Shown: in pieces, positions 1-64,000 of the stretch
Numbering within the stretch: the first letter of the stretch is position 1
Layout: the number at the start of each line of letters is the position of its first letter
Source: Curtobacterium sp. TC1
GTDB lineage: Bacteria; Actinomycetota; Actinomycetes; Actinomycetales; Microbacteriaceae
Length of the DNA stretch: 64,000 bases
Assembly (NCBI RefSeq): GCF_019844075.1
Contig: NZ_CP081964.1
Location: 2,418,001 to 2,482,000, forward strand
Direction of reading: 5' to 3'
Translations under genes and position numbers: made by a program
The notes under the pieces: generated by a model
Seen by the model: only the letters and a program-made list of their open reading frames with translations
What the model was told of the DNA's origin: nothing
The model's database searches: none

Positions 1-2
1 TC

Positions 3-611
3 GGCGTCGGGTACTTCGACAACGTCGACTCCACGCTGTCCCTCTCACGCGCGATCAGCCTGCTGCCGTTCTTCCTGCTCGGGTGGCAGGTCAAGCAGTG
101 GGGGCTCTTCGACCGCTGGTACGAGGCCTCGCGTCGCACCGTCGTCCGGGTGCGTGTCGCCGCCGGTGTCGTGTTCGCCGCGTGGGCCGTGTCGTGCGCG
201 GTGTGGATCCCGCAGTTCAAGGAGTTCGACCTGCACCACTGGTTCTTCTACGACGACTCGTACTCGGGTCTCGGCGAGGACGCCTGGTGGGCCGGCGCCG
301 TCCGGTTCGGGCTGATGCTGCTCGCGACACTGCTCACCGCGTCGTTCCTGGTGCTCATCCCCCGCCGGAACATCTGGCTCACGCAGTTCGGTGCGGCGAC
401 CATGTACGTCTACCTGTTGCACACCTTCGTGCTCTACCCGATCCGCGAGTCCGGTGTGCTCGCCGGCCCGCACTCCGCGTGGCCGTTCGTGCTGCTGATG
501 GTCGCGATCGCCTGCGCGGTCAGTCTCTTCCTCGCCCAGCCCTTCGTGCGGCGCGGGATGCGCTGGCTGCTGGAACCGAACGTCGGCTGGCTGTTCCGCC
601 GCGATCGGTGA
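3..611 (+). CDS. Membrane acyltransferase, C-terminal part (5' end outside window)
   Basis: The frame is open from the window edge and ends with TGA, so only the last 202 residues are seen. They hold about five hydrophobic segments: LLPFFLLGW near residue 22, AAGVVFAAWAVSC, LMLLATLLTASFLVLIP, MYVYLLHTFVLYPI and FVLLMVAIACAVSLFLAQPF. The order, and the HTFVLYP motif in the penultimate helix, match the end of acyltransferase family 3 / fucose 4-O-acetylase-like proteins, which O-acetylate surface sugars at the inner membrane. The family's catalytic N-terminal histidine lies outside the window, so activity cannot be judged. The substrate is unknown. The next gene, metY, is 211 bp away and unrelated. 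Confidence 0.7.
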   Translation, partial: GVGYFDNVDSTLSLSRAISLLPFFLLGWQVKQWGLFDRWYEASRRTVVRVRVAAGVVFAAWAVSCAVWIPQFKEFDLHHWFFYDDSYSGLGEDAWWAGAVRFGLMLLATLLTASFLVLIPRRNIWLTQFGAATMYVYLLHTFVLYPIRESGVLAGPHSAWPFVLLMVAIACAVSLFLAQPFVRRGMRWLLEPNVGWLFRRDR

Positions 612-652
612 CGTCCCCGCTCGGTCGCCGCCGTCAGACGAGCGCGCAGGCT

Positions 653-674
653 CGGACGGGAGGCCCGTGGCGCG
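653..674. repeat. Half copy of palindromic repeat family A
   Basis: This stretch matches the left arm of the dispersed palindrome seen in full at 7150-7193 (CGGACGGGAGGCCCGTGGCG). The right arm is missing. It is probably a decayed copy and lies 42 bp behind the acyltransferase stop. Confidence 0.55.
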
Positions 675-705
675 TCGGGCGTGCGCGTTACGTCCCGAGG
701 CGGGT

Positions 706-721
706 GCGCTGGTACCAGCGC
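706..721. promoter_or_regulatory. 16-bp perfect palindrome upstream of metY
   Basis: GCGCTGGTACCAGCGC is self-complementary and sits about 100 bp before the metY start. Its length and symmetry suit a dimeric repressor site. No conserved operator of a known methionine regulator is recognised, so the assignment is inference. Confidence 0.35.
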
Positions 722-822
722 GACCACCTGCGTACCGTGACACCCGACGCACAGCCGCGCCGCGCCTCCAGGCCGAGCGCAGGGCGACCCGACGACCAGC
801 CGCACCGGACAGGAGCACCAAG

Positions 823-2154
823 ATGACCGAGCACGACGCCGCGCAGTGGCGGTTCGAGACCACCCAGGTCCACGCCGGCGCACAGCCGGACCCGACCACG
901 GGCGCCCGCGCCACCCCGATCTACAAGACGACCTCGTACGTCTTCGCGAACTCGGACGAGGCCCGCGACCTGTTCGCCCTCGCCAAGCCGGGCAACATCT
1001 ACTCCCGGATCATGAACCCGACGAACGACGTCGTGGAGCAGCGCATCGCGGCGCTCGAGGGCGGCAGCGGCGCACTCCTCGTGGCGTCCGGTCAGGCGGC
1101 GGAGACGTACGCCGTGCTGAACATCGCGGGGGCGGGCGACCACATCGTGTCGTCGTCGTCGATCTACGGCGGCACGTACAACCTGTTCAAGTACACGCTG
1201 GCGAAGCTCGGCATCGAGACGACGTTCGTCGAGGACCAGGACGACCTCGAGGAGTGGCGGCGCGCCGTCCGCCCGAACACGAAGCTGTTCTTCGCCGAGA
1301 CCATCGGCAACCCGAAGATCAACGTCCTCGACATCACCGGCGTCAGCGACGTCGCACACGAGTCCGGCATCCCGCTGATCGTCGACAACACCATCGCGAC
1401 GCCGTACCTGATCCGTCCGTTCGAGCACGGGGCCGACATCGTCGTGCACTCGGCGACGAAGTTCCTCGGTGGCCACGGCACCGTCATCGGCGGCATCATC
1501 GTCGACGGCGGGAAGTTCGCCTGGTCGCAGCACCCGGACAAGTTCCCGGAGTTCAACACGCCCGACCCGTCGTACCACGGTGCGGTCTTCGCGGAGGCGG
1601 TCGGCAACGAGCTCGCCTACATCGTGAAGGCGCGCGTGCAGCTGCTGCGCGACCTCGGGGCGTCGAACTCGGCGGACACGGCGTTCGCGCTGCTGCAGGG
1701 CATCGAGACCCTGTCGCTCCGCATCGAGCGCCACGTGTCGAACGCGCAGGAGATCGCCGAGTGGCTCGACCGCCACCCGGACGTCGCCACCGTCGCCTAC
1801 GCCGGCCTGCCGACGTCGCCCTGGTACGCCGCGGCGAACCGGTACGCGCCGAAGGGCGTCGGCGCCGTGCTGTCGTTCGAGCTCAAGGGCGGGGTGCCGG
1901 CGGGCAAGGCGTTCGTCGACAACCTGCAGCTGTTCTCGCACCTGGCGAACATCGGCGACGTGCGCTCGCTCGTGATCCACCCGGCGTCGACCACCCACTC
2001 GCAGCTCACGCCCGAGCAGCAGCTCACCACCGGGGTCACACCGGGCCTGGTGCGGCTGTCCGTCGGCATCGAGAACATCGAGGACCTGAAGGCCGACCTC
2101 GAGGCCGGACTCGCCGCGGCCCGTGCGGTCTCGCAGGAGGGGCAGCGCGCGTAG
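823..2154 (+). CDS. metY: O-acetylhomoserine sulfhydrylase (MetY)
   Basis: This 443-residue cytoplasmic PLP enzyme makes homocysteine from O-acetylhomoserine and sulfide. It shows the Cys/Met-metabolism family hallmarks: SGQAAETYAVL, the VDNTIATPYLIRP strand, and the Schiff-base lysine K213 in HSATKFLGGHG. The C-terminus carries IGDVRSLVIHPASTTHSQL and the long spacing typical of O-acetylhomoserine sulfhydrylases rather than cystathionine synthases. The ATG at 823 is preferred over an open frame reaching 667, because AGGAG lies at 811-815 and the family N-terminus (WRFETTQVHAG) starts just after it. metX follows 265 bp downstream and supplies the substrate. No SAM riboswitch is recognised upstream. 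Confidence 0.95.
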   Translation: MTEHDAAQWRFETTQVHAGAQPDPTTGARATPIYKTTSYVFANSDEARDLFALAKPGNIYSRIMNPTNDVVEQRIAALEGGSGALLVASGQAAETYAVLNIAGAGDHIVSSSSIYGGTYNLFKYTLAKLGIETTFVEDQDDLEEWRRAVRPNTKLFFAETIGNPKINVLDITGVSDVAHESGIPLIVDNTIATPYLIRPFEHGADIVVHSATKFLGGHGTVIGGIIVDGGKFAWSQHPDKFPEFNTPDPSYHGAVFAEAVGNELAYIVKARVQLLRDLGASNSADTAFALLQGIETLSLRIERHVSNAQEIAEWLDRHPDVATVAYAGLPTSPWYAAANRYAPKGVGAVLSFELKGGVPAGKAFVDNLQLFSHLANIGDVRSLVIHPASTTHSQLTPEQQLTTGVTPGLVRLSVGIENIEDLKADLEAGLAAARAVSQEGQRA

Positions 2155-2185
2155 CGTCCGCCGGGCACCGAGGCACGGCGCGCTC

Positions 2186-2255
2186 GATGCGTGTGCATGT
2201 TGCGACGTCCCACGAGTCGATCGACTCGTGGGACGTCGCTGGTTGCGCACGCATC
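2186..2255. repeat. Imperfect palindrome, repeat family B (copy 1a)
   Basis: Inner arms 2202-2220 and 2221-2239 are perfectly complementary over 19 bp around TCGATCGA. Outer arms GATGCGTGTGCA (2186-2197) and TGCGCACGCATC (2244-2255) pair with one mismatch. A short unpaired bulge separates the two levels. It starts 32 bp after the metY stop. The outer motif GTGYGCATGTTGCGAC recurs at 11819-11880. Confidence 0.8.
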
Positions 2256-2259
2256 CGGT

Positions 2260-2323
2260 GCGTGTGCATGGTGCGACGATCCGCGAGTCGAACAACGCGC
2301 ACGATGTCGGAACATGCGCACGC
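2260..2323. repeat. Imperfect palindrome, repeat family B (copy 1b)
   Basis: GCGTGTGCATG (2260-2270) pairs with CATGCGCACGC (2313-2323), with a weakly paired interior. It lies 5 bp after copy 1a, so two related palindromes sit in tandem between metY and metX. Confidence 0.65.
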
Positions 2324-2419
2324 AAGCAAACGGCGAGCGCGGCCTGCGACCCGGCCAGGGGGCGGACGTGACGTAACACGGCGGCGGCGAGCCGCGCCTC
2401 CCGGCAGACTGGACCCACC

Positions 2420-3622
2420 ATGGACTGGCAGACGACCCCTGAGGACTCCGTGCCGTCCACCCTGGTGCCCGGCGCCGAACTCGGCACCCTCGGCAAGCCG
2501 CCCGTCACGGGCGCCTGGCGCCCCGGCGACCACCCGGGTGCGCGGCACTTCGTGTCCCTCGGCGAGCAGTGGGTGCGCGGCGGCCGCCTGCCGGCCGTGC
2601 GCGTCGCCTACGAGACGTGGGGCACGCTCAACCCGGCACGGGACAACGCCGTCCTGCTCTTCCACGCCCTGACCGGCGATTCGCACGTCGCCGGCGCTCC
2701 CGGTCCGGGACACCGCACCGCCGGCTGGTGGGGCGACGTCGTCGGCCCCGGCCTGGCGATCGACACCGACGAGTGGTTCGTGATCGCGCCGAACATGCTC
2801 GGTGGCTGCCAGGGCACGACGGGGCCGTCGTCGGTGTCCCCCGCCGGCGTCGAGTGGGGCTCGCGGTTCCCGTTCGTCACCGTCCGCGACCAGGTCGAGG
2901 TGCAGCGCCAGCTCGCCGACCGACTCGGCATCGACGTGTTCGCGGCCGTCGTCGGCGGGTCGATGGGCGGGATGCACGCCCTCGAGTTCGCGGTGTCGCA
3001 CCCCGCGCGCGTCCAGCGGTTGGCGGTGCTGGCGTCGACGGCGCAGACCACGGCGGACCAGATCGCGGCGAACTCGCTGCAGCGCTCGGCGATCCAGATG
3101 GACCCGGCGTTCGCCGGCGGCGACTACTACGAAGCCCACGCCGGCGAGGGACCGCACCGCGGGCTGGCGCTCGCGCGGCGGATGGCGCTGATGACCTACC
3201 GGGCGTCCGACGAGCTGAACGGCCGGTTCGCCCGGTCCTGGCAGAGCGACGTCTCACCGCTCGGCGACGACGGGCGGTTCTCGGTGGAGAGCTACCTCGA
3301 CTTCCACGGCAACAAGTTCACCCGGCGTTTCGACGCATCGTCGTACATCACGCTCACGCACGCGATGGACTCGCACGACGTCGGCGCGGGGCGGGGCGGT
3401 GTCGCGGCGGCGCTCGAACTCGTGACGGCGCGCACGCTCGTCGTGGGGATCTCGAGCGACCGGCTGTTCCCGATCGAGGACCAGCACCGGATCGCCGCCG
3501 GGGTCCCGGACACGGTCGACGGGGACACGGCCGCCGTCATCGAGAGCGAGTTCGGGCACGACGGGTTCCTCATCGAGCACGAGCAGGTCGGCGCGCACCT
3601 GCGGCGGTTGCTCGACGACTGA
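2420..3622 (+). CDS. metX: Homoserine O-acetyltransferase (MetX)
   Basis: This 400-residue alpha/beta-hydrolase-fold enzyme acetylates homoserine with acetyl-CoA, the first committed methionine step. The catalytic triad is visible: nucleophile S181 in VVGGSMGGMHALEF, D347 in GISSDRLFP and H380 in SEFGHDGFL. The oxyanion region FHALTGDSHVAG and the NMLGGCQGTTGPSS loop are family signatures. Length and order match MetX of actinobacteria. The start is the first ATG of the frame. It is transcribed in the same direction as metY, which uses its product, but two palindromic repeats lie between them, so co-transcription is uncertain. Confidence 0.95.
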   Translation: MDWQTTPEDSVPSTLVPGAELGTLGKPPVTGAWRPGDHPGARHFVSLGEQWVRGGRLPAVRVAYETWGTLNPARDNAVLLFHALTGDSHVAGAPGPGHRTAGWWGDVVGPGLAIDTDEWFVIAPNMLGGCQGTTGPSSVSPAGVEWGSRFPFVTVRDQVEVQRQLADRLGIDVFAAVVGGSMGGMHALEFAVSHPARVQRLAVLASTAQTTADQIAANSLQRSAIQMDPAFAGGDYYEAHAGEGPHRGLALARRMALMTYRASDELNGRFARSWQSDVSPLGDDGRFSVESYLDFHGNKFTRRFDASSYITLTHAMDSHDVGAGRGGVAAALELVTARTLVVGISSDRLFPIEDQHRIAAGVPDTVDGDTAAVIESEFGHDGFLIEHEQVGAHLRRLLDD

Positions 3623-3802
3623 GCGCGGCGCGCGCGGCACGCACCACGGCACGCGCGCGGCTGCGCCGCATCACGCGCGGCGGCGCGCCGAACACCCCCC
3701 AACGGGTGTCGCCCGTGGTTGGATGGCTGCGAGCCCGGACTGAACGAGGCTCGGTTTCCCCGCACGACCCGTCACACCAGCTCGTCACCAACCAGGACAT
3801 CG

Positions 3803-4960
3803 ATGGACTTCATCGCACAGGAACGCGACCGCTTGCTGCGGGCGACGACCCGTGTCGTGGGCATCGTCTGCGCGCTCGTCAGCGTCGTCGGCGTGGTCTC
3901 CGCCGCCGCGGTCCCCGCTCTGCCGCTCGTGGGCGCCCTGCTCTGCATCGCCGCGATGGTGGCTTCGTTCGTGTTCTTCGGGCGCAGCGGCTCCGTGTGG
4001 TGGACCGCCGCGATCCTCGTGACGGGGCTCGCGTCCCTCGCGGTCCTGTTCTCCGGGGCGGACGAGTCGGTCCGCCCGCTCGTCGCCAGCGCCGTCATGA
4101 CACTCGCCGGCGGTTCGCTGTCCGCACCGTTGATGGCGCAGCGCGGGCAGCCGGTCGGCCTCGGGCTCACGATCGCCGCCGGTGGTGTCGTCGTGGTCGT
4201 GATGGTCTGGGCGACCGGCGGGTTCCTGTCGACGCCCGTCAGCGGCGCCCTGCTCGGCTGGGTGCTCATCGCGGTGGTGGCCGTCTGGATCTCGCGCAGC
4301 ATCCCCCGCGTCGCGCGACGGATCTACAGCATCGGCACCGCGCACCGCGCCGAACGCCAGGCGAGCGAGACCGAGGCGCAGCGGCGGCAGGGCGCTCGGC
4401 TGCTGCACGACACGGTCCTCGCGACGCTCACGCTCCTCGCCCACTCGGGCGTCGGGGTCTCCGAGCAGGCGATGCGCGAGCAGGCCGCCGAGGACGCCCG
4501 GCTCCTGCGCCACCTGCGACTCGGCGCGACCCCGCAGCCGTCGCAGTCCGGCGACTACTCGCTCACCCGCGAAGAGGAGTCGCCGCTCGGCCAGACCCTC
4601 GAGTCGGTGAAGCAGCGCTTCGGCCGGATGGGCCTCGAGGTCAGTTGGCACGGCACCGGCCAGGTGCTGCTGCCGTCGCACGTGCTCGACGCCTTCCTGC
4701 TGGCGCTCGGCGAGTGCCTCGAGAACGTCCGCCGGCACGCCGGTGTCGGCGAGGCGCACGTCACGATCGTCCACGACAACGACATGGTGCGCGCCATGGT
4801 CACGGACTCCGGTGTCGGGTTCGACCTGACCACCGTCAGCGCCGAACGACTCGGCTTCAAGGAGAGCGTCGTGAGCCGTCTGCGCGAGGTCGGCGGCGAC
4901 GCCAAGCTCTTCTCCGCGCCGGGTTCCGGCACCACCGTCGTCCTGGAGGCACCGCGATGA
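3803..4960 (+). CDS. Sensor histidine kinase (HisKA_3/NarL-partner type)
   Basis: The protein has 385 residues. Residues 17-165 form about five membrane segments with short loops and no large outside domain. The dimerisation helix carries the phospho-acceptor H202 in GARLLHDTVLATL, as in kinases paired with LuxR-type regulators. The ATPase domain shows the N-box (ECLENVRRHAG, N309), the G1 motif DSGVGFDL (D335) and a G2-like APGSGTTV. ATG 3803 is chosen because AGGA stands about 6 bp upstream and the preceding residues look non-coding. Its stop overlaps the next start (ATGA). The likely partner is the response regulator at 6370. The signal is unknown, perhaps a membrane state since there is no sensor domain. 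Confidence 0.85.
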   Translation: MDFIAQERDRLLRATTRVVGIVCALVSVVGVVSAAAVPALPLVGALLCIAAMVASFVFFGRSGSVWWTAAILVTGLASLAVLFSGADESVRPLVASAVMTLAGGSLSAPLMAQRGQPVGLGLTIAAGGVVVVVMVWATGGFLSTPVSGALLGWVLIAVVAVWISRSIPRVARRIYSIGTAHRAERQASETEAQRRQGARLLHDTVLATLTLLAHSGVGVSEQAMREQAAEDARLLRHLRLGATPQPSQSGDYSLTREEESPLGQTLESVKQRFGRMGLEVSWHGTGQVLLPSHVLDAFLLALGECLENVRRHAGVGEAHVTIVHDNDMVRAMVTDSGVGFDLTTVSAERLGFKESVVSRLREVGGDAKLFSAPGSGTTVVLEAPR

Positions 4961-6282
4961 CCCGGGTCCCCGAGGACACCATCAGCCGCGGCCTGCCCGG
5001 TGAGTCCAGCGGCCAGCAGCCGCCCCGCACCCGCCGCGAAGCGCGCGAGCGCTACCGCACCAGCGAACGCCGGCAGGCCCGCGGACTCCCCTCGACCTCG
5101 ACGGGCGCACGGTCGCTCCGCCAGGCCGCCAAGCCCGGCGCCTCGCTCGGTGCCGGCTACCTCGGCCTCGGCGCCGCGGTGCTCACCGCGATCGAGGCCG
5201 TGTCCGGCATCGTGTACTTCCTGGTCCGCTGGTCCGAGTTCTCCGACCCGTGGCTGCCCGCCGCCGCGTGGGCGCTCTACCTCGTCGCCGCGGTCGGTGT
5301 CGGCCTGAGCGTGCTGACCTACGGCGAGCGGTTGACCGGACTGGCGTTCGTGCTGATCTGCGTCGTGCTCGCGTGCGTGGTGACCCTCGACTTCATCGGG
5401 ATCTGGCCCGAGCACGACATCGCGCACACGGCGTCGGCGTCGATCGCCGCGGGCTTCGCACTGCTGCCGATCGCCACGCTCCGGCCCGCCCGTGAAGTCG
5501 CCGCCGCCATCGCGGTGCTCGGCCTGGCGTTCATCGGCATGAGCGTCGCATCGACCCCGATCACGAACGACACGCTGCCCGGCATCGTGTCCCTGCTCGC
5601 CCTGGTCGTCGTGCCGCCGTCGATCGCCCTGTACGTCGTGCAGCGGTTCCGGCAGCTCGTGCAGCGGGAACTCGACCGCGTGCTCGTGCAGAGCAACGTG
5701 CAGGCGCCGCAGTTCGCCGTCGGCATGCTCGCCTCGGACGAGCTCGCCCGGCTCGACCTGGCCGCCGAGAAGCTGCTCGACGCCGTCGCGAACGGCACCG
5801 ATCCCCTGCCACTGTCGGACGCCTCGAGTTCCGTCGCGGCCTCGCTCGCGACCGAGCTCCGGCTGCACCTCATCGAGGGCCGTCGCGAGACCTGGCTCTA
5901 CCACGCGATCACGGAGTCGGACCACCTCGGCCGCTCGGTGAGCGTCGCCGACCCCGGCGCGCTGGCCGGCCACCTCACCCCCGCCCAGCGTGACGGGCTG
6001 CTGCAGGCCCTGTGGCAGATGGTCGGCGACGGCCGCACCGCCACCCCCGGCCTGCCGGTCGTCTCGGTCACGCTCGGGCCCGTCGGGTCCGACGGCCACC
6101 CCGTCACCGACGAACGGATGGACGTGCCGGTGGTGATCGAGTCCCGCGGTGTCCAACGCCGCAGGCTCGGCCCGACCGCGTGGAGCGCCCTGCAGCGCAT
6201 CGGCCCGTACACCGAGACGGTCCGCGACGGCGCACTCCACATCGTCGCGCACTGCGTCGTGGACCGACATCCGTCGATGTAG
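4957..6282 (+). CDS. Membrane protein resembling a degenerate histidine kinase
   Basis: The protein has 441 residues and overlaps the kinase stop by ATGA, so the two are translationally coupled. An Arg/Ser-rich cytoplasmic start of about 55 residues is followed by roughly six hydrophobic helices (residues 65-230) and a soluble C-terminal half. That half has helices in the place of a kinase dimerisation domain (SLATELRLHLIEGRRETWLYHAI) and an alpha/beta tail (PVVSVTLGPVG...VPVVIESRG). I see no phospho-acceptor motif like that of its neighbour, no N-box asparagine and no glycine-rich ATP lid. The kinase-like fold is inference from layout; sequence alone shows only a conserved-looking membrane protein. 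It probably modulates or senses for the kinase next door. Confidence 0.6.
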   Translation: MTRVPEDTISRGLPGESSGQQPPRTRREARERYRTSERRQARGLPSTSTGARSLRQAAKPGASLGAGYLGLGAAVLTAIEAVSGIVYFLVRWSEFSDPWLPAAAWALYLVAAVGVGLSVLTYGERLTGLAFVLICVVLACVVTLDFIGIWPEHDIAHTASASIAAGFALLPIATLRPAREVAAAIAVLGLAFIGMSVASTPITNDTLPGIVSLLALVVVPPSIALYVVQRFRQLVQRELDRVLVQSNVQAPQFAVGMLASDELARLDLAAEKLLDAVANGTDPLPLSDASSSVAASLATELRLHLIEGRRETWLYHAITESDHLGRSVSVADPGALAGHLTPAQRDGLLQALWQMVGDGRTATPGLPVVSVTLGPVGSDGHPVTDERMDVPVVIESRGVQRRRLGPTAWSALQRIGPYTETVRDGALHIVAHCVVDRHPSM

Positions 6283-6369
6283 CTGCCGGACACCCGGACA
6301 GCCTGCCCGTGTCACCTGCCCCTCCCTCCTAGGATCGGGCACGACCTGCCCCCGAGAAAGGACGCCCGC

Positions 6370-7041
6370 ATGGCGACTCCAGAGGAACCCATCCGACTCG
6401 CACTCGTCGACGACCACAGGATGCTCCTCGGCGCGCTCACGGAGTGGATCCGGAACGCCGCCGACGACATCACCCTGGTCGCCGCGGTCACGACCTGGCC
6501 CGAGCTCCTGACGAGCCCGGCGTTCCCGGTGGACGTGGTGCTGCTCGACCTGGACCTCAAGGACTCCATCCCGGTGTCGCTGAAGATCTCGACGCTCAAG
6601 ACCGCCGGGGTGAAGACGGTCGTGATGAGCACGTACTCGGAGCCTAACGTCGTGCGCGAGGCCCTGGGGGCCGGAGCCCTCGGCTACCTGGTGAAGAGCG
6701 AGGACGCCGACATGATCGTCGAGGCGATCCGCTCCGCCCAGCGCGGCGAGCAGTACGTCTCCGCAGAGCTCGACCTGGCGATCAACAGCGGTGACGTCGG
6801 CGGCGTGCCGAAGCTCAGCGCCCAGGAGCGTCGCGTCATGGCGCTGTACGGCGGTGGCGAGCCCGTCAAGAGCGTCGCCTACCAGCTCGGCATCTCCGAG
6901 GAGACCGCGAAGAGCTACCTCAAGCGCATCCGCGAGAAGTACCGCGTCGCCGGGTTCGACGTCGGCACGAAGGTCGCGCTCCGGAAGCGTGCGATCACCG
7001 ACGGCATCATCGTGCAGGACGGCGGCCCGCTGGGCCTGTAG
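6370..7041 (+). CDS. LuxR/NarL-family response regulator
   Basis: This 223-residue protein has an N-terminal receiver (residues 8-125) with the acidic pair in LVDDHRMLL, phospho-acceptor D60 in VVLLDLDL, S87/T88 in VVMST and K109 in GYLVKSED. A C-terminal helix-turn-helix (about 155-220) reads LSAQERRVMALYGGGE...YQLGISEETAKSYLKRI, close to the LuxR consensus though the usual hydrophobic WLA-type residues are altered. GAAAGGA lies just before the ATG. It follows the kinase-like pair by 87 bp and is the obvious phosphate acceptor. The target genes cannot be told from the sequence. Confidence 0.88.
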   Translation: MATPEEPIRLALVDDHRMLLGALTEWIRNAADDITLVAAVTTWPELLTSPAFPVDVVLLDLDLKDSIPVSLKISTLKTAGVKTVVMSTYSEPNVVREALGAGALGYLVKSEDADMIVEAIRSAQRGEQYVSAELDLAINSGDVGGVPKLSAQERRVMALYGGGEPVKSVAYQLGISEETAKSYLKRIREKYRVAGFDVGTKVALRKRAITDGIIVQDGGPLGL

Positions 7042-7072
7042 CGCGCGGCGCACGTGCGCGCTTGCCCGCTTC

Positions 7073-7123
7073 GTGAGCAGAAATGGTCGGGTCCCATCAC
7101 GGGACCCGACCATTTCTGCTCAC
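7073..7123. terminator. 23-bp perfect inverted repeat between convergent genes
   Basis: Arms 7073-7095 (GTGAGCAGAAATGGTCGGGT...) and 7101-7123 are perfectly complementary around a 5-base loop, ATCAC. It lies 32 bp behind the response-regulator stop and before the end of the convergent exporter gene. No U tract follows on either side, so a rho-independent role is plausible but unproven. Confidence 0.7.
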
Positions 7124-7149
7124 CATGGGCGGTCTCCCGCACCCCACAT

Positions 7150-7193
7150 CGGACGGGAGGCCCGTGGCGGCGTCGCCACGGGCCTCCCGTCCG
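7150..7193. repeat. Palindromic repeat family A, copy with GCGT loop
   Basis: Two 20-bp perfectly complementary arms (CGGACGGGAGGCCCGTGGCG and its complement) flank GCGT. The outer GACGGGAGGC is shared with copies at 11737, 17145, 35781, 50317 and 55014. It lies between convergent gene ends and may act as a bidirectional terminator. Confidence 0.85.
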
Positions 7194-7220
7194 GTGCGTG
7201 GGACCGCCCACTGCGCGCGA

Positions 7221-8486
7221 TCAGTGGATGGGGACGGGCGCGGTGATCGGGCCGGTGCTCGGCGACGGGGAGCGCAGGGCGGCACGGCGCGTGGTGCGAC
7301 GCTCGACCGAGTAGCTGACCATCGTGACGAGGACGCCGAGCAGCGCGAGGACGATGCCGAGCCAGCCCGGTGCGACGAACCCGAAGCCGGCCGCGATGAC
7401 CGCGCCGCCGAGTGCTGCGCCGAGCGAGTTGCCGATGTTGAACGCCGAGTGGTTGAGCGCCGCGGCGATCGTCCGGGCGTCGCCGGCGACGTCCATCAAC
7501 CGGGACTGCACCGCCGGCGGGATCGCCGACGAGGTCGCCCCGAGCAGGAACGCGCCGAGCAGCATGCCCCAGAGCCACTGCGCGGTCAGCACCGTGAGCA
7601 GCAGGGCGCCGATGAGCGAGAACATCCCGAAGTAGATCGTGCGCTTCACGCTGTGGTCGGCGAGGTGTCCGCCCAGCACACCACCGACGACCATGCCGAT
7701 GCCGACGACCACCAGGACGATCGGCACGAACGACTCGGGCATGCCGGTGACGTGCTGCACGAGCGGCGAGATGTACGAGTAGACGGCGAAGAACCCACCG
7801 AACCCGACGGCGCCGAGGCCCATCACGATCCAGACCTGCGGCACACGGAAGGCACGGAGCTCCCGGCCGATCGTCGCGTGCTCGTCACGGGCGCTCTTCG
7901 GTACGAAGGCCGCGACGGCGAGGAACGTGAGCGCGAACAGTGCGGCGACGACGCCGTAGGCGATCCGCCAGCCGGCGAGCTGGCCGACCCAGGTGATCGC
8001 GGGGACACCGACGACGTTCGCGACGGACAGGCCGAGCAGCACCATCGCGATGCCCTTGCCGCGCTTGCCCGGGCCCATCATGTCGCCAGCGACGATCGAC
8101 GCGATGCCGAAGTAGGCGCCGTGCGGCAGGCCGGCCACGAAGCGGGCGACGAGCACCAGGCCGAACGACGGCAGCAGTGCGCTCGCGATCGTCGCGAGGA
8201 CGAACCCGACGAGCAGCACGAGGATCAGACCCTTGCGCGGGAACTTCGCGGACATCGCCGCGATGGTGGGAGCACCGACCACGACGCCGAGCGCGTAGGC
8301 GCTGACGAGCCAGCCCGCGTGCGCGATGCCGGCGTCCGGGTCGAGGCCGTACTGCTGCGGCAGCAGCGCCTGTGCGATGTTCGGCAGCAGGCCCATCGCG
8401 ACGAACTCGGTCGACCCGATGGCGAAGCCGCCGAGGGCGAGTGAGATGAGCGCGGCGGTGCGACGCGCAGGCGTGAGCTGTGACAT
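7221..8486 (-). CDS. MFS transporter, DHA1 family (AraJ/YdhP-like exporter)
   Basis: This 421-residue protein has about twelve membrane helices. The first helix contains GGFAIGSTEFVAMGLLPNIAQ, typical of the AraJ/YdhP/sugar-efflux branch of drug:proton antiporters. A helix 2-3 loop with PRKG and a helix 4 region FVAGLPHGAYFG with GKRGKGIAMVLLGLSVANVVGVP follow the family pattern. The start is placed at the ATG (MSQLTPARR) rather than the far upstream end of the open frame, which would add about 107 hydrophilic Pro/Arg-rich residues. No strong ribosome site is seen. A TAGA-N4-TCTA palindrome lies 200 bp upstream. The substrate is unknown; export of sugars or hydrophobic drugs is the family role. 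Confidence 0.85.
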   Translation of the reverse strand: MSQLTPARRTAALISLALGGFAIGSTEFVAMGLLPNIAQALLPQQYGLDPDAGIAHAGWLVSAYALGVVVGAPTIAAMSAKFPRKGLILVLLVGFVLATIASALLPSFGLVLVARFVAGLPHGAYFGIASIVAGDMMGPGKRGKGIAMVLLGLSVANVVGVPAITWVGQLAGWRIAYGVVAALFALTFLAVAAFVPKSARDEHATIGRELRAFRVPQVWIVMGLGAVGFGGFFAVYSYISPLVQHVTGMPESFVPIVLVVVGIGMVVGGVLGGHLADHSVKRTIYFGMFSLIGALLLTVLTAQWLWGMLLGAFLLGATSSAIPPAVQSRLMDVAGDARTIAAALNHSAFNIGNSLGAALGGAVIAAGFGFVAPGWLGIVLALLGVLVTMVSYSVERRTTRRAALRSPSPSTGPITAPVPIH

Positions 8487-8685
8487 GGGGCCTGTTCTCG
8501 GACGACGTCCTGCACGGGCGGCGTCGGATCGGGGTGTCGGCTGGACGGTGTCGGCGGGGGCGATCCGCGATCGTCGCGGTCCACGTGCCGATCGGCAGCG
8601 CGGCCACGCCCGAACGGGGTGCCGGTCCGGGTTCAGCAGCGAACGGGACGGTCCGGGTGGCGACGACCATCCGGTCCGAGCAGTG

Positions 8686-8697
8686 TAGACCGCTCTA
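8686..8697. promoter_or_regulatory. Possible repressor operator TAGACCGCTCTA
   Basis: TAGA and TCTA form inverted half sites 4 bp apart, close to operators of TetR-type exporter repressors. It lies in the 253-bp gap between the exporter start and the small gene at 8740. No repressor gene is adjacent, so this is a weak call. Confidence 0.3.
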
Positions 8698-8739
8698 AAG
8701 GCCGAACGGAAGTCGCCGTGCGCGGACCGCCGAGGTGGC

Positions 8740-8925
8740 TCAGGCCGCCTGACGCTCCGAGTGGACGGGACGCGTCGATGTGGGAGCGAGTTCGGGCAGC
8801 TCGTCACGGTGCGTCCAGCCGACGCCGCACTCGGCGCACGTGGCCCAGGCGTTCTCGCCCTGTTCGTCCGTGTCGATGACGACCGTTCGCAAGTCGCAGT
8901 CAGGGCACCAGCCGTCGTGGGTCAT
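8740..8925 (-). CDS. Small two-CxxC protein (probable zinc ribbon)
   Basis: This 61-residue protein has CPDC near residue 7 and CAEC near residue 31, the two knuckles of a compact zinc ribbon, followed by GWTHRDELPEL. GAGGAG stands 7 bp before the ATG, which fixes the start and argues that the gene is real. The C-terminal 20 residues look unstructured. The function is unknown; such proteins may bind RNA or act as small adaptors. It stands alone, with the small gene at 9050 divergent to it. Confidence 0.6.
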   Translation of the reverse strand: MTHDGWCPDCDLRTVVIDTDEQGENAWATCAECGVGWTHRDELPELAPTSTRPVHSERQAA

Positions 8926-9049
8926 CACGCGCTCCTCGTCGTCTCGGGGCCACCGGATGTGGCTCGATACGGGCCATGAGACACCCGACCACCGACATCC
9001 CCGGGAGGGCGACGGCGTGTCGTGCGGGTCCTCGTTGTTCAATGAGCAC

Positions 9050-9244
9050 GTGACCCTCACCACGACCGTGCTCGCCTCGTGCCGCGCCGGCGCGCCCGCG
9101 AACTGCGAGGACGCCACCGACCCGATGGGCATGGTGATCGTGCTCATCGCGGTGCTCGCCGGCATCGCGCTGCTCACCGTGCTCGTGGTGCTCGGGCCGG
9201 ACCCCCGCCGTCGGACCCGGGCACGGCGGCGCGTCAAGCGCTGA
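9050..9244 (+). CDS. Hypothetical small single-pass membrane protein
   Basis: The frame encodes 64 residues from a GTG. Residues 27-49 (GMVIVLIAVLAGIALLTVLVVLG) are a clear membrane helix, followed by an Arg-rich tail (RRRTRARRRVKR) that would stay in the cytoplasm. The first 25 residues contain two cysteines. There is no strong ribosome site, and the start is a guess between GTG 9050 and later codons. A coherent helix followed by positive charges makes it better than a chance frame, but it is unproven. Confidence 0.4.
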   Translation: MTLTTTVLASCRAGAPANCEDATDPMGMVIVLIAVLAGIALLTVLVVLGPDPRRRTRARRRVKR

Positions 9245-9288
9245 GCGCGAGCGCCGAGCGCTGCAGCCGCAGCGCACGCCAGCGGGGT

Positions 9289-9603
9289 TCAGCGCTCCTC
9301 GCCGAGCGCCGCTTCGAGCCGCTCGAGCTTGCCGTCGATCTCCCCGGTGTGCCCCGGTCGGATGTCGGCCTTGAGCACGAGCGACACCCGCGAGCCGTAG
9401 GCGCCGACGGCCTCGGTGGCGCGCTTGACGACGTCCATGACCTCGTCCCACTCCCCCTCGAGCTCCGTGAACATCGACGACGTCCGGTTCGGCAGGCCGC
9501 TCTCGCGGACCACCCGCACGGCCGCGGCGACGGCGTCGTGCACGGAGCCGTCCGCCTGTTCGGAGGGACCACCGGACGGAGCAACGGAGAAGGCGACGAT
9601 CAT
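9289..9603 (-). CDS. MTH1187-family thiamine-binding protein (DUF77)
   Basis: The 104-residue protein begins MIVAFSVAPSGG and contains VVRESGLPNRTSSMFTELEGEWDEVMDVV, the core of the thiamine-binding/DUF77 family (ferredoxin-like fold, usually tetrameric). Length is normal for the family. Its start codon overlaps the stop of the glycosyltransferase upstream of it (ATGA), so the two are translationally coupled. The physiological role of the family is unclear; members bind thiamine or related compounds in the cytoplasm. The glycosyltransferase link offers no obvious biochemical reason. Confidence 0.85.
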   Translation of the reverse strand: MIVAFSVAPSGGPSEQADGSVHDAVAAAVRVVRESGLPNRTSSMFTELEGEWDEVMDVVKRATEAVGAYGSRVSLVLKADIRPGHTGEIDGKLERLEAALGEER

Positions 9604-10871
9604 GCGTCCATCCTGCCCGCGCCCCGGCCCATCCGCACCAGCTCGACCACGGTCCACGCCAGGATCCCAACCTCGAGCACGTTCCGCAGCGTCAGCACCA
9701 CGAGCATCCACGGCTGCAGCGTGAGCACCTGGTCGTAGTACGCGGGGTAGATCAGCTGTGTCAGCACGGCGGTGGGCAGCGCGGCGATCGCGATCGGCAC
9801 GAAGCGGCGCACACTCGGCGTCCCGGCGGCGAGCCCCCACACGATCGGCACGGCGAGCCACCCGATGTACTGCGGCGATCCGACCTTGTTCGTGGCGATG
9901 AGCGCGGCGACGAAGAGCAGCGCGAGGACCGGCGCGAGTTCGGCCCGTCGGGCGCCACGGCGTGCGGCCCACAGCGCGAGGACGACACCGGCGACGACGA
10001 CGAGGGCCATCAGCGGCGTCGAGACCGCGGCCGCGGCGTGCGTGCCGGCACCGGAGACCTCGAACGTCAGGATCTGCTGGTCGTAGAACACCGCCGCACC
10101 GGGGGCTCCGAACGCCGCCGCCCACATGAACGGCGTCGCGAGGGGCGACTCGATCTGCAGCGCACGCCCGGTCTGCTCACCGATGAACGACAGGAGGTAC
10201 GGCGCGCCGCCCCAGAGCACGTCGACGAGCACGATGAGCGCGCTGAGCACGAGCGCCCCCGACAGCACGCCGCGGCGGTGCCCCCTCCGCAGGAGCAGCA
10301 GCACGGCGACGAGCGCGGCCGGCCAGACCTTCGTCCAGGCACCGGCGGTGAAGAGCGCCGAGGCGACCGCCGGCCGCGAGGCGACGAACGCCACCCCGAC
10401 CAGTGCGAACACGGTCGCCACGGTGTCGATGCGCCCGAGGGCGATCGGGCCGAGTGCGAGCAGGAAGACGAGCCACCACCACACGACGCGCACACCGCCC
10501 GCCGACGAGCTGCCCGCACGCACCGACGAACCGAGCACGGCCCGCGCCCGGAACCGCCACAGGAACGCGCACGCCACGGCATCGAGCAGGACCATCAGCA
10601 GCAGCCACCCGGAGCCGATCGACGCGATGCCGCCGAGCGCCGCGGCGGCCATCGGCACGATCGCCAGGATCGGGTAGACCCACTCGCCGTCGATACCGAC
10701 CCAGAAGTCCGCGCTCCGCCCGGTCTCGATCCACCGGCTGTACGTGATGGTGACGTCGCCGAGCGGCAGGTTCGCCGAGACGGCCGTCAGCCACCACAGC
10801 GCCGCGTGCACGGCGGCGAACGCCACCACGAACCCGACGCGTTCGATCCACGGGTTCCCGGTCCTCAGCAC
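9600..10871 (-). CDS. GT87-like polytopic mannosyltransferase-type membrane protein
   Basis: The protein has about 423 residues and some ten membrane helices. An early outside loop carries NLPLGDVTITYSRW, where the acidic residue resembles the catalytic Asp loop of GT-C glycosyltransferases. GRIDTVATVFALVGVAF and AGAWTKVWPAALVAVLLLL (conserved KxxP-type) match actinobacterial GT87 alpha-mannosyltransferases that use polyprenyl-phosphate sugars. I chose GTG 10871 (VLRTGNPWIERVG) because the longer open frame is Arg/Cys-rich and non-coding in character. The gene runs into the thiamine-binding gene with an ATGA overlap. The exact sugar and acceptor are not known. Confidence 0.75.
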   Translation of the reverse strand: MLRTGNPWIERVGFVVAFAAVHAALWWLTAVSANLPLGDVTITYSRWIETGRSADFWVGIDGEWVYPILAIVPMAAAALGGIASIGSGWLLLMVLLDAVACAFLWRFRARAVLGSSVRAGSSSAGGVRVVWWWLVFLLALGPIALGRIDTVATVFALVGVAFVASRPAVASALFTAGAWTKVWPAALVAVLLLLRRGHRRGVLSGALVLSALIVLVDVLWGGAPYLLSFIGEQTGRALQIESPLATPFMWAAAFGAPGAAVFYDQQILTFEVSGAGTHAAAAVSTPLMALVVVAGVVLALWAARRGARRAELAPVLALLFVAALIATNKVGSPQYIGWLAVPIVWGLAAGTPSVRRFVPIAIAALPTAVLTQLIYPAYYDQVLTLQPWMLVVLTLRNVLEVGILAWTVVELVRMGRGAGRMDA

Positions 10872-10985
10872 CGAACGAGCGTACCGGCAGCGGGCGTGCC
10901 GGCAGCGAGCACACGGACAGCGAGCACACCCGAACCTGTTGAGAATCCCAGGCTCCCCCAACCATGACGTGTCACCGTCTTGCTC

Positions 10986-11696
10986 GTGACCACCGAACGT
11001 CCGCGCAAGCGCCGCAAGGCCGTCATCTGGATCTCCGTCATCGCCGCCGTCGTCGTGCTCGGCGTCATCGGGGCGATCGTCGCGACGAACGTCTACACCA
11101 GCAACGAGAACGCGAAGGCCTCGGCGGCACCGTCCGTGGCCGCCAGCCGACAGGCCTCCACCCTCGACGACGCGGACCTGTCCGGCGACTGGACGGTCGG
11201 CGGTGACTCCGAGGCCGGCTACCGCCTGCACGAGGTCCTGAACGGCTCCGACGTCACCGTCACGGGCCGCACCGACAGCGTCTCCGGCAGCGCCACCGTC
11301 GACGGCACGAGCATCACGAAGGCGACGATCACCGTGCAGGTCGCCGACATCGCCACCGACTCCGACCAGCGCGACTCGTACTTCCGCGACTCCGCGATGG
11401 ACACCTCCGCCTTCCCCGAGGCCACGTTCGAACTCACCGAGCCGATCGCCGACGCGGTCCCGAGCGGCTCGGACACGACGACGGTCACCGCGACCGGCAA
11501 GCTCACGCTGCACGGCGTCACCAAGGACGTCACCGCCGACCTGCAGGTCGGCCTGAACGGCGACGGCGTCGACATCTCCGGCTCGGTCCCGGTCACGTTC
11601 TCGGACTACGAAGTGCAGGCACCGAGCCTCGGCTTCGTGAAGGTCGACGACTCCGGCACGGTCGAGTTCCTGGTGCACGCGACCCCCGCGAGCTGA
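10986..11696 (+). CDS. Membrane-anchored YceI-family protein
   Basis: This protein of about 236 residues has a basic start (RPRKRRK), one membrane helix (about residues 12-37, VIWISVIAAVVVLGVIGAIVA) and an outside YceI lipocalin-like domain. Family signatures are LSGDWTVGGDSEAGYRLHE, SDQRDSYFRDSAMDTSAFPEATF and the closing GTVEFLVHATPAS. YceI barrels bind isoprenoid or other hydrophobic ligands. The start is uncertain: TTG 10980 and GTG 10986 are both in frame with no clear ribosome site. It diverges from the glycosyltransferase over a 114-bp gap that carries short AGCGAGCACAC repeats. Confidence 0.85.
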   Translation: MTTERPRKRRKAVIWISVIAAVVVLGVIGAIVATNVYTSNENAKASAAPSVAASRQASTLDDADLSGDWTVGGDSEAGYRLHEVLNGSDVTVTGRTDSVSGSATVDGTSITKATITVQVADIATDSDQRDSYFRDSAMDTSAFPEATFELTEPIADAVPSGSDTTTVTATGKLTLHGVTKDVTADLQVGLNGDGVDISGSVPVTFSDYEVQAPSLGFVKVDDSGTVEFLVHATPAS

Positions 11697-11736
11697 CGTC
11701 CGCGACGCGCGTCACGCCCGTGACGCACGCGACAGG

Positions 11737-11780
11737 CGGACGGGAGGCCCGGTGCCAGCTGGCACCGGGCCTCCCGTCCG
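11737..11780. repeat. Palindromic repeat family A, perfect 44-bp copy
   Basis: The whole element is self-complementary about a central CAG|CTG (left arm starts CGGACGGGAGGCCCGGTGCC). It lies 40 bp after the YceI stop and ahead of the convergent nnrD end, next to two family B palindromes. Confidence 0.9.
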
Positions 11781-11818
11781 TCCCCGCTCGCGTCTCGGGC
11801 CGCGCCCCCTCGCGCATG

Positions 11819-11880
11819 CGTGCGCATGTTGCGACCTTCCACCCGTCGATCCGGTGGTGTTTCGTCGCAACATGCGCACG
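11819..11880. repeat. Palindromic repeat family B (copy 2a)
   Basis: CGTGCGCATGTTGCGAC (11819-11835) pairs perfectly over 17 bp with 11864-11880. An inner CCACC/GGTGG pair and a GTCGAT loop complete the structure. The outer motif matches copy 1a at 2186-2255. Confidence 0.85.
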
Positions 11881-11888
11881 AACCCGTT

Positions 11889-11952
11889 GCGTGCGCATCT
11901 TTCGACGGAACACGCGTCGATCACCTCGTGCATCGTCGGAAGGTGCGCCCGC
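11889..11952. repeat. Palindromic repeat family B (copy 2b)
   Basis: GCGTGCGCATCTTTCGAC (11889-11906) pairs with 11935-11952 over 18 bp with three mismatches. As at 2186-2323, two family B elements stand in tandem, here 8 bp apart. Confidence 0.7.
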
Positions 11953-11960
11953 ACCGACCG

Positions 11961-12821
11961 CTACCCGCGCGCGTCGCCCTCGACGACCAGGTCCCGCACG
12001 ACCCCCGGCAGCTCGGCGATGAGCGCCGTCATCGGGAACGGTCCGCCGCCGGACGCCCGCCGCGCCGCCAACCCGTGCACCACCGCGGCCGACGCGGCCA
12101 GGTGCGCGAGGTCCGACGGCGTCAGCGACGATCCGGCAGCCTCGACGGACCCCTGCTGCGCGGCGACGAGCGCCCCGAGCACCCCGCCGAGCACGTCCCC
12201 GGCACCGGCCGCCGCGAGCCACGGCGTCGCCGACGACGCCACCAACCGGACCGATCCGTCGGGCGTGACCACGTGCGTGCGCTCGCCCTTGAGCAGCACG
12301 ACGCTGCCGGTCTGCTCGGCGGCACGGAGGGCAGCGGCCGCCGGGCCCTGCTCGACCGAATCGCGAGAGACGCCGAGCAACGACGCGAGCTCCCCGGCGT
12401 GCGGGGTGAGGACGGCGAGCGGGCCGAGGTCGACGAGCGGGATCGCGCCCGCGTCGACCACGACCGGCACGCCGTCGTCGGAAGCGTGCCGGAAGCCCGA
12501 GGCGGTCACGTCGTCCAGGTCACGGAGCGACGACGCCGAGATGCCCGAGCCGACGAGCCAGGCCTGCACGCGTCCCACGCCGGACACGGCCTCGGGGCGG
12601 CGGGTGAGCACGTGGTCGGTGGCGCGCGACGGTCCGACGTAGCGGACCATGCCGACACCGGTGTGCACCGCGGCGTCGATCCCGAGCACCGCGGCACCCG
12701 GGTACTGGTCGGAGCCGGTCGCGATGCCGAGCACACCACGGCGGTACTTGGTGGACTCCCCCGTCGGCGCGGTGACCCACGCGGCGGCATCGGACGGCTG
12801 GACGGGCACGAAGTCGTTCAC
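11961..12821 (-). CDS. nnrD: ADP/ATP-dependent NAD(P)H-hydrate dehydratase (NnrD)
   Basis: The protein has about 286 residues with a ribokinase-like carbohydrate kinase fold. Signatures are GVLGIATGSDQYPGAAVLG, VVVDAGAIPLVD, VLTPHAGELASLLG and the anion-hole/catalytic ATPWLAAAGAGDVLGGVLGAL. It dehydrates the damaged S-form of hydrated NAD(P)H using ATP or ADP. Only the dehydratase domain is present, as in a stand-alone NnrD; the NnrE epimerase is not in the window. GTG 12821 and GTG 12830 are both possible starts. The gene is divergent from the HAD gene with only about 24 bp between start codons. Confidence 0.85.
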   Translation of the reverse strand: MNDFVPVQPSDAAAWVTAPTGESTKYRRGVLGIATGSDQYPGAAVLGIDAAVHTGVGMVRYVGPSRATDHVLTRRPEAVSGVGRVQAWLVGSGISASSLRDLDDVTASGFRHASDDGVPVVVDAGAIPLVDLGPLAVLTPHAGELASLLGVSRDSVEQGPAAAALRAAEQTGSVVLLKGERTHVVTPDGSVRLVASSATPWLAAAGAGDVLGGVLGALVAAQQGSVEAAGSSLTPSDLAHLAASAAVVHGLAARRASGGGPFPMTALIAELPGVVRDLVVEGDARG

Positions 12822-12845
12822 CGGCCCCACGTTACGGTGGAGCGC

Positions 12846-13478
12846 ATGAGCCTGTTCCTGCCTGGTCGCGTGGTGGTCTTCGACTACGGCGAGGTGATCA
12901 GCAGGACGCCGCACGCGTCGCGTGACGCACTCGTGGAGCTGACGGGGGTGCCGGCCGACGAACTGTTCCCCGTCTACCAGGAACTCCGCCACGACCTGGA
13001 CCGCGGGGACCTCTCCGTCGTGGCCTACTGGCAGGCGATCGGCGAGCGCGTCGGACGCAGCTGGAGCATCACGGACATCCACCGGTTCTGGGCCGTCGAC
13101 TTCACCGGGTGGTTCGAGGTCGAACCGGAGACCCTGGCGATCGTCGAAGAGCTGCACGACGCGGGCACCCGGGTGGCGCTGCTGTCGAACGCCGGTTTCG
13201 ACTTCGGTGACCCGTACCGACGCTCCCCGATGGGCTCGCTGTTCGAGACCGTCGTGGTGAGCGCCGAGGAGCACGTCCTGAAGCCCGCCGCATCCATCTA
13301 CCGCGACACCTGCGCGCGTCTGGGAATCGAGCCGCAGCAGATGGTGTTCGTGGACAACAGGGCCGAGAACGCCACCGGCGCGGAAGCGATCGGGGCGGTC
13401 GGCCACCACTACACGTCGTCGGCGTCACTGCGGTCGTTCCTGGCGGAACTCGCGGCCGAGCCGGCGCCCGTCCCCTGA
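12846..13478 (+). CDS. HAD-superfamily hydrolase, YihX/epoxide-hydrolase N-domain type
   Basis: This 210-residue protein has nucleophile motif I VVFDYGEVI, where the usual second Asp of DxD is Gly, as in the YihX-like subgroup. Motif II is in VALLSNAG, motif III lysine in HVLKPAASIY and motif IV acidic residues in MVFVDNRAENATGA. A helical cap (residues 30-80) is present. Members are small-molecule or sugar-phosphate phosphatases. GGTGGAG stands just before the ATG. The Old Yellow Enzyme starts 10 bp after its stop, suggesting an operon. Confidence 0.8.
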   Translation: MSLFLPGRVVVFDYGEVISRTPHASRDALVELTGVPADELFPVYQELRHDLDRGDLSVVAYWQAIGERVGRSWSITDIHRFWAVDFTGWFEVEPETLAIVEELHDAGTRVALLSNAGFDFGDPYRRSPMGSLFETVVVSAEEHVLKPAASIYRDTCARLGIEPQQMVFVDNRAENATGAEAIGAVGHHYTSSASLRSFLAELAAEPAPVP

Positions 13479-13488
13479 GGAGTCCCGC

Positions 13489-14571
13489 GTGACGCACGCC
13501 CTGTTCGAGCCGATCACCATCCGTGACCTGACGGTCCGCAACCGCATCTGGGTCTCCCCGATGTGCCAGTACTCGGCCGAGGCACAGGACGGCATGCCGA
13601 CCCCGTGGCACCTCGTCCACCTGGGCGGCTTCGCCAAGGGCGGGGCTGGCGCGGTCGTCGTCGAGGCCACCGGCGTGGTGCCGGAGGGGCGGATCAGCCC
13701 GCAGGACCTCGGGCTCTGGAACGACCAGCAGCGCGACGCCTTCAAGCCGATCGTCGACTTCCTGCACGCGCAGGGTGCTGCCGCCGGTGTCCAGCTCGCA
13801 CACGCCGGCCGCAAGGCGTCGACGTTCCGCCCGTGGGAGTCCGAGCACGGCTCGGTCCCCGCCGACCAGGGCGGCTGGTCGACCGTCGGCCCGTCCGCCG
13901 TGGCCTTCGACGGGTACGCCGTGCCGCGCGAGCTCGAGACCGAGGACATCCGGGTCGTCGCCCTGGCGTTCGCGCAGTCCGCTCGGCGTGCCGTCGAGGC
14001 CGGGTTCGACCTGGTCGAGATCCACGCAGCCCACGGGTACCTGCTGCACCAGTTCCTCTCGCCGCTCAGCAACCACCGCACCGACCAGTACGGCGGGTCG
14101 CTCGAGAACCGTGCCCGGGCGCTGCTCGAGGTCGTCGACGCCGTCCGTGCCGAGGTCGGCGAGGGCTTCCCGATCGTCGTCCGGTTCTCGGCGACCGACT
14201 GGGTGGACGGTGGGGTCACGCTCGACGAGACCACGCAGGTCGCCCGGTGGGCTGCGGAGCACGGCGCGGACCTCGCCGACGTCTCGACCGGCGGCAACGT
14301 CGCGAGCGCACCGATCCCGGTCGGCCCCGGCTACCAGGTGCCGCACGCCGCGGCGATCAAGCGCGACGCCGGCATCGGCACCATCGCGGTCGGCATGATC
14401 TCCGAGGGCTTCCAGGCCGAGCAGATCGTCGCGACCGGGCAGGCCGACGTCGTGATGGTCGGCCGCGAGTTCCTGCGCGACCCGGGCTTCCCGCTGCGTG
14501 TGGCCGCCGAACTCGGCGTGACCGTCGACTACGAGCCGCAGCAGTACCACCGCGCCCGCGTCACGGCGTAG
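13489..14571 (+). CDS. NADH:flavin oxidoreductase, Old Yellow Enzyme family (YqjM-like)
   Basis: The 360-residue FMN-dependent TIM-barrel ene-reductase starts VTHALFEPITIRDLTVRNRIWVSPMCQYSA, where the cysteine in PMCQYS is the redox-tuning residue of thermophilic-like/YqjM enzymes. The active-site pair is visible in VEIHAAHGYLLHQFLSPLSNHRTDQYGGSLENRARALLE (split motif). The C-terminal phosphate-binding IAVGM and VMVGREFLRDP loops are conserved. AGGAG at 13478-13482 overlaps the preceding stop region and fixes GTG 13489. It reduces activated alkenes or quinones with NAD(P)H; the natural substrate is unknown. Confidence 0.9.
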   Translation: MTHALFEPITIRDLTVRNRIWVSPMCQYSAEAQDGMPTPWHLVHLGGFAKGGAGAVVVEATGVVPEGRISPQDLGLWNDQQRDAFKPIVDFLHAQGAAAGVQLAHAGRKASTFRPWESEHGSVPADQGGWSTVGPSAVAFDGYAVPRELETEDIRVVALAFAQSARRAVEAGFDLVEIHAAHGYLLHQFLSPLSNHRTDQYGGSLENRARALLEVVDAVRAEVGEGFPIVVRFSATDWVDGGVTLDETTQVARWAAEHGADLADVSTGGNVASAPIPVGPGYQVPHAAAIKRDAGIGTIAVGMISEGFQAEQIVATGQADVVMVGREFLRDPGFPLRVAAELGVTVDYEPQQYHRARVTA

Positions 14572-14619
14572 GGACCGGGGGTTCTGTACGGATTCACGGC
14601 TCCGGGCCCCGGCAGGCAG

Positions 14620-14727
14620 TACGATTGGCAGCACTGTGGACGATCCCCCGAATAGTTCTTCGCCTCACTCATCCGCCGCTCACTCGGTGAGCTGCACGTC
14701 ATCCCCGTGCGCGGACGGGGGTGAATC
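14620..14727 (+). promoter_or_regulatory. Promoter and structured leader of the CNNM pair
   Basis: TACGAT (14620-14625) is a good -10 candidate, giving a leader of about 95 bases. The leader holds two hairpins next to the gene: GCTCAC-TCG-GTGAGC (14678-14692) and CCCCGT-GCGCGG-ACGGGG (14703-14720). The second includes the G-rich ribosome site (GGGGG at 14717-14721) and would hide it when folded. No known riboswitch consensus is recognised. Confidence 0.45.
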
Positions 14728-16094
<1,367 letters not shown>

Positions 16095-16098
<4 letters not shown>

Positions 16099-17132
16099 GC
16101 TCCGACTGGTGGGGGATCTTCTGGCTCTTCGTGCTGCTGCTCGGCAACGCGTACTTCGTCGCCGCCGAGTTCGCCGTCATCTCCGCCCGCCGTTCCCAGA
16201 TCGAACCGCGTGCGGAGGAGGGCTCGAAGGCGGCGCAGATGACCCTGTGGGCGATGGAGCACGCCACCCGCATGCTCGCGACCACGCAGCTCGGCATCAC
16301 GGTCTGCTCGCTGCTCATCCTGAACGTCTCCGAGCCGGCGATCCACCACCTGCTCGAGGTCCCGCTGCACCTGACCGGCTGGAGCGTCGAGGTCATCGGC
16401 ACCGTGGCGTTCGTGATCACGCTGCTGCTCGTCTCGTTCCTGCACGTGGTGTTCGGCGAGATGGTCCCGAAGAACATCTCGTTCTCGATGCCGGACCGCG
16501 CCGCCCTGCTGCTCGTGCCGACGCTCTGGTACATCGGCCACGGCCTGCACTGGGTGATAGTCGGCCTGAACGAGGTCGCGAACGCCGTGCTGCGGCTGTT
16601 CCGCGTCGAGCCCAAGGACGAAGCGGTCAGCGCGTTCACGGTCGAAGAGGTGCAGACCATCGTGGAGCAGTCCCGCCGCGAGGGCACCCTGACCGACGAC
16701 GGCAAGCTCGCGCTGGCGTTCGAGTTCACCGAGAAGAAGGTCCGCGACGTCGCCGTGCCGATGGCCGAGCTCGTCACCCTGCCCGAGGACGCCACCCCGG
16801 CGGACGTCGAGCGTGCGGTGGCGCAGCGTGGGTTCTCGCGGTACGTGCTCGTCGGCGAGGACGGCTCCCCCACGGGCTACGTGCACGTGAAGGACGTCAT
16901 CGACCTGCGGCCGGACGAGTTCGACGACCCGGTGCCGCCGAAGCGCATCCGGCAGCTCATCTCGCTCTACACGGAGATGGATCTGGAGGACGCCCTGGCC
17001 ACCATGCGAGCTGCTGGCCGCCACGTGGCTCGCGCGTTCGACGCCGACGGCCGGACCCTCGGCGTGCTCTTCCTCGAGGACATCCTCGAGGAGCTCGTCG
17101 GCGAGGTCGAGGACGCGACCCGACGCCGGTAG
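16095..17132 (+). CDS. Second CNNM/CBS membrane protein, lacking the CorC domain
   Basis: This 345-residue paralogue of the upstream gene starts inside its stop (ATGA). The CNNM domain (AYFVAAEFAVISARRSQIEPR; HATRMLATTQLGITVCSLLI; VVFGEMVPKNISFSMP) and a CBS pair ending in LFLEDILEELVGEV are present. The C-terminal CorC/HlyC domain of the first protein is absent, so it ends about 90 residues earlier. A long and a short CNNM protein encoded together suggests a heteromer, which is inference. A family A palindrome follows 13 bp after the stop. Confidence 0.88.
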
Positions 17133-17144
17133 ACGCGAGAACAG

Positions 17145-17190
17145 ACGGACGGGAGGCACGGTGCCAGCTGGCACCGTGCCTCCCGTCCGT
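17145..17190. terminator. Palindromic repeat family A, perfect 46-bp copy between convergent genes
   Basis: It is self-complementary about CAG|CTG (left arm ACGGACGGGAGGCACGGTGC). It differs from the other copies by a C-to-A change that is matched by a compensating G-to-T on the other arm. It lies 13 bp after the CNNM stop and 38 bp from the convergent guaB1 stop, and so is placed as a bidirectional terminator. Confidence 0.85.
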
Positions 17191-17227
17191 TCGTGGTCGC
17201 GACCATGGCCGCGCCCGCCTGCGCGCG

Positions 17228-18667
17228 CTACCAGCTGACGGGCAGCGGCTTGCCCTCTTCGTACCCGGCGGCGGACTGGATGCCGACCAGGGCGCGCTCC
17301 GAGAACTCGGCGAGCGACGCTGCACCGGCGTAGGTGGCGGAGCTGCGGACGCCGGTGGTGATCATGTCGAGCAGGTCCTCGACGCTCGGGCGCTCCGGGT
17401 CGAGGTAGATCGTCGACGACGAGATCCCCTCGGCGAACAGCTCCTTGCGGGCCCGCTCGTACGGGTCGAGCCGCTCGAAGCGCTCGCGGACGGCCTTGGC
17501 GGACGCCATCCCCCAGCTCTCCTTGTAGGCCTTGCCGGCGGCGTCGCGGCGGAGCACGCCCGGCGCCTCGAGGGTGCCGGCGAACCACGAGCCGATCATG
17601 ACGGCCGAGGCGCCGGCCGCGAGGGCGAGGGCGACGTCGCGCGGGTACCGCACCCCGCCGTCGGCCCAGACGTGGGCGCCGAGTGACCGGGCAGCCGCCG
17701 CGGTCTCGAGGACGGCGGAGAACTGCGGCCGACCGACGGCGGTCATCATGCGTGTGGTGCACATGGCGCCGGGTCCGACACCGACCTTGATGATGTCCGC
17801 ACCCGCGTCGACGAGGTGGGCGACGGCGTCGGCGGTGACGACGTTGCCGGCGACGAGCGGGATGCCGAGCCGCAGCCCGGCGACGGTGCGGAGCGCGCGG
17901 AGCATGCCCTCCTGGTGTCCGTGGGCCGTGTCGAGGACCAGGACGTCGACCCCGGCGGCGGCGAGGGCCTGCGCCTTTGATGCGACGTCGCCGTTGATGC
18001 CGATCGCGGCTGCGACGCGCAGGCGACCCGAGGCGTCGACGGCCGGCGTGTAGATGTCCGAGCGGATGGCGCTCGTCCGGCTCGTGGTGCCGACGACCTT
18101 GCCGTGCCGGACGACGGGCGCGAAGTCGACCTCGGCGCCGCTCAGCACGTCGTACACGTGGCGGGGTGTGCCGGCGTCCTCGGCGTCGATCGCGGTCGAG
18201 GCACCGTGCAGCAGGTCGCCGAGCGTCGCGTCGGGACCGGCGTCGCCGAGCCGGCTCGCGGGGACACAGCCGAGGTACTCCCCGGCGGCGTCACGGACCA
18301 CCACGCCACGACCGGCGACGGGCAGCAGCTGCTCCAGGGCCTCGGCGACGGTGGTGGAGGACCCCATGTCGTAGGCGGTGTCGTAGTCGACCGGCTGGTC
18401 CTTCACCCAGCGGATCGCGGCGTCGAGGTCCTGCAGGTGCATGTCCTGCGGCAGCACGCCGACGCCCCCGCGACGGGCCAGGGTCGCGGCGAGGCGCGGA
18501 CCCGTGACCGAGTTCATGTTGGCGCTCACGATCGGGATCGTCGCACCGCTGCCGTCGTTGGACGCCAGGTCGACGTCGAAGCGGCTCGTCACACCGGAAC
18601 GGCTCGGGACGAGGAAGACGTCGGAGTAGGTCAGGTCGTGCGTCGGCCGCGTCTCGTAGAACCTCAT
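17228..18667 (-). CDS. guaB1: GuaB1-family IMP dehydrogenase-like enzyme (probable GMP reductase)
   Basis: The 479-residue TIM-barrel enzyme begins MRFYETRPTHDLTYSDVFLV. A CBS pair is inserted at about residues 95-215. The catalytic loop is KVGVGPGAMCTTRMMTAVGRPQ with the active cysteine. The flap/monovalent-ion region and an ESWGMASAKAVRERF segment match the actinobacterial GuaB1 group, whose mycobacterial member reduces GMP to IMP; authentic GuaB differs in the N-terminus and flap. The start is the ATG closest to the family N-terminus. It stands alone, convergent with the CNNM pair and divergent from kgd. Confidence 0.85.
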   Translation of the reverse strand: MRFYETRPTHDLTYSDVFLVPSRSGVTSRFDVDLASNDGSGATIPIVSANMNSVTGPRLAATLARRGGVGVLPQDMHLQDLDAAIRWVKDQPVDYDTAYDMGSSTTVAEALEQLLPVAGRGVVVRDAAGEYLGCVPASRLGDAGPDATLGDLLHGASTAIDAEDAGTPRHVYDVLSGAEVDFAPVVRHGKVVGTTSRTSAIRSDIYTPAVDASGRLRVAAAIGINGDVASKAQALAAAGVDVLVLDTAHGHQEGMLRALRTVAGLRLGIPLVAGNVVTADAVAHLVDAGADIIKVGVGPGAMCTTRMMTAVGRPQFSAVLETAAAARSLGAHVWADGGVRYPRDVALALAAGASAVMIGSWFAGTLEAPGVLRRDAAGKAYKESWGMASAKAVRERFERLDPYERARKELFAEGISSSTIYLDPERPSVEDLLDMITTGVRSSATYAGAASLAEFSERALVGIQSAAGYEEGKPLPVSW

Positions 18668-18833
18668 GGGGCCCACTGTACGGCTCCGCCCGGAGGCCGG
18701 ACCGGGCCCCGACTCGCGCCGAGGCTGACACGGAACGGACATGTGTCAGCGGCTAGGCTTGGCACCTGTGCGGGGCAGGGTTGCACCGCACGACACACAC
18801 GAGCATCTATCGACGGAGAGTGGGCGATCGGCT

Positions 18834-21800
18834 GTGTCGAGCCATCTGACCGGAACGGACGAGACCGCGGGCGAATTCGGGGCGAACGAGTGGCTCGTCG
18901 ACGAGCTCTACGAGCAGTTCGTCGCGGACAAGGAGTCGGTCGACAAGTCCTGGTGGCCGGTCCTCGAGAGCTACCACCGCACGCAGGTCGGCGGCGCTCC
19001 GACAGCTGACACCGCCGCTCCCGCTGCCGCCGCTCCCGCCGACGCCGCTGCTCCCGCCCCCGCCGAGCCCGCCGCTGCTCCCGCTCCGGCCGGAGGTCCG
19101 ATCCAGGCGAAGACCACGTCGCGCCAGCCGGCCCCGCAGCCGATCCCGGCCGAGGCCAACGACGCCGCCGACGACCACGAGGAGACCCACGAGGACGTGG
19201 CGACCCCGCTCCGGGGCATGGCGAAGACCCTGGCGTCGAACATGGACGCCTCGCTCACCGTCCCCACCGCGACGAGCGTCCGGACGATCCCGGCGAAGCT
19301 GATGATCGACAACCGGATCGTCATCAACAACCACCTGCGCCGTGCCCGCGGCGGCAAGATCTCCTTCACCCACCTGATCGGGTGGGCGATGGTGCAGGCG
19401 CTCAAGGACTTCCCGAGCCAGAACGTGTTCTACGAGGAGCGCGACGGCAAGCCGTTCGTCGTCGCCCCGGCGCACGTGAACCTCGGCATCGCGATCGACG
19501 TCCCGAAGAAGGACGGAACCCGCTCCCTCCTCGTCCCGAGCATCAAGCGCGCGGAGACCCTGACCTTCGGCCAGTTCCTGTCGGCCTACGAGGACCTGGT
19601 GAAGCGAGCCCGCGACAACAAGCTGACGCCGGCCGACTTCCAGGGCACGACGATCTCGCTCACGAACCCGGGCGGCATCGGCACCGTGCACTCGGTCCCC
19701 CGCCTGACCAAGGGGCAGGGCGCCATCATCGGAGCCGGCGCCCTCGAGTACCCGGCGCAGTTCCAGGGATCGGCGTCGAAGACCCTGGTCGAGCTCGGCA
19801 TCGGCAAGACCATCACCCTGACGAGCACCTACGACCACCGGGTCATCCAAGGCGCCGGGTCGGGGGAGTACCTCAAGCACGTGCACGAGCGCCTCATCGG
19901 CGAGCACGGCTTCTACGACGGCATCTTCGCGGCGCTCCGGATCCCGTACAAGCCGATCCAGTGGGCGAACGACATCAACGTCGACCTGGCGCACCGCGTC
20001 AACAAGACCGCTCGCGTGCAGGAGCTCATCAACAGCTACCGCGTCCGCGGGCACCTGATGGCCGACATCGACCCGCTCGAGTACCGCCAGCGCACACACC
20101 CCGACCTCGAGATCGAGAGCCACGGGCTGACCTTCTGGGACCTCGACCGCGAGTTCGTCACCGGCGGGCTGGCCGGCACGACGAGCGCTCCGCTGCGCGA
20201 CGTGCTCGGGATCCTGCGCGACGCGTACTGCCGCACGGTCGGCATCGAGTACATGCACATCCAGGACCCGGAGCAGCGCCGCTGGGTGCAGGAACGCATC
20301 GAGGTCCCCTACTCCAAGCCGTCGAAGGACGAGCAGCTCCGTGTCCTCGGCAAGCTCAACGAGGCCGAGGCGTTCGAGACCTTCCTGCAGACGAAGTACG
20401 TCGGGCAGAAGCGCTTCTCGCTCGAGGGCGGCGAGTCCACCATCGCGTTCCTCGACACGCTCATCCAGCACGCTGCTGCCGTGGGCCTCGCCGAGGTCGC
20501 GATCGGCATGGCCCACCGCGGTCGCCTGAACGTGCTGACGAACATCGCCGGCAAGACGTACGGGCAGATCTTCCGTGAGTTCGAGGGGTCATCCCTGCCG
20601 GGCTCGGTGTCCGGTCAGGGCTCCGGCGACGTGAAGTACCACGTGGGCACCGAGGGGCTCTTCCGCACCTCGGACGGTTCGAGCATCCCCGTGACGATCG
20701 CGGCGAACCCGTCCCACCTCGAGGCCGTCGACGGCGTGCTCGAGGGCATCGTCCGCGCCAAGCAGGACAAGCAGGGCCCCGGTTCGACGAACGTCCTGCC
20801 GGTCCTCGTCCACGGCGACGCGGCGATGGCCGGTCAGGGCGTCGTGGTCGAGACGCTGCAGATGTCGCAGCTGCGCGGCTACCGCACCGGTGGCACCGTG
20901 CACCTGGTCATCAACAACCAGGTCGGCTTCACCACCCCGCCGGAGTCGGCACGCAGCTCGGTGTACTCCACCGACGTCGCCAAGACGATCCAGGCGCCGA
21001 TCTTCCACGTCAACGGCGACGACCCCGAGGCCGTCGCCCGCGTCGCCGACCTGGCGTTCGAGTACCGCGAGGCGTTCCACCGCGACGTCGTCATCGACCT
21101 CATCTGCTACCGCCGCCGGGGGCACAACGAGGGTGACGACCCCTCGATGACCCAGCCGCTCATGTACAACCTCATCGAGGCGAAGCGGTCCGTCCGCACG
21201 CTGTACACCGAGGCCCTGGTCGGTCGCGGTGACATCACGCAAGAGGAGTACGACGAGGCACACCGCGACTTCCAGGACCGCCTGGAGCGCGCCTTCGCCG
21301 AGACGCACGAGGCGCAGACCGGCACCATCCCGGTCATCCAGGTCGACGACGACGGCGCCGTCCAGGGGCTCGAACGCCCGGCGGCGCAGCAGGACGACTC
21401 CGAGGTCGAGGTCCGCGACACCGCGGTCTCCGAGGAACTCGTCCGCTCCATCGGGGACGCGCACAGCAACCCGCCCGCCGGCTTCTCGATCCACCCGAAG
21501 CTGCAGCAGCTGCTGTCGAAGCGCACCGAGATGACCCGCAACGGCGGCGTCGACTGGGCGATGGCCGAGCTCATGGCGATCGGCTCGCTGCTGGTCGAGG
21601 GCAAGCCCGTCCGGTTCGCCGGCCAGGACGCCCGGCGCGGCACCTTCGTCCAGCGCCAGGCGGTGTTCCACGACCGGTCGAACGGCCAGGAGTGGCTGCC
21701 GCTGTCGAACCTCTCCGAGGGTCAGGCCCGCTTCACCATCTACGACTCGCTCCTCAGCGAGTACGCGGCGATGGCGTTCGAGTACGGCTACTCGGTCGAG

Positions 21801-22568
21801 CGTCCCGAGGCACTCGTGCTGTGGGAGGCGCAGTTCGGCGACTTCGCCAACGGCGCCCAGACCGTCATCGACGAGTTCATCTCGTCCGCCGAGCAGAAGT
21901 GGGGGCAGCGCTCCGGCCTCGTCCTGCTGCTGCCGCACGGCTACGAGGGCCAGGGACCGGACCACTCCTCCGCCCGCATCGAGCGCTACCTGCAGCTGTG
22001 CGCCGAGGACAACATGGTCGTCGCCCGTCCCTCCACCCCGGCGTCCTACTTCCACCTGCTGCGTCGTCAGGCGTGGGCGCGTCCGCAGAAGCCGCTGATC
22101 GTCTTCTCGCCGAAGGCCATGCTCCGGCTGCGGCAGGCGACGAGTGCGGTCGAGGCCTTCACCGGCGGTACCTTCGAAGAGGTCATCGACGACGACCGGG
22201 TGACCGACAAGGCAGCGGTGCGTCGCGTGGTGCTGCACTCCGGCAAGGTCCACCACGACCTGCGCGCCGAGGTCGACAAGCGCGGGGTCTCCGACGTCGC
22301 CCTCGTCCGGCTGGAGCAGCTCGCGCCGCTCCCCCTCGAGCGCATCCTCGAGGTGCTCGCGGGCTACCCGGACGCCGACGTCGTGTGGGCGCAGGAAGAG
22401 CCGGAGAACCAGGGCGCCTGGCCCTTCGTCTGCATGAACCTGTCACCGCACCTCGACGGTCGACCGCTGTCGGTCGCCGCCCGTGCCGCGAGTGCTGCGC
22501 CGGCCACCGGTTCGTCGAAGCGCTCCGCGCAGGAGGCCACCGAGGTCATCGAGAAGGCACTCGACTAG
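18834..22568 (+). CDS. kgd: Multifunctional 2-oxoglutarate dehydrogenase E1/E2 (Kgd/OdhA type)
   Basis: This 1244-residue protein catalyses 2-oxoglutarate decarboxylation in the TCA cycle. An N-terminal E1-type helix (GANEWLVDELYEQFVADKESVDKSW) is followed by an Ala/Pro-rich linker (about 50-110). Next comes an E2-like acyltransferase core ending in STYDHRVIQGAGSGEYL (H335), then a full thiamine-diphosphate E1 domain (about 365-1244; IGMAHRGRLNVLTNI, VHGDAAMAGQGVV, LLPHGYEGQGPDHSSARIER). There is no lipoyl domain, as is usual for this fusion. GTG 18834 is chosen because homologues start at this point; the longer frame to 18741 looks non-coding. The ribosome site is weak. Confidence 0.93.
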   Translation: MSSHLTGTDETAGEFGANEWLVDELYEQFVADKESVDKSWWPVLESYHRTQVGGAPTADTAAPAAAAPADAAAPAPAEPAAAPAPAGGPIQAKTTSRQPAPQPIPAEANDAADDHEETHEDVATPLRGMAKTLASNMDASLTVPTATSVRTIPAKLMIDNRIVINNHLRRARGGKISFTHLIGWAMVQALKDFPSQNVFYEERDGKPFVVAPAHVNLGIAIDVPKKDGTRSLLVPSIKRAETLTFGQFLSAYEDLVKRARDNKLTPADFQGTTISLTNPGGIGTVHSVPRLTKGQGAIIGAGALEYPAQFQGSASKTLVELGIGKTITLTSTYDHRVIQGAGSGEYLKHVHERLIGEHGFYDGIFAALRIPYKPIQWANDINVDLAHRVNKTARVQELINSYRVRGHLMADIDPLEYRQRTHPDLEIESHGLTFWDLDREFVTGGLAGTTSAPLRDVLGILRDAYCRTVGIEYMHIQDPEQRRWVQERIEVPYSKPSKDEQLRVLGKLNEAEAFETFLQTKYVGQKRFSLEGGESTIAFLDTLIQHAAAVGLAEVAIGMAHRGRLNVLTNIAGKTYGQIFREFEGSSLPGSVSGQGSGDVKYHVGTEGLFRTSDGSSIPVTIAANPSHLEAVDGVLEGIVRAKQDKQGPGSTNVLPVLVHGDAAMAGQGVVVETLQMSQLRGYRTGGTVHLVINNQVGFTTPPESARSSVYSTDVAKTIQAPIFHVNGDDPEAVARVADLAFEYREAFHRDVVIDLICYRRRGHNEGDDPSMTQPLMYNLIEAKRSVRTLYTEALVGRGDITQEEYDEAHRDFQDRLERAFAETHEAQTGTIPVIQVDDDGAVQGLERPAAQQDDSEVEVRDTAVSEELVRSIGDAHSNPPAGFSIHPKLQQLLSKRTEMTRNGGVDWAMAELMAIGSLLVEGKPVRFAGQDARRGTFVQRQAVFHDRSNGQEWLPLSNLSEGQARFTIYDSLLSEYAAMAFEYGYSVERPEALVLWEAQFGDFANGAQTVIDEFISSAEQKWGQRSGLVLLLPHGYEGQGPDHSSARIERYLQLCAEDNMVVARPSTPASYFHLLRRQAWARPQKPLIVFSPKAMLRLRQATSAVEAFTGGTFEEVIDDDRVTDKAAVRRVVLHSGKVHHDLRAEVDKRGVSDVALVRLEQLAPLPLERILEVLAGYPDADVVWAQEEPENQGAWPFVCMNLSPHLDGRPLSVAARAASAAPATGSSKRSAQEATEVIEKALD

Positions 22569-22573
22569 ACCCC

Positions 22574-22618
22574 ACGCCGGGGTGCGCTACGCGATCTTCG
22601 TGTAGCGCACCCCGGCGT
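22574..22618. terminator. Bidirectional hairpin terminator overlapping the GNAT gene end
   Basis: ACGCCGGGGTGCGCTAC (22574-22590) and its complement (22602-22618) form a perfect 17-bp stem with an 11-base loop. It begins 6 bp after the kgd stop. The stop and last residues (RYTKIA) of the convergent acetyltransferase are encoded in the loop and right arm. There is no clear U tract. Confidence 0.75.
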
Positions 22619-23027
22619 CGTGGTACCCGCGCTTCTGGTAGAACCGGTGCGCGCTGTCCGTCGCGGCCGCACTGACGGCGCTCAGCCGACGCGCGCCCTG
22701 CTCCACCGCCCATGCTTCGAAGGTGCCGATCAGCGCCGAACCGGTGCCGAGCCTCCTGGCCGCGTCGTCGACCACCAGCAGCAAGAGCTGCGCCGTCGGC
22801 TCGTCGCTCGCGTACGCCCAGGTGACCTGCGCGCCGGCGACCGCCACCGGGCGGCCGTCCTCGCCACGCACCACCCAGGTGCGGTGTCCGGCCTCGGGCG
22901 TGAGCCGTTCGAGGCGTGCGCGCATCGCCGCGTCGTCGACCTCGTGGCCGAGCAGTCGGACGAGGGCGGCGACGTCGGAGACGTCCGTGTCGGACCAGGT
23001 GGTGATCGACTCGACGAGGAGGGTCAT
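22587..23027 (-). CDS. GNAT-family N-acetyltransferase
   Basis: This 146-residue cytoplasmic protein carries the acetyl-CoA binding segment LLLLVVDDAARRLGTGSALIGTFEAWAVEQGARRL, a variant of the R/Q-x-x-G-x-G/A loop. It ends with SAHRFYQKRGYHDAGVRYTK, the usual beta-bulge helix and tyrosine of the fold. The acceptor is unknown. Its 3' end is part of a hairpin shared with kgd. It is divergent from the camelysin-like gene. Confidence 0.82.
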   Translation of the reverse strand: MTLLVESITTWSDTDVSDVAALVRLLGHEVDDAAMRARLERLTPEAGHRTWVVRGEDGRPVAVAGAQVTWAYASDEPTAQLLLLVVDDAARRLGTGSALIGTFEAWAVEQGARRLSAVSAAATDSAHRFYQKRGYHDAGVRYTKIA

Positions 23028-23081
23028 GCTGGCGACCCTACCCGGGCGCCGCGTTGTGTTGCGACGGGGTGTCCTCGTAAC

Positions 23082-23123
23082 TGATATTCATATATGCTGC
23101 TGTCATATCACCCGCCGGGTGAT
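23082..23123. promoter_or_regulatory. AT-rich nested palindromes ahead of the camelysin-like gene
   Basis: In a GC-rich genome this stretch holds TGATAT-N16-ATATCA (23082-23109), ATATG-N7-CATAT inside it, and the overlapping hairpin ATCACCC-GCC-GGGTGAT (23107-23123). It ends 10 bp before the AGGA ribosome site at 23134. The position and symmetry suggest a promoter with a repressor site. Confidence 0.5.
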
Positions 23124-23142
23124 TCCGAACGACAGGACAGCC

Positions 23143-23724
23143 ATGCACATCACCTCCCGCCACGGCCGCACCGCCGCCTGGATCGCCCTCCCCCTCGCCG
23201 TCGTCGCCAGCGGCGCGCTCATCGCCACGGCCTCGTACGCCGCGTTCTCCGACACAACCGACAACGCCACGAACAGCTGGCGCACCGGTGCCGTCGCACT
23301 GACCGACGATGACCAGGGCGCCGCGATGTTCGACGTCGGCGACCTCGTCCCCGGGTCGTCCGGCACGAACTGCATCACCGTCACCGCCGAGACCACGAAC
23401 CCCTCCACCGTCAAGTTCTACGTCGACGAGCAGACCGACGCCGACTCGCTCGGCCGGTACCTCGACGTGCAGGTGGAGCGCGGGTCCCTCGCGACCGCCG
23501 GTGACTGCAACTCCTTCGCCGCCGGCTCCACCGTCCACGACGGCACCCTCGCCGACCTCGCCGCGCACGACTCGTTCGGCACCGGCCTCGACGCGTGGGA
23601 GCCCGCCACCGGGACCGCGGACGCCACGTACCGGATCAGCTACACCCTCGCCGATGACGCCCCGAACACCGTGCAGTCGTCCGAGGCCGGCACCACGTTC
23701 GTCTGGGAAGCGCAGACCGACTGA
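23143..23724 (+). CDS. Camelysin/TasA-like secreted protein with SipW-type signal peptide
   Basis: This 193-residue protein has a basic start (HITSRHGRTA), a hydrophobic core (ALPLAVVASGALIATASYA) and the AAFSDTTDNATNSW stretch typical of SipW-dependent signal peptides. The rest is a beta-rich domain with NSWRTGAVALTDDDQG, SGTNCITVTAET and two cysteines (CITV and DCNSF). Family members form surface fibres or act as cell-surface metalloproteases; there is no clear zinc motif here, so a structural role is likelier. AGGA stands before the ATG. The dedicated signal peptidase starts 47 bp downstream. Confidence 0.8.
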   Translation: MHITSRHGRTAAWIALPLAVVASGALIATASYAAFSDTTDNATNSWRTGAVALTDDDQGAAMFDVGDLVPGSSGTNCITVTAETTNPSTVKFYVDEQTDADSLGRYLDVQVERGSLATAGDCNSFAAGSTVHDGTLADLAAHDSFGTGLDAWEPATGTADATYRISYTLADDAPNTVQSSEAGTTFVWEAQTD

Positions 23725-23771
23725 CCGTCCCGCCCCGCCCAGTGACCGCCACCGACCACGAGGAGCAGCCC

Positions 23772-25187
23772 ATGTCGCCCACCGTCACCCGACGACCCGT
23801 CCGGTGCTCCGGCGACCTCCCCCGGCTGCTCCTCGCGGTCTCGGCACGCACCGCACTCTGGTCGGTGCTCCTGCTCGCGGTCTGGGCATCGCTGCCGGCG
23901 ATGCTCGGGTGGTACGTCACGACCGTCGCCTCGGACTCGATGGCGCCGGGGATCCGCACCGGCGACGTCGTCGCTGCGATGCCCGTCGACGCCGAGTCCG
24001 TCACGCCAGGACGGGTCCTGCTGGTCGACGACCCCGACCACGACGACCGGCTCCGACTCCACCGCCTCGAGCGGATCGAGCAGGACGGCGACCTCCGCCT
24101 CCGCGGTGACGCGAACGCGGAGGCAGACCGGACCCCGGTTTCCCCGTCGGCCGTCCACGGCGTCGGCGTCCTCCGCTTCCCGGGCATCGGCCTGCCGACC
24201 GTGTGGGTCCGCTCCGGGTCCTGGACCCCGCTCGCGCTCACTGCCGCCGCCGCCGCGGTCGTCGCGGTACTGGCTCGCGTCGACCGGGACATCGTGGCCG
24301 GTCAGCCGTGCCGACGGTGCGGGACGCCACGGTGGGACCTGCACACACGAGCGTTGACCCCGGCCGGCGTGGTGCGTCCGACGCAGACCTCGTTGTCGGT
24401 CGTCGCAGCACTGGCTGCCACGACGATCGCCCTCAGCACGATGGGGGCAGCGGGGTTCAGCGGTACCACGGGCTCTGCCTCGTCGCTCCGCAGTCAGACG
24501 TTCGCGTGCTTCCACGATCCGGTGCCCGGGGCGGTGCTCGCGTGGGACTTCGCCGACAAGGGCACCCGGCTCGTCACGGACTCGAGCGGGAACGGCGCCG
24601 ACGGGCAGTTCGTCGGCGACGGCACCCGGACGGTCGGCAGCTGTGCGGACAACCCGCACGCGACCTTCGGGACGACCGGGAGCTCGGAGACCTGGGCCGT
24701 CACCGACACCGCCGTGAGCGCCCCGAACGCGTTCACGATCGAGGTCTGGTTCCGCACCACGGACACGGACGGCGGTCGGCTCTTCGGGTTCGGCTCCGAC
24801 CGGAACGCCGCGTCCACGCACCGTGATCGACACCTCTACCTCGACAGCAGCGGTCGACTCCGCTTCGGCGTCGAGGGATCGGGCACCCAGTTCAAGTTCA
24901 CCGTGGGATCGTCCGCGATCGTCACCGACGGGGAGTGGCACCACGCGGTCGCGACCTTCCAGCCGCGGTCGATGACCCTCTGGCTCGACGGCGTACAGCA
25001 GGGCACGCGGGCCGATGCCGCATCGCTCCGTCAGTACGACGGGCACTGGCGAGCAGGACGGCAGACCCTGGCGGGCTGGCCCGACGCCGGCGACTACGCG
25101 TACACCGGCGACGTCGACACGGTCCGTGTCCACGCCGCCGTGTTGGACGCAGCGACGATCGCAGCGCACCACGCCGCGGGACGATGA
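23772..25187 (+). CDS. SipW-type signal peptidase I fused to a LamG/ConA-like domain
   Basis: This protein has 471 residues. Residues 28-50 are a membrane anchor. The S26 catalytic domain follows with S56 in VASDSMAPGIRTGDVV and H97 in RLRLHRLERI (histidine in place of lysine, as in SipW and eukaryotic enzymes) and RGDANAEAD (112-118). A second membrane segment lies at about 152-168. A basic linker contains CRRC (180-183). Residues 207-232 (LSVVAALAATTIALSTMGAAGFSGTT) look like a SipW-type signal peptide, and 250-471 form a LamG jelly roll (AFTIEVWFRTTDTDGG, GEWHHAVATFQPRSMTLWLDG). AGGAG at 23761 fixes the start. It probably cleaves the camelysin-like neighbour, and perhaps itself. The reading frame is continuous. 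Confidence 0.82.
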   Translation: MSPTVTRRPVRCSGDLPRLLLAVSARTALWSVLLLAVWASLPAMLGWYVTTVASDSMAPGIRTGDVVAAMPVDAESVTPGRVLLVDDPDHDDRLRLHRLERIEQDGDLRLRGDANAEADRTPVSPSAVHGVGVLRFPGIGLPTVWVRSGSWTPLALTAAAAAVVAVLARVDRDIVAGQPCRRCGTPRWDLHTRALTPAGVVRPTQTSLSVVAALAATTIALSTMGAAGFSGTTGSASSLRSQTFACFHDPVPGAVLAWDFADKGTRLVTDSSGNGADGQFVGDGTRTVGSCADNPHATFGTTGSSETWAVTDTAVSAPNAFTIEVWFRTTDTDGGRLFGFGSDRNAASTHRDRHLYLDSSGRLRFGVEGSGTQFKFTVGSSAIVTDGEWHHAVATFQPRSMTLWLDGVQQGTRADAASLRQYDGHWRAGRQTLAGWPDAGDYAYTGDVDTVRVHAAVLDAATIAAHHAAGR

Positions 25188-25200
25188 GCCCGCGGTCCGG

Positions 25201-25443
25201 TCAGTGCGTCGACTGCTCCAGCCGGATGCGCGCCAGGATCTCGCCGCGCAGTTCCTCCGGAGCGGTCTCCTTGCACGCGCGGCGCACGGTCTCGATGAGG
25301 ACGACGCCGACGCGGTGTTCGGTCGTGCAGTCCTCGCAGTCGTCCATGTGCTCACGGATGTCCGCCGCGTCCTCGCGGCAGAGCTCCCCGTGCAGGAACT
25401 CCTCGAGCTCGGCCTTCGCCTTGGAGCAGTCGCAGCCGCTCAT
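25201..25443 (-). CDS. rsrA: Zinc-binding anti-sigma factor (RsrA/RshA family)
   Basis: The 80-residue protein has the ZAS motif H32-x3-C36-x2-C39 (HMDDCEDC) plus cysteines at 4, 6 and 22, so it can bind zinc and form disulfides on oxidation. Family members hold SigR/SigH inactive until thiol oxidation releases it. Its ATG overlaps the sigma-factor stop (ATGA), the usual coupled arrangement. It is convergent with the signal peptidase fusion, with a 13-bp gap. Confidence 0.92.
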
Positions 25444-26201
25444 CGTGCTTCCTTCCCATCGACGCGACCCTCGGTCGCGGCAGTCTTCCGACCTCGTCCG
25501 CGCATCGTCGCCGTCGACGCTGCGTCCGGGACGATGCCGGTCTCACGGGCGTGGTCCGCCAGGAGCCCCCGGAGGAGCCGGCGACCACGGTGCAGACGGC
25601 TCATGACCGTCCCCACGGGGGTCTTCATGATGTCGGCGATCTCCTGGTACGAGAAGCCCTCGACATCGGCGAAGTACACGGCCATCCGGAAGTCCTCCGG
25701 GATGGCCTGCAGGGCGTCCTTGACCGCAGAGGACGGCAGGTGGTCGATCGCGTCAGCCTCGGCCGAACGTGCGGAGATCGACTGGGTGACGCTCTCCGCG
25801 CCGCCCAGCTGCCAGTCCTCGAGCTCGTCGATGGTGCCCTGGTACGGGTTCCGCTGGTTCTTGCGGTACGTGTTGATGAACGTGTTCGTCAGGATCCGGT
25901 ACAGCCAGGCCTTCAGGTTCGTGCCCTGCTTGAACTGACGGAACGCGGCGAACGCCTTGACGAACGTCTCCTGCACGAGGTCCGAGGCGTCGGCCGGGTT
26001 GCGGGTCATCCGCATCGCCGCGCCGTACAGCTGGTCCATGAACGGCAGCGCCTGGGTCTCGAAGAGCGCGCGGAGCTCGTCGGCCGGCACGGTCTTGGCG
26101 TCGACGAACGACGCTGCTTCTTCCGCTTCGACCGCGTCGAGCTGCTCCTCGGTCTCGTCGACCAGGTCGTGCGGTGCTGCCTGCGGCTCGTCGGTCGTCA
26201 T
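25440..26201 (-). CDS. sigH: Redox-responsive ECF sigma factor (SigR/SigH family)
   Basis: This 253-residue protein has region 2 [31 protein letters not shown]...[19 protein letters not shown] and region 4 [53 protein letters not shown], both close to SigR/SigH. An acidic N-terminal tail of about 45 residues and a basic C-tail flank them. The start is the ATG of [14 protein letters not shown] perfect GGAAT-N18-GTT promoter for this gene lies at 26309-26334, which predicts self-activation. The factor drives thiol-oxidation and heat responses (thioredoxins, mycothiol genes). The aroA-rsgA neighbourhood matches mycobacteria. Confidence 0.92.
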
Positions 26202-26298
26202 CGCGGGCCAGTCTAGAGCGAGCGACGTGGACACGCCGGGCAGGCGCGTCCGCGATGGTGCGAGTGCTGTCGCCAAGGGTCCTCCCGATCGTTTCAGT

Positions 26299-26304
26299 AG
26301 TCTT
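26299..26304 (+). promoter_or_regulatory. Likely -10 element of aroA (leaderless)
   Basis: TAGTCT ends 8 bp before the aroA ATG, placing the transcription start at or next to the start codon. There is no ribosome site, which fits a leaderless mRNA. Confidence 0.45.
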
Positions 26305-26308
26305 GTGA

Positions 26309-26334
26309 ACCGATGGCAGACACGACGCATTCCC
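26309..26334 (-). promoter_or_regulatory. SigR/SigH-type promoter of the sigma factor gene, inside aroA
   Basis: On the minus strand GGAAT (26334-26330) and GTT (26311-26309) are separated by exactly 18 bp, the SigR/SigH consensus. Transcription would start near 26300 and run into sigH with a leader of about 100 bases. The site overlaps the first codons of aroA on the other strand. Confidence 0.85.
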
Positions 26335-27707
26335 GGAGCGGTGCACAGCCCGCCGCGGACCCGGCCCCCTGGATCGCCCCGCTCGCGCGCGGCCCCCTGC
26401 GCGGCGACATCGCGCTGCCCGGCTCGAAGTCGCTGACGAACCGCGAGCTCGTGCTCGCCGCCCTCGCGGACGGCCCCTCCGTCATCCGCCTGCCGCTGCA
26501 CTCCCGCGACTCGGCGCTCATGATCGCGGGCCTCCGGCAGCTCGGCGTCGGGATCGACGAGGTCGAACCGGCACCGGGCGAGCAGCCGAACCCCTACGGC
26601 CCGGACCTCCGGATCACCCCGGCGCCGATGCACGGTGACGTGCGCGTCGACTGCGGGCTCGCCGGCACCGTGATGCGGTTCCTGCCGCCCCTCGCCGCCC
26701 TGGCCGTCGGCCCCGTCGTCATCGACGGCGACCCCTACGCCCGCAAGCGTCCGATGCACGCGATCATCCGGGCGCTCGTCGACCTCGGCGTCGACGTCAC
26801 CGACGACGGCGACGGCTCGATGCCGTTCGCGTTCACCGGCACCGGCTCGGTCCGGGGTGGCGCCCTGTCGATCGATGCGTCGGCGTCGTCGCAGTTCGTC
26901 TCGGGCCTGCTGCTCTCCGCGCCGCGCTTCGACGAGGGCCTGCACCTCACCCACGTGGGCGAACGGCTGCCGAGCCTGCCGCACATCGAGATGACCGTCG
27001 CCGCGCTCCGTGCCCGCGGCGTGACCGTCGACGAGCCCGCGGTCGGCGAGTGGGTCGTCCACCCCGGGCCGATCGGCGCGCGCGACATCACGATCGAGCC
27101 GGACCTGTCGAACGCCGCACCGTTCGCGGTCGCCGCGCTCGTCGCGGGCGGCACCGTCCGCATCCGCACCTGGCCGCGCGCGACCACGCAGGTCGGCGCC
27201 GACCTCGAGGCGCTCCTGCCCCTGTGGGGCGCGACCGTGGCCCGAGACGGTGACGACCTGGTCGTCGACGGCGGCGTCGGGATCCGGGGTGGGGCCTCCT
27301 TGCCGGGTCTCGACCTGGACCTCAGCCGCGGCGGCGAGCTCGCACCGGCGCTCGTCGCGCTGGCGGCGCTGGCCGGCGGGCCGACCGAGATCACCGGGAT
27401 CGGCCACCTGCGTGGGCACGAGACGGATCGCCTCGCCGCGCTCGCGGCGGACGTGAACCGGTCGGGAGGCTCGGTGCACGAACTCGACGACGGCCTGCGG
27501 ATCGAGCCTGCCGCGCTCCACGGCGGCGACTGGGCCGCGTACGACGACCACCGGATGGCGACGGCCGGCGCCATCGTGGGTCTCGTCGTCGACGGCGTCG
27601 CCGTCGACGACATCGGGTCGACGGCGAAGACGCTGCCGCAGTTCCCCGAGCTGTGGGCGGCGCTGGTCGCCTCCTCCGGCTCGCTCGACTCGGTTCCGGG
27701 AGTCTGA
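26313..27707 (+). CDS. aroA: 3-phosphoshikimate 1-carboxyvinyltransferase (EPSP synthase)
   Basis: This 464-residue cytoplasmic enzyme joins shikimate 3-phosphate and PEP in aromatic amino-acid synthesis. It has [20 protein letters not shown], the phosphoenolpyruvate-binding [16 protein letters not shown] (the alanine variant of the family GNAGT), [35 protein letters not shown] and [15 protein letters not shown]. The 20-residue N-terminal extension is poorly conserved in character. rsgA starts 4 bp after the stop. It is divergent from sigH, whose promoter it overlaps. Confidence 0.95.
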
Positions 27708-27711
27708 GCGC

Positions 27712-28785
27712 ATGAGCTGGTGGGACGACGTCGACGGTGACGACTCCGACGCGGACGAGCCGTACGGACAGTACGACGAGTCGAGCGTGCGGGTGCGTCC
27801 GAACCCGAAGGGCAACCGACCCCGCACGAAGACGCGGCCGACCTACGACGACGCACCCGTCGGCTGGGTGACGAACGTCGACCGCGGGCGGTTCGGCGTG
27901 CTGGTGGGGACGGGGTCCGGCTCCGATCCCGGCGACGAGCACGTCATCACGGCGACGAAGGCCCGCGAGCTCGGCAAGAAGTCGGTCGTGACCGGCGACC
28001 ACGTGTCGCTCGTCGGCGACGTCTCCGGTGACCCCGGGTCGCTGGCACGCATCGTGAAGGTCGCCGAGCGCACCACGCTGCTCCGTCGCAGTGCGGACGA
28101 CTCCGACGAGGTCGAGCGCGTCATCGTGGCGAACGCCGACCAGATGCTCATCGTCGTCGCGGCCGCCGACCCGGAGCCCCGCACCCGGCTCATCGACCGG
28201 TACCTGGTCGCCGCGTTCGACGCCGGGCTCGACCCGATCCTCTGCATCACGAAGACCGACCTCGCCGACCCGGCCCCGTTCCTGGCGCACTTCGCGTGCC
28301 TGGACCTGCGGATCGTGACGAGCCGGTCCGACGACGTCCCGTTCGAGGCCCTGCACGACCTGCTCGACGACAAGGTGACCGTGACCGTCGGGCACTCCGG
28401 CGTCGGCAAGTCCACGCTCGTGAACGCCCTGACCGGGTCGACGCGGGCGATCGGTGTCGTGAACTCGGTGACGGGTCGCGGGCGGCACACCTCGTCGTCG
28501 TCGATCGCGCTGCGGGTGCGGGACGGCGGCTGGATCATCGACACCCCGGGCGTGCGGTCGTTCGGCCTCGGGCACGTCGACCCGGCGAACGTCTTCCGCG
28601 CGTTCGCCTCGCACGCGATCCCGGTGCGGCCAGCGCGGGACGACATCCCCCTGGCGCAGGCGCACGACTGGGAGATCGTCGACCGGGTGCAGGACGGCGA
28701 GCTCGGGCCCACGGGTGTCGAGCGGCTCGACTCCTTCCGCGCGCTGCTCACCGGCATGGGCGCCTCCGACCCCGGCCTGGAGTAG
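27712..28785 (+). CDS. rsgA: Ribosome small-subunit GTPase RsgA (circularly permuted)
   Basis: This 357-residue protein carries an acidic/basic N-terminal tail (1-50), an OB fold, then the permuted GTPase order: G4 ITKTDL, G1 [17 protein letters not shown]2 [10 protein letters not shown], and G3 [13 protein letters not shown]. RsgA matures 30S subunits by GTP hydrolysis. The C-terminal region after G3 ([33 protein letters not shown]) lacks the cysteines of the zinc-binding C-x(n)-C-x-H-x-C motif found in the family. The gene overlaps nothing but follows aroA by 4 bp, an arrangement also known in mycobacteria. Confidence 0.92.
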
Positions 28786-28796
28786 CCCGCGCGCAC

Positions 28797-28850
28797 GTCG
28801 CACCCCGCCGCGCCCGCCCCGCCGCGCCCGCCCCGCCGCGCCGCGTGCCG
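28797..28850. repeat. GC-only short tandem repeat
   Basis: CGCCCGCCCCGC-type units repeat about three times within a run that is almost all G and C. It lies directly behind the rsgA stop and may be slippage-prone. No gene is seen here. Confidence 0.6.
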
Positions 28851-28874
28851 TCGTGCCCCGTCGAGGTTCCGAAA

Positions 28875-29002
28875 TCTGCACATCTCGGCGGCGCCACGGG
28901 CCGTTCGTGGAACCTCGGCGCTCCCCGCGCGGCGTGCTGTGGAACCTCGGCGCTCCGCGCGCGGCGTGTTGTGGAACCTCGGCGGAGTGGGCTCGGGCGT
29001 GT
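28875..29002. repeat. 32-bp tandem repeat, 3 to 4 copies
   Basis: GTGGAACCTCGGCG begins units at 28907, 28939 and 28971, exactly 32 bp apart. Units 1 and 2 differ at only a few positions over 32 bp; unit 3 keeps the first 14 bp. A degenerate unit precedes them at 28875. An inverted copy of the core (CGAGGTTCC) lies at 28863-28871. The array stops 20 bp before the promoter of the membrane protein at 29059. Confidence 0.85.
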
Positions 29003-29021
29003 CACTCCGCCCGACCCGGCG

Positions 29022-29050
29022 TCGACACGTGTGCAGCAGTGTTGTACAGT
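29022..29050 (+). promoter_or_regulatory. Promoter of the YhgE-like gene (leaderless GTG)
   Basis: TCGACA (29022-29027), a 17-bp spacer and TACAGT (29045-29050) form a good housekeeping-type promoter. The GTG start lies 9 bp after the -10, so the mRNA would begin at or next to the start codon. Confidence 0.65.
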
Positions 29051-29058
29051 GAACCCTC

Positions 29059-30231
29059 GTGTCTGAAGTTGCAAAGTACAACTTTGCGCCGACCCCCGCC
29101 GTCGACGCCCCGTCCTCGAGCACGACAACGACGTCGCACGCGCACCACTCCCCCACGCACAAGTCCCCCAGGGCCCCGAAGCCGCAGCGCACCGACAGCG
29201 TCCTGCGCCCCGCCGACCTCGGACGGGTGCTCCTGACCTTCGCCACGCACATCCTCGTGCCGCTCTTCCTGGCCGCCGGGATGGGACTCGCCTACCTCGG
29301 CGCCTTCCACGCACCTATGCCGAAGGAGCTGCCGGTCGGCATCGTCGGGCAGTCCGCCGCGACCCAGGTGTTCGCCCAGACCGTCACCGACGAGTCCGAC
29401 GGGGCGCTCGTCGCCCACGTCGTCGCCTCGACCAAGGACGCCGCGCGGCAGATCCGCGACCGCGACCTCGCCGCCGCGTACGCCCCGACCACCACGGGCG
29501 CGACGCTCTACGTCTCGACGGCTGCGTCCGAGACGACCGCGAGCGCCGCGCAGAAGGTCTTCCTGCCGATCGCGTACGAGCAGCACGTGCCGTTCCGGGT
29601 CGTCGACGTCGTCCCGACCGGCGAGCAGGACAGCACCGGACAGGGGCTGTTCTTCCTGCTCGTCGCGCTGAGCGTCGGCGGCTACGCATCGGCCATCGCC
29701 GTGGCGTCCGTCGCGACGAAGCTCCGCGCGGTCTGGACCGCGGTGGTCGGGCTCGCCACCGCCGGGGTCGTCGCCGGCATCGGGATCATCGTCGCCGGAC
29801 CGATCTACGGCGTCATCACCACACACCACTGGCAGGTGTTCCTGTTCGCCTGGCTGTACGACGCGATCATCGTCGCGATCGGCGTGGGCCTGCACCCGGT
29901 GCTCGGGCGGTGGACCACACCGGTGCTCACGATGCTGTTCGTGATGCTCAACTTCACGTCGTCCGGCGGGATCTTCCAGGCGTCGTTCGTGCCCGGGTTC
30001 TTCTCCGCGCTCCACTCCTTCTGGAGCGGCGCCGCGTGGCTGCAGGCAGCGCAGGACCTGCAGTACTTCCCGGACGCCTCGCTCGGCCGGTCGTCCCTGG
30101 TCCTCGCACTCTGGCTCGCCGCGGCGGTCCTGCTCTGCGTGGTCGTGCACGGGCTCGTCGCCCGCCGCACGCGCATCGCCCGCGAGCGCGAGGTCACCCG
30201 GCTCGAGGAGGAAGAGGTCGTCGCCGCGTAG
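29059..30231 (+). CDS. YhgE/Pip-like polytopic membrane protein (ABC-2 permease-like)
   Basis: The protein has 390 residues. A Ser/Thr/His-rich cytoplasmic tail (1-50) is followed by one membrane helix (about 60-80), a large outside domain (about 85-185) and five more helices (GLFFLLVALSVGGYASAIAVASVATKL onward), ending in a charged tail. This layout is that of YhgE/Pip and ABC-2 permease-type proteins, some of which act in drug or secretion systems. No ATPase partner is adjacent. It is preceded by a tandem repeat array and a clear promoter, suggesting regulated expression. The exact function is unknown. Confidence 0.65.
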   Translation: MSEVAKYNFAPTPAVDAPSSSTTTTSHAHHSPTHKSPRAPKPQRTDSVLRPADLGRVLLTFATHILVPLFLAAGMGLAYLGAFHAPMPKELPVGIVGQSAATQVFAQTVTDESDGALVAHVVASTKDAARQIRDRDLAAAYAPTTTGATLYVSTAASETTASAAQKVFLPIAYEQHVPFRVVDVVPTGEQDSTGQGLFFLLVALSVGGYASAIAVASVATKLRAVWTAVVGLATAGVVAGIGIIVAGPIYGVITTHHWQVFLFAWLYDAIIVAIGVGLHPVLGRWTTPVLTMLFVMLNFTSSGGIFQASFVPGFFSALHSFWSGAAWLQAAQDLQYFPDASLGRSSLVLALWLAAAVLLCVVVHGLVARRTRIAREREVTRLEEEEVVAA

Positions 30232-30237
30232 CCCCGC

Positions 30238-30243
30238 TACGCT
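30238..30243 (+). promoter_or_regulatory. -10 element of hisN (leaderless)
   Basis: TACGCT stands 6 bp before the hisN GTG with no ribosome site between, which predicts a leaderless transcript. Confidence 0.5.
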
Positions 30244-30249
30244 CGACCC

Positions 30250-31032
30250 GTGGACCTCAGCGCCGACCTGGACTTCGCCCGCTCGCTCGCCGACATCGCC
30301 GACACGATCAGCCTCGAGCGGTTCCGCGCCGCCGACCTGCACGTGTCGAAGAAGGCCGACAGCACGCACGTCACCGATGCCGACCAGGCCGTCGAGCACG
30401 CCCTGCGCGAGCGGATCGCGACGGAACGGCCCGACGACGCGTTCCTCGGCGAGGAGACCACGGCGGACACCGGTGCCGAGGCAACGAGCGAGGGCCACCG
30501 CCAGTGGGTCGTCGACCCGATCGACGGCACCGCGAACTACCTGCGCGGCGTGCCGGTGTGGGCGACGCTCATCGCCCTGGCGGTCGACGGTCGCCCCGTG
30601 CTCGGCGTGGTGAGCGCCCCCGCGCTCGGCAAGCGCTGGTGGGCGGCGGAGGGTCTCGGCGCGCACTCGTTCGACGGCGCGCTCCGCGTGTCCGGCGTCG
30701 CGGACCTGTCCGACGCGAGCCTGAGCTACAACAGCATCCAGCAGTGGGACGACGACGACCGGCTCGACGCGCTCGTCGACCTGTCGCGCAGGGTCTGGCG
30801 CACGCGCGCCTACGGCGACATGTGGTCGTACATGCTGGTCGCCGAGGGCGTCATCGACATCGCGGGCGAACCGGACCTGAAGCCGTGGGACATCGCCGCC
30901 CTCGTCCCCATCGTGGAAGAGGCGGGCGGACGTTTCACCTCGCTCGACGGCGACCCCGGAGCCTGGCACGGCAGCGCGCTCGCGACGAACGGCCTGGTGC
31001 ACGACGCCGTCGTCGAGGTCATCCGCCGCTAG
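30250..31032 (+). CDS. hisN: Histidinol-phosphatase of the inositol monophosphatase family (HisN)
   Basis: This 260-residue Mg2+-dependent phosphatase shows metal-site motifs FLGEETT, WVVDPIDGTANYLRGVP and EPDLKPWDIAALVPIVEEAGG in order. The sequence is of the actinobacterial HisN group, which removes phosphate from histidinol-phosphate, rather than of the inositol or fructose-bisphosphate enzymes, but the exact substrate cannot be proved from motifs. The start is GTG 30250, probably leaderless. It is convergent with the exporter at 31092 across a strong inverted repeat. Confidence 0.85.
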   Translation: MDLSADLDFARSLADIADTISLERFRAADLHVSKKADSTHVTDADQAVEHALRERIATERPDDAFLGEETTADTGAEATSEGHRQWVVDPIDGTANYLRGVPVWATLIALAVDGRPVLGVVSAPALGKRWWAAEGLGAHSFDGALRVSGVADLSDASLSYNSIQQWDDDDRLDALVDLSRRVWRTRAYGDMWSYMLVAEGVIDIAGEPDLKPWDIAALVPIVEEAGGRFTSLDGDPGAWHGSALATNGLVHDAVVEVIRR

Positions 31033-31041
31033 CGCGACGCA

Positions 31042-31083
31042 GAACGACACCGTCGACGTCGGGCGACGTCGACGGTGTCGTTC
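31042..31083. terminator. 20-bp perfect inverted repeat (family C) between convergent genes
   Basis: GAACGACACCGTCGACGTCG (31042-31061) pairs perfectly with 31064-31083 across GG. It lies 9 bp from each convergent stop codon (hisN and the exporter), so it is placed as a bidirectional terminator. A related element is at 38166-38209. Confidence 0.8.
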
Positions 31084-31091
31084 CGAGTCGA

Positions 31092-32588
31092 TCAGGCCGT
31101 CGCGGCCTCGCGCCGAGCCGCACGCCGCCGCACCACCAGGTCCCCGACGGCCAGCACGAGGGCGAGCGCCATCAGCGACACCGTGAACGTCGTACCGCTC
31201 CGGAACGCGTCGTGGTACGCGTCGAGCCGACTCCCCCCGGACCCGTCGCCACCGGCAGCGGAACCCCGCACGATCCCGTAGAAGATGCTCGTCGCCACCG
31301 CGGTACCGATCGCGGTCCCGACGCGCTGCCCGAGCTGCTGCATGGACCCGGCGACGCCGGACTGCTCGACGGGGATCTCGGCCAGGGTGAGCGTCTGGTT
31401 CGGGGACACCACGAACCCGCCGCCGAGCCCGCCGACCAGGAACGCCCCGGCCATCGCCCACGGCGTGACCTCCGGCGGGGTCAGGACCGCGGCGAGCATG
31501 AGCAGCACGAAGCCGACCACGACCATGAACAGCCCGAAGACCACCAGTGCCCGCCCGACCCGGTCGACGATCCGACCGCCGATGTACGACCCGACGGCAC
31601 TCGTGGCCGCGAACGGGATGCTCACCATGCCGGCGAACAGCGGGGAGAGCCCGAGGCCTTCCTGCAGGAAGAGCGTCACCATCAGGAAGGACGCCGGGAT
31701 CGCCGCGAAGTAGACGGCGACGATCGACAGCCCGTTGCGGTACGACGACAGCCGGAACAGCTCGAAGTGCACCACCGGCGACTTGCCCTGCCGCTTGTAC
31801 CGGACCTCCCAGAGGACGAACAGTCCGAGGAACACCACGAACCCGACGAGCCACAGCCACCGCGCGCCGGAGTCTCCGGCACCCGTGGTGAGCACGAACG
31901 GCAGCATCAGCGTGATGATCGCGGCGCCGAGCAGCAGGATGCCGACGATGTCCAGCTCGCGGTCCTTAGCCTGTCCCTGCGCTCCCTTGGGCAGGAGCTT
32001 CACCGCGAAGAACAGGGCGACGAGTCCGAGCGGCACGTTCATCCAGAACAGCAGGCGCCACCCGTTCTCCTCGCCGCCGATCGCGATGAGCCCACCGCCG
32101 ATGGTCGGGCCGAGCGCGGTGGAGATGCCGATCATGGCGCCGAACAGCCCGAAGGCCCGTCCGCGTTCCGGCCCGCGGAACAGCTGCTGCACGAGGCCGA
32201 TCACCTGCGGCATCTGCGTGCCCGCGGCGAAGCCCTGCAGGATCCGCGTGACCATGAGCACCTCGATGGTCGGTGCCACGGCACAGAGCAGGCTCGCCAC
32301 GGTGAACGCGACGAGCCCGACGATGAACAGGGCGCGGCGGCTCTTCAGGTCGCCGAGCCGACCGGCGGGCACGAGGGCGAGACCGAACGCCAGGGCGTAC
32401 CCCGCGACGATGAGCTGGAGCGACGAGCTGGTGGCGTGGAGGGACTGCTCGATCGACGGCAGTCCGACGTTGACCTTCGACAGGTCGAGGATCGTCAGGG
32501 CCGCCACCGCGACGCACACGGCGAAGGCCCTCCAGCGCGTGCGGTCGTTGAGGCGGGCGTCGGTCGGGTCAGCGCTGGACATCACCAT
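31092..32588 (-). CDS. MFS drug exporter, DHA2 (EmrB/QacA-like) family
   Basis: The protein has about 498 residues and 14 membrane helices, the DHA2 layout. Signatures are LDLSKVNVGLPSIEQSL in helix 1, GRLGDLKSRRALFIVG in the 2-3 loop, RILQGFAAGTQMPQVIGLV in helix 4, and GISTALGPTIGGGLI (motif C of antiporters) in helix 5. Two in-frame ATGs (32588 and 32582) can start it; no ribosome site is clear, and the longer frame upstream is Arg-rich and non-coding in look. It exports drugs or other amphipathic compounds by proton exchange. The substrate is unknown. The large regulator at 33071 is divergent and could control it. Confidence 0.88.
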   Translation of the reverse strand: MVMSSADPTDARLNDRTRWRAFAVCVAVAALTILDLSKVNVGLPSIEQSLHATSSSLQLIVAGYALAFGLALVPAGRLGDLKSRRALFIVGLVAFTVASLLCAVAPTIEVLMVTRILQGFAAGTQMPQVIGLVQQLFRGPERGRAFGLFGAMIGISTALGPTIGGGLIAIGGEENGWRLLFWMNVPLGLVALFFAVKLLPKGAQGQAKDRELDIVGILLLGAAIITLMLPFVLTTGAGDSGARWLWLVGFVVFLGLFVLWEVRYKRQGKSPVVHFELFRLSSYRNGLSIVAVYFAAIPASFLMVTLFLQEGLGLSPLFAGMVSIPFAATSAVGSYIGGRIVDRVGRALVVFGLFMVVVGFVLLMLAAVLTPPEVTPWAMAGAFLVGGLGGGFVVSPNQTLTLAEIPVEQSGVAGSMQQLGQRVGTAIGTAVATSIFYGIVRGSAAGGDGSGGSRLDAYHDAFRSGTTFTVSLMALALVLAVGDLVVRRRAARREAATA

Positions 32589-32842
32589 CGTTCGTACACC
32601 GACCGACCTTCGGGCGGGCGAGGCCCACCCCACGGGTGGGTGACACCCCCCACGTCATGGCCCCCCGGACTGGGGGCACCGTTGCCGGATACGGGGTGCG
32701 CGGGGCGGCTCGGATGGCCAGGACCTGAGTTATCGTGCTCGTACGGAAGGTCACGCACGCACCTGGATTCCCTAGATCCGAGTGCACGTGCACGGCCGAC
32801 CGTGTTCGTCCGAAGACCCTAACCCGAGGGGTGATACAGACG
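32589..32842. other. Divergent intergenic region upstream of exporter and LAL regulator
   Basis: No convincing gene is present. There are short inverted repeats (CCCACCCCACGGGTGGGTGACACC near 32627) and a less GC-rich patch with GAGTTATCG near 32728 and ATTCCCTAGATCC near 32766 that could hold promoters. No known RNA element is recognised. Confidence 0.4.
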
Positions 32843-33067
32843 ATGACATCATCGTTCCCGAGCGGAACCGAGTGCACCCTCACTCGTCGACCGCATCCAA
32901 TCCACGACAGCTCCGGCGCGCGCGCAGTCGCCGCCTCCCGTCCGCACTCCGACACGGCCACCCACCGTGCAGCAGTCCGGTCCGCCTCACGGCGCCCCGT
33001 CGCAGCGAACGCAGCGTTCGCCGACGACCTCTCCGCAGGATCCGCTTCCGGGCCCGGAGGCCGGTGA
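32843..33067 (+). CDS. Possible small ORF leading into the LAL regulator
   Basis: The frame gives 74 residues (start MTSSFPSGTECTLTRRPH) with AGGGGTGA about 8 bp before the ATG. It ends 3 bp before the regulator's ATG, so it could couple translation. The composition is Ser/Arg/Ala-rich, with no domain, and third-position GC is lower than in neighbours. It may be a chance frame in a leader. Confidence 0.3.
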   Translation: MTSSFPSGTECTLTRRPHPIHDSSGARAVAASRPHSDTATHRAAVRSASRRPVAANAAFADDLSAGSASGPGGR

Positions 33068-33070
33068 GTC

Positions 33071-35767
33071 ATGGCACTCACCGGTCGACGTCTCGAGGTC
33101 GACCGGATCGCGACCCTCGCTGTACTCCCTCGGGAGTCCGCGATGGTCGTGGTCGGCGACCCTGGTTCCGGACGCAGCAGCGTCCTCGACGCGGTTTCGA
33201 ACCGCGTTTCCCTCCCCGTCGTGCGGGTCGGTGTCAACGGGAGTGAATCCCGCTGGCCGCTGGCCGGCGTGACCTCCCTGTTCACCGCGCTCGACGACCC
33301 CCGTGCGACGGCCCACATCGCCCATCTCCTGCAGACGGGCGAGACGGCGGTCCCCGTGACCGCCGGACTGGCGGCGGCGCACGACTTCCTCGACGCCGTG
33401 CACGCGCTCACCCTGCCGCCGACGCTCGTGCTGATCGACGACCTCGACCGCATGGACGTCGAGAGCCAGGAGCTCATCGCGTTCCTCGCCGGCCGACTCG
33501 CGGGCACCGCCCTGCGCGTCGTGGCGACGGTCCGTTCGGTGCCGTCGGACGGTCCGCTCGCGGCCCTGCCGGCGCTCCGCATCGAGCCGCTACCGTCCGA
33601 CGAGGCACTGATCCTCGCCCGGTCGATGGCACCGGAAGAGGCGAACGACGGCGTCCTCGCCGTCCTCGCCGCGGAGACCGGTGGCAACCCCGGCGCACTC
33701 CGCGAACAGCTCGCGGTGCTCAGCCGCGAGCAGCTCACCGGTGCGGAGCCGATCGTGCTCCCGCTCCGACCCACTCCGACGACCGAGGCCCTCGCGGCGC
33801 TCGCACTCGGGTCCGCCGCGGGACGAGATCTGGACGTCCTCGCGAAGCTCGCCCTGGTGCCGGTCGCGAAGACCACGGCCTGGGACCGCGACGAGCTGGA
33901 CGACCTGGTCGGAGCAGGCCTCGCCACCGTGCGGGGTCAGAGCGTGACGGTCCGCGACCCCCTGGTCCGGTCCGCGCTGTACTGGCGGATGCCCGCCCGT
34001 GACCGCCGCGCGGCGCACGCCGCGCTGGCCACGGCGAGCGCCGAGTCCGACCCGCGGGCCGCCGCGTGGCACCGGAGCTTCGTCGACGACGTCCCCGACG
34101 TGGTCGCGCTGCTCAGCGCCGCACGGTCCTACGTGGTGGACGGCAACGTGCACGCCGCGATCGCCCTCACCGAGCGTGCCCTGCACGTCGGTGGCGGCAC
34201 CGAGGACGAGCTCGTCGCACTGCTCGGCGTCGCCGAGGCCCTGCTCGGCAACCGGTTGCTCGGTTACGCCGCGCGCTACCTCGCCGCGCTCCGTCCGTTC
34301 CGGACGACGGCGCACGAGGTCCGCCGGCTGCGCCTGCAGTACTCGGCGCAGTACCTCAGCGGCGATGCCGTGCACGCGGACGAGCTCCTCGTGTCGGTGG
34401 ACGCGACCGAGTCGGCCGACGTGGACGCGATCGCCGGGCTGATGGCCATGGTGGCGTGCTTCCGTGCCGAGGCGTGGGAGCTCGACCAGGCGAGGGACCT
34501 CCTGCACCGCGTGGAGGCCCTCGAGGCGTCGGCGTCTCCGCACACGCTGGAGATCACGACGACCGCGCGGGAGCTCATCGCCGCGATCGACGGCACCCTG
34601 CCGGCGGACACCGACCTGCACGACGGACTCGCGACGTCGGTGCTGCTGGCGATGTCCGACCCCGCCCTGCTGCTCCTCGCCCACGCGCTGAGCATCGCCG
34701 AGCGGTACCGGAGCGCGCGTCGGGTGTTCGCACTCGTCCTCGCCCGGGGCCCGCAGACGGCACCGGTGTGGACCGAGGCAGCTCGCTACCTGACCGCCGA
34801 GAACGAGGTGCGCTCCGGGAACTTGCGGCAGGCGCTCCGCGCGATCGACGTGTGGGAGGCCGGTTCCTCGGTGGTCGAGCGACTCCGTGAGCCGTCGCGG
34901 GCCATCGCGATCGCCTGGCGGCACTTCGCCGAGGGGCGTTCCGCCGAAGCCCTGGCGGTCGTGGACCGGTGCCTCGAGCACCGTTCGACGAGCCGCCTGT
35001 GGGGTGCGACGGCGAAGCTGCACGCGCTCCGCGGTCGGGTCCTGCTGCTCGACGGCAGACTGGAGGAGGCAGCCGCCGCACTCGAAGCGGCGGACGCCAT
35101 CGGCCGGTCCCTGCGGAACCCCGCCGTGCTCCGGCACCTCGGCGACCTGGTCGAGGCGTACGCGCGCCTCGGACGGATCGACGACGCCCGCACCATCACC
35201 GCGCGGCTCGCTGCGGACCACCACGCCCGACCGGGTCGCTGGGGTGCGCTCGTGCTGGCGAGGAGCCTCGCGCTCGTCGCCGACGACACCACCAGGGACA
35301 CGGCCCGTCGCCGCGCGCTGGAGCTGTTCCAGCCGCACGACTCGCAGTTCGAGCGGGCACGGACGTTCGCGGCCCTCGCGACGGTCGGCAACCCCGCCGA
35401 GCGTCCGCGTCTCGGAGCGGCGGCAGCAGCAGCGTACGAGGCGGCCGGCATGCGCCGTCCCCTCGTCACCCCCGCACCGGCAGCGGCCATGCCGCCGTTC
35501 GGCACGGGGCCGTCGCTCCGGTCCGCACCGGTGCTGTCCGCGTCGATGCCGGGGACGCCCCGGAGCGCTCCGGACGCCTCTGCGGTGCTCACCTCGCTCA
35601 CGGCCGAGGAGCGCGCCGTGGTGCAGAAGGTGACGGAGGGCTACCGCAACCGCGAGATCGCGTCGTCGCTGTTCATGTCGCAGCGCACGGTGGAGCTGCG
35701 GCTCACGCAGATCTACCGCAAGGTGGGCGCGCGGTCGCGCTCTCACCTGGTCGCGCTGCTCACGTAG
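33071..35767 (+). CDS. Large ATP-binding LuxR-family (LAL/MalT-type) regulator
   Basis: The protein has 898 residues. A STAND-type ATPase occupies about residues 5-230: Walker A-like GDPGSGRSSVLD (29-40) with Arg where Lys is normal, and Walker B TLVLIDDLDRMD. A long helical TPR-like region (about 330-770) follows, then a Pro/Ala-rich linker and a C-terminal LuxR helix-turn-helix (LTAEERAVVQKVTEGYRNREIASSLFMSQRTVELRLTQIYRKVGARSRSHLV). LAL proteins activate transcription on ligand binding. The target may be the divergent exporter. A family A terminator follows 13 bp after the stop. Confidence 0.88.
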   Translation: MALTGRRLEVDRIATLAVLPRESAMVVVGDPGSGRSSVLDAVSNRVSLPVVRVGVNGSESRWPLAGVTSLFTALDDPRATAHIAHLLQTGETAVPVTAGLAAAHDFLDAVHALTLPPTLVLIDDLDRMDVESQELIAFLAGRLAGTALRVVATVRSVPSDGPLAALPALRIEPLPSDEALILARSMAPEEANDGVLAVLAAETGGNPGALREQLAVLSREQLTGAEPIVLPLRPTPTTEALAALALGSAAGRDLDVLAKLALVPVAKTTAWDRDELDDLVGAGLATVRGQSVTVRDPLVRSALYWRMPARDRRAAHAALATASAESDPRAAAWHRSFVDDVPDVVALLSAARSYVVDGNVHAAIALTERALHVGGGTEDELVALLGVAEALLGNRLLGYAARYLAALRPFRTTAHEVRRLRLQYSAQYLSGDAVHADELLVSVDATESADVDAIAGLMAMVACFRAEAWELDQARDLLHRVEALEASASPHTLEITTTARELIAAIDGTLPADTDLHDGLATSVLLAMSDPALLLLAHALSIAERYRSARRVFALVLARGPQTAPVWTEAARYLTAENEVRSGNLRQALRAIDVWEAGSSVVERLREPSRAIAIAWRHFAEGRSAEALAVVDRCLEHRSTSRLWGATAKLHALRGRVLLLDGRLEEAAAALEAADAIGRSLRNPAVLRHLGDLVEAYARLGRIDDARTITARLAADHHARPGRWGALVLARSLALVADDTTRDTARRRALELFQPHDSQFERARTFAALATVGNPAERPRLGAAAAAAYEAAGMRRPLVTPAPAAAMPPFGTGPSLRSAPVLSASMPGTPRSAPDASAVLTSLTAEERAVVQKVTEGYRNREIASSLFMSQRTVELRLTQIYRKVGARSRSHLVALLT

Positions 35768-35780
35768 TCGACGCGAGCAC

Positions 35781-35832
35781 AAGACGGACGGGAGGCCCGG
35801 TACCAGCTGGTACCGGGCCTCCCGTCCGTCTT
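35781..35832. terminator. Palindromic repeat family A, 52-bp copy with U tract
   Basis: It is perfectly self-complementary about CAG|CTG and the longest copy (left arm starts AAGACGGACGGGAGGCCCGG). The right arm ends in CCGTCTTTTCC, giving a run of four T after the stem, so this copy looks like a true rho-independent terminator for the LAL gene. Confidence 0.9.
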
Positions 35833-36192
35833 TTCCCTGTCCAGGACGCGGCGTGTGTTGCGCGCGTGCGTTGCGGGAGTCCGCACGCGACCGCACCGCG
35901 GCGTCCCCCGCACGCGGGGAACCGCAAGAGCAGTCGACGGCTGTTGCCGTGGCGGCGTCGCCGGGTGAGGCTTCTCATGCACCGACCGCCGTGCCCCTCC
36001 CCAGGGGCCAGACCGCGGTACCCCGTCCGGTACCCGAACCTCGTGGCCCACCCACTCCGTCGTCCGTCCTCGCCTGATCCGAGGACGGGCGCCGGTCAGG
36101 ACCGCGAGGACCCGGACGCGCGGCAGACCCGACGGCGGTCGGTGCCGAACCCCGCTCCACTCCCCCACCCCGTTCCCCCGAAGGGACAGCCG
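35833..36192 (+). other. Long structured leader upstream of glmS
   Basis: These 360 bp have no convincing gene but a series of hairpins: 35863-35889 (CGCGTGCG arms), 35906-35919 (CCCCG-CACG-CGGGG), 35937-35950, 35952-35963, 35993-36008 (GCCCCT-CCCC-AGGGGC) and 36064-36088 (9-bp CCGTCCTCG arms). AAGGGA just before the ATG is the ribosome site. No glmS ribozyme or other known riboswitch core is recognised. Confidence 0.45.
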
Positions 36193-38007
36193 ATGTGCGG
36201 CATCATCGCGGCCCGCGTGTCTGACGACGCGACGCCCTACCTGCTCGACGGACTCGAGCGACTCGAGTACCGCGGCTACGACTCCGCCGGCATCGCCGTC
36301 CGGACCGCCACCGGGAGCACCGAGACGATCCGTTCGGTGTCCCGCGTCGGCGACCTGCGCACGCTCGTCGCCGCCCGGTCCGGCGACGCCCTGACCGGTG
36401 TCGGCATCGGCCACACCCGCTGGGCGACGCACGGCGCCGTGCGCGAGGCGAACGCCCACCCGCACGCCGACTGCTCGCGCCGGATCAGCATCGTGCACAA
36501 CGGCATCATCGAGAACGCCGACCGCCTGCGCGACATGCTCACGGCGCAGGGGCACCGGTTCCGTTCCGAGGTGGACTCCGAGGTCATCGCGCACCTCGTC
36601 GAGCGCGCCCTCGCCGTCGACCCGGACCTGATGCTCGCCGTGCAGATCGCGACCGCGCAGCTCGAGGGGTCGTGGGCGATCGTCGTCCTCGACGCCCGCG
36701 ACGGCCGGATGGTCGCGGCGGCAGACCGTTCCCCGCTCGTCGTCGCCCGGTCTGCCCGCGGCGACTTCGTGGCGAGCGACATCGGTGCGATCGCCGAGTG
36801 GTGCGAGACCTTCGTGGCGCTCCGCGACGGTGACGTCGTCGAGCTCGGCGAGGCCTGGACCTGGTCGTCGAACGGGATCACGGTGCCCGTGCCGTTCCCC
36901 ACCCCGTCGCCGTTCGCCGCCACGGCGCTGGACCTCGGCGACCACCCGGACCACATGGCGAAGGAGATCGGCGAGCAGGCCGACGTCGTCAGCACGATCC
37001 TGGACCGCATCGCCCGGCGCACCGCGGACGGCAGCATGTGGGTCGGCCTCGGGCTGCCCGCCTTCGAACGCCTGGCGATCGTCGCCTGCGGGACCTCGCT
37101 CAACGCCGGCCAGGTGATCGCCACCGCCCTGCGCGGCATCGGCGGCGTCCCGACCGACATCGTCGTCGCCAGCGAAGCCGACCAGGCCGTCCTCGGCCCG
37201 GAGACCCTGGTCGTCGCGATCAGCCAGTCCGGCGAGACCGCCGACGTCCTCCGTGCGCTCGACCGGTTCGAGGACCGCCACCCGGTGCTCGCGTTGACGA
37301 ACAACGTGCACTCCTCGCTGGCCCGTCGCGCCGACGCCGTGCTCGACTGCCACGCCGGCCCGGAGATCGGCGTCGCCGCGACGAAGACGTTCACCGCGCA
37401 GGTCGTCGTCGGTGTCGCCGCGGTGATCTCCGCGCTCGTCGCGTCCGGCCGCATCGAGGTCGCACGCGCCCACGCGCTCGTCGACGAACTGCTCGACCTG
37501 CCGGCACGCATCGAGCACGCCACGCAGGTGTCCGCCGACCGGATGCCGCTCCTGGTGTCGAGCGTGAAGGAGGCGACCGGCTTCCTGTTCCTCGGCCGCG
37601 GTGCCGGCCTGCCGTACGCCGCCGAGGGCGCGCTCAAGCTCAAGGAGCTCAGCTACCGCTGGGCCGAGGCGTACCCCGCCGGGGAACTGAAGCACGGGCC
37701 GCTCGCGCTCGTCGACGACGGCACGCCAGTCGTCGTGGTCGACCACGGCGAGCCGAAGATCCAGTCCGCGATCGCCGAGGTCCGTGCCCGCGGCGGCTTC
37801 GTCATCACCATCGGCGGCGAGGGGTCGGACATCCCGGCGCTCGGCAGCCGCGGCACCGGCGGACTCGCCTGGGGCGCCATGGCCGCGCCGTGGGGCCCGC
37901 TCGAGGCCGTCGTGCCGTTGCAGATGCTCGCCCGCGAACTCGCGCTGCAGCTCGGCTGCGACGTCGACAAGCCGCGCAACCTGGCGAAGTCGGTGACGGT
38001 CGAGTGA
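36193..38007 (+). CDS. glmS: Glutamine-fructose-6-phosphate aminotransferase
   Basis: The 604-residue enzyme makes glucosamine 6-phosphate for peptidoglycan. The N-terminal glutaminase domain starts MCGIIAARV with catalytic C2 and carries YRGYDSAGIAV, HTRWATHGAV and HNGIIEN. Two SIS isomerase domains follow (ACGTSLNAG; AISQSGETADVLRAL; GRGAGLPYAAEGALKLKELSYRWAEAYPAGELKHGPLAL), with the closing DKPRNLAKSVTVE tail that is strictly conserved. ATG 36193 is required by C2. A short membrane-protein frame starts in its stop codon. Confidence 0.96.
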   Translation: MCGIIAARVSDDATPYLLDGLERLEYRGYDSAGIAVRTATGSTETIRSVSRVGDLRTLVAARSGDALTGVGIGHTRWATHGAVREANAHPHADCSRRISIVHNGIIENADRLRDMLTAQGHRFRSEVDSEVIAHLVERALAVDPDLMLAVQIATAQLEGSWAIVVLDARDGRMVAAADRSPLVVARSARGDFVASDIGAIAEWCETFVALRDGDVVELGEAWTWSSNGITVPVPFPTPSPFAATALDLGDHPDHMAKEIGEQADVVSTILDRIARRTADGSMWVGLGLPAFERLAIVACGTSLNAGQVIATALRGIGGVPTDIVVASEADQAVLGPETLVVAISQSGETADVLRALDRFEDRHPVLALTNNVHSSLARRADAVLDCHAGPEIGVAATKTFTAQVVVGVAAVISALVASGRIEVARAHALVDELLDLPARIEHATQVSADRMPLLVSSVKEATGFLFLGRGAGLPYAAEGALKLKELSYRWAEAYPAGELKHGPLALVDDGTPVVVVDHGEPKIQSAIAEVRARGGFVITIGGEGSDIPALGSRGTGGLAWGAMAAPWGPLEAVVPLQMLARELALQLGCDVDKPRNLAKSVTVE

Positions 38008-38120
38008 TGCGCGGTCGGATGAACCACCTGACGACGTTCCTGGTCGTGCTCACCGCGTTCGCGATCGCCATGACGACGGTGCTCGTCGTCGTGGTGGCGG
38101 GGCCGAGCGTCCTGGGCTGA
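38007..38120 (+). CDS. Hypothetical 37-residue membrane peptide coupled to glmS
   Basis: The frame starts in the glmS stop (TGATG) and encodes a basic N-terminus (RGRMNH) and one strong membrane helix (FLVVLTAFAIAMTTVLVVVVAG). The overlap and coherent topology (positive-inside start, then helix) make translation plausible. No homologue is recognised and the length gives little statistical support. Confidence 0.42.
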   Translation: MRGRMNHLTTFLVVLTAFAIAMTTVLVVVVAGPSVLG

Positions 38121-38165
38121 CCCCGGCGTGCGGGGCGGGCGCGCGCGGGGGCCGGGCGCCGACTC

Positions 38166-38209
38166 GGAACGACGTCCTCGATGTCGTACGACGTCGAGGG
38201 TGTCGTTCC
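38166..38209. repeat. Imperfect palindrome, repeat family C
   Basis: GGAACGACGTCCTCGATGTCGT (38166-38187; key ends GGAACGAC) pairs with 38188-38209 with three mismatches. It shares the GGAACGAC...GTCGTTCC ends with the element at 31042-31083. It lies between the glmS unit and the M50 peptidase gene and may terminate the former. Confidence 0.65.
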
Positions 38210-38269
38210 ACATCGTCCTCGCCGCCGGGTCTCGGGCAGTTCGCGGGACACGGCTGCGATGCTGGTCCC

Positions 38270-38983
38270 TTGACCACCGCAGCCCCGCCCCTCGTGTTCG
38301 TCGCGCTCGTCGTCGGCGCGCTCCTGCCGTTCCTGCCGCTCGTCGGACGCGTCGCCCGGATCGCCGCGACCATCGCCCACGAGGTCGGGCACTGCATCGT
38401 CGTCGTCCCGTTCGGCGGCCGCATCCAGCGCATCGACCTGCACCCGGACGGCTCCGGTGAGGCCTGGGTCCAGCTCGGCCGGGTCCCCGGCGGCATCCGC
38501 TGGCTCGTCCGGATCCTCAACCTCTACGCCGGGTACAGCGCGCCGCTCTGGGCCGGGGTGCTCCTGGTGACCGGGGTGCTGCACGGCTCGCGGTGGCTGC
38601 CCGTCGCGGTCCTCGGTGTGATCGGGCTCGTGGCGCTGGTGTTCGTACGGAACTGGTTCGGGCTGCTCGTCGTGCTCGGCTTCGACGTCCTGGCACTGTG
38701 GGTGGCACTACGTCCGTCCGAGACCACGGTGCTCGTGGTCGCCGCCGTCGGGGCGTTCTTCGTCGTCGACGGACTGCGGTCGGTCGTGCAGGTCGCACGG
38801 TGGCTGCTCACCGGCGCCCGCGTGCAGACGGACTTCCACATCGCCGCGGCCGAGATGCGCGTGCCGGCCGGGGTCTGGTTCGTGCTGTTCGTGCTGGTGA
38901 ACGGCCTTGCGGTGTGGCTCGCACGGGTCCCACTGCTCGAGGTCTGGGACACCGTGGTCGCGGGCGTGCGCGCACTCTTCTGA
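38270..38983 (+). CDS. M50B-family membrane metallopeptidase-like protein
   Basis: The protein has about 237 residues and six to seven membrane helices. The zinc motif HEVGH (37-41) is embedded in RIAATIAHEVGHCIVVVPFGGRI, with a following GSGEAW segment, as in actinobacterial Peptidase_M50B proteins. A second metal ligand (usually an acidic residue in a later helix) may be the Asp in LGFDVLALW, which is inference. A TTG start with no ribosome site is proposed; a -10-like GCGATGCT lies just before it, suggesting a leaderless mRNA. The substrate is unknown. Confidence 0.75.
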   Translation: MTTAAPPLVFVALVVGALLPFLPLVGRVARIAATIAHEVGHCIVVVPFGGRIQRIDLHPDGSGEAWVQLGRVPGGIRWLVRILNLYAGYSAPLWAGVLLVTGVLHGSRWLPVAVLGVIGLVALVFVRNWFGLLVVLGFDVLALWVALRPSETTVLVVAAVGAFFVVDGLRSVVQVARWLLTGARVQTDFHIAAAEMRVPAGVWFVLFVLVNGLAVWLARVPLLEVWDTVVAGVRALF

Positions 38984-39008
38984 CCGCTCGCGCATCGTGC
39001 TCGCACCA

Positions 39009-39046
39009 GGTCCACGACGATCCACACGGTGATCGACTCGTGGACC
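39009..39046. repeat. Repeat family B (copy 3), single element
   Basis: GGTCCACGA (39009-39017) and TCGTGGACC (39038-39046) form the stem; nearby outer bases (GCTCGCACC and GGGTGCGCA) extend it imperfectly. GATCGACTCGTGG is shared with copy 1a at 2219-2231. It lies between the M50 gene and the second MetY-like gene. Confidence 0.55.
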
Positions 39047-39175
39047 GTCGAGAAGCGGGTGCGCAGCCCCGCCGCGGCCCACCGCACCCTGGTCCCGCGT
39101 AACGGAACGCCGCAATCGCCTGTCCGCAGGGCGAAGGCTGCGAGGCTACCGCCAGACGACTCCCGGAGGTGTCCC

Positions 39176-40573
39176 ATGGCGAACGACGATCACGGTTTCT
39201 CGACCGAGCAGGTGCACGGCGGCTTCGTGCCCGATGCCGGGCACGGCGCACGGATCCCGGCCATCCACATGTCCTCCGGCTTCCTCTTCGACGACTTCGA
39301 CCAGGCGCGCGACCGCTTCGCCGGCACCGAGGACGGGTACACCTACACCCGCCTCGGCAACCCGACGAACGCCGACGTCGAGCGCCGTGTCGCCCTGCTC
39401 GAGCGGGGCGTCGAGGCGATCCTCGTCAGCAGCGGGCAGGCGGCAGCCACCATCGCGTTCCTCGGGCTCCTGCAGGCGGGCGACCACGTCGTCGCCGCCC
39501 GCAGCATCTACGAGGGCACCAAGGGGCTCCTCGTGCAGAACCTCGGCCGCCTCGGCATCGAGGTCGACTTCGTCGCCGACCAGCGCGACCTCGACGAGTG
39601 GGCGCGCCTGGTCCGCCCGAACACGAAGGCGTTCTTCGCCGAGACGATCCCGAACCCGAAGAACGACGTCCTCGACATCACCGGCGTCGCCGACACCGCC
39701 CACCGTGCCGGGGTCCCCTTGATCGTCGACAACACTCTGGCGACGCCGTACCTGGTCCGGCCGGTCGAGCACGGCGCCGACATCGTCATCCACTCGGCGT
39801 CGAAGTTCCTGTCCGGTCACGGCGCCGGCCTCGGCGGCGTGGTCGTCGACGGCGGCACGTTCGACTGGTCCGCCTCCCCCGAGCGCTGGCAGCACCTCAC
39901 CAGCCCGGAGCGGTCGCTCGGCGGCGAGAGCTACGTCGAGCGCTACGGCAACCGCGCGTTCGTCGTCTTCGCGCGCGACGTCGTCGCCTCGCGCATCGGC
40001 CCCACCCCGTCGCCGTTCAACGCGTTCCTGATCCGCCAGGGCATCGAGACGCTGAGCCTGCGCGTGGAACGCCACAGCGCGAACGCGCTGGCGGTGGCGC
40101 AGTGGTTGGAAGCACAGCCGGAGGTGACGAGCGTCGACCACGCGGGTCTGGCCTCCAGTCCGTTCCACGACCTCGCCCAGCGCTACCTGCCGCGCGGTGC
40201 CGGCTCCGTCTTCGCCTTCACGCTGGCGGGCGGCGAAGCCGCCGCGCACACCTTCATCGACAGCGTCCAGCTGTTCAGCCGGATGACCCACCTGGGTGAC
40301 GTCCGCTCGCTGATCCTGCACCCCGCGACGACGACGCACGCCGGCAAGACCGCCGCGGAGCGCGCCGACCAGGGCATCGACGACGGCCTGATCCGACTGT
40401 CGGTCGGCATCGAGGACGTCGCGGACCTGCTCCGCGACCTGGAACGCGGGTTCGCCGCGTTGCGTTCTGCAGACGGCAGCGTTGGCCTGGAGGCCCGTGG
40501 CGCGTCCGACGCGGAGCGCGCGTCCCTGGAACACGCGGTCCCGGGCACGCACGTGATCTCCGAGGAGCTCTAG
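39176..40573 (+). CDS. Second O-acetylhomoserine sulfhydrylase-like PLP enzyme
   Basis: The protein has 465 residues and belongs to the Cys/Met metabolism PLP family, with SSGQAAATIAF, VDNTLATPYLVRP, K210 in HSASKFLSGHGAGLGG and GDVRSLILHPATTTHAGKT. It is clearly a diverged paralogue of the MetY at 823. GGAGGTG 6 bp before the ATG is the strongest ribosome site in this region. A tail of about 25 residues after AALRSADG has no counterpart in the first enzyme, and part of it is encoded by a family A half-repeat (near 40492). A flavin monooxygenase gene follows 3 bp downstream, which suggests sulfur scavenging from organic compounds. The substrate is unproven. Confidence 0.85.
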   Translation: MANDDHGFSTEQVHGGFVPDAGHGARIPAIHMSSGFLFDDFDQARDRFAGTEDGYTYTRLGNPTNADVERRVALLERGVEAILVSSGQAAATIAFLGLLQAGDHVVAARSIYEGTKGLLVQNLGRLGIEVDFVADQRDLDEWARLVRPNTKAFFAETIPNPKNDVLDITGVADTAHRAGVPLIVDNTLATPYLVRPVEHGADIVIHSASKFLSGHGAGLGGVVVDGGTFDWSASPERWQHLTSPERSLGGESYVERYGNRAFVVFARDVVASRIGPTPSPFNAFLIRQGIETLSLRVERHSANALAVAQWLEAQPEVTSVDHAGLASSPFHDLAQRYLPRGAGSVFAFTLAGGEAAAHTFIDSVQLFSRMTHLGDVRSLILHPATTTHAGKTAAERADQGIDDGLIRLSVGIEDVADLLRDLERGFAALRSADGSVGLEARGASDAERASLEHAVPGTHVISEEL

Positions 40574-40576
40574 ACG

Positions 40577-41884
40577 ATGGCACGACCGCAGCACTTCGGC
40601 TACTTCTTCTCGCGCGGGTTCGGCCCGCAGGCCTGGGGGCGCTCGGACTGGGACTGGGGCCACGACTGGACCAAGCCCGACCTGTACCAGCAGTCCGTCC
40701 GCACGCTCGAGCAGGCCGGCATGGACCTGGTCATCGCCGAGGACGCCATCTCCCTCGGCAACCCGTCGACGCTCGACCTGCGCATCCGCCAGGCGTACGG
40801 CGGCCCGAAGCACGACCCGCTGCTGCTCGCGCCGTACCTGTTCGCGGCGACCTCGCACATCGGCATCGCGCCGACCGTCAACGCCGGGTTCACACCGCCG
40901 TACCTGGCTGCACGACAGTTCGCCACACTGGCGCACCTGTCGTCGGAGCGGCTCGGCATCAACGTCGTGACCGACGTCGGCAGTGCTCGGCACGCCGGGC
41001 TGCCGCCGCTGCCGCACGACCAGGCGTACGACCGTGCCGAGGAGTGGCTCACCCTGCTCCGCCGGCTCTGGCACTCGTGGGGGGCGTCCGCGTACGTCGG
41101 GGATCCGTCGGACTGGCACTTCGCCGACGGCGACGAACTCGACGCGTTCCACCACGAAGGCGCGTACTTCACCGCCGACGGCCCGCTCAACGCGCTGCCG
41201 CTCGACTCCGACCCGGTGGTCGTGTCCCCCGGCGGCTCCGGTCGTGGCCTCGCGTTCGCCGGCACTCACTCCGACGTGCAGCTCGCGCTCGCACCGCTGT
41301 CCGCCGCCGCAGTGTCGGACTACCGCGATCGCGTGATCAGCGCAGCGCAGGCCGCCGGACGCACCGCCGCCGACCTGCGCATCCTGTTCGTCCTCAAGCC
41401 CGAGATCGTCTCGTCGCCTGACGAAGCCGACCGCATCGTCGAGGCGTCCCGGCACCCGTCCGACGACGACCTGCGGACCGCTGCCATCGCGTGGTCGAGC
41501 GACTCCGAGACCGACCTGCTCGCGCTCGACCTCGACGCGCCCGTGCCGGACCGTACCTTCGGCGACCACGTGTCCGCCGGCACGATCCGCGGACTGCTCG
41601 GCGACACCCCCGACGCTCCCCTGCGAACGCTCCTGGAGCGCAAGGCCCGCAAGGGGCGAGTGTCCTCGCGCGAGGGCTTCGTGGGCACCGCCGACGAGTT
41701 CGCGGACTTCATCGAAGAGCTCGGGTCGGACGCCGACAACGACGGCATCATCTTCTCGGGCGACCTGCACCCGGCGCAGATCCACCGGATGTTCGGAGAC
41801 CTGGTGCCGGTGCTCAGGCGCCGTGGGCTCCTGCGGCGGGAGTACGGCGCCGGGGGCATCCGGGCGAACCTCTTCGACTTCTAG
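40577..41884 (+). CDS. LLM-class flavin-dependent monooxygenase (NtaA/SnaA/DszA family)
   Basis: The 435-residue TIM-barrel enzyme shows the family segments LEQAGMDLVIAEDAIS, TSHIGIAPTVNAGFTPPYLAARQFATLAHLSSERLGINVVTDVGS, AYDRAEEWLTLLRRLW and VVSPGGSGRGLAFAGTHSDVQLAL. Members use FMNH2 from a separate reductase to oxidise C-S or C-N bonds in small organics. It follows the MetY-like gene by 3 bp, so an operon that frees sulfur and feeds it into homocysteine-type products is plausible. No reductase gene is adjacent; the Old Yellow Enzyme is far away. Confidence 0.87.
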   Translation: MARPQHFGYFFSRGFGPQAWGRSDWDWGHDWTKPDLYQQSVRTLEQAGMDLVIAEDAISLGNPSTLDLRIRQAYGGPKHDPLLLAPYLFAATSHIGIAPTVNAGFTPPYLAARQFATLAHLSSERLGINVVTDVGSARHAGLPPLPHDQAYDRAEEWLTLLRRLWHSWGASAYVGDPSDWHFADGDELDAFHHEGAYFTADGPLNALPLDSDPVVVSPGGSGRGLAFAGTHSDVQLALAPLSAAAVSDYRDRVISAAQAAGRTAADLRILFVLKPEIVSSPDEADRIVEASRHPSDDDLRTAAIAWSSDSETDLLALDLDAPVPDRTFGDHVSAGTIRGLLGDTPDAPLRTLLERKARKGRVSSREGFVGTADEFADFIEELGSDADNDGIIFSGDLHPAQIHRMFGDLVPVLRRRGLLRREYGAGGIRANLFDF

Positions 41885-41904
41885 AGGCGCAGGCCCCGGT
41901 CGGG

Positions 41905-42741
41905 CTACTTCTTCTTCTTCTTCTTCGGCTTCTTCTTGCCGTCGACCTTGTCGGAGTTCTTCTTGTCGGACTTCTTCTTGTCCGACTTCTTCTTGTTCGA
42001 CTGCTTCTTGCCGTCGTTCTTCTTCTCGGACGGCTTCTTCTGGTCCTTCTTCTGCTTCTTGTCGTCGTCCTGCTGCTGCTGCTGCTCCGGCTGCACCCGG
42101 GCCGAGGGCAACGGCAGGACCGGCGCCTGCTCCGGCGACTCGACCCCGTCGATCGGCTCGACGACCACGGCGGACCCCGTGTCGAGCTCGACGTCGACCG
42201 CGTGCTCCTCGAGCACCGGCGCGAGCGCGTCGGTCACCCGCTCCACGGTGAGCACCGCGTCGTCCTCGGCGAGCCGCAGCAGCGCCTGTGCGGTACGGAC
42301 CCGCGTCGTCGTCTTCCGGGCGAGCACGTCGGCTCGGGCCCCTTCGAGGAACGTGCGGAGGGTGCGCTCGACGACCGAGCGGCCGCGCGGTGCAGCGCGG
42401 TCGAGGCGGTCCAGCTCGCCGGCCACTCCGGCGACGTCGTCGGCCACGTGCTCGTGCCGCACCGACTCGATCAGGGCGGCGATCGCGGCGGCACCCCGCT
42501 CGACGGCGGCCGAACGCTGGTCGAGCACGACGAGCATCTCGACGACCGACCCGTACGTCACGGTCTCGAGGCGGACCGGTTCGGCACCCCGCCCACGGAC
42601 GACCAGGCGGGCGTCGGGCGTCGGCAGCCAGGCGGCGAGGGCCGCGACCGTGGCGACGGACCCGACGATCCGCTCGTAGTCGGCGAGCACCACTCGCTCC
42701 TGCTCGCGCAGACGGACTCGGATCGCGATCTCCTGCACCAC
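41905..42741 (-). CDS. Unrecognised protein with a lysine-rich C-terminal tail
   Basis: I do not recognise a family. The 278-residue product has a folded-looking first part (1-190) with mixed helices and strands (VVQEIAIRVRLREQERVVLADYERIVGS; SVVEMLVVLDQRSAAVERGAAAIAALIES, split), no membrane helix and few cysteines. From residue 219 a Q5-D3 run leads into a tail in which 28 of the last 51 residues are lysine, broken by Ser, Asp and Asn, ending in six lysines. GGAAGG stands 8 bp before GTG 42741, fixing the start. Such a tail may bind nucleic acid or polyphosphate; this is inference. tmRNA lies 156 bp upstream on the same strand. Confidence 0.7.
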   Translation of the reverse strand: MVQEIAIRVRLREQERVVLADYERIVGSVATVAALAAWLPTPDARLVVRGRGAEPVRLETVTYGSVVEMLVVLDQRSAAVERGAAAIAALIESVRHEHVADDVAGVAGELDRLDRAAPRGRSVVERTLRTFLEGARADVLARKTTTRVRTAQALLRLAEDDAVLTVERVTDALAPVLEEHAVDVELDTGSAVVVEPIDGVESPEQAPVLPLPSARVQPEQQQQQDDDKKQKKDQKKPSEKKNDGKKQSNKKKSDKKKSDKKNSDKVDGKKKPKKKKKK

Positions 42742-42897
42742 GTGGGGGCCTTCCGTTCGGGGTCGACGCGGGCGTGTCCCTGCGCCTGCACCGGATCGTA
42801 GTCCCGCGAAGTGGCCGAACAGCGAACGCCCCGGCATCGTCCAGGGACGGTGACGGGGCGTTCGGTCAACGGTGACAGCGGCTCGACGACCGGCGAA

Positions 42898-43274
42898 TGG
42901 TGGAGATGGGGGGAATCGAACCCCCGTCCATCGCTGCAATTCGACGTCTTCTACGGGCGTATCCGGATAGTTCGTTCTGCTCGGCCCCGTCCTTTGCTAC
43001 CGGCTTCTAGGACGACGGGCCCAGTCTCAGTGCAAGTCCCGCACGGCCCTGAGGCGCAACCGTGCAGCAAGTCCTCTGGATGACGCCGGGATCAGGTTAG
43101 GGGACGGTCACCTGGCCGACGGACTTCATGTGCTGGGCTGCTTACGCAGCGAGAGCGAAGTCAGTGCGCTTGGAATTGGCACTTGTTGTTTTCCACGGAT
43201 CGTTCACGAGATAACCGTGGGTCCTCGGCCCGCTTCCCGTCGGCACACAGGCAATGTCGAAACCGATCATCCCC
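42898..43274 (-). ncRNA. ssrA: Transfer-messenger RNA (tmRNA)
   Basis: The minus strand starts GGGGATGATCGGTTTCGACA and ends with a T-arm-like GGTTCGATTCCCCCCATC and an encoded CCA (42900-42898), the tRNA-like ends of tmRNA. The tag frame at 43180-43142 reads ANSKRTDFALAA and ends with TAA, matching the usual ALAA ending for ClpXP recognition. The length of about 377 bases is normal. smpB lies 101 bp upstream. It rescues ribosomes stalled on broken mRNA. Confidence 0.95.
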
Positions 43275-43375
43275 ATGCGGGCCGGACGTGCGAGCCGCTG
43301 TCACGCTGTTGAGTTGTGTTGCCACTGCTCCGATCGGAGCAGTCCCCCAGTCTAGCTGACCGAGGTGCGAGGCCG

Positions 43376-43852
43376 CTACTCGCCGACGCGGTTCTTCGTG
43401 CGCATGGCCCGCTCGGCCTCACGCTTGTCGGTCTTCTCCCGCAGCGCCTGACGCTTGTCGAACTCGCGCTTGCCCTTCGCGACGGCGATCTCGATCTTCG
43501 CTCGGCCGTCGTGGAAGTAGATCTGCAACGGCACCAGCGTGTAGCCACCCTGTGCGGTCTTGTGCGAGATCTTCACGATCTGCTGCTTGTGGAGGAGCAG
43601 CTTGCGCTTGCGCCGAGGTGCGTGGTTGTTCCAGGTGCCCTCGGTGTACTCGGGGATGTGCACGGCATCGATCCAGGCTTCCCCGCGGTCGATGTAGGCG
43701 TAGCCGTCGACCAACGAGGCACGACCCATGCGCAGGGACTTCACCTCGGTGCCGGACAGGACCATGCCGGCCTCGTACGTGTCCTCGATGAGGTAGTCGT
43801 GTCGGGCGCGACGGTTCGTCGCGACGATCTTCTCACCGCGTTCCTTCGCCAT
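43376..43852 (-). CDS. smpB: SsrA-binding protein SmpB
   Basis: This 158-residue RNA-binding OB-fold protein has [65 protein letters not shown] (both split in reading) and a basic C-tail [25 protein letters not shown] that enters the decoding centre. GAGAGGAG before the ATG (43852) fixes the start; the frame open to 43876 adds no conserved residues. It partners with the adjacent tmRNA in trans-translation. Confidence 0.96.
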
Positions 43853-43941
43853 GACGACTCCTCTCGTACCGGGCACTGCACTGCGCAGCCCTACAGACTA
43901 CCCAACAGCGAACGTCCCACGCACCTTCCCGGCGCGCCGGA

Positions 43942-44856
43942 TCAGACCTTGAGGTAGCGGCGGATGGCGATCGACGCCGACACCGCGGCGAGCAGCACCC
44001 CGATGACGATCACCGCCGGCACCACGATCGCCGCGTCACCCATGCCGATGAACGCCGTGCCGGTGAACCGCTCGGCCAGGAAGTTCCGGACGAAGAACCA
44101 CACCACTGCGGTGATGGCACCACCAGCGAGGACGGCTCCGATGGCGGCGGCGATCACGCCCTCGAGCACGAACGGCGTCTGGATGAACCGGTTCGACGCA
44201 CCGACGAGTCGCATGATGCCGAGCTCTCGCCTGCGACTGAACGCGGACAACCGGATCGTGGTCGCGATGAGGAGCACGGCGGCGACGAGCATGAGCGCCG
44301 CGATGCCGATCGCCGTGTACGACGACGCGTTCAGCAGGTTGAAGATCGGTTGCAGGTAGCCGCGTTGGTCGACGACGCTCTGCACACCGGCGACCTTCGA
44401 CAGGCTCTCGACGAGGACGTCGGCCTGCGACGGGTTCTTCAGGTTCACCCAGAAGGTCTCGTTGAGGTACTCGGGCTTGACGAACTCCGTCGCCGCGGAG
44501 TCCTTGAACTGCTCCTTGAAGCGGGTGAACGCCTGGTCCTGGTCCTCGTAGTACGTCTTCTCGATGTACGGCTTGAGGGTCGACGAGTCGAGCTGGGCCT
44601 GGACCTGCTTCCGCTGGTCCTCGGTCGCCTTCGCGCCCGTGCAGTTGCCGGTGGTGTCGGTGTCGGTGCACAGGTAGACAGCGACCTGGGCCCGGTCGTA
44701 CCAGTACCCCTTCATCTGGTTGATCTGCATCTGCAGCAGGATCGCCGTGCCCACGAAGGTGAGCGAGATGAAGGTCACGAGGACGACGGAGACGACCATC
44801 GACGCGTTGCGCCGCAGGCCCGAGCCGACCTCGGACATGACGAGTCCGAGCCTCAT
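43942..44856 (-). CDS. ftsX: Cell-division membrane protein FtsX
   Basis: This 304-residue protein has one helix at about 20-43 ([23 protein letters not shown]), an outside domain (about 45-175) with cysteines in [12 protein letters not shown], and three further helices near the end ([66 protein letters not shown]). [28 protein letters not shown] is the conserved cytoplasmic segment contacting FtsE. Its start overlaps ftsE's stop (ATGA). FtsEX signals to cell-wall hydrolases at the division site. Confidence 0.95.
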
Positions 44857-45608
44857 CGGATGAGCCCCGGGATGGTCTGGATGCCGGTGGTGTTCGACAC
44901 GGTGCCGCGCTGGATCGGGACCGCCTGGGTCTGGTAGCCGCCGGACTGCTCGTCGCGCAGGACGGTGCCGTTCGACAGCTCGATGACCCGACGCTGCATC
45001 TGGTTCACGATGCTGGCGTCGTGCGTCGCCATGAGCACGGTGGTGCCTCCCTGGTTGATGCGTTCGAGGAGCGCCATGATGCCGGCGGACGTGGTGGGGT
45101 CCAGGTTGCCGGTGGGCTCGTCCGCCAGCAGGATCGCCGGCTTGTTGACGACGGCGCGGGCGATCGCGACGCGCTGCTGCTCACCACCGGAGAGCTCGTG
45201 CGGCATGCGGGTCGCCTTGCCGGCGAGACCGACGAGCTTCAGCACGTCGGTCACGGCCTCGCTGATGAAGCCCTTGCTCTTGCCGATCACCTGCAGCGAG
45301 AACGCGACGTTGTCGAACACGTTCTTGTTCGGCAGGAGTCGGAAGTCCTGGAAGACGACGCCGAGGTTCCGTCGGAAGTACGGGACCTTCCGCGACGCCA
45401 GCGAGCCGAGGCGCTGCCCGAGCACGTGGATCTGGCCGCGGGAGGGCTTCTCCTCCTTGAGCACGAGGCGCAGGAAGCTGGACTTGCCGGAACCCGAGGC
45501 GCCCACGAGGAACACGAACTCGCCCTTGAGGATCTCGAGGGTGAGGTTGTCGAGCGCCGGACTCGGGTTGCCCGAGTAGACCTTGGTGACCTGGTCGAAT
45601 TTGATCAT
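44853..45608 (-). CDS. ftsE: Cell-division ATP-binding protein FtsE
   Basis: This 251-residue ABC ATPase has Walker [14 protein letters not shown] (K42), Q-loop in [17 protein letters not shown], signature [14 protein letters not shown], Walker [13 protein letters not shown] and the H-loop histidine in MATHDASIV. The ATP-driven partner of FtsX. The C-terminal 30 residues after the H-loop are longer than in E. coli, as is common in actinobacteria. prfB is upstream on the same strand, 61 bp away. Confidence 0.96.
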
Positions 45609-45669
45609 GACCGGATCAGGGTAGGTCGCCCCGCTCGGAAAACAAGCGAGGCGCGCGGCTCACGAACCC

Positions 45670-46779
45670 CTACGCGTCGACCGATTGCTTGCGCCAGCGG
45701 ATGCCGGCGTTGATGAAGCCGTCCAGGTCGCCGTCGAACACGGCTGAGGGGTTGTTCACCTCGTGCTCGCTCCGCAGGTCCTTGACCATCTGGTACGGCG
45801 CCAGCACGTAGGACCGGATCTGGTCGCCCCAGCTCGCCGTGATGTTGCCGGCGAGCTCCTTCTTCTTCGCGTTCTCCTCTTCCTTCTTCAGGAGGAGCAG
45901 GCGCGACTGCAGCACGCGCATGGCGGCCGCACGGTTCTGGATCTGCGACTTCTCGTTCTGCATCGAGACGACGGTGCCGGTCGGGATGTGCGTCAGTCGC
46001 ACCGCGGAGTCGGTCGTGTTGACGGACTGCCCACCGGGGCCCGACGAGCGGAAGACGTCGACACGGATGTCGTTCTCGGGGATGTCGATGACCATCGTCT
46101 CGGGCATGAGCGGGATGACCTCGACCGCGGCGAACGAGGTCTGGCGCTTGCCCGCAGCACCGAACGGCGACATGCGGACGAGGCGGTGCGTGCCGGCCTC
46201 GATCGACAGGGTGCCGAACGCGTGGGGCGCGTCGACCTCGAAGGTGGCGGACTTGATGCCCGCTTCCTCGGCGTAGGAGGTCTCCATGACGGTGGTCTTG
46301 AAGCCGTGCTGCTCGGCGTACCGGAGGTACATGCGCATGAGCATCTCGGCGAAGTCCGCGGCGTCGACACCGCCGGCCCCGGCACGGATGGTGATCACGG
46401 CGGGACGGTCGTCGTACTCACCGTCGAGGAGCGTCTGCACCTCGAGGTCGCCCATCGTCTTCTGGATCGCCTTGAGTTCCGCGACGGCTTCGTCGGCGGA
46501 GTCCTGGTCGTCGCCCTCGTTCGCCATCTCGACGAGCACCTCGAGGTCGTCGATGCGTCGCTCGGTGTCGGTGATCTTCTTCAGCTCCGACTGGCGGTGC
46601 GAGAGCGCGCTCGTCACCTGCTGCGCGTGCTCGACGTCGTCCCAGAGGTCCTGGGCGCCCGCCTGCTCGCTGAGGTCGGCGATCTCGCGCTGCAGGCGGT
46701 CGACGTCGACCACCGAGCGGATGTTGCCGAAGGTCTCTCGGAGGGCGGAGAGCTGCTCGGTGAAGTCCAGTTCGACCAT
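45670..46779 (-). CDS. prfB: Peptide chain release factor 2
   Basis: This 369-residue class I release factor recognises UGA and UAA. The tripeptide anticodon SPF (204-206, in [11 protein letters not shown]) identifies RF2, and GGQ (249-251, in [20 protein letters not shown]) is the hydrolysis motif. The frame is continuous from MVELDF, so there is no programmed +1 frameshift at an early UGA as in E. coli. ATG 46779 is chosen; a GTG 6 bp upstream is an alternative. Confidence 0.96.
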
Positions 46780-46838
46780 GGTCACCGATCCTACCGGCGC
46801 TGCCGGCTGCTCGGCGTCGCACCCGGGACCACGCCGTC

Positions 46839-48020
46839 CTACCGCCCGAGCAACGGCTCCCGCGACGCCATCCCCGCAGCCCCGGCCCGCGCCACCGCGT
46901 CGGGCAGTGCCGCCAGGAACGCGTCGACGTCGGCATCGGTCGAGGTGTGCCCGAGCGTGATCCGGAGCGCGCCGCGGGCGTCCTGCTCCGACAGGCCCAT
47001 CGCGACCAGCACGTGCGACGCCTCGGGCACGCCGGCCTGGCACGCCGACCCGGTCGAGACGGCGACCCCGGCAGCGTCGAGCAGGAACAGCAGCGAGTCG
47101 CCCTCGCACCCCGGGAACGTGAAGTGCGCGTTGCCGGGCAGCCGGTCGTCGGGGTCCCCCATCAGCACGGCGGACGGCACGGCTGCTCGGACGCCGGCGA
47201 CGAGCCGGTCGCGCAGGGCGACGAGCGACGAGTGCGGCATCGGCTCGGCGGCGACCATCGTGGCAGCGACCCCGAACGCTGCGGCAGCGGGGGCGTCCTG
47301 CGTGCCGCTCCGCACCTGCCGCTGCTGCCCGCCGCCGTGGATGAGCGGCTCGACGGTGGCCTTGCGCCCGAGCACCAGCGCACCGATGCCGACCGGTCCG
47401 CCGACCTTGTGCGCGGAGACGCTCAGGGCGTCGAGGCCGGACGCGGCGAACGACACCGGCACCTGGCCGTAGGCGGCGACGGCGTCGCTGTGCACGGGCA
47501 CGCCGGCGGCGTGCGCCAGCTCCACGATCCGTGACACGGGCTGGATGGTGCCGACCTCGTTGTTCGCCCACAGGAACGTGACCAGGGCGACGTCGTCGGC
47601 GGAGGCGAGTCGTGCCTCCAGTCCGGCGAGGTCGACGCGACCCTGCGCGTCCAACGGGACCACGTCGACGACGGCGCCCTCGTGCGCCTCCAACCAGGTC
47701 AGGGTGTCGACGGTGGCGTGGTGCTCGCCACCGGGCACCACGATGCGGGGGCGGGCACGGTCGCGTTGACGAGCCCAGAACAGGCCCTTCACGGCGAGGT
47801 TGATGCTCTCGGTGCCGCCGGAGGTGAACACGACCTCGACGGTGTCGGCGTCGAGCGACCGGGCGACGGCGGCGCGACCGTCCTCGAGCAGCATCTTCGC
47901 GCGCTGCCCGGCGCTGTGGATCGAGGACGGGTTGCCGACGGTGCCGAGCGCGTCGGTGAACGCGGCGAGCGCCTCCGGCAGGATCGGCGTCGTCGCGGCG
48001 TGGTCGAGGTAGACCGGCAT
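46839..48020 (-). CDS. Cysteine desulfurase (NifS/IscS family)
   Basis: This 393-residue PLP enzyme removes sulfur from cysteine for Fe-S clusters or tRNA thiolation. It has [46 protein letters not shown] lysine K205 in [17 protein letters not shown], and the catalytic cysteine C327 in [18 protein letters not shown] with the longer IscS-type loop. AGGGGGTG just upstream of the ATG fixes the start. A tRNA-thiolase (mnmA) often follows in actinobacteria but is not here; prfB comes next, 59 bp away. It is divergent from glgX. Confidence 0.92.
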
Positions 48021-48079
48021 GTGCACCCCCTGGAACGAGCGATGTCCAGGATACGCGCCGGTCCTCGTACCCTTGTCGG

Positions 48080-50200
48080 GTGCACGAGACAGCGATCGAC
48101 CACACCCCGGGGTTCGACCTCGGGGCCGACGTCCCGCGGTTCTCCCTGCGGTCCGCCACCGCCACGGCCGTCGTCGTGGTCGTCGAGCGAGCGGACGGGC
48201 AGTCGACCCGGTACCCGCTCGAGCGGCTGCCGGCGACCGACGTGTGGGCGGCCGAGACGCCTGGCGTCGTCCCCGGTGACCGGTACCACCTGCTCGTCGA
48301 CGGCCCCGTCGGCCCGCGGAACGAGTTCGACCCGACACGGCCCCTGCTCGATCCGTACGCCCGCGGCATCGCCCCGACCGCCGCGCACGAGAGCGGACCC
48401 GACGCCGGGGCCGGGCCCGGACCCGGACCCGTCACCGGGACCAGCACGTCCCGCTGGACGAGTGTCGTCGTGGACGACGCCTTCGACTGGGGCGGCGTCG
48501 TCAAGCCGGTGGTCCCGCTCGACCGTGCCGTCGTCTACGAGGCGAACGTCCGCACCCTGACCGCCGCGAACCCCCACCTGCCGGAGCACCTGCGCGGCAC
48601 GTACGCCGGGGTGGCGCACGAGAGCACCATCGCGCACCTGCACCGGATCGGTGTCACGACGCTCGAGCTCCTGCCGGTGCAGGCCTTCGACACCGAGAAC
48701 TGGCTGCGGGACGCCGGCCGCGAGAACGCCTGGGGCTACAACACGCTCGGGTTCTTCGCGCCGCACGCCGCCCACGCCTCGGCACCGGCCCGGTCCGAAG
48801 GCGCGTCCGCGGTCCTGCGCGAGTTCAAGGGCATGGTCCGGCTGCTGCACGAGGCGGGCATCCAGGTGGTGCTCGACGTCGTCTACAACCACACGGCGGA
48901 GGAAGGGCTCGGCGGACCCACCACGAGCCTGCGCGGCATCGACGGCGCGAGCCGGTACCGGTGGACCCAGGCGCAGCCGCCGTTCCGGGACACCTACTAC
49001 GACACCACGGGCTGCGGGAACACCCTCGACACGTCGGTCGAGGCCACTGCCGACCTGATCGTCGACAGCCTGGTGTACTGGGCCCGCGAGGTGCAGGTCG
49101 ACGGCTTCCGCTTCGACCTCATGGCTGCTCTTGCCCGCGACGCCCACCACGTGTTCGACCCGCAGCACCCACTGCTCGAACGGATCCGGAACCACCCCGA
49201 CCTGCAGGACACCCTGGTCATCGCCGAACCGTGGGACGTCGGCCCCGACGGCTGGAAGACCGGCTCGTTCGGCGCGGCGGGCGCCCGGACCAGCGAGTGG
49301 AACGACGGGTTCCGGAACACCGTGCGGCAGTTCTGGCTCACCGACATCGCCGAGGAACGCCGCAACGGCATGCCCCACACGGGCATCGGTGCGCTCGCCG
49401 GCGCCCTGACGGGCTCCCGCCACCTGTTCGGCGCCGACCGGGGTCCGCTCGCGGGCGTCAACTTCGTGACGGCCCACGACGGGTTCACCCTGCTCGACCT
49501 GGTGTCGTACGACGGCAAGCACAACGCGGCGAACGGTGAGGAGAACCGCGACGGCTCGAACGACAACCGTTCGTTCAACCACGGCATCGAGGGCGACACG
49601 GCCGACCGCGGCGTCCGGGCGGCGCGCGGCCGTTCGATGCGGAACCTCGCCGCGACGCTGCTGCTCTCAGCCGGCGTGCCGATGCTCACCGCGGGCGACG
49701 AACGGAGCCGGACGCAGCACGGCAACAACAACGCGTACGTCGTCTCCGCCGACCTCACCCCGGTGGACTGGTCCGACGACGAGGACGCCGAGACGATGAC
49801 CGAGGCCGTCGCCGCGCTCGCGCGGTTCCGCGCCGCGCACCCGGCGCTGCGGCCGACACGGTTCGGCGTCGAGGGCCAGGAGACCCCGGGGGCCTCGCGG
49901 ATGTCCTGGTACGGACCGGACGGGCACCCGATGACCGTCGAGGGCTGGGACCAGCCGGTGCACCGCGTCCTGCAGTACTTCGCGGAGTCGACGCCCGAAC
50001 ACGAGCCGTACGACCGCGTCCTGGTCGTCGTGCACGGCAGCGGGCGCACGCGCGACCTGACGCTGCCGGTCCGCGAGGACGTGCTCGGCTACCGGCTCGC
50101 GTGGTCGAGCGAGAAGCACCGCGACCACGAACGGCTCCGCCCCGCCGGTCAGGTGTTCACCGCGTACGGCCCCGGCATCCACCTGTTCGAGGTGGCGTAG
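48080..50200 (+). CDS. glgX: Glycogen debranching enzyme GlgX (GH13)
   Basis: The 706-residue enzyme has an N-terminal CBM48-like domain (1-130), a GH13 barrel and a C-terminal beta domain. Visible GH13 motifs are DVVYNHT (about 265), VDGFRFDLM with nucleophile D346, VIAEPWDVG with acid E383, and [15 protein letters not shown]. It cleaves alpha-1,6 branches of glycogen. The start is GTG 48080, with TACCCT 7 bp upstream as a -10 candidate and no ribosome site, so a leaderless mRNA is likely. A Gly/Pro run ([11 protein letters not shown]) near residue 110 is a linker. Confidence 0.94.
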
Positions 50201-50234
50201 CGCCGCGCGTTCGGGCGCTCGCGCGCTCGCGCGC

Positions 50235-50296
50235 TGCGCCCCGTCAACGTCATCGCGCCCCGGAGAGTCGGGGCGCGATGACCACGGCGGGGCGCA
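50235..50296. repeat. Nested palindrome between glgX and glgE
   Basis: An inner stem CATCGCGCCCCG-GAGAGT-CGGGGCGCGATG (50251-50280) lies inside an outer stem TGCGCCCCG (50235-50243) / CGGGGCGCA (50288-50296). It sits 35 bp behind the glgX stop and may be a terminator. Confidence 0.7.
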
Positions 50297-50316
50297 ACGT
50301 GGTCCCGATCGACCGT

Positions 50317-50360
50317 CGGACGGGAGGCCCGTGGCGGGCCCGTCCCGCGCCTCCCGTCCG
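50317..50360. repeat. Degenerate palindromic repeat family A copy
   Basis: Outer arms CGGACGGGAGGC (50317-50328) and its complement (50349-50360) are intact. The interior has decayed to a GCGGG/CCCGC stem. It follows the nested palindrome at 50235-50296. Confidence 0.75.
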
Positions 50361-50436
50361 TCCCTCCACCGGCACGAGCGACCGACGAGCTGTCCACACG
50401 ACACGCGTTCCGGGGAACGTCCGGGCGGCTTCCGGG

Positions 50437-50442
50437 TAGCGT
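50437..50442 (+). promoter_or_regulatory. -10 element of glgE (leaderless)
   Basis: TAGCGT ends 7 bp before the glgE GTG with no ribosome site, which predicts a leaderless transcript and a promoter separate from glgX. Confidence 0.5.
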
Positions 50443-50449
50443 CGGCTCC

Positions 50450-52450
50450 GTGGCCACCGCAGACCGACCCCGCCGACCGAAGATCGGGCGCATCCCGATC
50501 ACCGAACTCGCTCCGAGGACGCCGAACGGGTTCCCCGGCAAGGCGTTCGACGGCGAGGTGATCACGTTCGGTGCGACCGTCTTCCGAGAAGGACACGGCA
50601 TCATCGGCGCCGACCTCGTGCTCGAACGCCCGGACGGGGGCACCAGGACCGTCCCACTGGCCCTCGGCGCGCCCGGGACCGACCGCTACGAGGCGACCGT
50701 CCAGGTCGACCACGTCGGCGTCTGGACCTGGCACGTCGAGTCGTACTCCGACGACTGGGCGACGTGGCTGCACGCCGCACGGCTGAAGATCGCCGCCGGT
50801 GTGGACACCGAGGCAACGCTGCTCGACGGCGCCCTGCTGCTCGACCGGCTGGCCGACGAGACCGACTCCCCCGCCGCCACCCGCGCAGCCGCGACGGTGC
50901 GCGACACCGACCTCGACCCGGCCGAGCGCCTGGCCGCCGTCGACGACCCGCGCATCGTGGCCGAGGTCGAGGAGGCCCCGCTCACCTCGCTCCGCACGCA
51001 CTCCCCGACGCAGCTGCTCGACGTCGAGCGCACCCGCGCGGGCGTCGGCGCCTGGTACGAGTTCTTCCCCCGCAGCGAAGGCGCGAAGAAGAACCCGGAC
51101 GGCTCCTGGAAGAGCGGCGACTTCCGCACCGCCGCCCGCCGTCTGCCCGCCGTCGCCCGGATGGGCTTCGACGTGGTCTACCTGCCGCCGATCCACCCGA
51201 TCGGCACCACCGCGCGCAAGGGCCCGAACAACACGCTCACCCCCGGCCCGAACGACCCCGGCAGCCCCTGGGCGATCGGCTCCCCGGAGGGCGGGCACGA
51301 CGCGATCCACCCCGACCTCGGCACCGAGGACGACTTCCGCGACTTCGTCGAGACCGCGAAGAACACCGGCATGGAGGTCGCGCTCGACTTCGCGCTCCAG
51401 TGCTCCCCCGACCACCCCTGGGTCACCGAGCACCCGGAGTGGTTCACGCAGCGCGCCGACGGCTCGATCGCCACGGCGGAGAACCCGCCGAAGCGCTACC
51501 AGGACATCTACCCGATCCAGTTCGACTCCGACCCCGAGGGCCTGGTCACCGAGGTCCTGCGCGTGCTCCGGCACTGGATCGACTTCGGCATCCGGATCTT
51601 CCGCGTCGACAACCCGCACACGAAGCCGCTCTGGTTCTGGGAGCGCGTCATCCGCGAGGTCCGCGACGAGCACCCCGACACCGTGTTCCTGGCCGAGGCG
51701 TTCACCCGTCCGGCGATGATGCGCGCGCTCGCCGAGGTGGGGTTCCAGCAGTCGTACTCGTACTTCACGTGGCGGAACACGAAGGAGGAGATCGAGTCCT
51801 ACTTCGAGGAGCTGTCGCACGAGACGAGCGACTACCTGCGTCCGAACTTGTTCGTGAACACGCCGGACATCCTCACCGAGTACCTGCAGTTCGGCGGCCG
51901 CGCCGGCTACAAGGTGCGTGCAGCGCTCGCCGCGACCGGTGCCCCGACGTGGGGCATGTACTCCGGGTACGAGCTGTTCGAGGACGTCGCCCGACCGGGC
52001 TCGGAAGAGAACATCGACAACGAGAAGTACGAGTACAAGCCGCGTGACTTCGCGCTCGCCGAGGCCGAGGGCGCGTCCCTCGCCCCGTACGTGACGATGC
52101 TCAACCGGCTCCGTGCCGCGCACCCCGCGCTCCGCCAGCTGCGGAACCTGCACGTCCACGCCGCGGACGACCCCGCCACCGTCGTGTACTCCAAGCACCT
52201 GTCCGGCGAGTTCATCCGCTCCGGGCACGCCGACACCGTGATCGTCGTCGCGAACGTCGACCCGCACTCGGCGCGCGAGACCACCGTGCACCTGGACCTC
52301 GCTGCGCTCGGCCTGCCGGCCGACAGCCGGTTCGACGTCCGCGACGTCGTGACCGGGCAACGCTGGGTCTGGGGCTCGTCGAACTACGTCCGCCTGGACG
52401 CGTTCCAGGAACCCGTGCACCTGCTCGTCGTGGAAGGACTGCACCGATGA
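50450..52450 (+). CDS. glgE: Alpha-1,4-glucan:maltose-1-phosphate maltosyltransferase GlgE (GH13_3)
   Basis: The 666-residue enzyme extends alpha-glucans with maltose 1-phosphate. An N-terminal beta domain (1-105) and a helical insert precede the GH13 barrel. Motifs are [51 protein letters not shown] with nucleophile D387 and [13 protein letters not shown] with acid E416; spacing matches the streptomycete enzyme. It overlaps glgB by ATGA, so elongation and branching are co-expressed. Trehalose synthase and maltokinase genes, which supply maltose 1-phosphate, are not in the window. Confidence 0.95.
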
Positions 52451-54984
52451 CGAACGACCCGACCGCACCCCAGCCGCCGCCCCGCCGTGGCCCCGCCGTC
52501 CCGCCGGTACCGCCCCCACCGCCACCCGTGCCGGCGCGGACGCCGTCCGACGCGTCGCCGGAGCCGCGCTACGAGCCGCGGGTCTCCGCCCCCGACGAGG
52601 ACCTGCCCGGCGCGCCCGCCGCGCCGCGCGAGGCGCCCGACCGCGGGGTCGACGAGTCCGCCACCCTGGCGGGACACCCCGCCGACGCCACGCACCCGCG
52701 GGTGCCGTCCGTCGACGCCGCCCCGCAGCCGGGAGGCCCGTCCACCGTCGCCCCGTCGGGCGCCCTGCCGTCGCCGCCGGCCGCGGAGCCCGCCCCGGCC
52801 GACGGGACCGGCCCCCGTCCGGCACCGCTCGAACAGTGGCTCCGACAGCAGGTCGCCGAGGGTCGCTGGTCCCAGCCGCACGACGTGCTCGGCCCACACG
52901 CCGTCGACGGCGGCACGAGCGTCCGCGTGGTGCGCCACCTGGCGCAGGCGGTCCGACTCGTCCGACTCGACGGCGACGACGTCGAACTGACGCACGAGGG
53001 CGACGGTCTCTGGGCCGGCGCCACCGCCGAGGAACTCGGGCGCTACCGCGTCGAGGCCGACTACGACTTCGACGAGTCCTCGGAAGAGGACGACGCCACC
53101 TGGACCACGGACGACGCGTACCGGTTCGCCCCGACGCTCGGCGAACTCGACCTGCACCTGTTCGGCGAGGGCCGCGACGAGCAGCTCTGGCACCACCTCG
53201 GCGCGCACGTCCGCACCATCGACGGGGTCGACGGCGTCGCGTTCGCCGTGTGGGCGCCCCGCGCCACCGCCGTCCGCGTGATCGGCGACTTCGAGGGCTG
53301 GGAGGGCCGCACCACCGCGATGCGCCGCCTGAGCGACCTCGGCGTCTGGGAGCTGTTCTGGCCCGGCGCGGTCGCCGGGCAGCGGTACAAGTTCCAGATC
53401 CTCACCGACTCCGGCTGGGTCGAGCGCGCGGACCCGTTCGCCCGCGAGGCCGAGATCGCGCCGGCGACGGCCTCGGTCATCACCGAGTCGAGCTACACGT
53501 GGTCCGACGGCGACCGCGCCTGGATGGAGCGGCGCGCGGAGACGACCACGCACGATGCGCCGATGAGCGTCTACGAGGTGCACCTCGGCTCGTGGCGCCC
53601 CGGGTTGTCGTACCGCGAGGTCGCCGACCAGCTCATCGGGCACGTGCAGTACACGGGCTTCACGCACGTGGAGTTCCTGCCGCTCGCCGAGCACCCGTTC
53701 GGCGGCTCGTGGGGCTACCAGGTCACCGGCTACTACGCGCCGACCGCGCGCTACGGCTCCCCCGACGACCTGCGGTACCTGATCGACCGCCTGCACTCCG
53801 CCGGCATCGGCGTGATCATGGACTGGGTCCCCGGGCACTTCCCGAAGGACGAGTGGGCCCTCGGACGCTTCGACGGCCACGCGCTGTTCGAGCACCCGGA
53901 CCCCCGTCGCGGCGAGCAGCTCGACTGGGGCACCTTCGTGTTCGACTTCGGGCAGCCGCAGGTCCGGAACTTCCTGGTCGCGAACGCCCTGTACTGGCTC
54001 GAGGAGTTCCACATCGACGGCCTGCGCGTCGACGCCGTGGCCTCGATCCTGTACCTCGACTACTCCCGCACCGACTGGCTGCCGAACATCCACGGCGGGC
54101 GGGAGAACCTCGACGCCGTCGCGTTCCTGCAGGAGACGAACGCCACCGCGTACAAGCGCTACCCGGGCATCGTCATGATCGCCGAGGAGAGCACCTCGTG
54201 GCCCGGCGTGACCCAGCCGACCAGCGCCGGGGGGCTCGGGTTCGGCCAGAAGTGGAACATGGGCTGGATGCACGACTCGCTCGAATACGTGCAACGTGAC
54301 CCGGCGTACCGCAGCTACCACCACGACGAGATCACCTTCTCGCTCGTGTACGCCTTCAGCGAGCAGTTCACCCTGCCGATCAGCCACGACGAGGTCGTGC
54401 ACGGCAAGGGCTCCCTGTACGGCAAGATGCCCGGCGACGAGTGGCAGAAGCTCGCGAACGTCCGCGCGTACCTGGCGTTCATGTGGGCACACCCCGGCAA
54501 GCAGCTGCTGTTCATGGGCCAGGAGTTCGCCCAGCCCGCGGAGTGGTCCGAGGCGAAGGGGCTCGACTGGTGGCTCCTCGACCAGCCAGGGCACCGCGGC
54601 GTGCAGGACCTCGTCGCCGAGCTGAACCGGGTCTACAAGGACACGCCCGCACTCTGGAAGCACGACAGCACCGCCGACGGCTTCGAGTGGATCGAGGGTG
54701 GCGACGCACCGCACTCGACGCTCGGGTTCCTGCGCAAGGACGGCGACGACCGGGTGGCGGTGTTCGTGAACTTCTCGGGCGTGCCCGTCGAGCGCCGCTT
54801 CGGGCTGCCGCAGGCCGGTGCGTGGCACGAGGTGCTCAACACCGACGCCGCAGAGTACGGCGGCTCCGGTGTCGGCAACCTCGGTGTCGTCACGGCCGAG
54901 GACACCCCGTGGGCCGGCCGCCCCGCCTCGGCGCACCTGGTGGTGCCGCCGCTCGGCGCGGTCTGGCTGCAGCTCGCTCGCTAG
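52447..54984 (+). CDS. glgB: 1,4-alpha-glucan branching enzyme GlgB
   Basis: This 845-residue GH13 enzyme adds alpha-1,6 branches. The first 125 residues are a Pro/Ala-rich, unstructured extension not found in most GlgB ([18 protein letters not shown]). Then come two N-terminal beta domains and the barrel, with [34 protein letters not shown] (nucleophile D529), [16 protein letters not shown] (acid E580) and [12 protein letters not shown], plus the C-domain. It starts in the glgE stop. It forms a GlgE-GlgB pair for branched glucan. The extension may be flexible or serve in protein contacts. Confidence 0.95.
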
Positions 54985-55013
54985 CTGCGGCCCGCGTCCT
55001 GGACGCGACCACC

Positions 55014-55063
55014 AGACGGACGGGAGGCCCGGTGCCAGCTGGCACCGGGCCTCCCGTCCGTCT
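55014..55063. terminator. Palindromic repeat family A, perfect 50-bp copy between convergent genes
   Basis: It is self-complementary about CAG|CTG (left arm starts AGACGGACGGGAGGCCCGGT). It lies 29 bp after the glgB stop and 10 bp from the convergent thioredoxin-TPR gene stop, as expected for a bidirectional terminator. Confidence 0.88.
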
Positions 55064-55073
55064 CGTGCCGGGC

Positions 55074-56081
55074 CTAGTACAGGGCGCTCGCCAGACGGCG
55101 CCGCGCCGCGACCACACGCGGGTCGTCGGTCCCGATGAGCTCGAAGTACTCGACGAGCCGGACGCGGAGCGCTTCGCGCTCCTCGCCGAACACCGTCGGC
55201 ACCAGGTCGAGCAGCCGACCGAAGGCGTCCTCGACGTGGCCACCGGAGATGTCGAGGTCGGCGACCGCGAGTTGCGCCTGGACGTCCTGCGGACCCGCAC
55301 CGGCAGCAGCACGGATGTCGTCGGCCGTGTGGCCGTTCAGTCGATCCAGGAGCGACACCTGCGCGAGCCCCGCGACGGCCATCTGGTCGTGCGGGTCCTG
55401 CAGGATCGCGGTCTTGTACTCGGCGATCGCCGTGGCGTAGTCGCCCTGCTCGATCGCGTCGTAGGCCGCCTGGTGGTGCGGCGGGAGCGCTTCCGGCTCC
55501 GGCTCACCCTGCTCGGCGGTGTCCTCGGGCGCGCCGGCACCGTCCACGGTGACGCGACCGGAGACGCCGTTCTGCTCGGCTGCCTGGAGGACCTGCTCGT
55601 AGACGTCGCGGACCTGAGCCTCGGGCAGCGCCCCGACGAAGAGCCCGAGCGGGCGCCCGCCGATCAGCGCGGCCACGGTCGGGATCGACTGTGCCTGGAA
55701 CGCCTGCACGAGCTGCGGGTTCGTGTCGGCGTCGACCTTGGCGAGCAGCACGCGCCCGCCGTACTCGGCGGTCAGCTGCTCGAGGATCGGTGAGAGCTGC
55801 TTGCACGGCCCGCACCACTCCGCCCAGAGGTCGACGATCACCGGCACCACGGACGACAGCTGCAGGACGTCCTGGAACGTGTCGTCGGTGACGTCGAACA
55901 CGAGCGACGGGACCGTCAGGTCCGCGCCGGTCTCGGTGCCCGGTGCTGCTGCGCCGGTCGGGCTGCCCGCTTGCGCCGGAGCACCGGCGGGCGGCTGGGG
56001 CGGCCGCTGTGCGCGGTCGACGAGGGACGACAGGTCCACGGCTCCGCGGAGCCCGGACGGGGTCGGGGGGATGTTGCTCAT
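55074..56081 (-). CDS. Thioredoxin-TPR protein (CnoX/YbbN-like)
   Basis: The protein has 335 residues. A Pro/Ala-rich start (1-55) precedes a thioredoxin domain with the intact redox motif WCGPC (C90, C93) in VDLWAEWCGPCKQLSPILEQL and the cis-proline region SIPTVAAL. A TPR-like C-terminal half (about 200-335) follows. This is the architecture of CnoX/YbbN co-chaperones that guard proteins from chlorine or oxidative damage and pass them to GroEL. Its ATG overlaps the stop of the membrane-protein gene (ATGA), which suggests a joint role at the envelope. Confidence 0.85.
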   Translation of the reverse strand: MSNIPPTPSGLRGAVDLSSLVDRAQRPPQPPAGAPAQAGSPTGAAAPGTETGADLTVPSLVFDVTDDTFQDVLQLSSVVPVIVDLWAEWCGPCKQLSPILEQLTAEYGGRVLLAKVDADTNPQLVQAFQAQSIPTVAALIGGRPLGLFVGALPEAQVRDVYEQVLQAAEQNGVSGRVTVDGAGAPEDTAEQGEPEPEALPPHHQAAYDAIEQGDYATAIAEYKTAILQDPHDQMAVAGLAQVSLLDRLNGHTADDIRAAAGAGPQDVQAQLAVADLDISGGHVEDAFGRLLDLVPTVFGEEREALRVRLVEYFELIGTDDPRVVAARRRLASALY

Positions 56082-57826
56082 TGCACCTCACTCGCTGCGG
56101 TCAGGCCCTGCGTGAACCCGAGCAGGACCACTTTGTCATCCGAGGCGACCGGCGGCACGTAGAAGAGCAACTGGACGCCGTACGTGGCGCTGATGCCCTT
56201 CTTGCTCGTGTCCACCCCGGACAGCGCCTTGACGGCGCCCTCGGTGTTGACCTCGGCGCCGGAGGCGGTCGGGGTCACCTTCTCGATCTCGTTGAGGTCG
56301 GCTGAGACGAGCGCGCCGGCGTCGTCGGTCGCGATCGCGACGGCGGAGTCCGCCGGGGCCTCGGACGAGTACTCGATCTTCGCCGTGTCCGGCAGAGACT
56401 TCGCCTTCTTGTCCTTGTACGCCTTGCCGATGGTGGTACGGAGACCGTCCCCCTCGGTGGCGAACAGGTCGGCGTACTCGCTCTTCGAGTCCTTGGACAG
56501 GATGTCGCCGTAGGCGGTCGCGACCTGGTCCGGGGCGATCGCGAGCAGCTTCGACTGCGGGGCCAGCAGCGCGGCGCCGATGGACGTCGGGGCGAGGCTC
56601 GGGATCTTCGCGTCGGCCTCGAGCGAGACGTCGTACGCGACCTTGTACGGGTCGCGCGCGGTGTCCTGCACGAGCGTCAGGGCCTGCGGTGCCGACTTGG
56701 CGTCGCAGTCCTCGGCGACGATCGCGAAGACCGTGCGCGGCCAGGTGTCGGTCTGCTGCGGCAACGCGACGCAGACCTGACCGGCCGAGATCGCCGGCGG
56801 CGCCTTGGCCTCGGAGTCCTTGCCGCGGATCGAGTAGTTCGCCAGGCGCAGGTCGAGCGCCGCCCCGGTGAAGCGGGTCTTCGCCAGGTCGCGGTCGCGG
56901 GCACCGTCGGACTGCTTCGCCACCTCGGCGATCCGCTCGACGACCCGGGTGATCTGCTGCTTGGTCGCCGCCGTCGGCTCGGTCGTCTCGGCCGCGCCGG
57001 TCGCGCTGGCCGTCGGGGTCGGGGTCGCGAGCGAGGGGTCTCCGCCCTGCGGCCAGTAGTCGGACGAGCAGCCGGCCAGGGCGAGCGTGCCGACGAGCAC
57101 CACGGGGACCGCGATGAACGCACGCGACCCGCGGCGGCCCCTGGTCGGGACCTGGGCACCGGCAGCCGCGGCGCGGCGCGAGGCCCGGACGCGTGGCGGA
57201 CGGGTGCCGCCACTGCGACGACGGGGCCCACGCCCGCGGCGCTGGTGCAGGAACGCGAGGACCAGCAGGACGATGCCGCCGAGGGCGAAGACGCCACCGG
57301 CGACCAGCAGCGGCCCGACGGACGGGGTCGCGGTGTCCTGCGGCCAGGTCACCGAGACGTCGCTCGGCGCCGCGGCGGTGCCGTCGCTGACGATGAGCAC
57401 GGAGACGTCCTGCGGCAGACGGACGGTGAACTGTCCGGAGCCGTCGTACTCCTGGTACCAGAGGTCGCTGCCCTTCGGTGACGGGACGGACGCCTCGGAG
57501 CCGGTGGTCTTGCCGACGAGCTTCGCGCTCTCGGCGTCGAACCGGAGCGTGGTGTGCTCGGCGTCACCGACCCACGCGTCGACGTCGGCCGTCTTGCCGT
57601 ACGCCGCGAAGACCTTGCCGGATCCGGAGACGTTGATGCGCTGGTAGCCGGGGTTCGCGTTGAGCGTCGACCCGGGGATCACCGTGACCGGAGCGGAGCT
57701 GGTGGTCGAGCTGTCCGCGACGAGCGAGGACGGCGGAGCGAACACGGTCCGCTGTCCCACCGCCAGCGCGACGAGCAGCAGGCCGATGACGAAACTGACG
57801 ATCGCCAGGACGAATCGCACGAACAC
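56078..57826 (-). CDS. Two-part membrane protein with an internal lipobox-like motif
   Basis: I do not recognise a family. The 582 residues hold an N-terminal helix (FVLAIVSFVIGLLLVALAVG), an outside domain (30-175), a second helix (about 177-200), a very basic cytoplasmic stretch (RRGRGPRRRSGGTRPPRVRA), a third helix and LALAGCSSDYWP near residue 270, which looks like a lipoprotein signal and lipobox in mid-protein. The rest (about 275-582) is a soluble outside domain. The frame is continuous. GTG 57826 or GTG 57820 starts it (the latter is better spaced from AGGGAG). It is coupled to the thioredoxin-TPR gene. Confidence 0.65.
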   Translation of the reverse strand: MFVRFVLAIVSFVIGLLLVALAVGQRTVFAPPSSLVADSSTTSSAPVTVIPGSTLNANPGYQRINVSGSGKVFAAYGKTADVDAWVGDAEHTTLRFDAESAKLVGKTTGSEASVPSPKGSDLWYQEYDGSGQFTVRLPQDVSVLIVSDGTAAAPSDVSVTWPQDTATPSVGPLLVAGGVFALGGIVLLVLAFLHQRRGRGPRRRSGGTRPPRVRASRRAAAAGAQVPTRGRRGSRAFIAVPVVLVGTLALAGCSSDYWPQGGDPSLATPTPTASATGAAETTEPTAATKQQITRVVERIAEVAKQSDGARDRDLAKTRFTGAALDLRLANYSIRGKDSEAKAPPAISAGQVCVALPQQTDTWPRTVFAIVAEDCDAKSAPQALTLVQDTARDPYKVAYDVSLEADAKIPSLAPTSIGAALLAPQSKLLAIAPDQVATAYGDILSKDSKSEYADLFATEGDGLRTTIGKAYKDKKAKSLPDTAKIEYSSEAPADSAVAIATDDAGALVSADLNEIEKVTPTASGAEVNTEGAVKALSGVDTSKKGISATYGVQLLFYVPPVASDDKVVLLGFTQGLTAASEVQ

Positions 57827-57950
57827 TCTCCCTACCGCGCCGGGGTGGGGATGTCGGCGCGCGAATCAGCGACTCAGGATAGCGATCATGGCTGAGCAGC
57901 GCATCCATCCGGGCTGTCGCGGGACTCAGACGACCCCGTCGGGCCACCAC

Positions 57951-57956
57951 TACAAT
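57951..57956 (+). promoter_or_regulatory. -10 element TACAAT before the coiled-coil gene
   Basis: TACAAT is a near-consensus -10, 49 bp before the GTG. AGGAG at 57994-57998 is the ribosome site. No clear -35 is seen. Confidence 0.5.
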
Positions 57957-58004
57957 CGACCGCGGGCCGGATCGGGCCCTCCGCCGAGCACCCAGGAGCG
58001 ACAC

Positions 58005-59840
58005 GTGGCGAACGACGAGGCCGAGTTCGGGACCGAGCTGCGCGGGTACCGCCGCGACGACGTCGACCGCGCACTGAACGACCTGCGCCGCGAGCTCATC
58101 AAGTCGAACACCGACCGCGCCGACGCGGCGAAGGAGATCCGCCTCCTGCAGTCCCGCGTCTCCGAGCTCCAGGGCGAGCTCGACGAGGCCGGTACCCCCA
58201 CCTACAGCGGGCTGGGCACGCGGCTCGAGTCCACCCTGCGCGTGGCAGAGGAGCAGTCCACCCGACTGATCAGCCAGGCGGACATCGACGCGCAGCGCCT
58301 GCGTGCGTCGAGCCGCGCCGAGGCCGACCGCACCGTGCGCGAGGCGCAGGAGGAAGCCCGCGACACCCTCGAGGACGCCCGCACCCGCTCCACCAACGAA
58401 CTCACCCGTGCGCGTGCCGAGGCCGCCGACACCGTCGAGCGTGCCCGCGCCGAGGCCGGTCTGCTCACCCAGGACGCCCGCAACGAGGCCGCTGCCATCC
58501 GCGGCGCCGCCGTGACCGAGGCCGCAGAGGTCCGCTCCGTCGCCATCCGCGAGACGAACGCCCTGCGCGCCCAGGTCGAGCACGAGGTCGCCGAGCTGCG
58601 CGAGATCGCCCAGCGCGAGTCGGCCGACTCCCGTACGGCAGCGGCCGACCTCGACCGCGAGACCGAGCACCGCCGCTCGGTGTTCGAGGCCGACCACGCC
58701 CGCCGCGTCGCGGACCTCGACCACGAAGAGGCCACCCGCCGCGAGGCACTCGAGCGCGAGGTCACCGAGGGGCGCGCCGCGTGGCACCGCGAGCGCGACG
58801 AGCAGCAGCAGGCGCACGCCCTGGCGATCGAGACCGGTCGCGCCGAGCTGCAGGCGGAGGTCGACCGCCGCCGCGCAGAGATCGACGGCGAGTTCGAAGA
58901 CCGCCGCCGCGTCGTGGACGAGGAACTCGCGGCCGCCCGCGCCGAGTGGGACCGGGAGCTCGCCTCGGCGCGCACCGCCCTCGCGCAGGAAGCCGAGGCG
59001 GTGCGAGCGCAGTTGCGTGTCGACGAGGAGCAGACACGCATCGAGAACGAGCGGCTCGTGCAGGAGACCGCCGACCGGATCGCCCGCGAGCTCGAGGAGC
59101 ACGACACCCGCATCGCCCGGGAGCGTGCCGAGGCCGAGGCCGCCGCCGAGCGCGCGGACCGCGAGCACGAGAACGCCCTCGCCGCCCGCCGCGAACGCGA
59201 GCACGCCGAGGTCGACACCGAGATCGCCGAGCGTCGCTCCGCCGAACTCGACGCGCTCGAGGCGGAGCGCACCGCCCTCCGTCAGGAGATCGACACGGCC
59301 CGCGCCGACCTGGCGAAGGAACGCGATGAGGCCCGCGCCGAGGTCGCCCGCGAGCGCGACGAGGCCCGCACGACCCTCGAGTCCGAGCTCGCCTCGCGCC
59401 GGGACGACGCCGAGCAGGACTACCTGCAGAAGCACCACGAGACCGTCACGGAGACGCAGAAGTACCTCGACGAGGCGAACCTGCAGCTCGCCGAGGCCAC
59501 CCGCCGTGCCACCGAGGCCCGGGAGCGCGCCGAGCGGCTCCAGCAGGAAGCAGACGACCTCGAACGCACCAGCACCGCCGAGGCGCAGGAGCACGCCCGC
59601 ACCATCGTCGCCGACGCCCAGGACCGCGTGCACCGGATGGTCTCGGACGCCGAGGAGCGCACCGCCGCCATCACCGCCGAGGCCGAGGACCGCCTGTCGG
59701 CGATCCGCACCGAGCGCGAAGCGGTGGCGGGGTACCTCGAGAACCTGCGCGGCGTGCTGACGCACGCGACCGGGCTGCTCGGGACCGCTCCGGGTGGCGC
59801 GTCCGAGACCACCGACGACGAGGACGCCGCCCGCCGCTGA
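58005..59840 (+). CDS. Long DivIVA-type coiled-coil protein
   Basis: The protein has 611 residues. The N-terminus (EFGTELRGYRRDDVDRALNDLRRELIKSN, split) matches the DivIVA/Wag31 membrane-targeting motif. From about residue 35 to 585 nearly every residue fits a charged heptad pattern rich in Glu, Arg and Ala (for example RAEADRTVREAQEEARDTLE), interrupted only by short breaks. This resembles Scy/FilP-type scaffold proteins of polar-growing actinobacteria. AGGAG 6 bp before GTG 58005 fixes the start. It is longer than a usual DivIVA (about 250-400 residues). The role is probably a polar or septal scaffold. Confidence 0.75.
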   Translation: MANDEAEFGTELRGYRRDDVDRALNDLRRELIKSNTDRADAAKEIRLLQSRVSELQGELDEAGTPTYSGLGTRLESTLRVAEEQSTRLISQADIDAQRLRASSRAEADRTVREAQEEARDTLEDARTRSTNELTRARAEAADTVERARAEAGLLTQDARNEAAAIRGAAVTEAAEVRSVAIRETNALRAQVEHEVAELREIAQRESADSRTAAADLDRETEHRRSVFEADHARRVADLDHEEATRREALEREVTEGRAAWHRERDEQQQAHALAIETGRAELQAEVDRRRAEIDGEFEDRRRVVDEELAAARAEWDRELASARTALAQEAEAVRAQLRVDEEQTRIENERLVQETADRIARELEEHDTRIARERAEAEAAAERADREHENALAARREREHAEVDTEIAERRSAELDALEAERTALRQEIDTARADLAKERDEARAEVARERDEARTTLESELASRRDDAEQDYLQKHHETVTETQKYLDEANLQLAEATRRATEARERAERLQQEADDLERTSTAEAQEHARTIVADAQDRVHRMVSDAEERTAAITAEAEDRLSAIRTEREAVAGYLENLRGVLTHATGLLGTAPGGASETTDDEDAARR

Positions 59841-59844
59841 CCCC

Positions 59845-60582
59845 TCAGACGGGCCAGTGCGTCGGCAACGGCGCGCTGCCCGGGACGACGAGGTCGGCGA
59901 TCGCGTCCAGCACGATCCGGACGTACCGCTCCCCCACCCACAGGTGCTTCGCGCCCTCGACCGGGACGACCCGGACGTTCGGGGCGACGGCGAACCGGGC
60001 GACCGCCTGGTCGGGCCGCAGGAAGTCGTCGTGCTCGGGTACCAGGGCCACCACCGGGACGTCCACGGCCGCCCATCGTGCGAGTTCGTCGTCCGTGGTG
60101 CGGTGCAGCGGCGGGGAGAGCAGGACGACACCTGCGACCGTTCCGGCCTCGACGTGTTCCAGCGCGTGCTTGAGGATCACCTCGGTGCCGAACGACCACC
60201 CCACCAGCCACGGTGTCGGCAGGCCGCGGTCGACGACCTCGGCGACGGCGGCGCGCAGGTCGAACCCCTCGGAGACACCCTCGCCGAACACGCCCTCGGA
60301 CGTGCCTCGTGGCGAGGCCACCGACCGGAAGTTGAACCGCAGGACCGCGATGTCGGCCAGGGCCGGCAGGCGTGCCGCGGCCTTCTTGAGCACGTGCGAG
60401 TCCATGAAGCCGTGCGCGGTCGGCAGCGGGTGCAGCGTCACGATGGTGCCCCGTGCCGGCCGGGTCTCGGGCTCGGCCAGCTCACCGACCAGCGTAAGGT
60501 GGTCGTCGGTGACGAGTTCGACGTCGGTACGCCTGGTCGGCAGCTGCGTGGCGGAACGGATCTCGCCGTCGTCGTCGGTCAT
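59845..60582 (-). CDS. Alpha/beta hydrolase (KANL3/Tex30 or dienelactone-hydrolase-like)
   Basis: This 245-residue cytoplasmic protein has an N-terminal strand region and TLHPLPTAHGFMDSHVL. The nucleophile elbow is GWSFGTEV (WLVGWSFGTEVILKHAL), the acid is likely in LVPEHDDFLRP, and the histidine is in VEGAKHLWVGE. These are the triad of small alpha/beta hydrolases without a lid. The substrate is unknown. Its start overlaps the stop of the CxxC gene upstream (ATGA). It is convergent with the coiled-coil gene, with 4 bp between stops. Confidence 0.82.
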   Translation of the reverse strand: MTDDDGEIRSATQLPTRRTDVELVTDDHLTLVGELAEPETRPARGTIVTLHPLPTAHGFMDSHVLKKAAARLPALADIAVLRFNFRSVASPRGTSEGVFGEGVSEGFDLRAAVAEVVDRGLPTPWLVGWSFGTEVILKHALEHVEAGTVAGVVLLSPPLHRTTDDELARWAAVDVPVVALVPEHDDFLRPDQAVARFAVAPNVRVVPVEGAKHLWVGERYVRIVLDAIADLVVPGSAPLPTHWPV

Positions 60583-60881
60583 GCGATGCTCCAGCAGTGG
60601 TTGTGCCAGTGTCGTCGTGATGCCAGGTCGGCCGCGTCGCCGAGTACCCCGTCGGAGCGCCAGACCACCACGTGCGCGGTGCCGGGCAGCACGGTGCCGC
60701 CGCACCCGGGGCAGACGTACTCCTTCTGCGCCGACGCCGCGGAGACCGGCTGGACGAGGTACTCGCGCCCGCGACGCACCTCGGTGCGCTTCCACGCACT
60801 CATCAGCCGGTCGAGGCCGGTGTCCTCGTCAGGATCGACGTCGCGTCCGCGGGGACGCCGCGGCCGGTTGCTGCGCGGCAC
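60579..60881 (-). CDS. Conserved actinobacterial small protein with CPGC motif
   Basis: This 100-residue protein has a basic start (RSNRPRRPRGRD), RRGREYLVQPVSAASAQKEYVCPGCGGTVLPGTAHVVVW (split) and RRHWHNHCWSIA. Cysteines in CPGC and His/Cys in HWHNHC could bind one zinc. Similar proteins occur across actinobacteria and are often labelled ATP/GTP-binding without evidence; the function is unknown. GTG 60881 starts it. It is coupled to the hydrolase by ATGA, so a joint role is likely. Confidence 0.72.
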   Translation of the reverse strand: MPRSNRPRRPRGRDVDPDEDTGLDRLMSAWKRTEVRRGREYLVQPVSAASAQKEYVCPGCGGTVLPGTAHVVVWRSDGVLGDAADLASRRHWHNHCWSIA

Positions 60882-60893
60882 CCCAGTTGCCGA

Positions 60894-61871
60894 TCAGTAC
60901 CAGTTGTTCGCCTGGCTGTGGCCCCAGGCGCCGCACGGGGTGCCGTAGACCCCGGAGATGTAGTTGAGACCCCACGTGATCTGGGTCGCAGGGTTGGTCT
61001 GCCAGTCGGCGCCGGCTGTGGCCATCTTGCTGCCCGGGAGCGCCTGTGGGATGCCGTACGCACCGCTGGGGTTGTACGCGTTCACCCGCCAGCCGGACTC
61101 CTTGTTCCACAGCGAGACGAGGCAGTTGTACTGGTCGGTCCCCCAGCCGCGGGCGGTGACCAGCTGCAGGGCGATGGCCTGCGCGCTGCCCGCGTCGGGC
61201 GTCGCGGCCACGGCTGCGAGGGTGTTCGCAGCGGAGACGCTCTCGGTCTCGGTCGCCGCGGCGTCGGTCGTCTCGTCGGTGGTGGCGTCGTCGGCTTCTT
61301 CCTCGACGACGGGCTTGACGACCTTGGGGGCCGAGACGGTCACGCCGTAGCCATCGCGGTCTGCGGCGGCTTCGCCGTAGGTGCCGTGCGCGGTGTACTG
61401 CTGCGGGGCCTGCGGCGTCTTGACGAGCACCGGGGTGTCGACCGCGGCCTGTGCGACGTCGGCCTGGAGCGGGTTGAACAGCGACGCCCCCACGAAGAGG
61501 AAGACCCCGACGAAGGAGAAGGCGGGGACGGACGAACGCTTCCGCGCGAAGGCGTTCACCGCGGCGGCAGCGCCCTGGGTCGACTGCTGCGCGGTCGCGG
61601 TCCGCTGCTTCGCGGCACGCGGTTCGACGCGGGCAGCGGGAGCCTCGTGCGCGAACGCGGCGATGCGTTCGTCGGACACACGGTTCGCTGCGACCGACTT
61701 CGGCGTCGCGACCGGGCCGGTCTCCGGCAGGACCTGCGGGTTCGCCTGGAGCAACGACGTGTCCGCCGTACGGGTTCGGTTCAGTGCCGCGCGGCGCTCA
61801 CCCGAAGCCTGGAGGCTCAGGTGCTCGCGGAGATCGCGGTCGGAGCTGTGGTCTGCCGTGTGCCTGCCCAT
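60894..61871 (-). CDS. Membrane-anchored lytic transglycosylase-like protein
   Basis: The protein has 325 residues. The first 115 are cytoplasmic and Arg/Ala-rich, followed by one helix (about 118-135, AFSFVGVFLFVGASLF), an acidic/Thr-rich linker (VEEEADDATTDETTDA) and a C-terminal domain of about 85 residues. That domain has NCLVSLWNKESGWRVNAYNPSGAYGIPQALPGSKM with the catalytic-type Glu in NKESGW, a transglycosylase (SLT/aggregation-factor-like) core. Two cysteines may form a disulfide. Such proteins cleave peptidoglycan glycan strands. It is a stand-alone gene. Confidence 0.82.
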   Translation of the reverse strand: MGRHTADHSSDRDLREHLSLQASGERRAALNRTRTADTSLLQANPQVLPETGPVATPKSVAANRVSDERIAAFAHEAPAARVEPRAAKQRTATAQQSTQGAAAAVNAFARKRSSVPAFSFVGVFLFVGASLFNPLQADVAQAAVDTPVLVKTPQAPQQYTAHGTYGEAAADRDGYGVTVSAPKVVKPVVEEEADDATTDETTDAAATETESVSAANTLAAVAATPDAGSAQAIALQLVTARGWGTDQYNCLVSLWNKESGWRVNAYNPSGAYGIPQALPGSKMATAGADWQTNPATQITWGLNYISGVYGTPCGAWGHSQANNWY

Positions 61872-61931
61872 GAGTAGGACCAGGGTAACGGAACGATCAC
61901 GGAAAGCGAAGCACCCGGGGACAGCGCGTCG

Positions 61932-62480
61932 TCAGCGGACGGCGAGCATGACCTCGACGACGGCGTCGAGCAGCGCGTCGACCTGGGCCTCGCGGTAGCC
62001 GCCGTGCTTCGGACGGAACACGATGGACCGCACCTCGGTGAGGCTCAGCGGCTTGCCCTCGCGGAAGTACCCGCCGAGTCGGGCGGCGAAGGCGTCGACG
62101 TCCTTCGGGTGGTAGCCGGTGCCGAGGATGCTCACCCGGTTGAACCGCTGACCGTCCGGACGCTCGAGGCGGGCCACGACGTCGGAGGCCTTCGTGCGGG
62201 CCTCGGCGTACCAGGCCTTCTGGCCGGCGTCGCCGATCTCCCGCTCGCGTTCACGTGCGGCGAAGGCGTCCTCGAGCCGCTCCAGTGCTGCGTCGACGTG
62301 CGAGGTGGAGTACCCGCCCTTCCGCATCGAGAACGCGGTGGCGCGGATCTTCGCGGCCTCGATGCCGGGGGCGCTGTCGTCGGCGGAGTACGCGCGACGG
62401 GCGTCCTCGAGGAAACGCTCGACTTCATCGACGTCGTATCCGAGGGCGGAGCGGGCTGCGGTCGGGAAGGTGGTGGCCAC
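61932..62480 (-). CDS. DivIVA-domain protein with four repeated motifs
   Basis: This 182-residue protein carries four copies of the DivIVA-type GYxxxxVDxxL motif: GYDVDEVERFLEDARRAY, GYSTSHVDAALERLEDAF, GYHPKDVDAFAARLGGYF and GGYREAQVDALLDAVVEVM. Normal DivIVA has one at the N-terminus followed by a coiled coil. Here the motifs are in series without a long coiled coil. It lies just downstream of cdsA (89 bp), the place of a similar protein in other Microbacteriaceae-type clusters. The function is unknown; membrane curvature binding is inference. Confidence 0.75.
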   Translation of the reverse strand: MATTFPTAARSALGYDVDEVERFLEDARRAYSADDSAPGIEAAKIRATAFSMRKGGYSTSHVDAALERLEDAFAAREREREIGDAGQKAWYAEARTKASDVVARLERPDGQRFNRVSILGTGYHPKDVDAFAARLGGYFREGKPLSLTEVRSIVFRPKHGGYREAQVDALLDAVVEVMLAVR

Positions 62481-62569
62481 GGCGTCATTCTGCCAGTCCC
62501 GACCCGTTGCACAACCTGGACGCGCTGAGGGCGGCGCTCAGGCTGGCCGACGGGGTCGATCGATGTCGG

Positions 62570-63580
62570 TCAGTGGTTGACGATCAGGAAGAGCACGTAG
62601 GCGACCGCAGCTGACGGCAGGATGCTGTCGATGCGGTCGAGGAGTCCGCCGTGCCCGGGCAGGAAGGACGAGATGTCCTTGATGCCGAGGTCGCGCTTGA
62701 TCATCGACTCGGTGAGGTCGCCCAACGTGGCCGACCCGGAGATGAGGACCCCGAGCACGACGCCGGTCCACCAGGGCAGTCCGAGCATGAGCCAGGCGAC
62801 CAGGATGCCGACGACGATGCTCGCCGCGACCGACCCGGCGAAGCCCTCCCAGGTCTTCTTCGGGCTGATCCGTGGCGCCATCGGGTGCTTGCCGAGGTTG
62901 AGCCCGGTCGCGTAGGCACCGGTGTCGACGGCCACGACGACCAGGATGAAACCGATCACCCAGAGGTTGCCCTGCGGCTGTGCGGAGAGCAGCACCACGC
63001 ACGCGCCGAGCAGCGAGATGTACGCCTGCACGAACAGCCCGTTGGTGAGGTCGCGGAAGACGTTGCCGGCCGACGGCTTCTGCCGCGACACCGCGACCTC
63101 GACCAACCGCCACAGGCTGATCAGCACGATGCCGCCGAGCAGCGTGAAGAGTGCCGCGATCTGGCCGAGCAGGAACGCCGCCGGCACGATCGCGATCGCG
63201 ACGGCGACGCTCGGGATCCGTGGGACGTCACGGCCCGCGAAGCGCATGGCGCTCGTGAGCTCGTAGACGCCCACGCCGAGCAGGAACGCCGCCACGACCA
63301 TGAACGACGGCGTCCAGATGAGGAGCGTGCCGAGCATGACGACGGCGAACGCGAGCGCGATGCCGATCGCCGCCGGCAGGTTGCGCCCGGTCCGTGCGGT
63401 CAGTGCCTCGTTACGCGCACCGAAGTCCGCCTTGCGCTGCCGGAGCTGCGCCTCGAAGTCGGTGCGGGCCGCTCGGGCACGCGCATCGAAGTCCTGGCGG
63501 AGCCCCTTCTTCACGGGCCCGGTCTGCTCGGGTCCGTGCTCTGCTGTGGGGCGTTCACCGCCCTGTTCCGGGCGGCGCAT
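62570..63580 (-). CDS. cdsA: Phosphatidate cytidylyltransferase
   Basis: The 336-residue membrane enzyme makes CDP-diacylglycerol. A basic/acidic cytoplasmic tail of about 65 residues (KKGLRQDFDARARAARTDFE) precedes eight or so helices. The signature appears as KTWEGFAGSVAASIVVG and SATLGDLTESMIKRDLGIKDISSFLPGHGGLLDRIDS (split), which contains the CDP-alcohol/cdsA motif with its metal-binding acids. Its ATG shares a base with the frr stop (TGATG), the standard frr-cdsA order. The tail is longer than in E. coli. Confidence 0.94.
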   Translation of the reverse strand: MRRPEQGGERPTAEHGPEQTGPVKKGLRQDFDARARAARTDFEAQLRQRKADFGARNEALTARTGRNLPAAIGIALAFAVVMLGTLLIWTPSFMVVAAFLLGVGVYELTSAMRFAGRDVPRIPSVAVAIAIVPAAFLLGQIAALFTLLGGIVLISLWRLVEVAVSRQKPSAGNVFRDLTNGLFVQAYISLLGACVVLLSAQPQGNLWVIGFILVVVAVDTGAYATGLNLGKHPMAPRISPKKTWEGFAGSVAASIVVGILVAWLMLGLPWWTGVVLGVLISGSATLGDLTESMIKRDLGIKDISSFLPGHGGLLDRIDSILPSAAVAYVLFLIVNH

Positions 63581-64000
63581 CAGACCTCGAGGAGTTCGGC
63601 TTCCTTCTTCTTCAGCGAGTCGTCGATCTGGTCGACGTGCTTCTTCGTCAGGACCTCGAGGTCCTTGTCGCCGCGCGAGATCTCGTCGTCCGAGATCTCG
63701 CCCTTGAGTGCGTCGAGGTCGTCCTTGGCCTTGCGGCGGATGTTGCGGATGACGACCTTGTGGTCCTCACCCTTCGTCCGCACGAGCTTCACGAACTCCT
63801 TGCGGCGGTCCTTGGTGAGCTCCGGGATCGTCACGCGGACGATGTCACCGTCGTTCGTCGGGCTGGCGCCGAGGTTCGGGAACGTCGCGATGGCGCGCTC
63901 GATCTCCTTGAGCGCCGTCTTGTCGTACGGCGTCACGATGAGCGTGCGCGCCTCGGGCGTCTGCAGCGACGCGAGCTGCGCGAGCGGCGTCGGCGTGCCG
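63580..64000 (-). CDS. frr: Ribosome recycling factor, C-terminal part (5' end outside window)
   Basis: About 140 residues are visible. [34 protein letters not shown] (split) and [37 protein letters not shown] are diagnostic of RRF, which splits post-termination ribosomes with EF-G. About 45 N-terminal residues lie beyond the window. A GTG at 63936 is internal, not the start. The stop overlaps the cdsA start. Confidence 0.95.

What the first reader, a model, noticed from the sequence alone, without database searches (positions are those of the whole stretch)
23143..25187. SipW-type signal peptidase fused in frame to a LamG domain, next to a camelysin-like substrate
The sequence shows an S26 domain with S56 and H97, then a second hydrophobic stretch (207-232) ending ALSTMGAAGFSGTT that resembles SipW-type signal peptides, then a LamG fold. 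SipW enzymes normally are separate from substrates. Here a peptidase seems joined to a protein of its own substrate class and could cut itself to release the LamG domain. The neighbour is a classic SipW-dependent secreted protein, behind an AT-rich palindromic control region. Self-processing is inference.
Basis: partly seen in the sequence, partly recalled or inferred. Interest (0 to 1): 0.85.

Follow-up and report, generated by a model that had tools for sequence, protein, structure and literature searches.

The report
Signal peptidase fused to its substrate
An actinobacterium makes one protein that contains both a signal-cutting enzyme and, after an internal signal peptide, a protein of the kind that enzyme cuts; many related bacteria keep such a joint gene beside a gene for a TasA-like fibre protein, so it may release its own fibre-end or adhesive piece, though no cutting has been shown yet.

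Summary
Confirmed and widened. The window gene (best start ATG 23772, 471 aa) is an intact ER-type (SipW-like) signal peptidase joined in frame to an internal signal peptide and a LamG domain. It is no sequencing error: 25 of 66 genomes of the genus carry this fusion, without stops in the listed rows; in 79 of 80 named actinobacterial loci (read) the peptidase is fused to a signal peptide plus a further part. Partners vary: LamG, Fn3-like, ice-binding, bacterial Ig, glycosyl hydrolase. In one peptidase clade (67 rows, SH-aLRT 99) 62 are fused. Ala227 and Phe229, matching P1 and P2' of TasA-type sites, are the two most conserved well-filled positions of residues 150-299 while the hydrophobic segment drifts: strong indirect evidence of cleavage. 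A TasA-like gene lies directly upstream in 77 of 80; its mature N-terminus matches that of the fused part in register. Best model: the polyprotein frees its own C-terminal part, which starts or caps a TasA-like fibre. Cleavage, cis or trans, and the fibre role are inferred.

The parts
23082..23110 (.). AT-rich inverted repeat TGATAT-N17-ATATCA upstream of the operon, possible operator
   Evidence: TGATATTCATATA is seen in 9 other loci (L058 to L066). Regulator unknown.
23143..23724 (+). TasA/camelysin-like secreted protein (193 aa) with SipW-type signal peptide, SYA|AFSDTT
   Evidence: Same profile family directly upstream of 77 of 80 S26 genes; AF2 model pLDDT 82.5; top PDB match TasA fibre 8aur_A E 2.1e-5; weak profile matches.
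23760..23765 (+). ribosome-binding site GAGGAG for ATG 23772
   Evidence: sequence
23772..25187 (+). SipW-LamG polyprotein, 471 aa
23808..24272 (+). TM1 (aa 13-44), extracytoplasmic S26 domain, TM2 (about 151-167); catalytic S56 (23937), H97 (24060), conserved D113, D119
   Evidence: AF2 secondary structure; S56, H97, D113, D119 invariant in 45 sequences; kept in 170 of 172
24273..24389 (+). cytoplasmic linker (aa 168-206, topology inferred) with CRRC; Arg-rich in most relatives
   Evidence: pLDDT under 50 in 191-194 and 196-205; columns 198-205
24390..24452 (+). internal SipW-type signal peptide, TM3 about aa 207-226 plus P1 Ala227
24453..24491 (+). predicted new N-terminus G228-F229 and following residues (to about aa 240), like the neighbour's mature N-terminus; donor-strand-like (inferred)
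   Evidence: TasA donor strand residues 28-38 from PMC9674648 passages
24507..25184 (+). LamG (ConA-like jelly roll) domain, aa 246-471
   Evidence: AF2 blocks from 251 on have mean pLDDT 81-98; PDB profile and fold matches to LamG, neurexin, pentraxins

Best explanation
The gene encodes a membrane polyprotein: TM1, Ser-His signal peptidase, TM2, cytoplasmic linker, internal SipW-type signal peptide (TM3), LamG domain. Sec inserts it with the peptidase and the LamG domain both outside (inferred from topology). A SipW-type activity, most simply that of the same protein in cis or between copies, cuts after Ala227 and releases a secreted LamG protein of about 25.8 kDa starting GFSGTT; it also processes the TasA-like protein encoded just upstream. 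The new N-terminus resembles that of the TasA-like protein, where TasA carries its donor strand, so the freed domain probably attaches to the fibre end as TapA is thought to do in Bacillus, showing a LamG (elsewhere Fn3-like, ice-binding, Ig or enzyme) head. Shown: fusion, conservation of cut site and catalytic residues, operon, TasA-like fold model. Inferred: topology, cleavage, who cuts, fibre role.
For: Fusion in one frame in 25 of 66 genus genomes, no stops in the listed rows, and in 79 of 80 named loci. A227 (A 40, S 5 of 45) and F229 (F 42, Y 2, W 1 of 45) are the two most conserved of the well-filled positions 150-299; P3 is A 25, S 10, T 3, G 2 of 44. Phe at P2' is what TasA carries and aromatics there are cut badly by E. 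coli LepB (PMC10269814, abstract and passages). S56, H97, D113, D119 invariant in 45; kept in 170 of 172, among them every row classed as fused. Junction 221-243 has pLDDT under 50 between two confident domains. TasA-like neighbour in 77 of 80, TasA fibre its only fold match under E 0.001. In-register likeness of the mature N-termini: 18.74 against 3.64 for the best shift, 0 of 20000 column permutations, repeated with 24 of 27 non-LamG fusions: 11.61 against 3.79, 0 of 20000. Three Micrococcaceae plasmid operons show the same layout with other partners.
Against: No proteomic or biochemical evidence. A motif rule was weak: 72 of 80 against 46.9 expected from shuffles. A profile made from the neighbours put the best window in the junction in 52 of 62 LamG fusions and 11 of 18 others, but also above the best of 30 shuffles in only 26 and 4; in the window protein itself the best window lay in the junction zone but out of register. 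The genomes checked nearly always have other SipW-type hits, so self-cutting is not required. Some clade members are not fused (L238, L239, L240), so fusion is not essential. TM-score to TasA is only 0.49. A glycosyl hydrolase partner (L246) fits a freely secreted enzyme as well as a fibre head.
Confidence: 0.66

Rival explanations
1. The junction is cut, but by another signal peptidase of the cell (a separate SipW or LepB), so that the fusion is only a way to co-produce enzyme and substrate in a fixed ratio.
For: The own genome has 10 TIGR02228 hits, this gene included. All 33 genomes with a fusion that I gave to (22 of 25 of the genus, 5 of 15 of the family sample, 6 of the class sample) have at least two hits at E<=0.001. 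A second fusion type (7 family loci, 'IGDP') has by my reading ordinary AxA sites without a P2' aromatic, which LepB could cut (sequences).
Against: A P2' aromatic disfavours LepB-type cutting (PMC10269814 passages; E. coli only). The fused enzyme keeps all catalytic residues. In one genome (G163, 87% complete) the only other hit is a 27-bit match to positions 11-74, the range and strength that LepB-like hits show (L017).
Confidence: 0.22
2. TM3 is a lasting anchor: the LamG domain stays attached and recruits or senses partners for the peptidase.
For: TM3 is hydrophobic and in 70 of 80 follows a stretch with at least two R/K; no release has been measured.
Against: An anchor gives no reason for A227 and F229 to be the most conserved residues of the region while TM3 drifts, nor for the mature-side likeness to the neighbour.
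Confidence: 0.1
3. Cleavage is real, but the N-terminal likeness to the TasA-like neighbour reflects only SipW recognition or copying of a signal-peptide module; the LamG protein is a free adhesin, not a fibre part.
For: Residues P3 to P4' of the TasA site matter in tests with E. coli LepB (PMC10269814 passages), so the site extends into the mature side. One partner is annotated as a glycosyl hydrolase (L246), which need not sit on a fibre. LamG is common in free secreted proteins (recalled).
Against: The likeness was scored over 13 residues after the aromatic, further than P4', and holds for partners of other folds.
Confidence: 0.42
4. Assembly or frame error joining two genes.
For: Split layouts exist (L015, L243, L236, L244).
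Against: The same open frame in 25 of 66 genus genomes and 79 of 80 named loci.
Confidence: 0.01

Closest known systems
Bacillus subtilis tapA-sipW-tasA
   Same: ER-type signal peptidase beside a TasA-type protein with P2' Phe site; a second secreted partner (TapA) whose N-terminus resembles the TasA donor strand (PMC10269814, PMC9674648, PMC10151520: passages).
   Different: There the three are separate genes; here the second partner is fused in frame behind the peptidase and is a LamG, Fn3-like, ice-binding, Ig-like or glycosyl hydrolase part.
Bacillus cereus sipW-calY1-bc_1280-calY2
   Same: SipW in one operon with camelysins (PMC10151520 passage).
   Different: Separate genes; no fusion in the passages seen.
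Split operon substrate-SipW-LamG (own L015; L243, L236, L244)
   Same: Same kinds of parts in the same order, LamG with its own N-terminal signal.
   Different: LamG is a separate gene that overlaps the SipW gene (L015, L243, L236) or starts 31 nt behind it (L244). L243, L236 and L244, and L015 with its own group, lie outside the fused clade of the tree.
Bacterial polyprotein cut at an internal signal peptide (Bradyrhizobium FbcH, recalled)
   Same: An internal signal sequence in a bacterial membrane polyprotein cut by signal peptidase.
   Different: FbcH does not contain the peptidase. From memory; one search listed no paper with it in the title.

Membership tests
ER-type signal peptidase I (SipW/SEC11 branch, S26B) | Ser-His dyad with the conserved S-M, H-R and GDAN...D boxes (boxes recalled) | tested here: met
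   S56, M57, H97, R98, D113, D119 invariant in 45; kept in 170 of 172.
ER-type signal peptidase I (SipW/SEC11 branch, S26B) | NCBIfam TIGR02228 curated cut-off 51.85 bits | tested here: not met
   Window 36.8 bits. Clade relatives pass (L089 66.8, L108 55.5, L013 54.7); all 45 of A3 match at E<=0.001; profile A3 matches SEC11C 7p2q_A, E 6.8e-10.
Bacillus SipW equivalog NF046067 | cut-off 190 bits | tested here: not met
   31.5 bits
Laminin_G_3 (PF13385) | gathering score 27.6 bits | tested here: met
   77.7 bits
SipW-dependent substrate, the fused part | basic n-region, hydrophobic core, small P3/P1, aromatic P2' | tested here: met
   Family. Window: hydrophobic core, G225, A227, F229; its own n-region is only weakly basic (VVRPTQTS).
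SipW-dependent substrate, the fused part | processed by SipW | not testable with these tools
   needs experiment
TIGR04088 SipW-cognate signal, the neighbour | cut-off 19 bits | tested here: not met
   15.1 bits; 8 of 47 relatives match at E<=1
TasA/camelysin, the neighbour | jelly-roll fibre subunit with N-terminal donor strand | tested here: inconclusive
   Fold: 8aur_A top, E 2.1e-5, TM 0.49, 13% identity. NF046066 TasA matched by 13 of 47 at E<=1, best 4.8e-5, not by the window protein; PF12389 camelysin E 0.051, below cut-off, for own L013 neighbour. Fibre formation untested.
TapA-like initiator, the fused part | complete fold plus N-terminal donor strand that starts a TasA fibre | not testable with these tools
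   Only N-terminal likeness.

The most novel reading that the evidence does not exclude
A widespread actinobacterial branch of SipW is itself a self-releasing polyprotein: the peptidase cuts out its own C-terminal domain, whose new N-terminus is a donor strand that starts or caps the TasA-like fibre encoded next door, so that one gene supplies both the processing enzyme and an exchangeable fibre head (LamG, Fn3-like, ice-binding, Ig-like, even a glycosyl hydrolase).
Probability: 0.36. Interest if true: 0.86.

Novelty: new variant of a known kind. Interest (0 to 1): 0.72.

Why it matters
Signal peptidases are usually separate from what they cut. A whole clade in which enzyme and substrate share one chain would be a natural tool for measuring cis against trans cutting by ER-type peptidases, would tie an enzyme to its fibre system gene by gene, and would show how actinobacteria vary what they display, ice-binding parts included. 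Annotation by one half alone hides it: two plasmid copies are named only Ig-like domain-containing protein and one only glycosyl hydrolase.

Tried and rejected
Motif counting with shuffles and a neighbour-derived profile scan gave only partial support, as told under evidence against; the profile was also anchored three residues early, mostly on the P2 Tyr instead of the P2' Phe. Column conservation and in-register comparison replaced them. In one search, of 27 rows, three (L129, L120, L115) had no aromatic found by the rule and dropped out, and L136, own_L013 and L241 are visibly anchored at the wrong residue; all were left as they fell.

In-frame TAGs in two class genomes looked like recoding or decay; they come from the frame read on past the natural stop of unfused SipW genes into the convergent next gene.

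NCBIfam TafC fimbrial protein matched 13 of 45 fusions, best E 2.4e-9; in the one fusion shown singly (L089) the match is to the LamG part with 22.4 bits against a cut-off of 410; rejected. Foldseek matches to lectin halves of clostridial neurotoxin binding domains (8-14% identity in the rows shown) are the general jelly-roll fold and say nothing of toxicity; nothing was fetched. The plasmid and phage collections gave no place that covers 80% of the window protein, but three plasmid places turned out to be SipW fusions with other partners.

Rows dropped: L215 and L218 (LepB-like by my reading) from the protein set; near-copies at 72% identity or more from both trees; six long-branch rows from the second. 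The rule called 104 of 172 fused; of these I did not count L194 (low-complexity tail) nor L201, L202, L207, L214 (a different C-terminal form, TMB). L242 is ambiguous (N in the sequence). Three loci missed by my gene caller (L074, L113, L118) were read by frame and are fused.

Full report
Observation. The frame 23742/23772-25187 is open and holds an S26-type peptidase and a LamG domain. An AF2 model on 45 sequences has mean pLDDT 85.5, pTM 0.52, with a confident peptidase part, a confident LamG part, and pLDDT under 50 for residues 221-243 between them. Elements: helix 13-44 (TM1), catalytic strands to 136, helix 151-167 (TM2), helix 207-221 (TM3), then LamG strands. With two crossings before the linker and an inner N-terminus, TM3 would lead from the cytoplasm outward, so LamG ends outside (inference).

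Not an error, and not rare. In the genus, 24 continuous matches in 23 of 66 genomes span both parts, and two more genomes (G043, G044) have both parts in one open frame; none of these rows has a stop inside (the list was cut). Gene calls gave 80 S26 genes in 77 loci, 62 with LamG and 18 without; the three loci without a call are fused when read by frame. By my reading every locus but one (L123, a signal peptide with some 20 residues after it) carries an internal signal plus a further part. Organisms include Curtobacterium, Frigoribacterium, Schumannella, Amnibacterium, Cryobacterium, Modestobacter, Geodermatophilus, Blastococcus, Flexivirga, Nakamurella, Saccharothrix and Actinokineospora (record titles).

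A sample not drawn with the fusion. TIGR02228 was sought in 60 genomes of the family, of 59 genera: 44 have matches. I read all 81 matches outside the own genus (loci L138-L218). By my reading 17 of 81, in 15 of 58 genomes, carry an internal signal peptide and a secreted domain: LamG 3, Fn3-like 4, ice-binding 2 (PF11999, E 3.3e-35 and 1.2e-26), a domain I call IGDP 7, other 1. The Fn3-like label is mine; Pfam gave no such match. In 118 genomes of the class the LamG fusion is full length in 5, the own included; two more are fused to other parts: L241 has Peptidase_S26 (27.3 bits, cut-off 22.9) and bacterial Ig (Big_7, 78.2 bits, cut-off 24.1) in one protein, and L233 has no named partner but matches the neighbour-family profile. 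Three are unfused members (L238, L239, L240), three are split operons (G165 = L235/L243, G183 = L236, G143 = L244), one is ambiguous (L242).

Other partners in print records. Of eight plasmid records matched by the window protein, three have the peptidase part inside a longer annotated gene: a glycosyl hydrolase in Pseudarthrobacter (487 aa) and Ig-like domain proteins in two Arthrobacter plasmids (820 and 852 aa). Each has the signal motif (EAAFTG, LASFTA, SAAFTA) and, directly upstream, a 200-208 aa protein that matches the neighbour-family profile (140 to 200 bits).

One clade. In a tree of 134 S26 domains (quick method, SH-aLRT only) a branch with support 99 parts 67 rows, of which 62 are fused (LamG 46, Fn3-like 13, ice-binding 2, Ig 1), 4 are not (L123, L238, L239, L240) and 1 is ambiguous, from 67 others: 49 plain, 3 split, 7 IGDP, 6 TMB, 1 Fn3-like, 1 other (first version). 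Partner types are mixed inside the clade, so the part behind the signal has probably been exchanged. The IGDP type lies in the other half as its own group (92) and has by my reading ordinary AxA sites, so at least one more fusion probably arose separately. Most fused rows came from a scan with the fusion itself, so the share of fused members is inflated.

The cut site. In 45 aligned fusions, F229 (F 42, Y 2, W 1) and A227 (A 40, S 5) are the most conserved of the positions 150-299 that are filled in at least 35 rows; 225 is A 25, S 10 of 44; columns 198-205 are Arg-rich; TM3 itself varies. That is the TasA-type site, with P1 Ala and P2' Phe (PMC10269814, abstract and passages). Weaker tests are told under evidence against. 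All rows classed as fused keep the catalytic residues (the two exceptions of 172, L216 and L217, are plain).

The neighbour and the fibre idea. A protein of the window neighbour's family (profile seeded with three own-genome proteins) lies directly upstream in 77 of 80 genes; of the other three, L087_1 and L098_0 have no same-strand gene upstream in the stretch held, and L130_8 has another gene. The neighbour's AF2 model (pLDDT 82.5) has the TasA fibre as the only PDB match below E 0.001 (8aur_A, E 2.1e-5, TM 0.49, 13% identity), followed mostly by pilus subunits. The 13 residues after the aromatic agree in register between 45 fused LamG proteins and 47 neighbours (18.74; best shift 3.64; 0 of 20000 permutations), and also for 24 of 27 fusions to other parts (11.61; 3.79; 0 of 20000). 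In TasA this stretch is the donor strand (28-38), and TapA's N-terminus resembles it and is thought to start the fibre (PMC9674648, PMC10151520, passages). I infer that the freed domain plays a TapA-like part. Shared descent of the signal region and simple composition could account for some of the likeness.

Who cuts. The 33 fused genomes given to all have at least two TIGR02228 hits; in G163 (87% complete) the only other is a short 27-bit match. Self-cutting is therefore the simplest but not the only choice.

Odds. The glycosyl hydrolase partner, found while checking this report, made me lower the fibre-head reading from 0.38 to 0.36 and raise its rival from 0.40 to 0.42.

Literature. No held paper has both SipW and LamG; signal peptidase I with LamG domain gave one paper, unrelated by its title and the start of its abstract; the rows listed by the other searches show nothing on such fusions by title and start of abstract. 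Subscription papers are mostly not held, so this is no proof of absence.

Noticed in passing
L013:4384-4938, L014:4652-5098 and 34 of 80 genes: A MarR-family regulator gene (Pfam MarR_2 for L013 and L014) stands within four genes of the fused operon in 34 of 80, in 29 as the next gene upstream of the operon and divergent; 1 MarR-like gene among 179 genes outside that zone. The window has a GNAT acetyltransferase gene there and a different upstream element.
   Followed up: partly
L198:1525-2997, L185:1487-2938: SipW-type peptidases fused through a SipW-type signal peptide to ice-binding (PF11999) domains.
   Followed up: partly
L166, L182, L183, L184, L196, L199, L205: A second set of SipW fusions, to a domain without Pfam match in the two scanned (L196, L199), with ordinary AxA signal sites by my reading.
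   Followed up: partly
L246:4046-5509, L247:3953-6415, L248:3926-6484: The same operon on Micrococcaceae plasmids, with glycosyl hydrolase or Ig-like partners; in L248 a gene annotated as ice-binding follows some 1.2 kb behind.
   Followed up: partly
L201, L202, L207, L211, L214, L015:5498-6382: SipW-type enzymes with a different C-terminal stretch that ends in a further hydrophobic segment, one group of six in the tree (support 100).
   Followed up: no
L011 and L016 (contig C1 of the own genome, 164 kb): Two further SipW-type genes with separate secreted genes, near transposase-like genes (labels mine), on a small contig that may be a plasmid.
   Followed up: no
L010:5347-5721: A SipW-like gene in a stretch where the window's codon model calls few genes, perhaps a mobile element.
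   Followed up: no
L130:4971-8384, L113, L241:1484-3805: Very long fusions (1137 and 773 aa; in L113 the called part alone has 873 aa) with the same peptidase and signal at the front.
   Followed up: no
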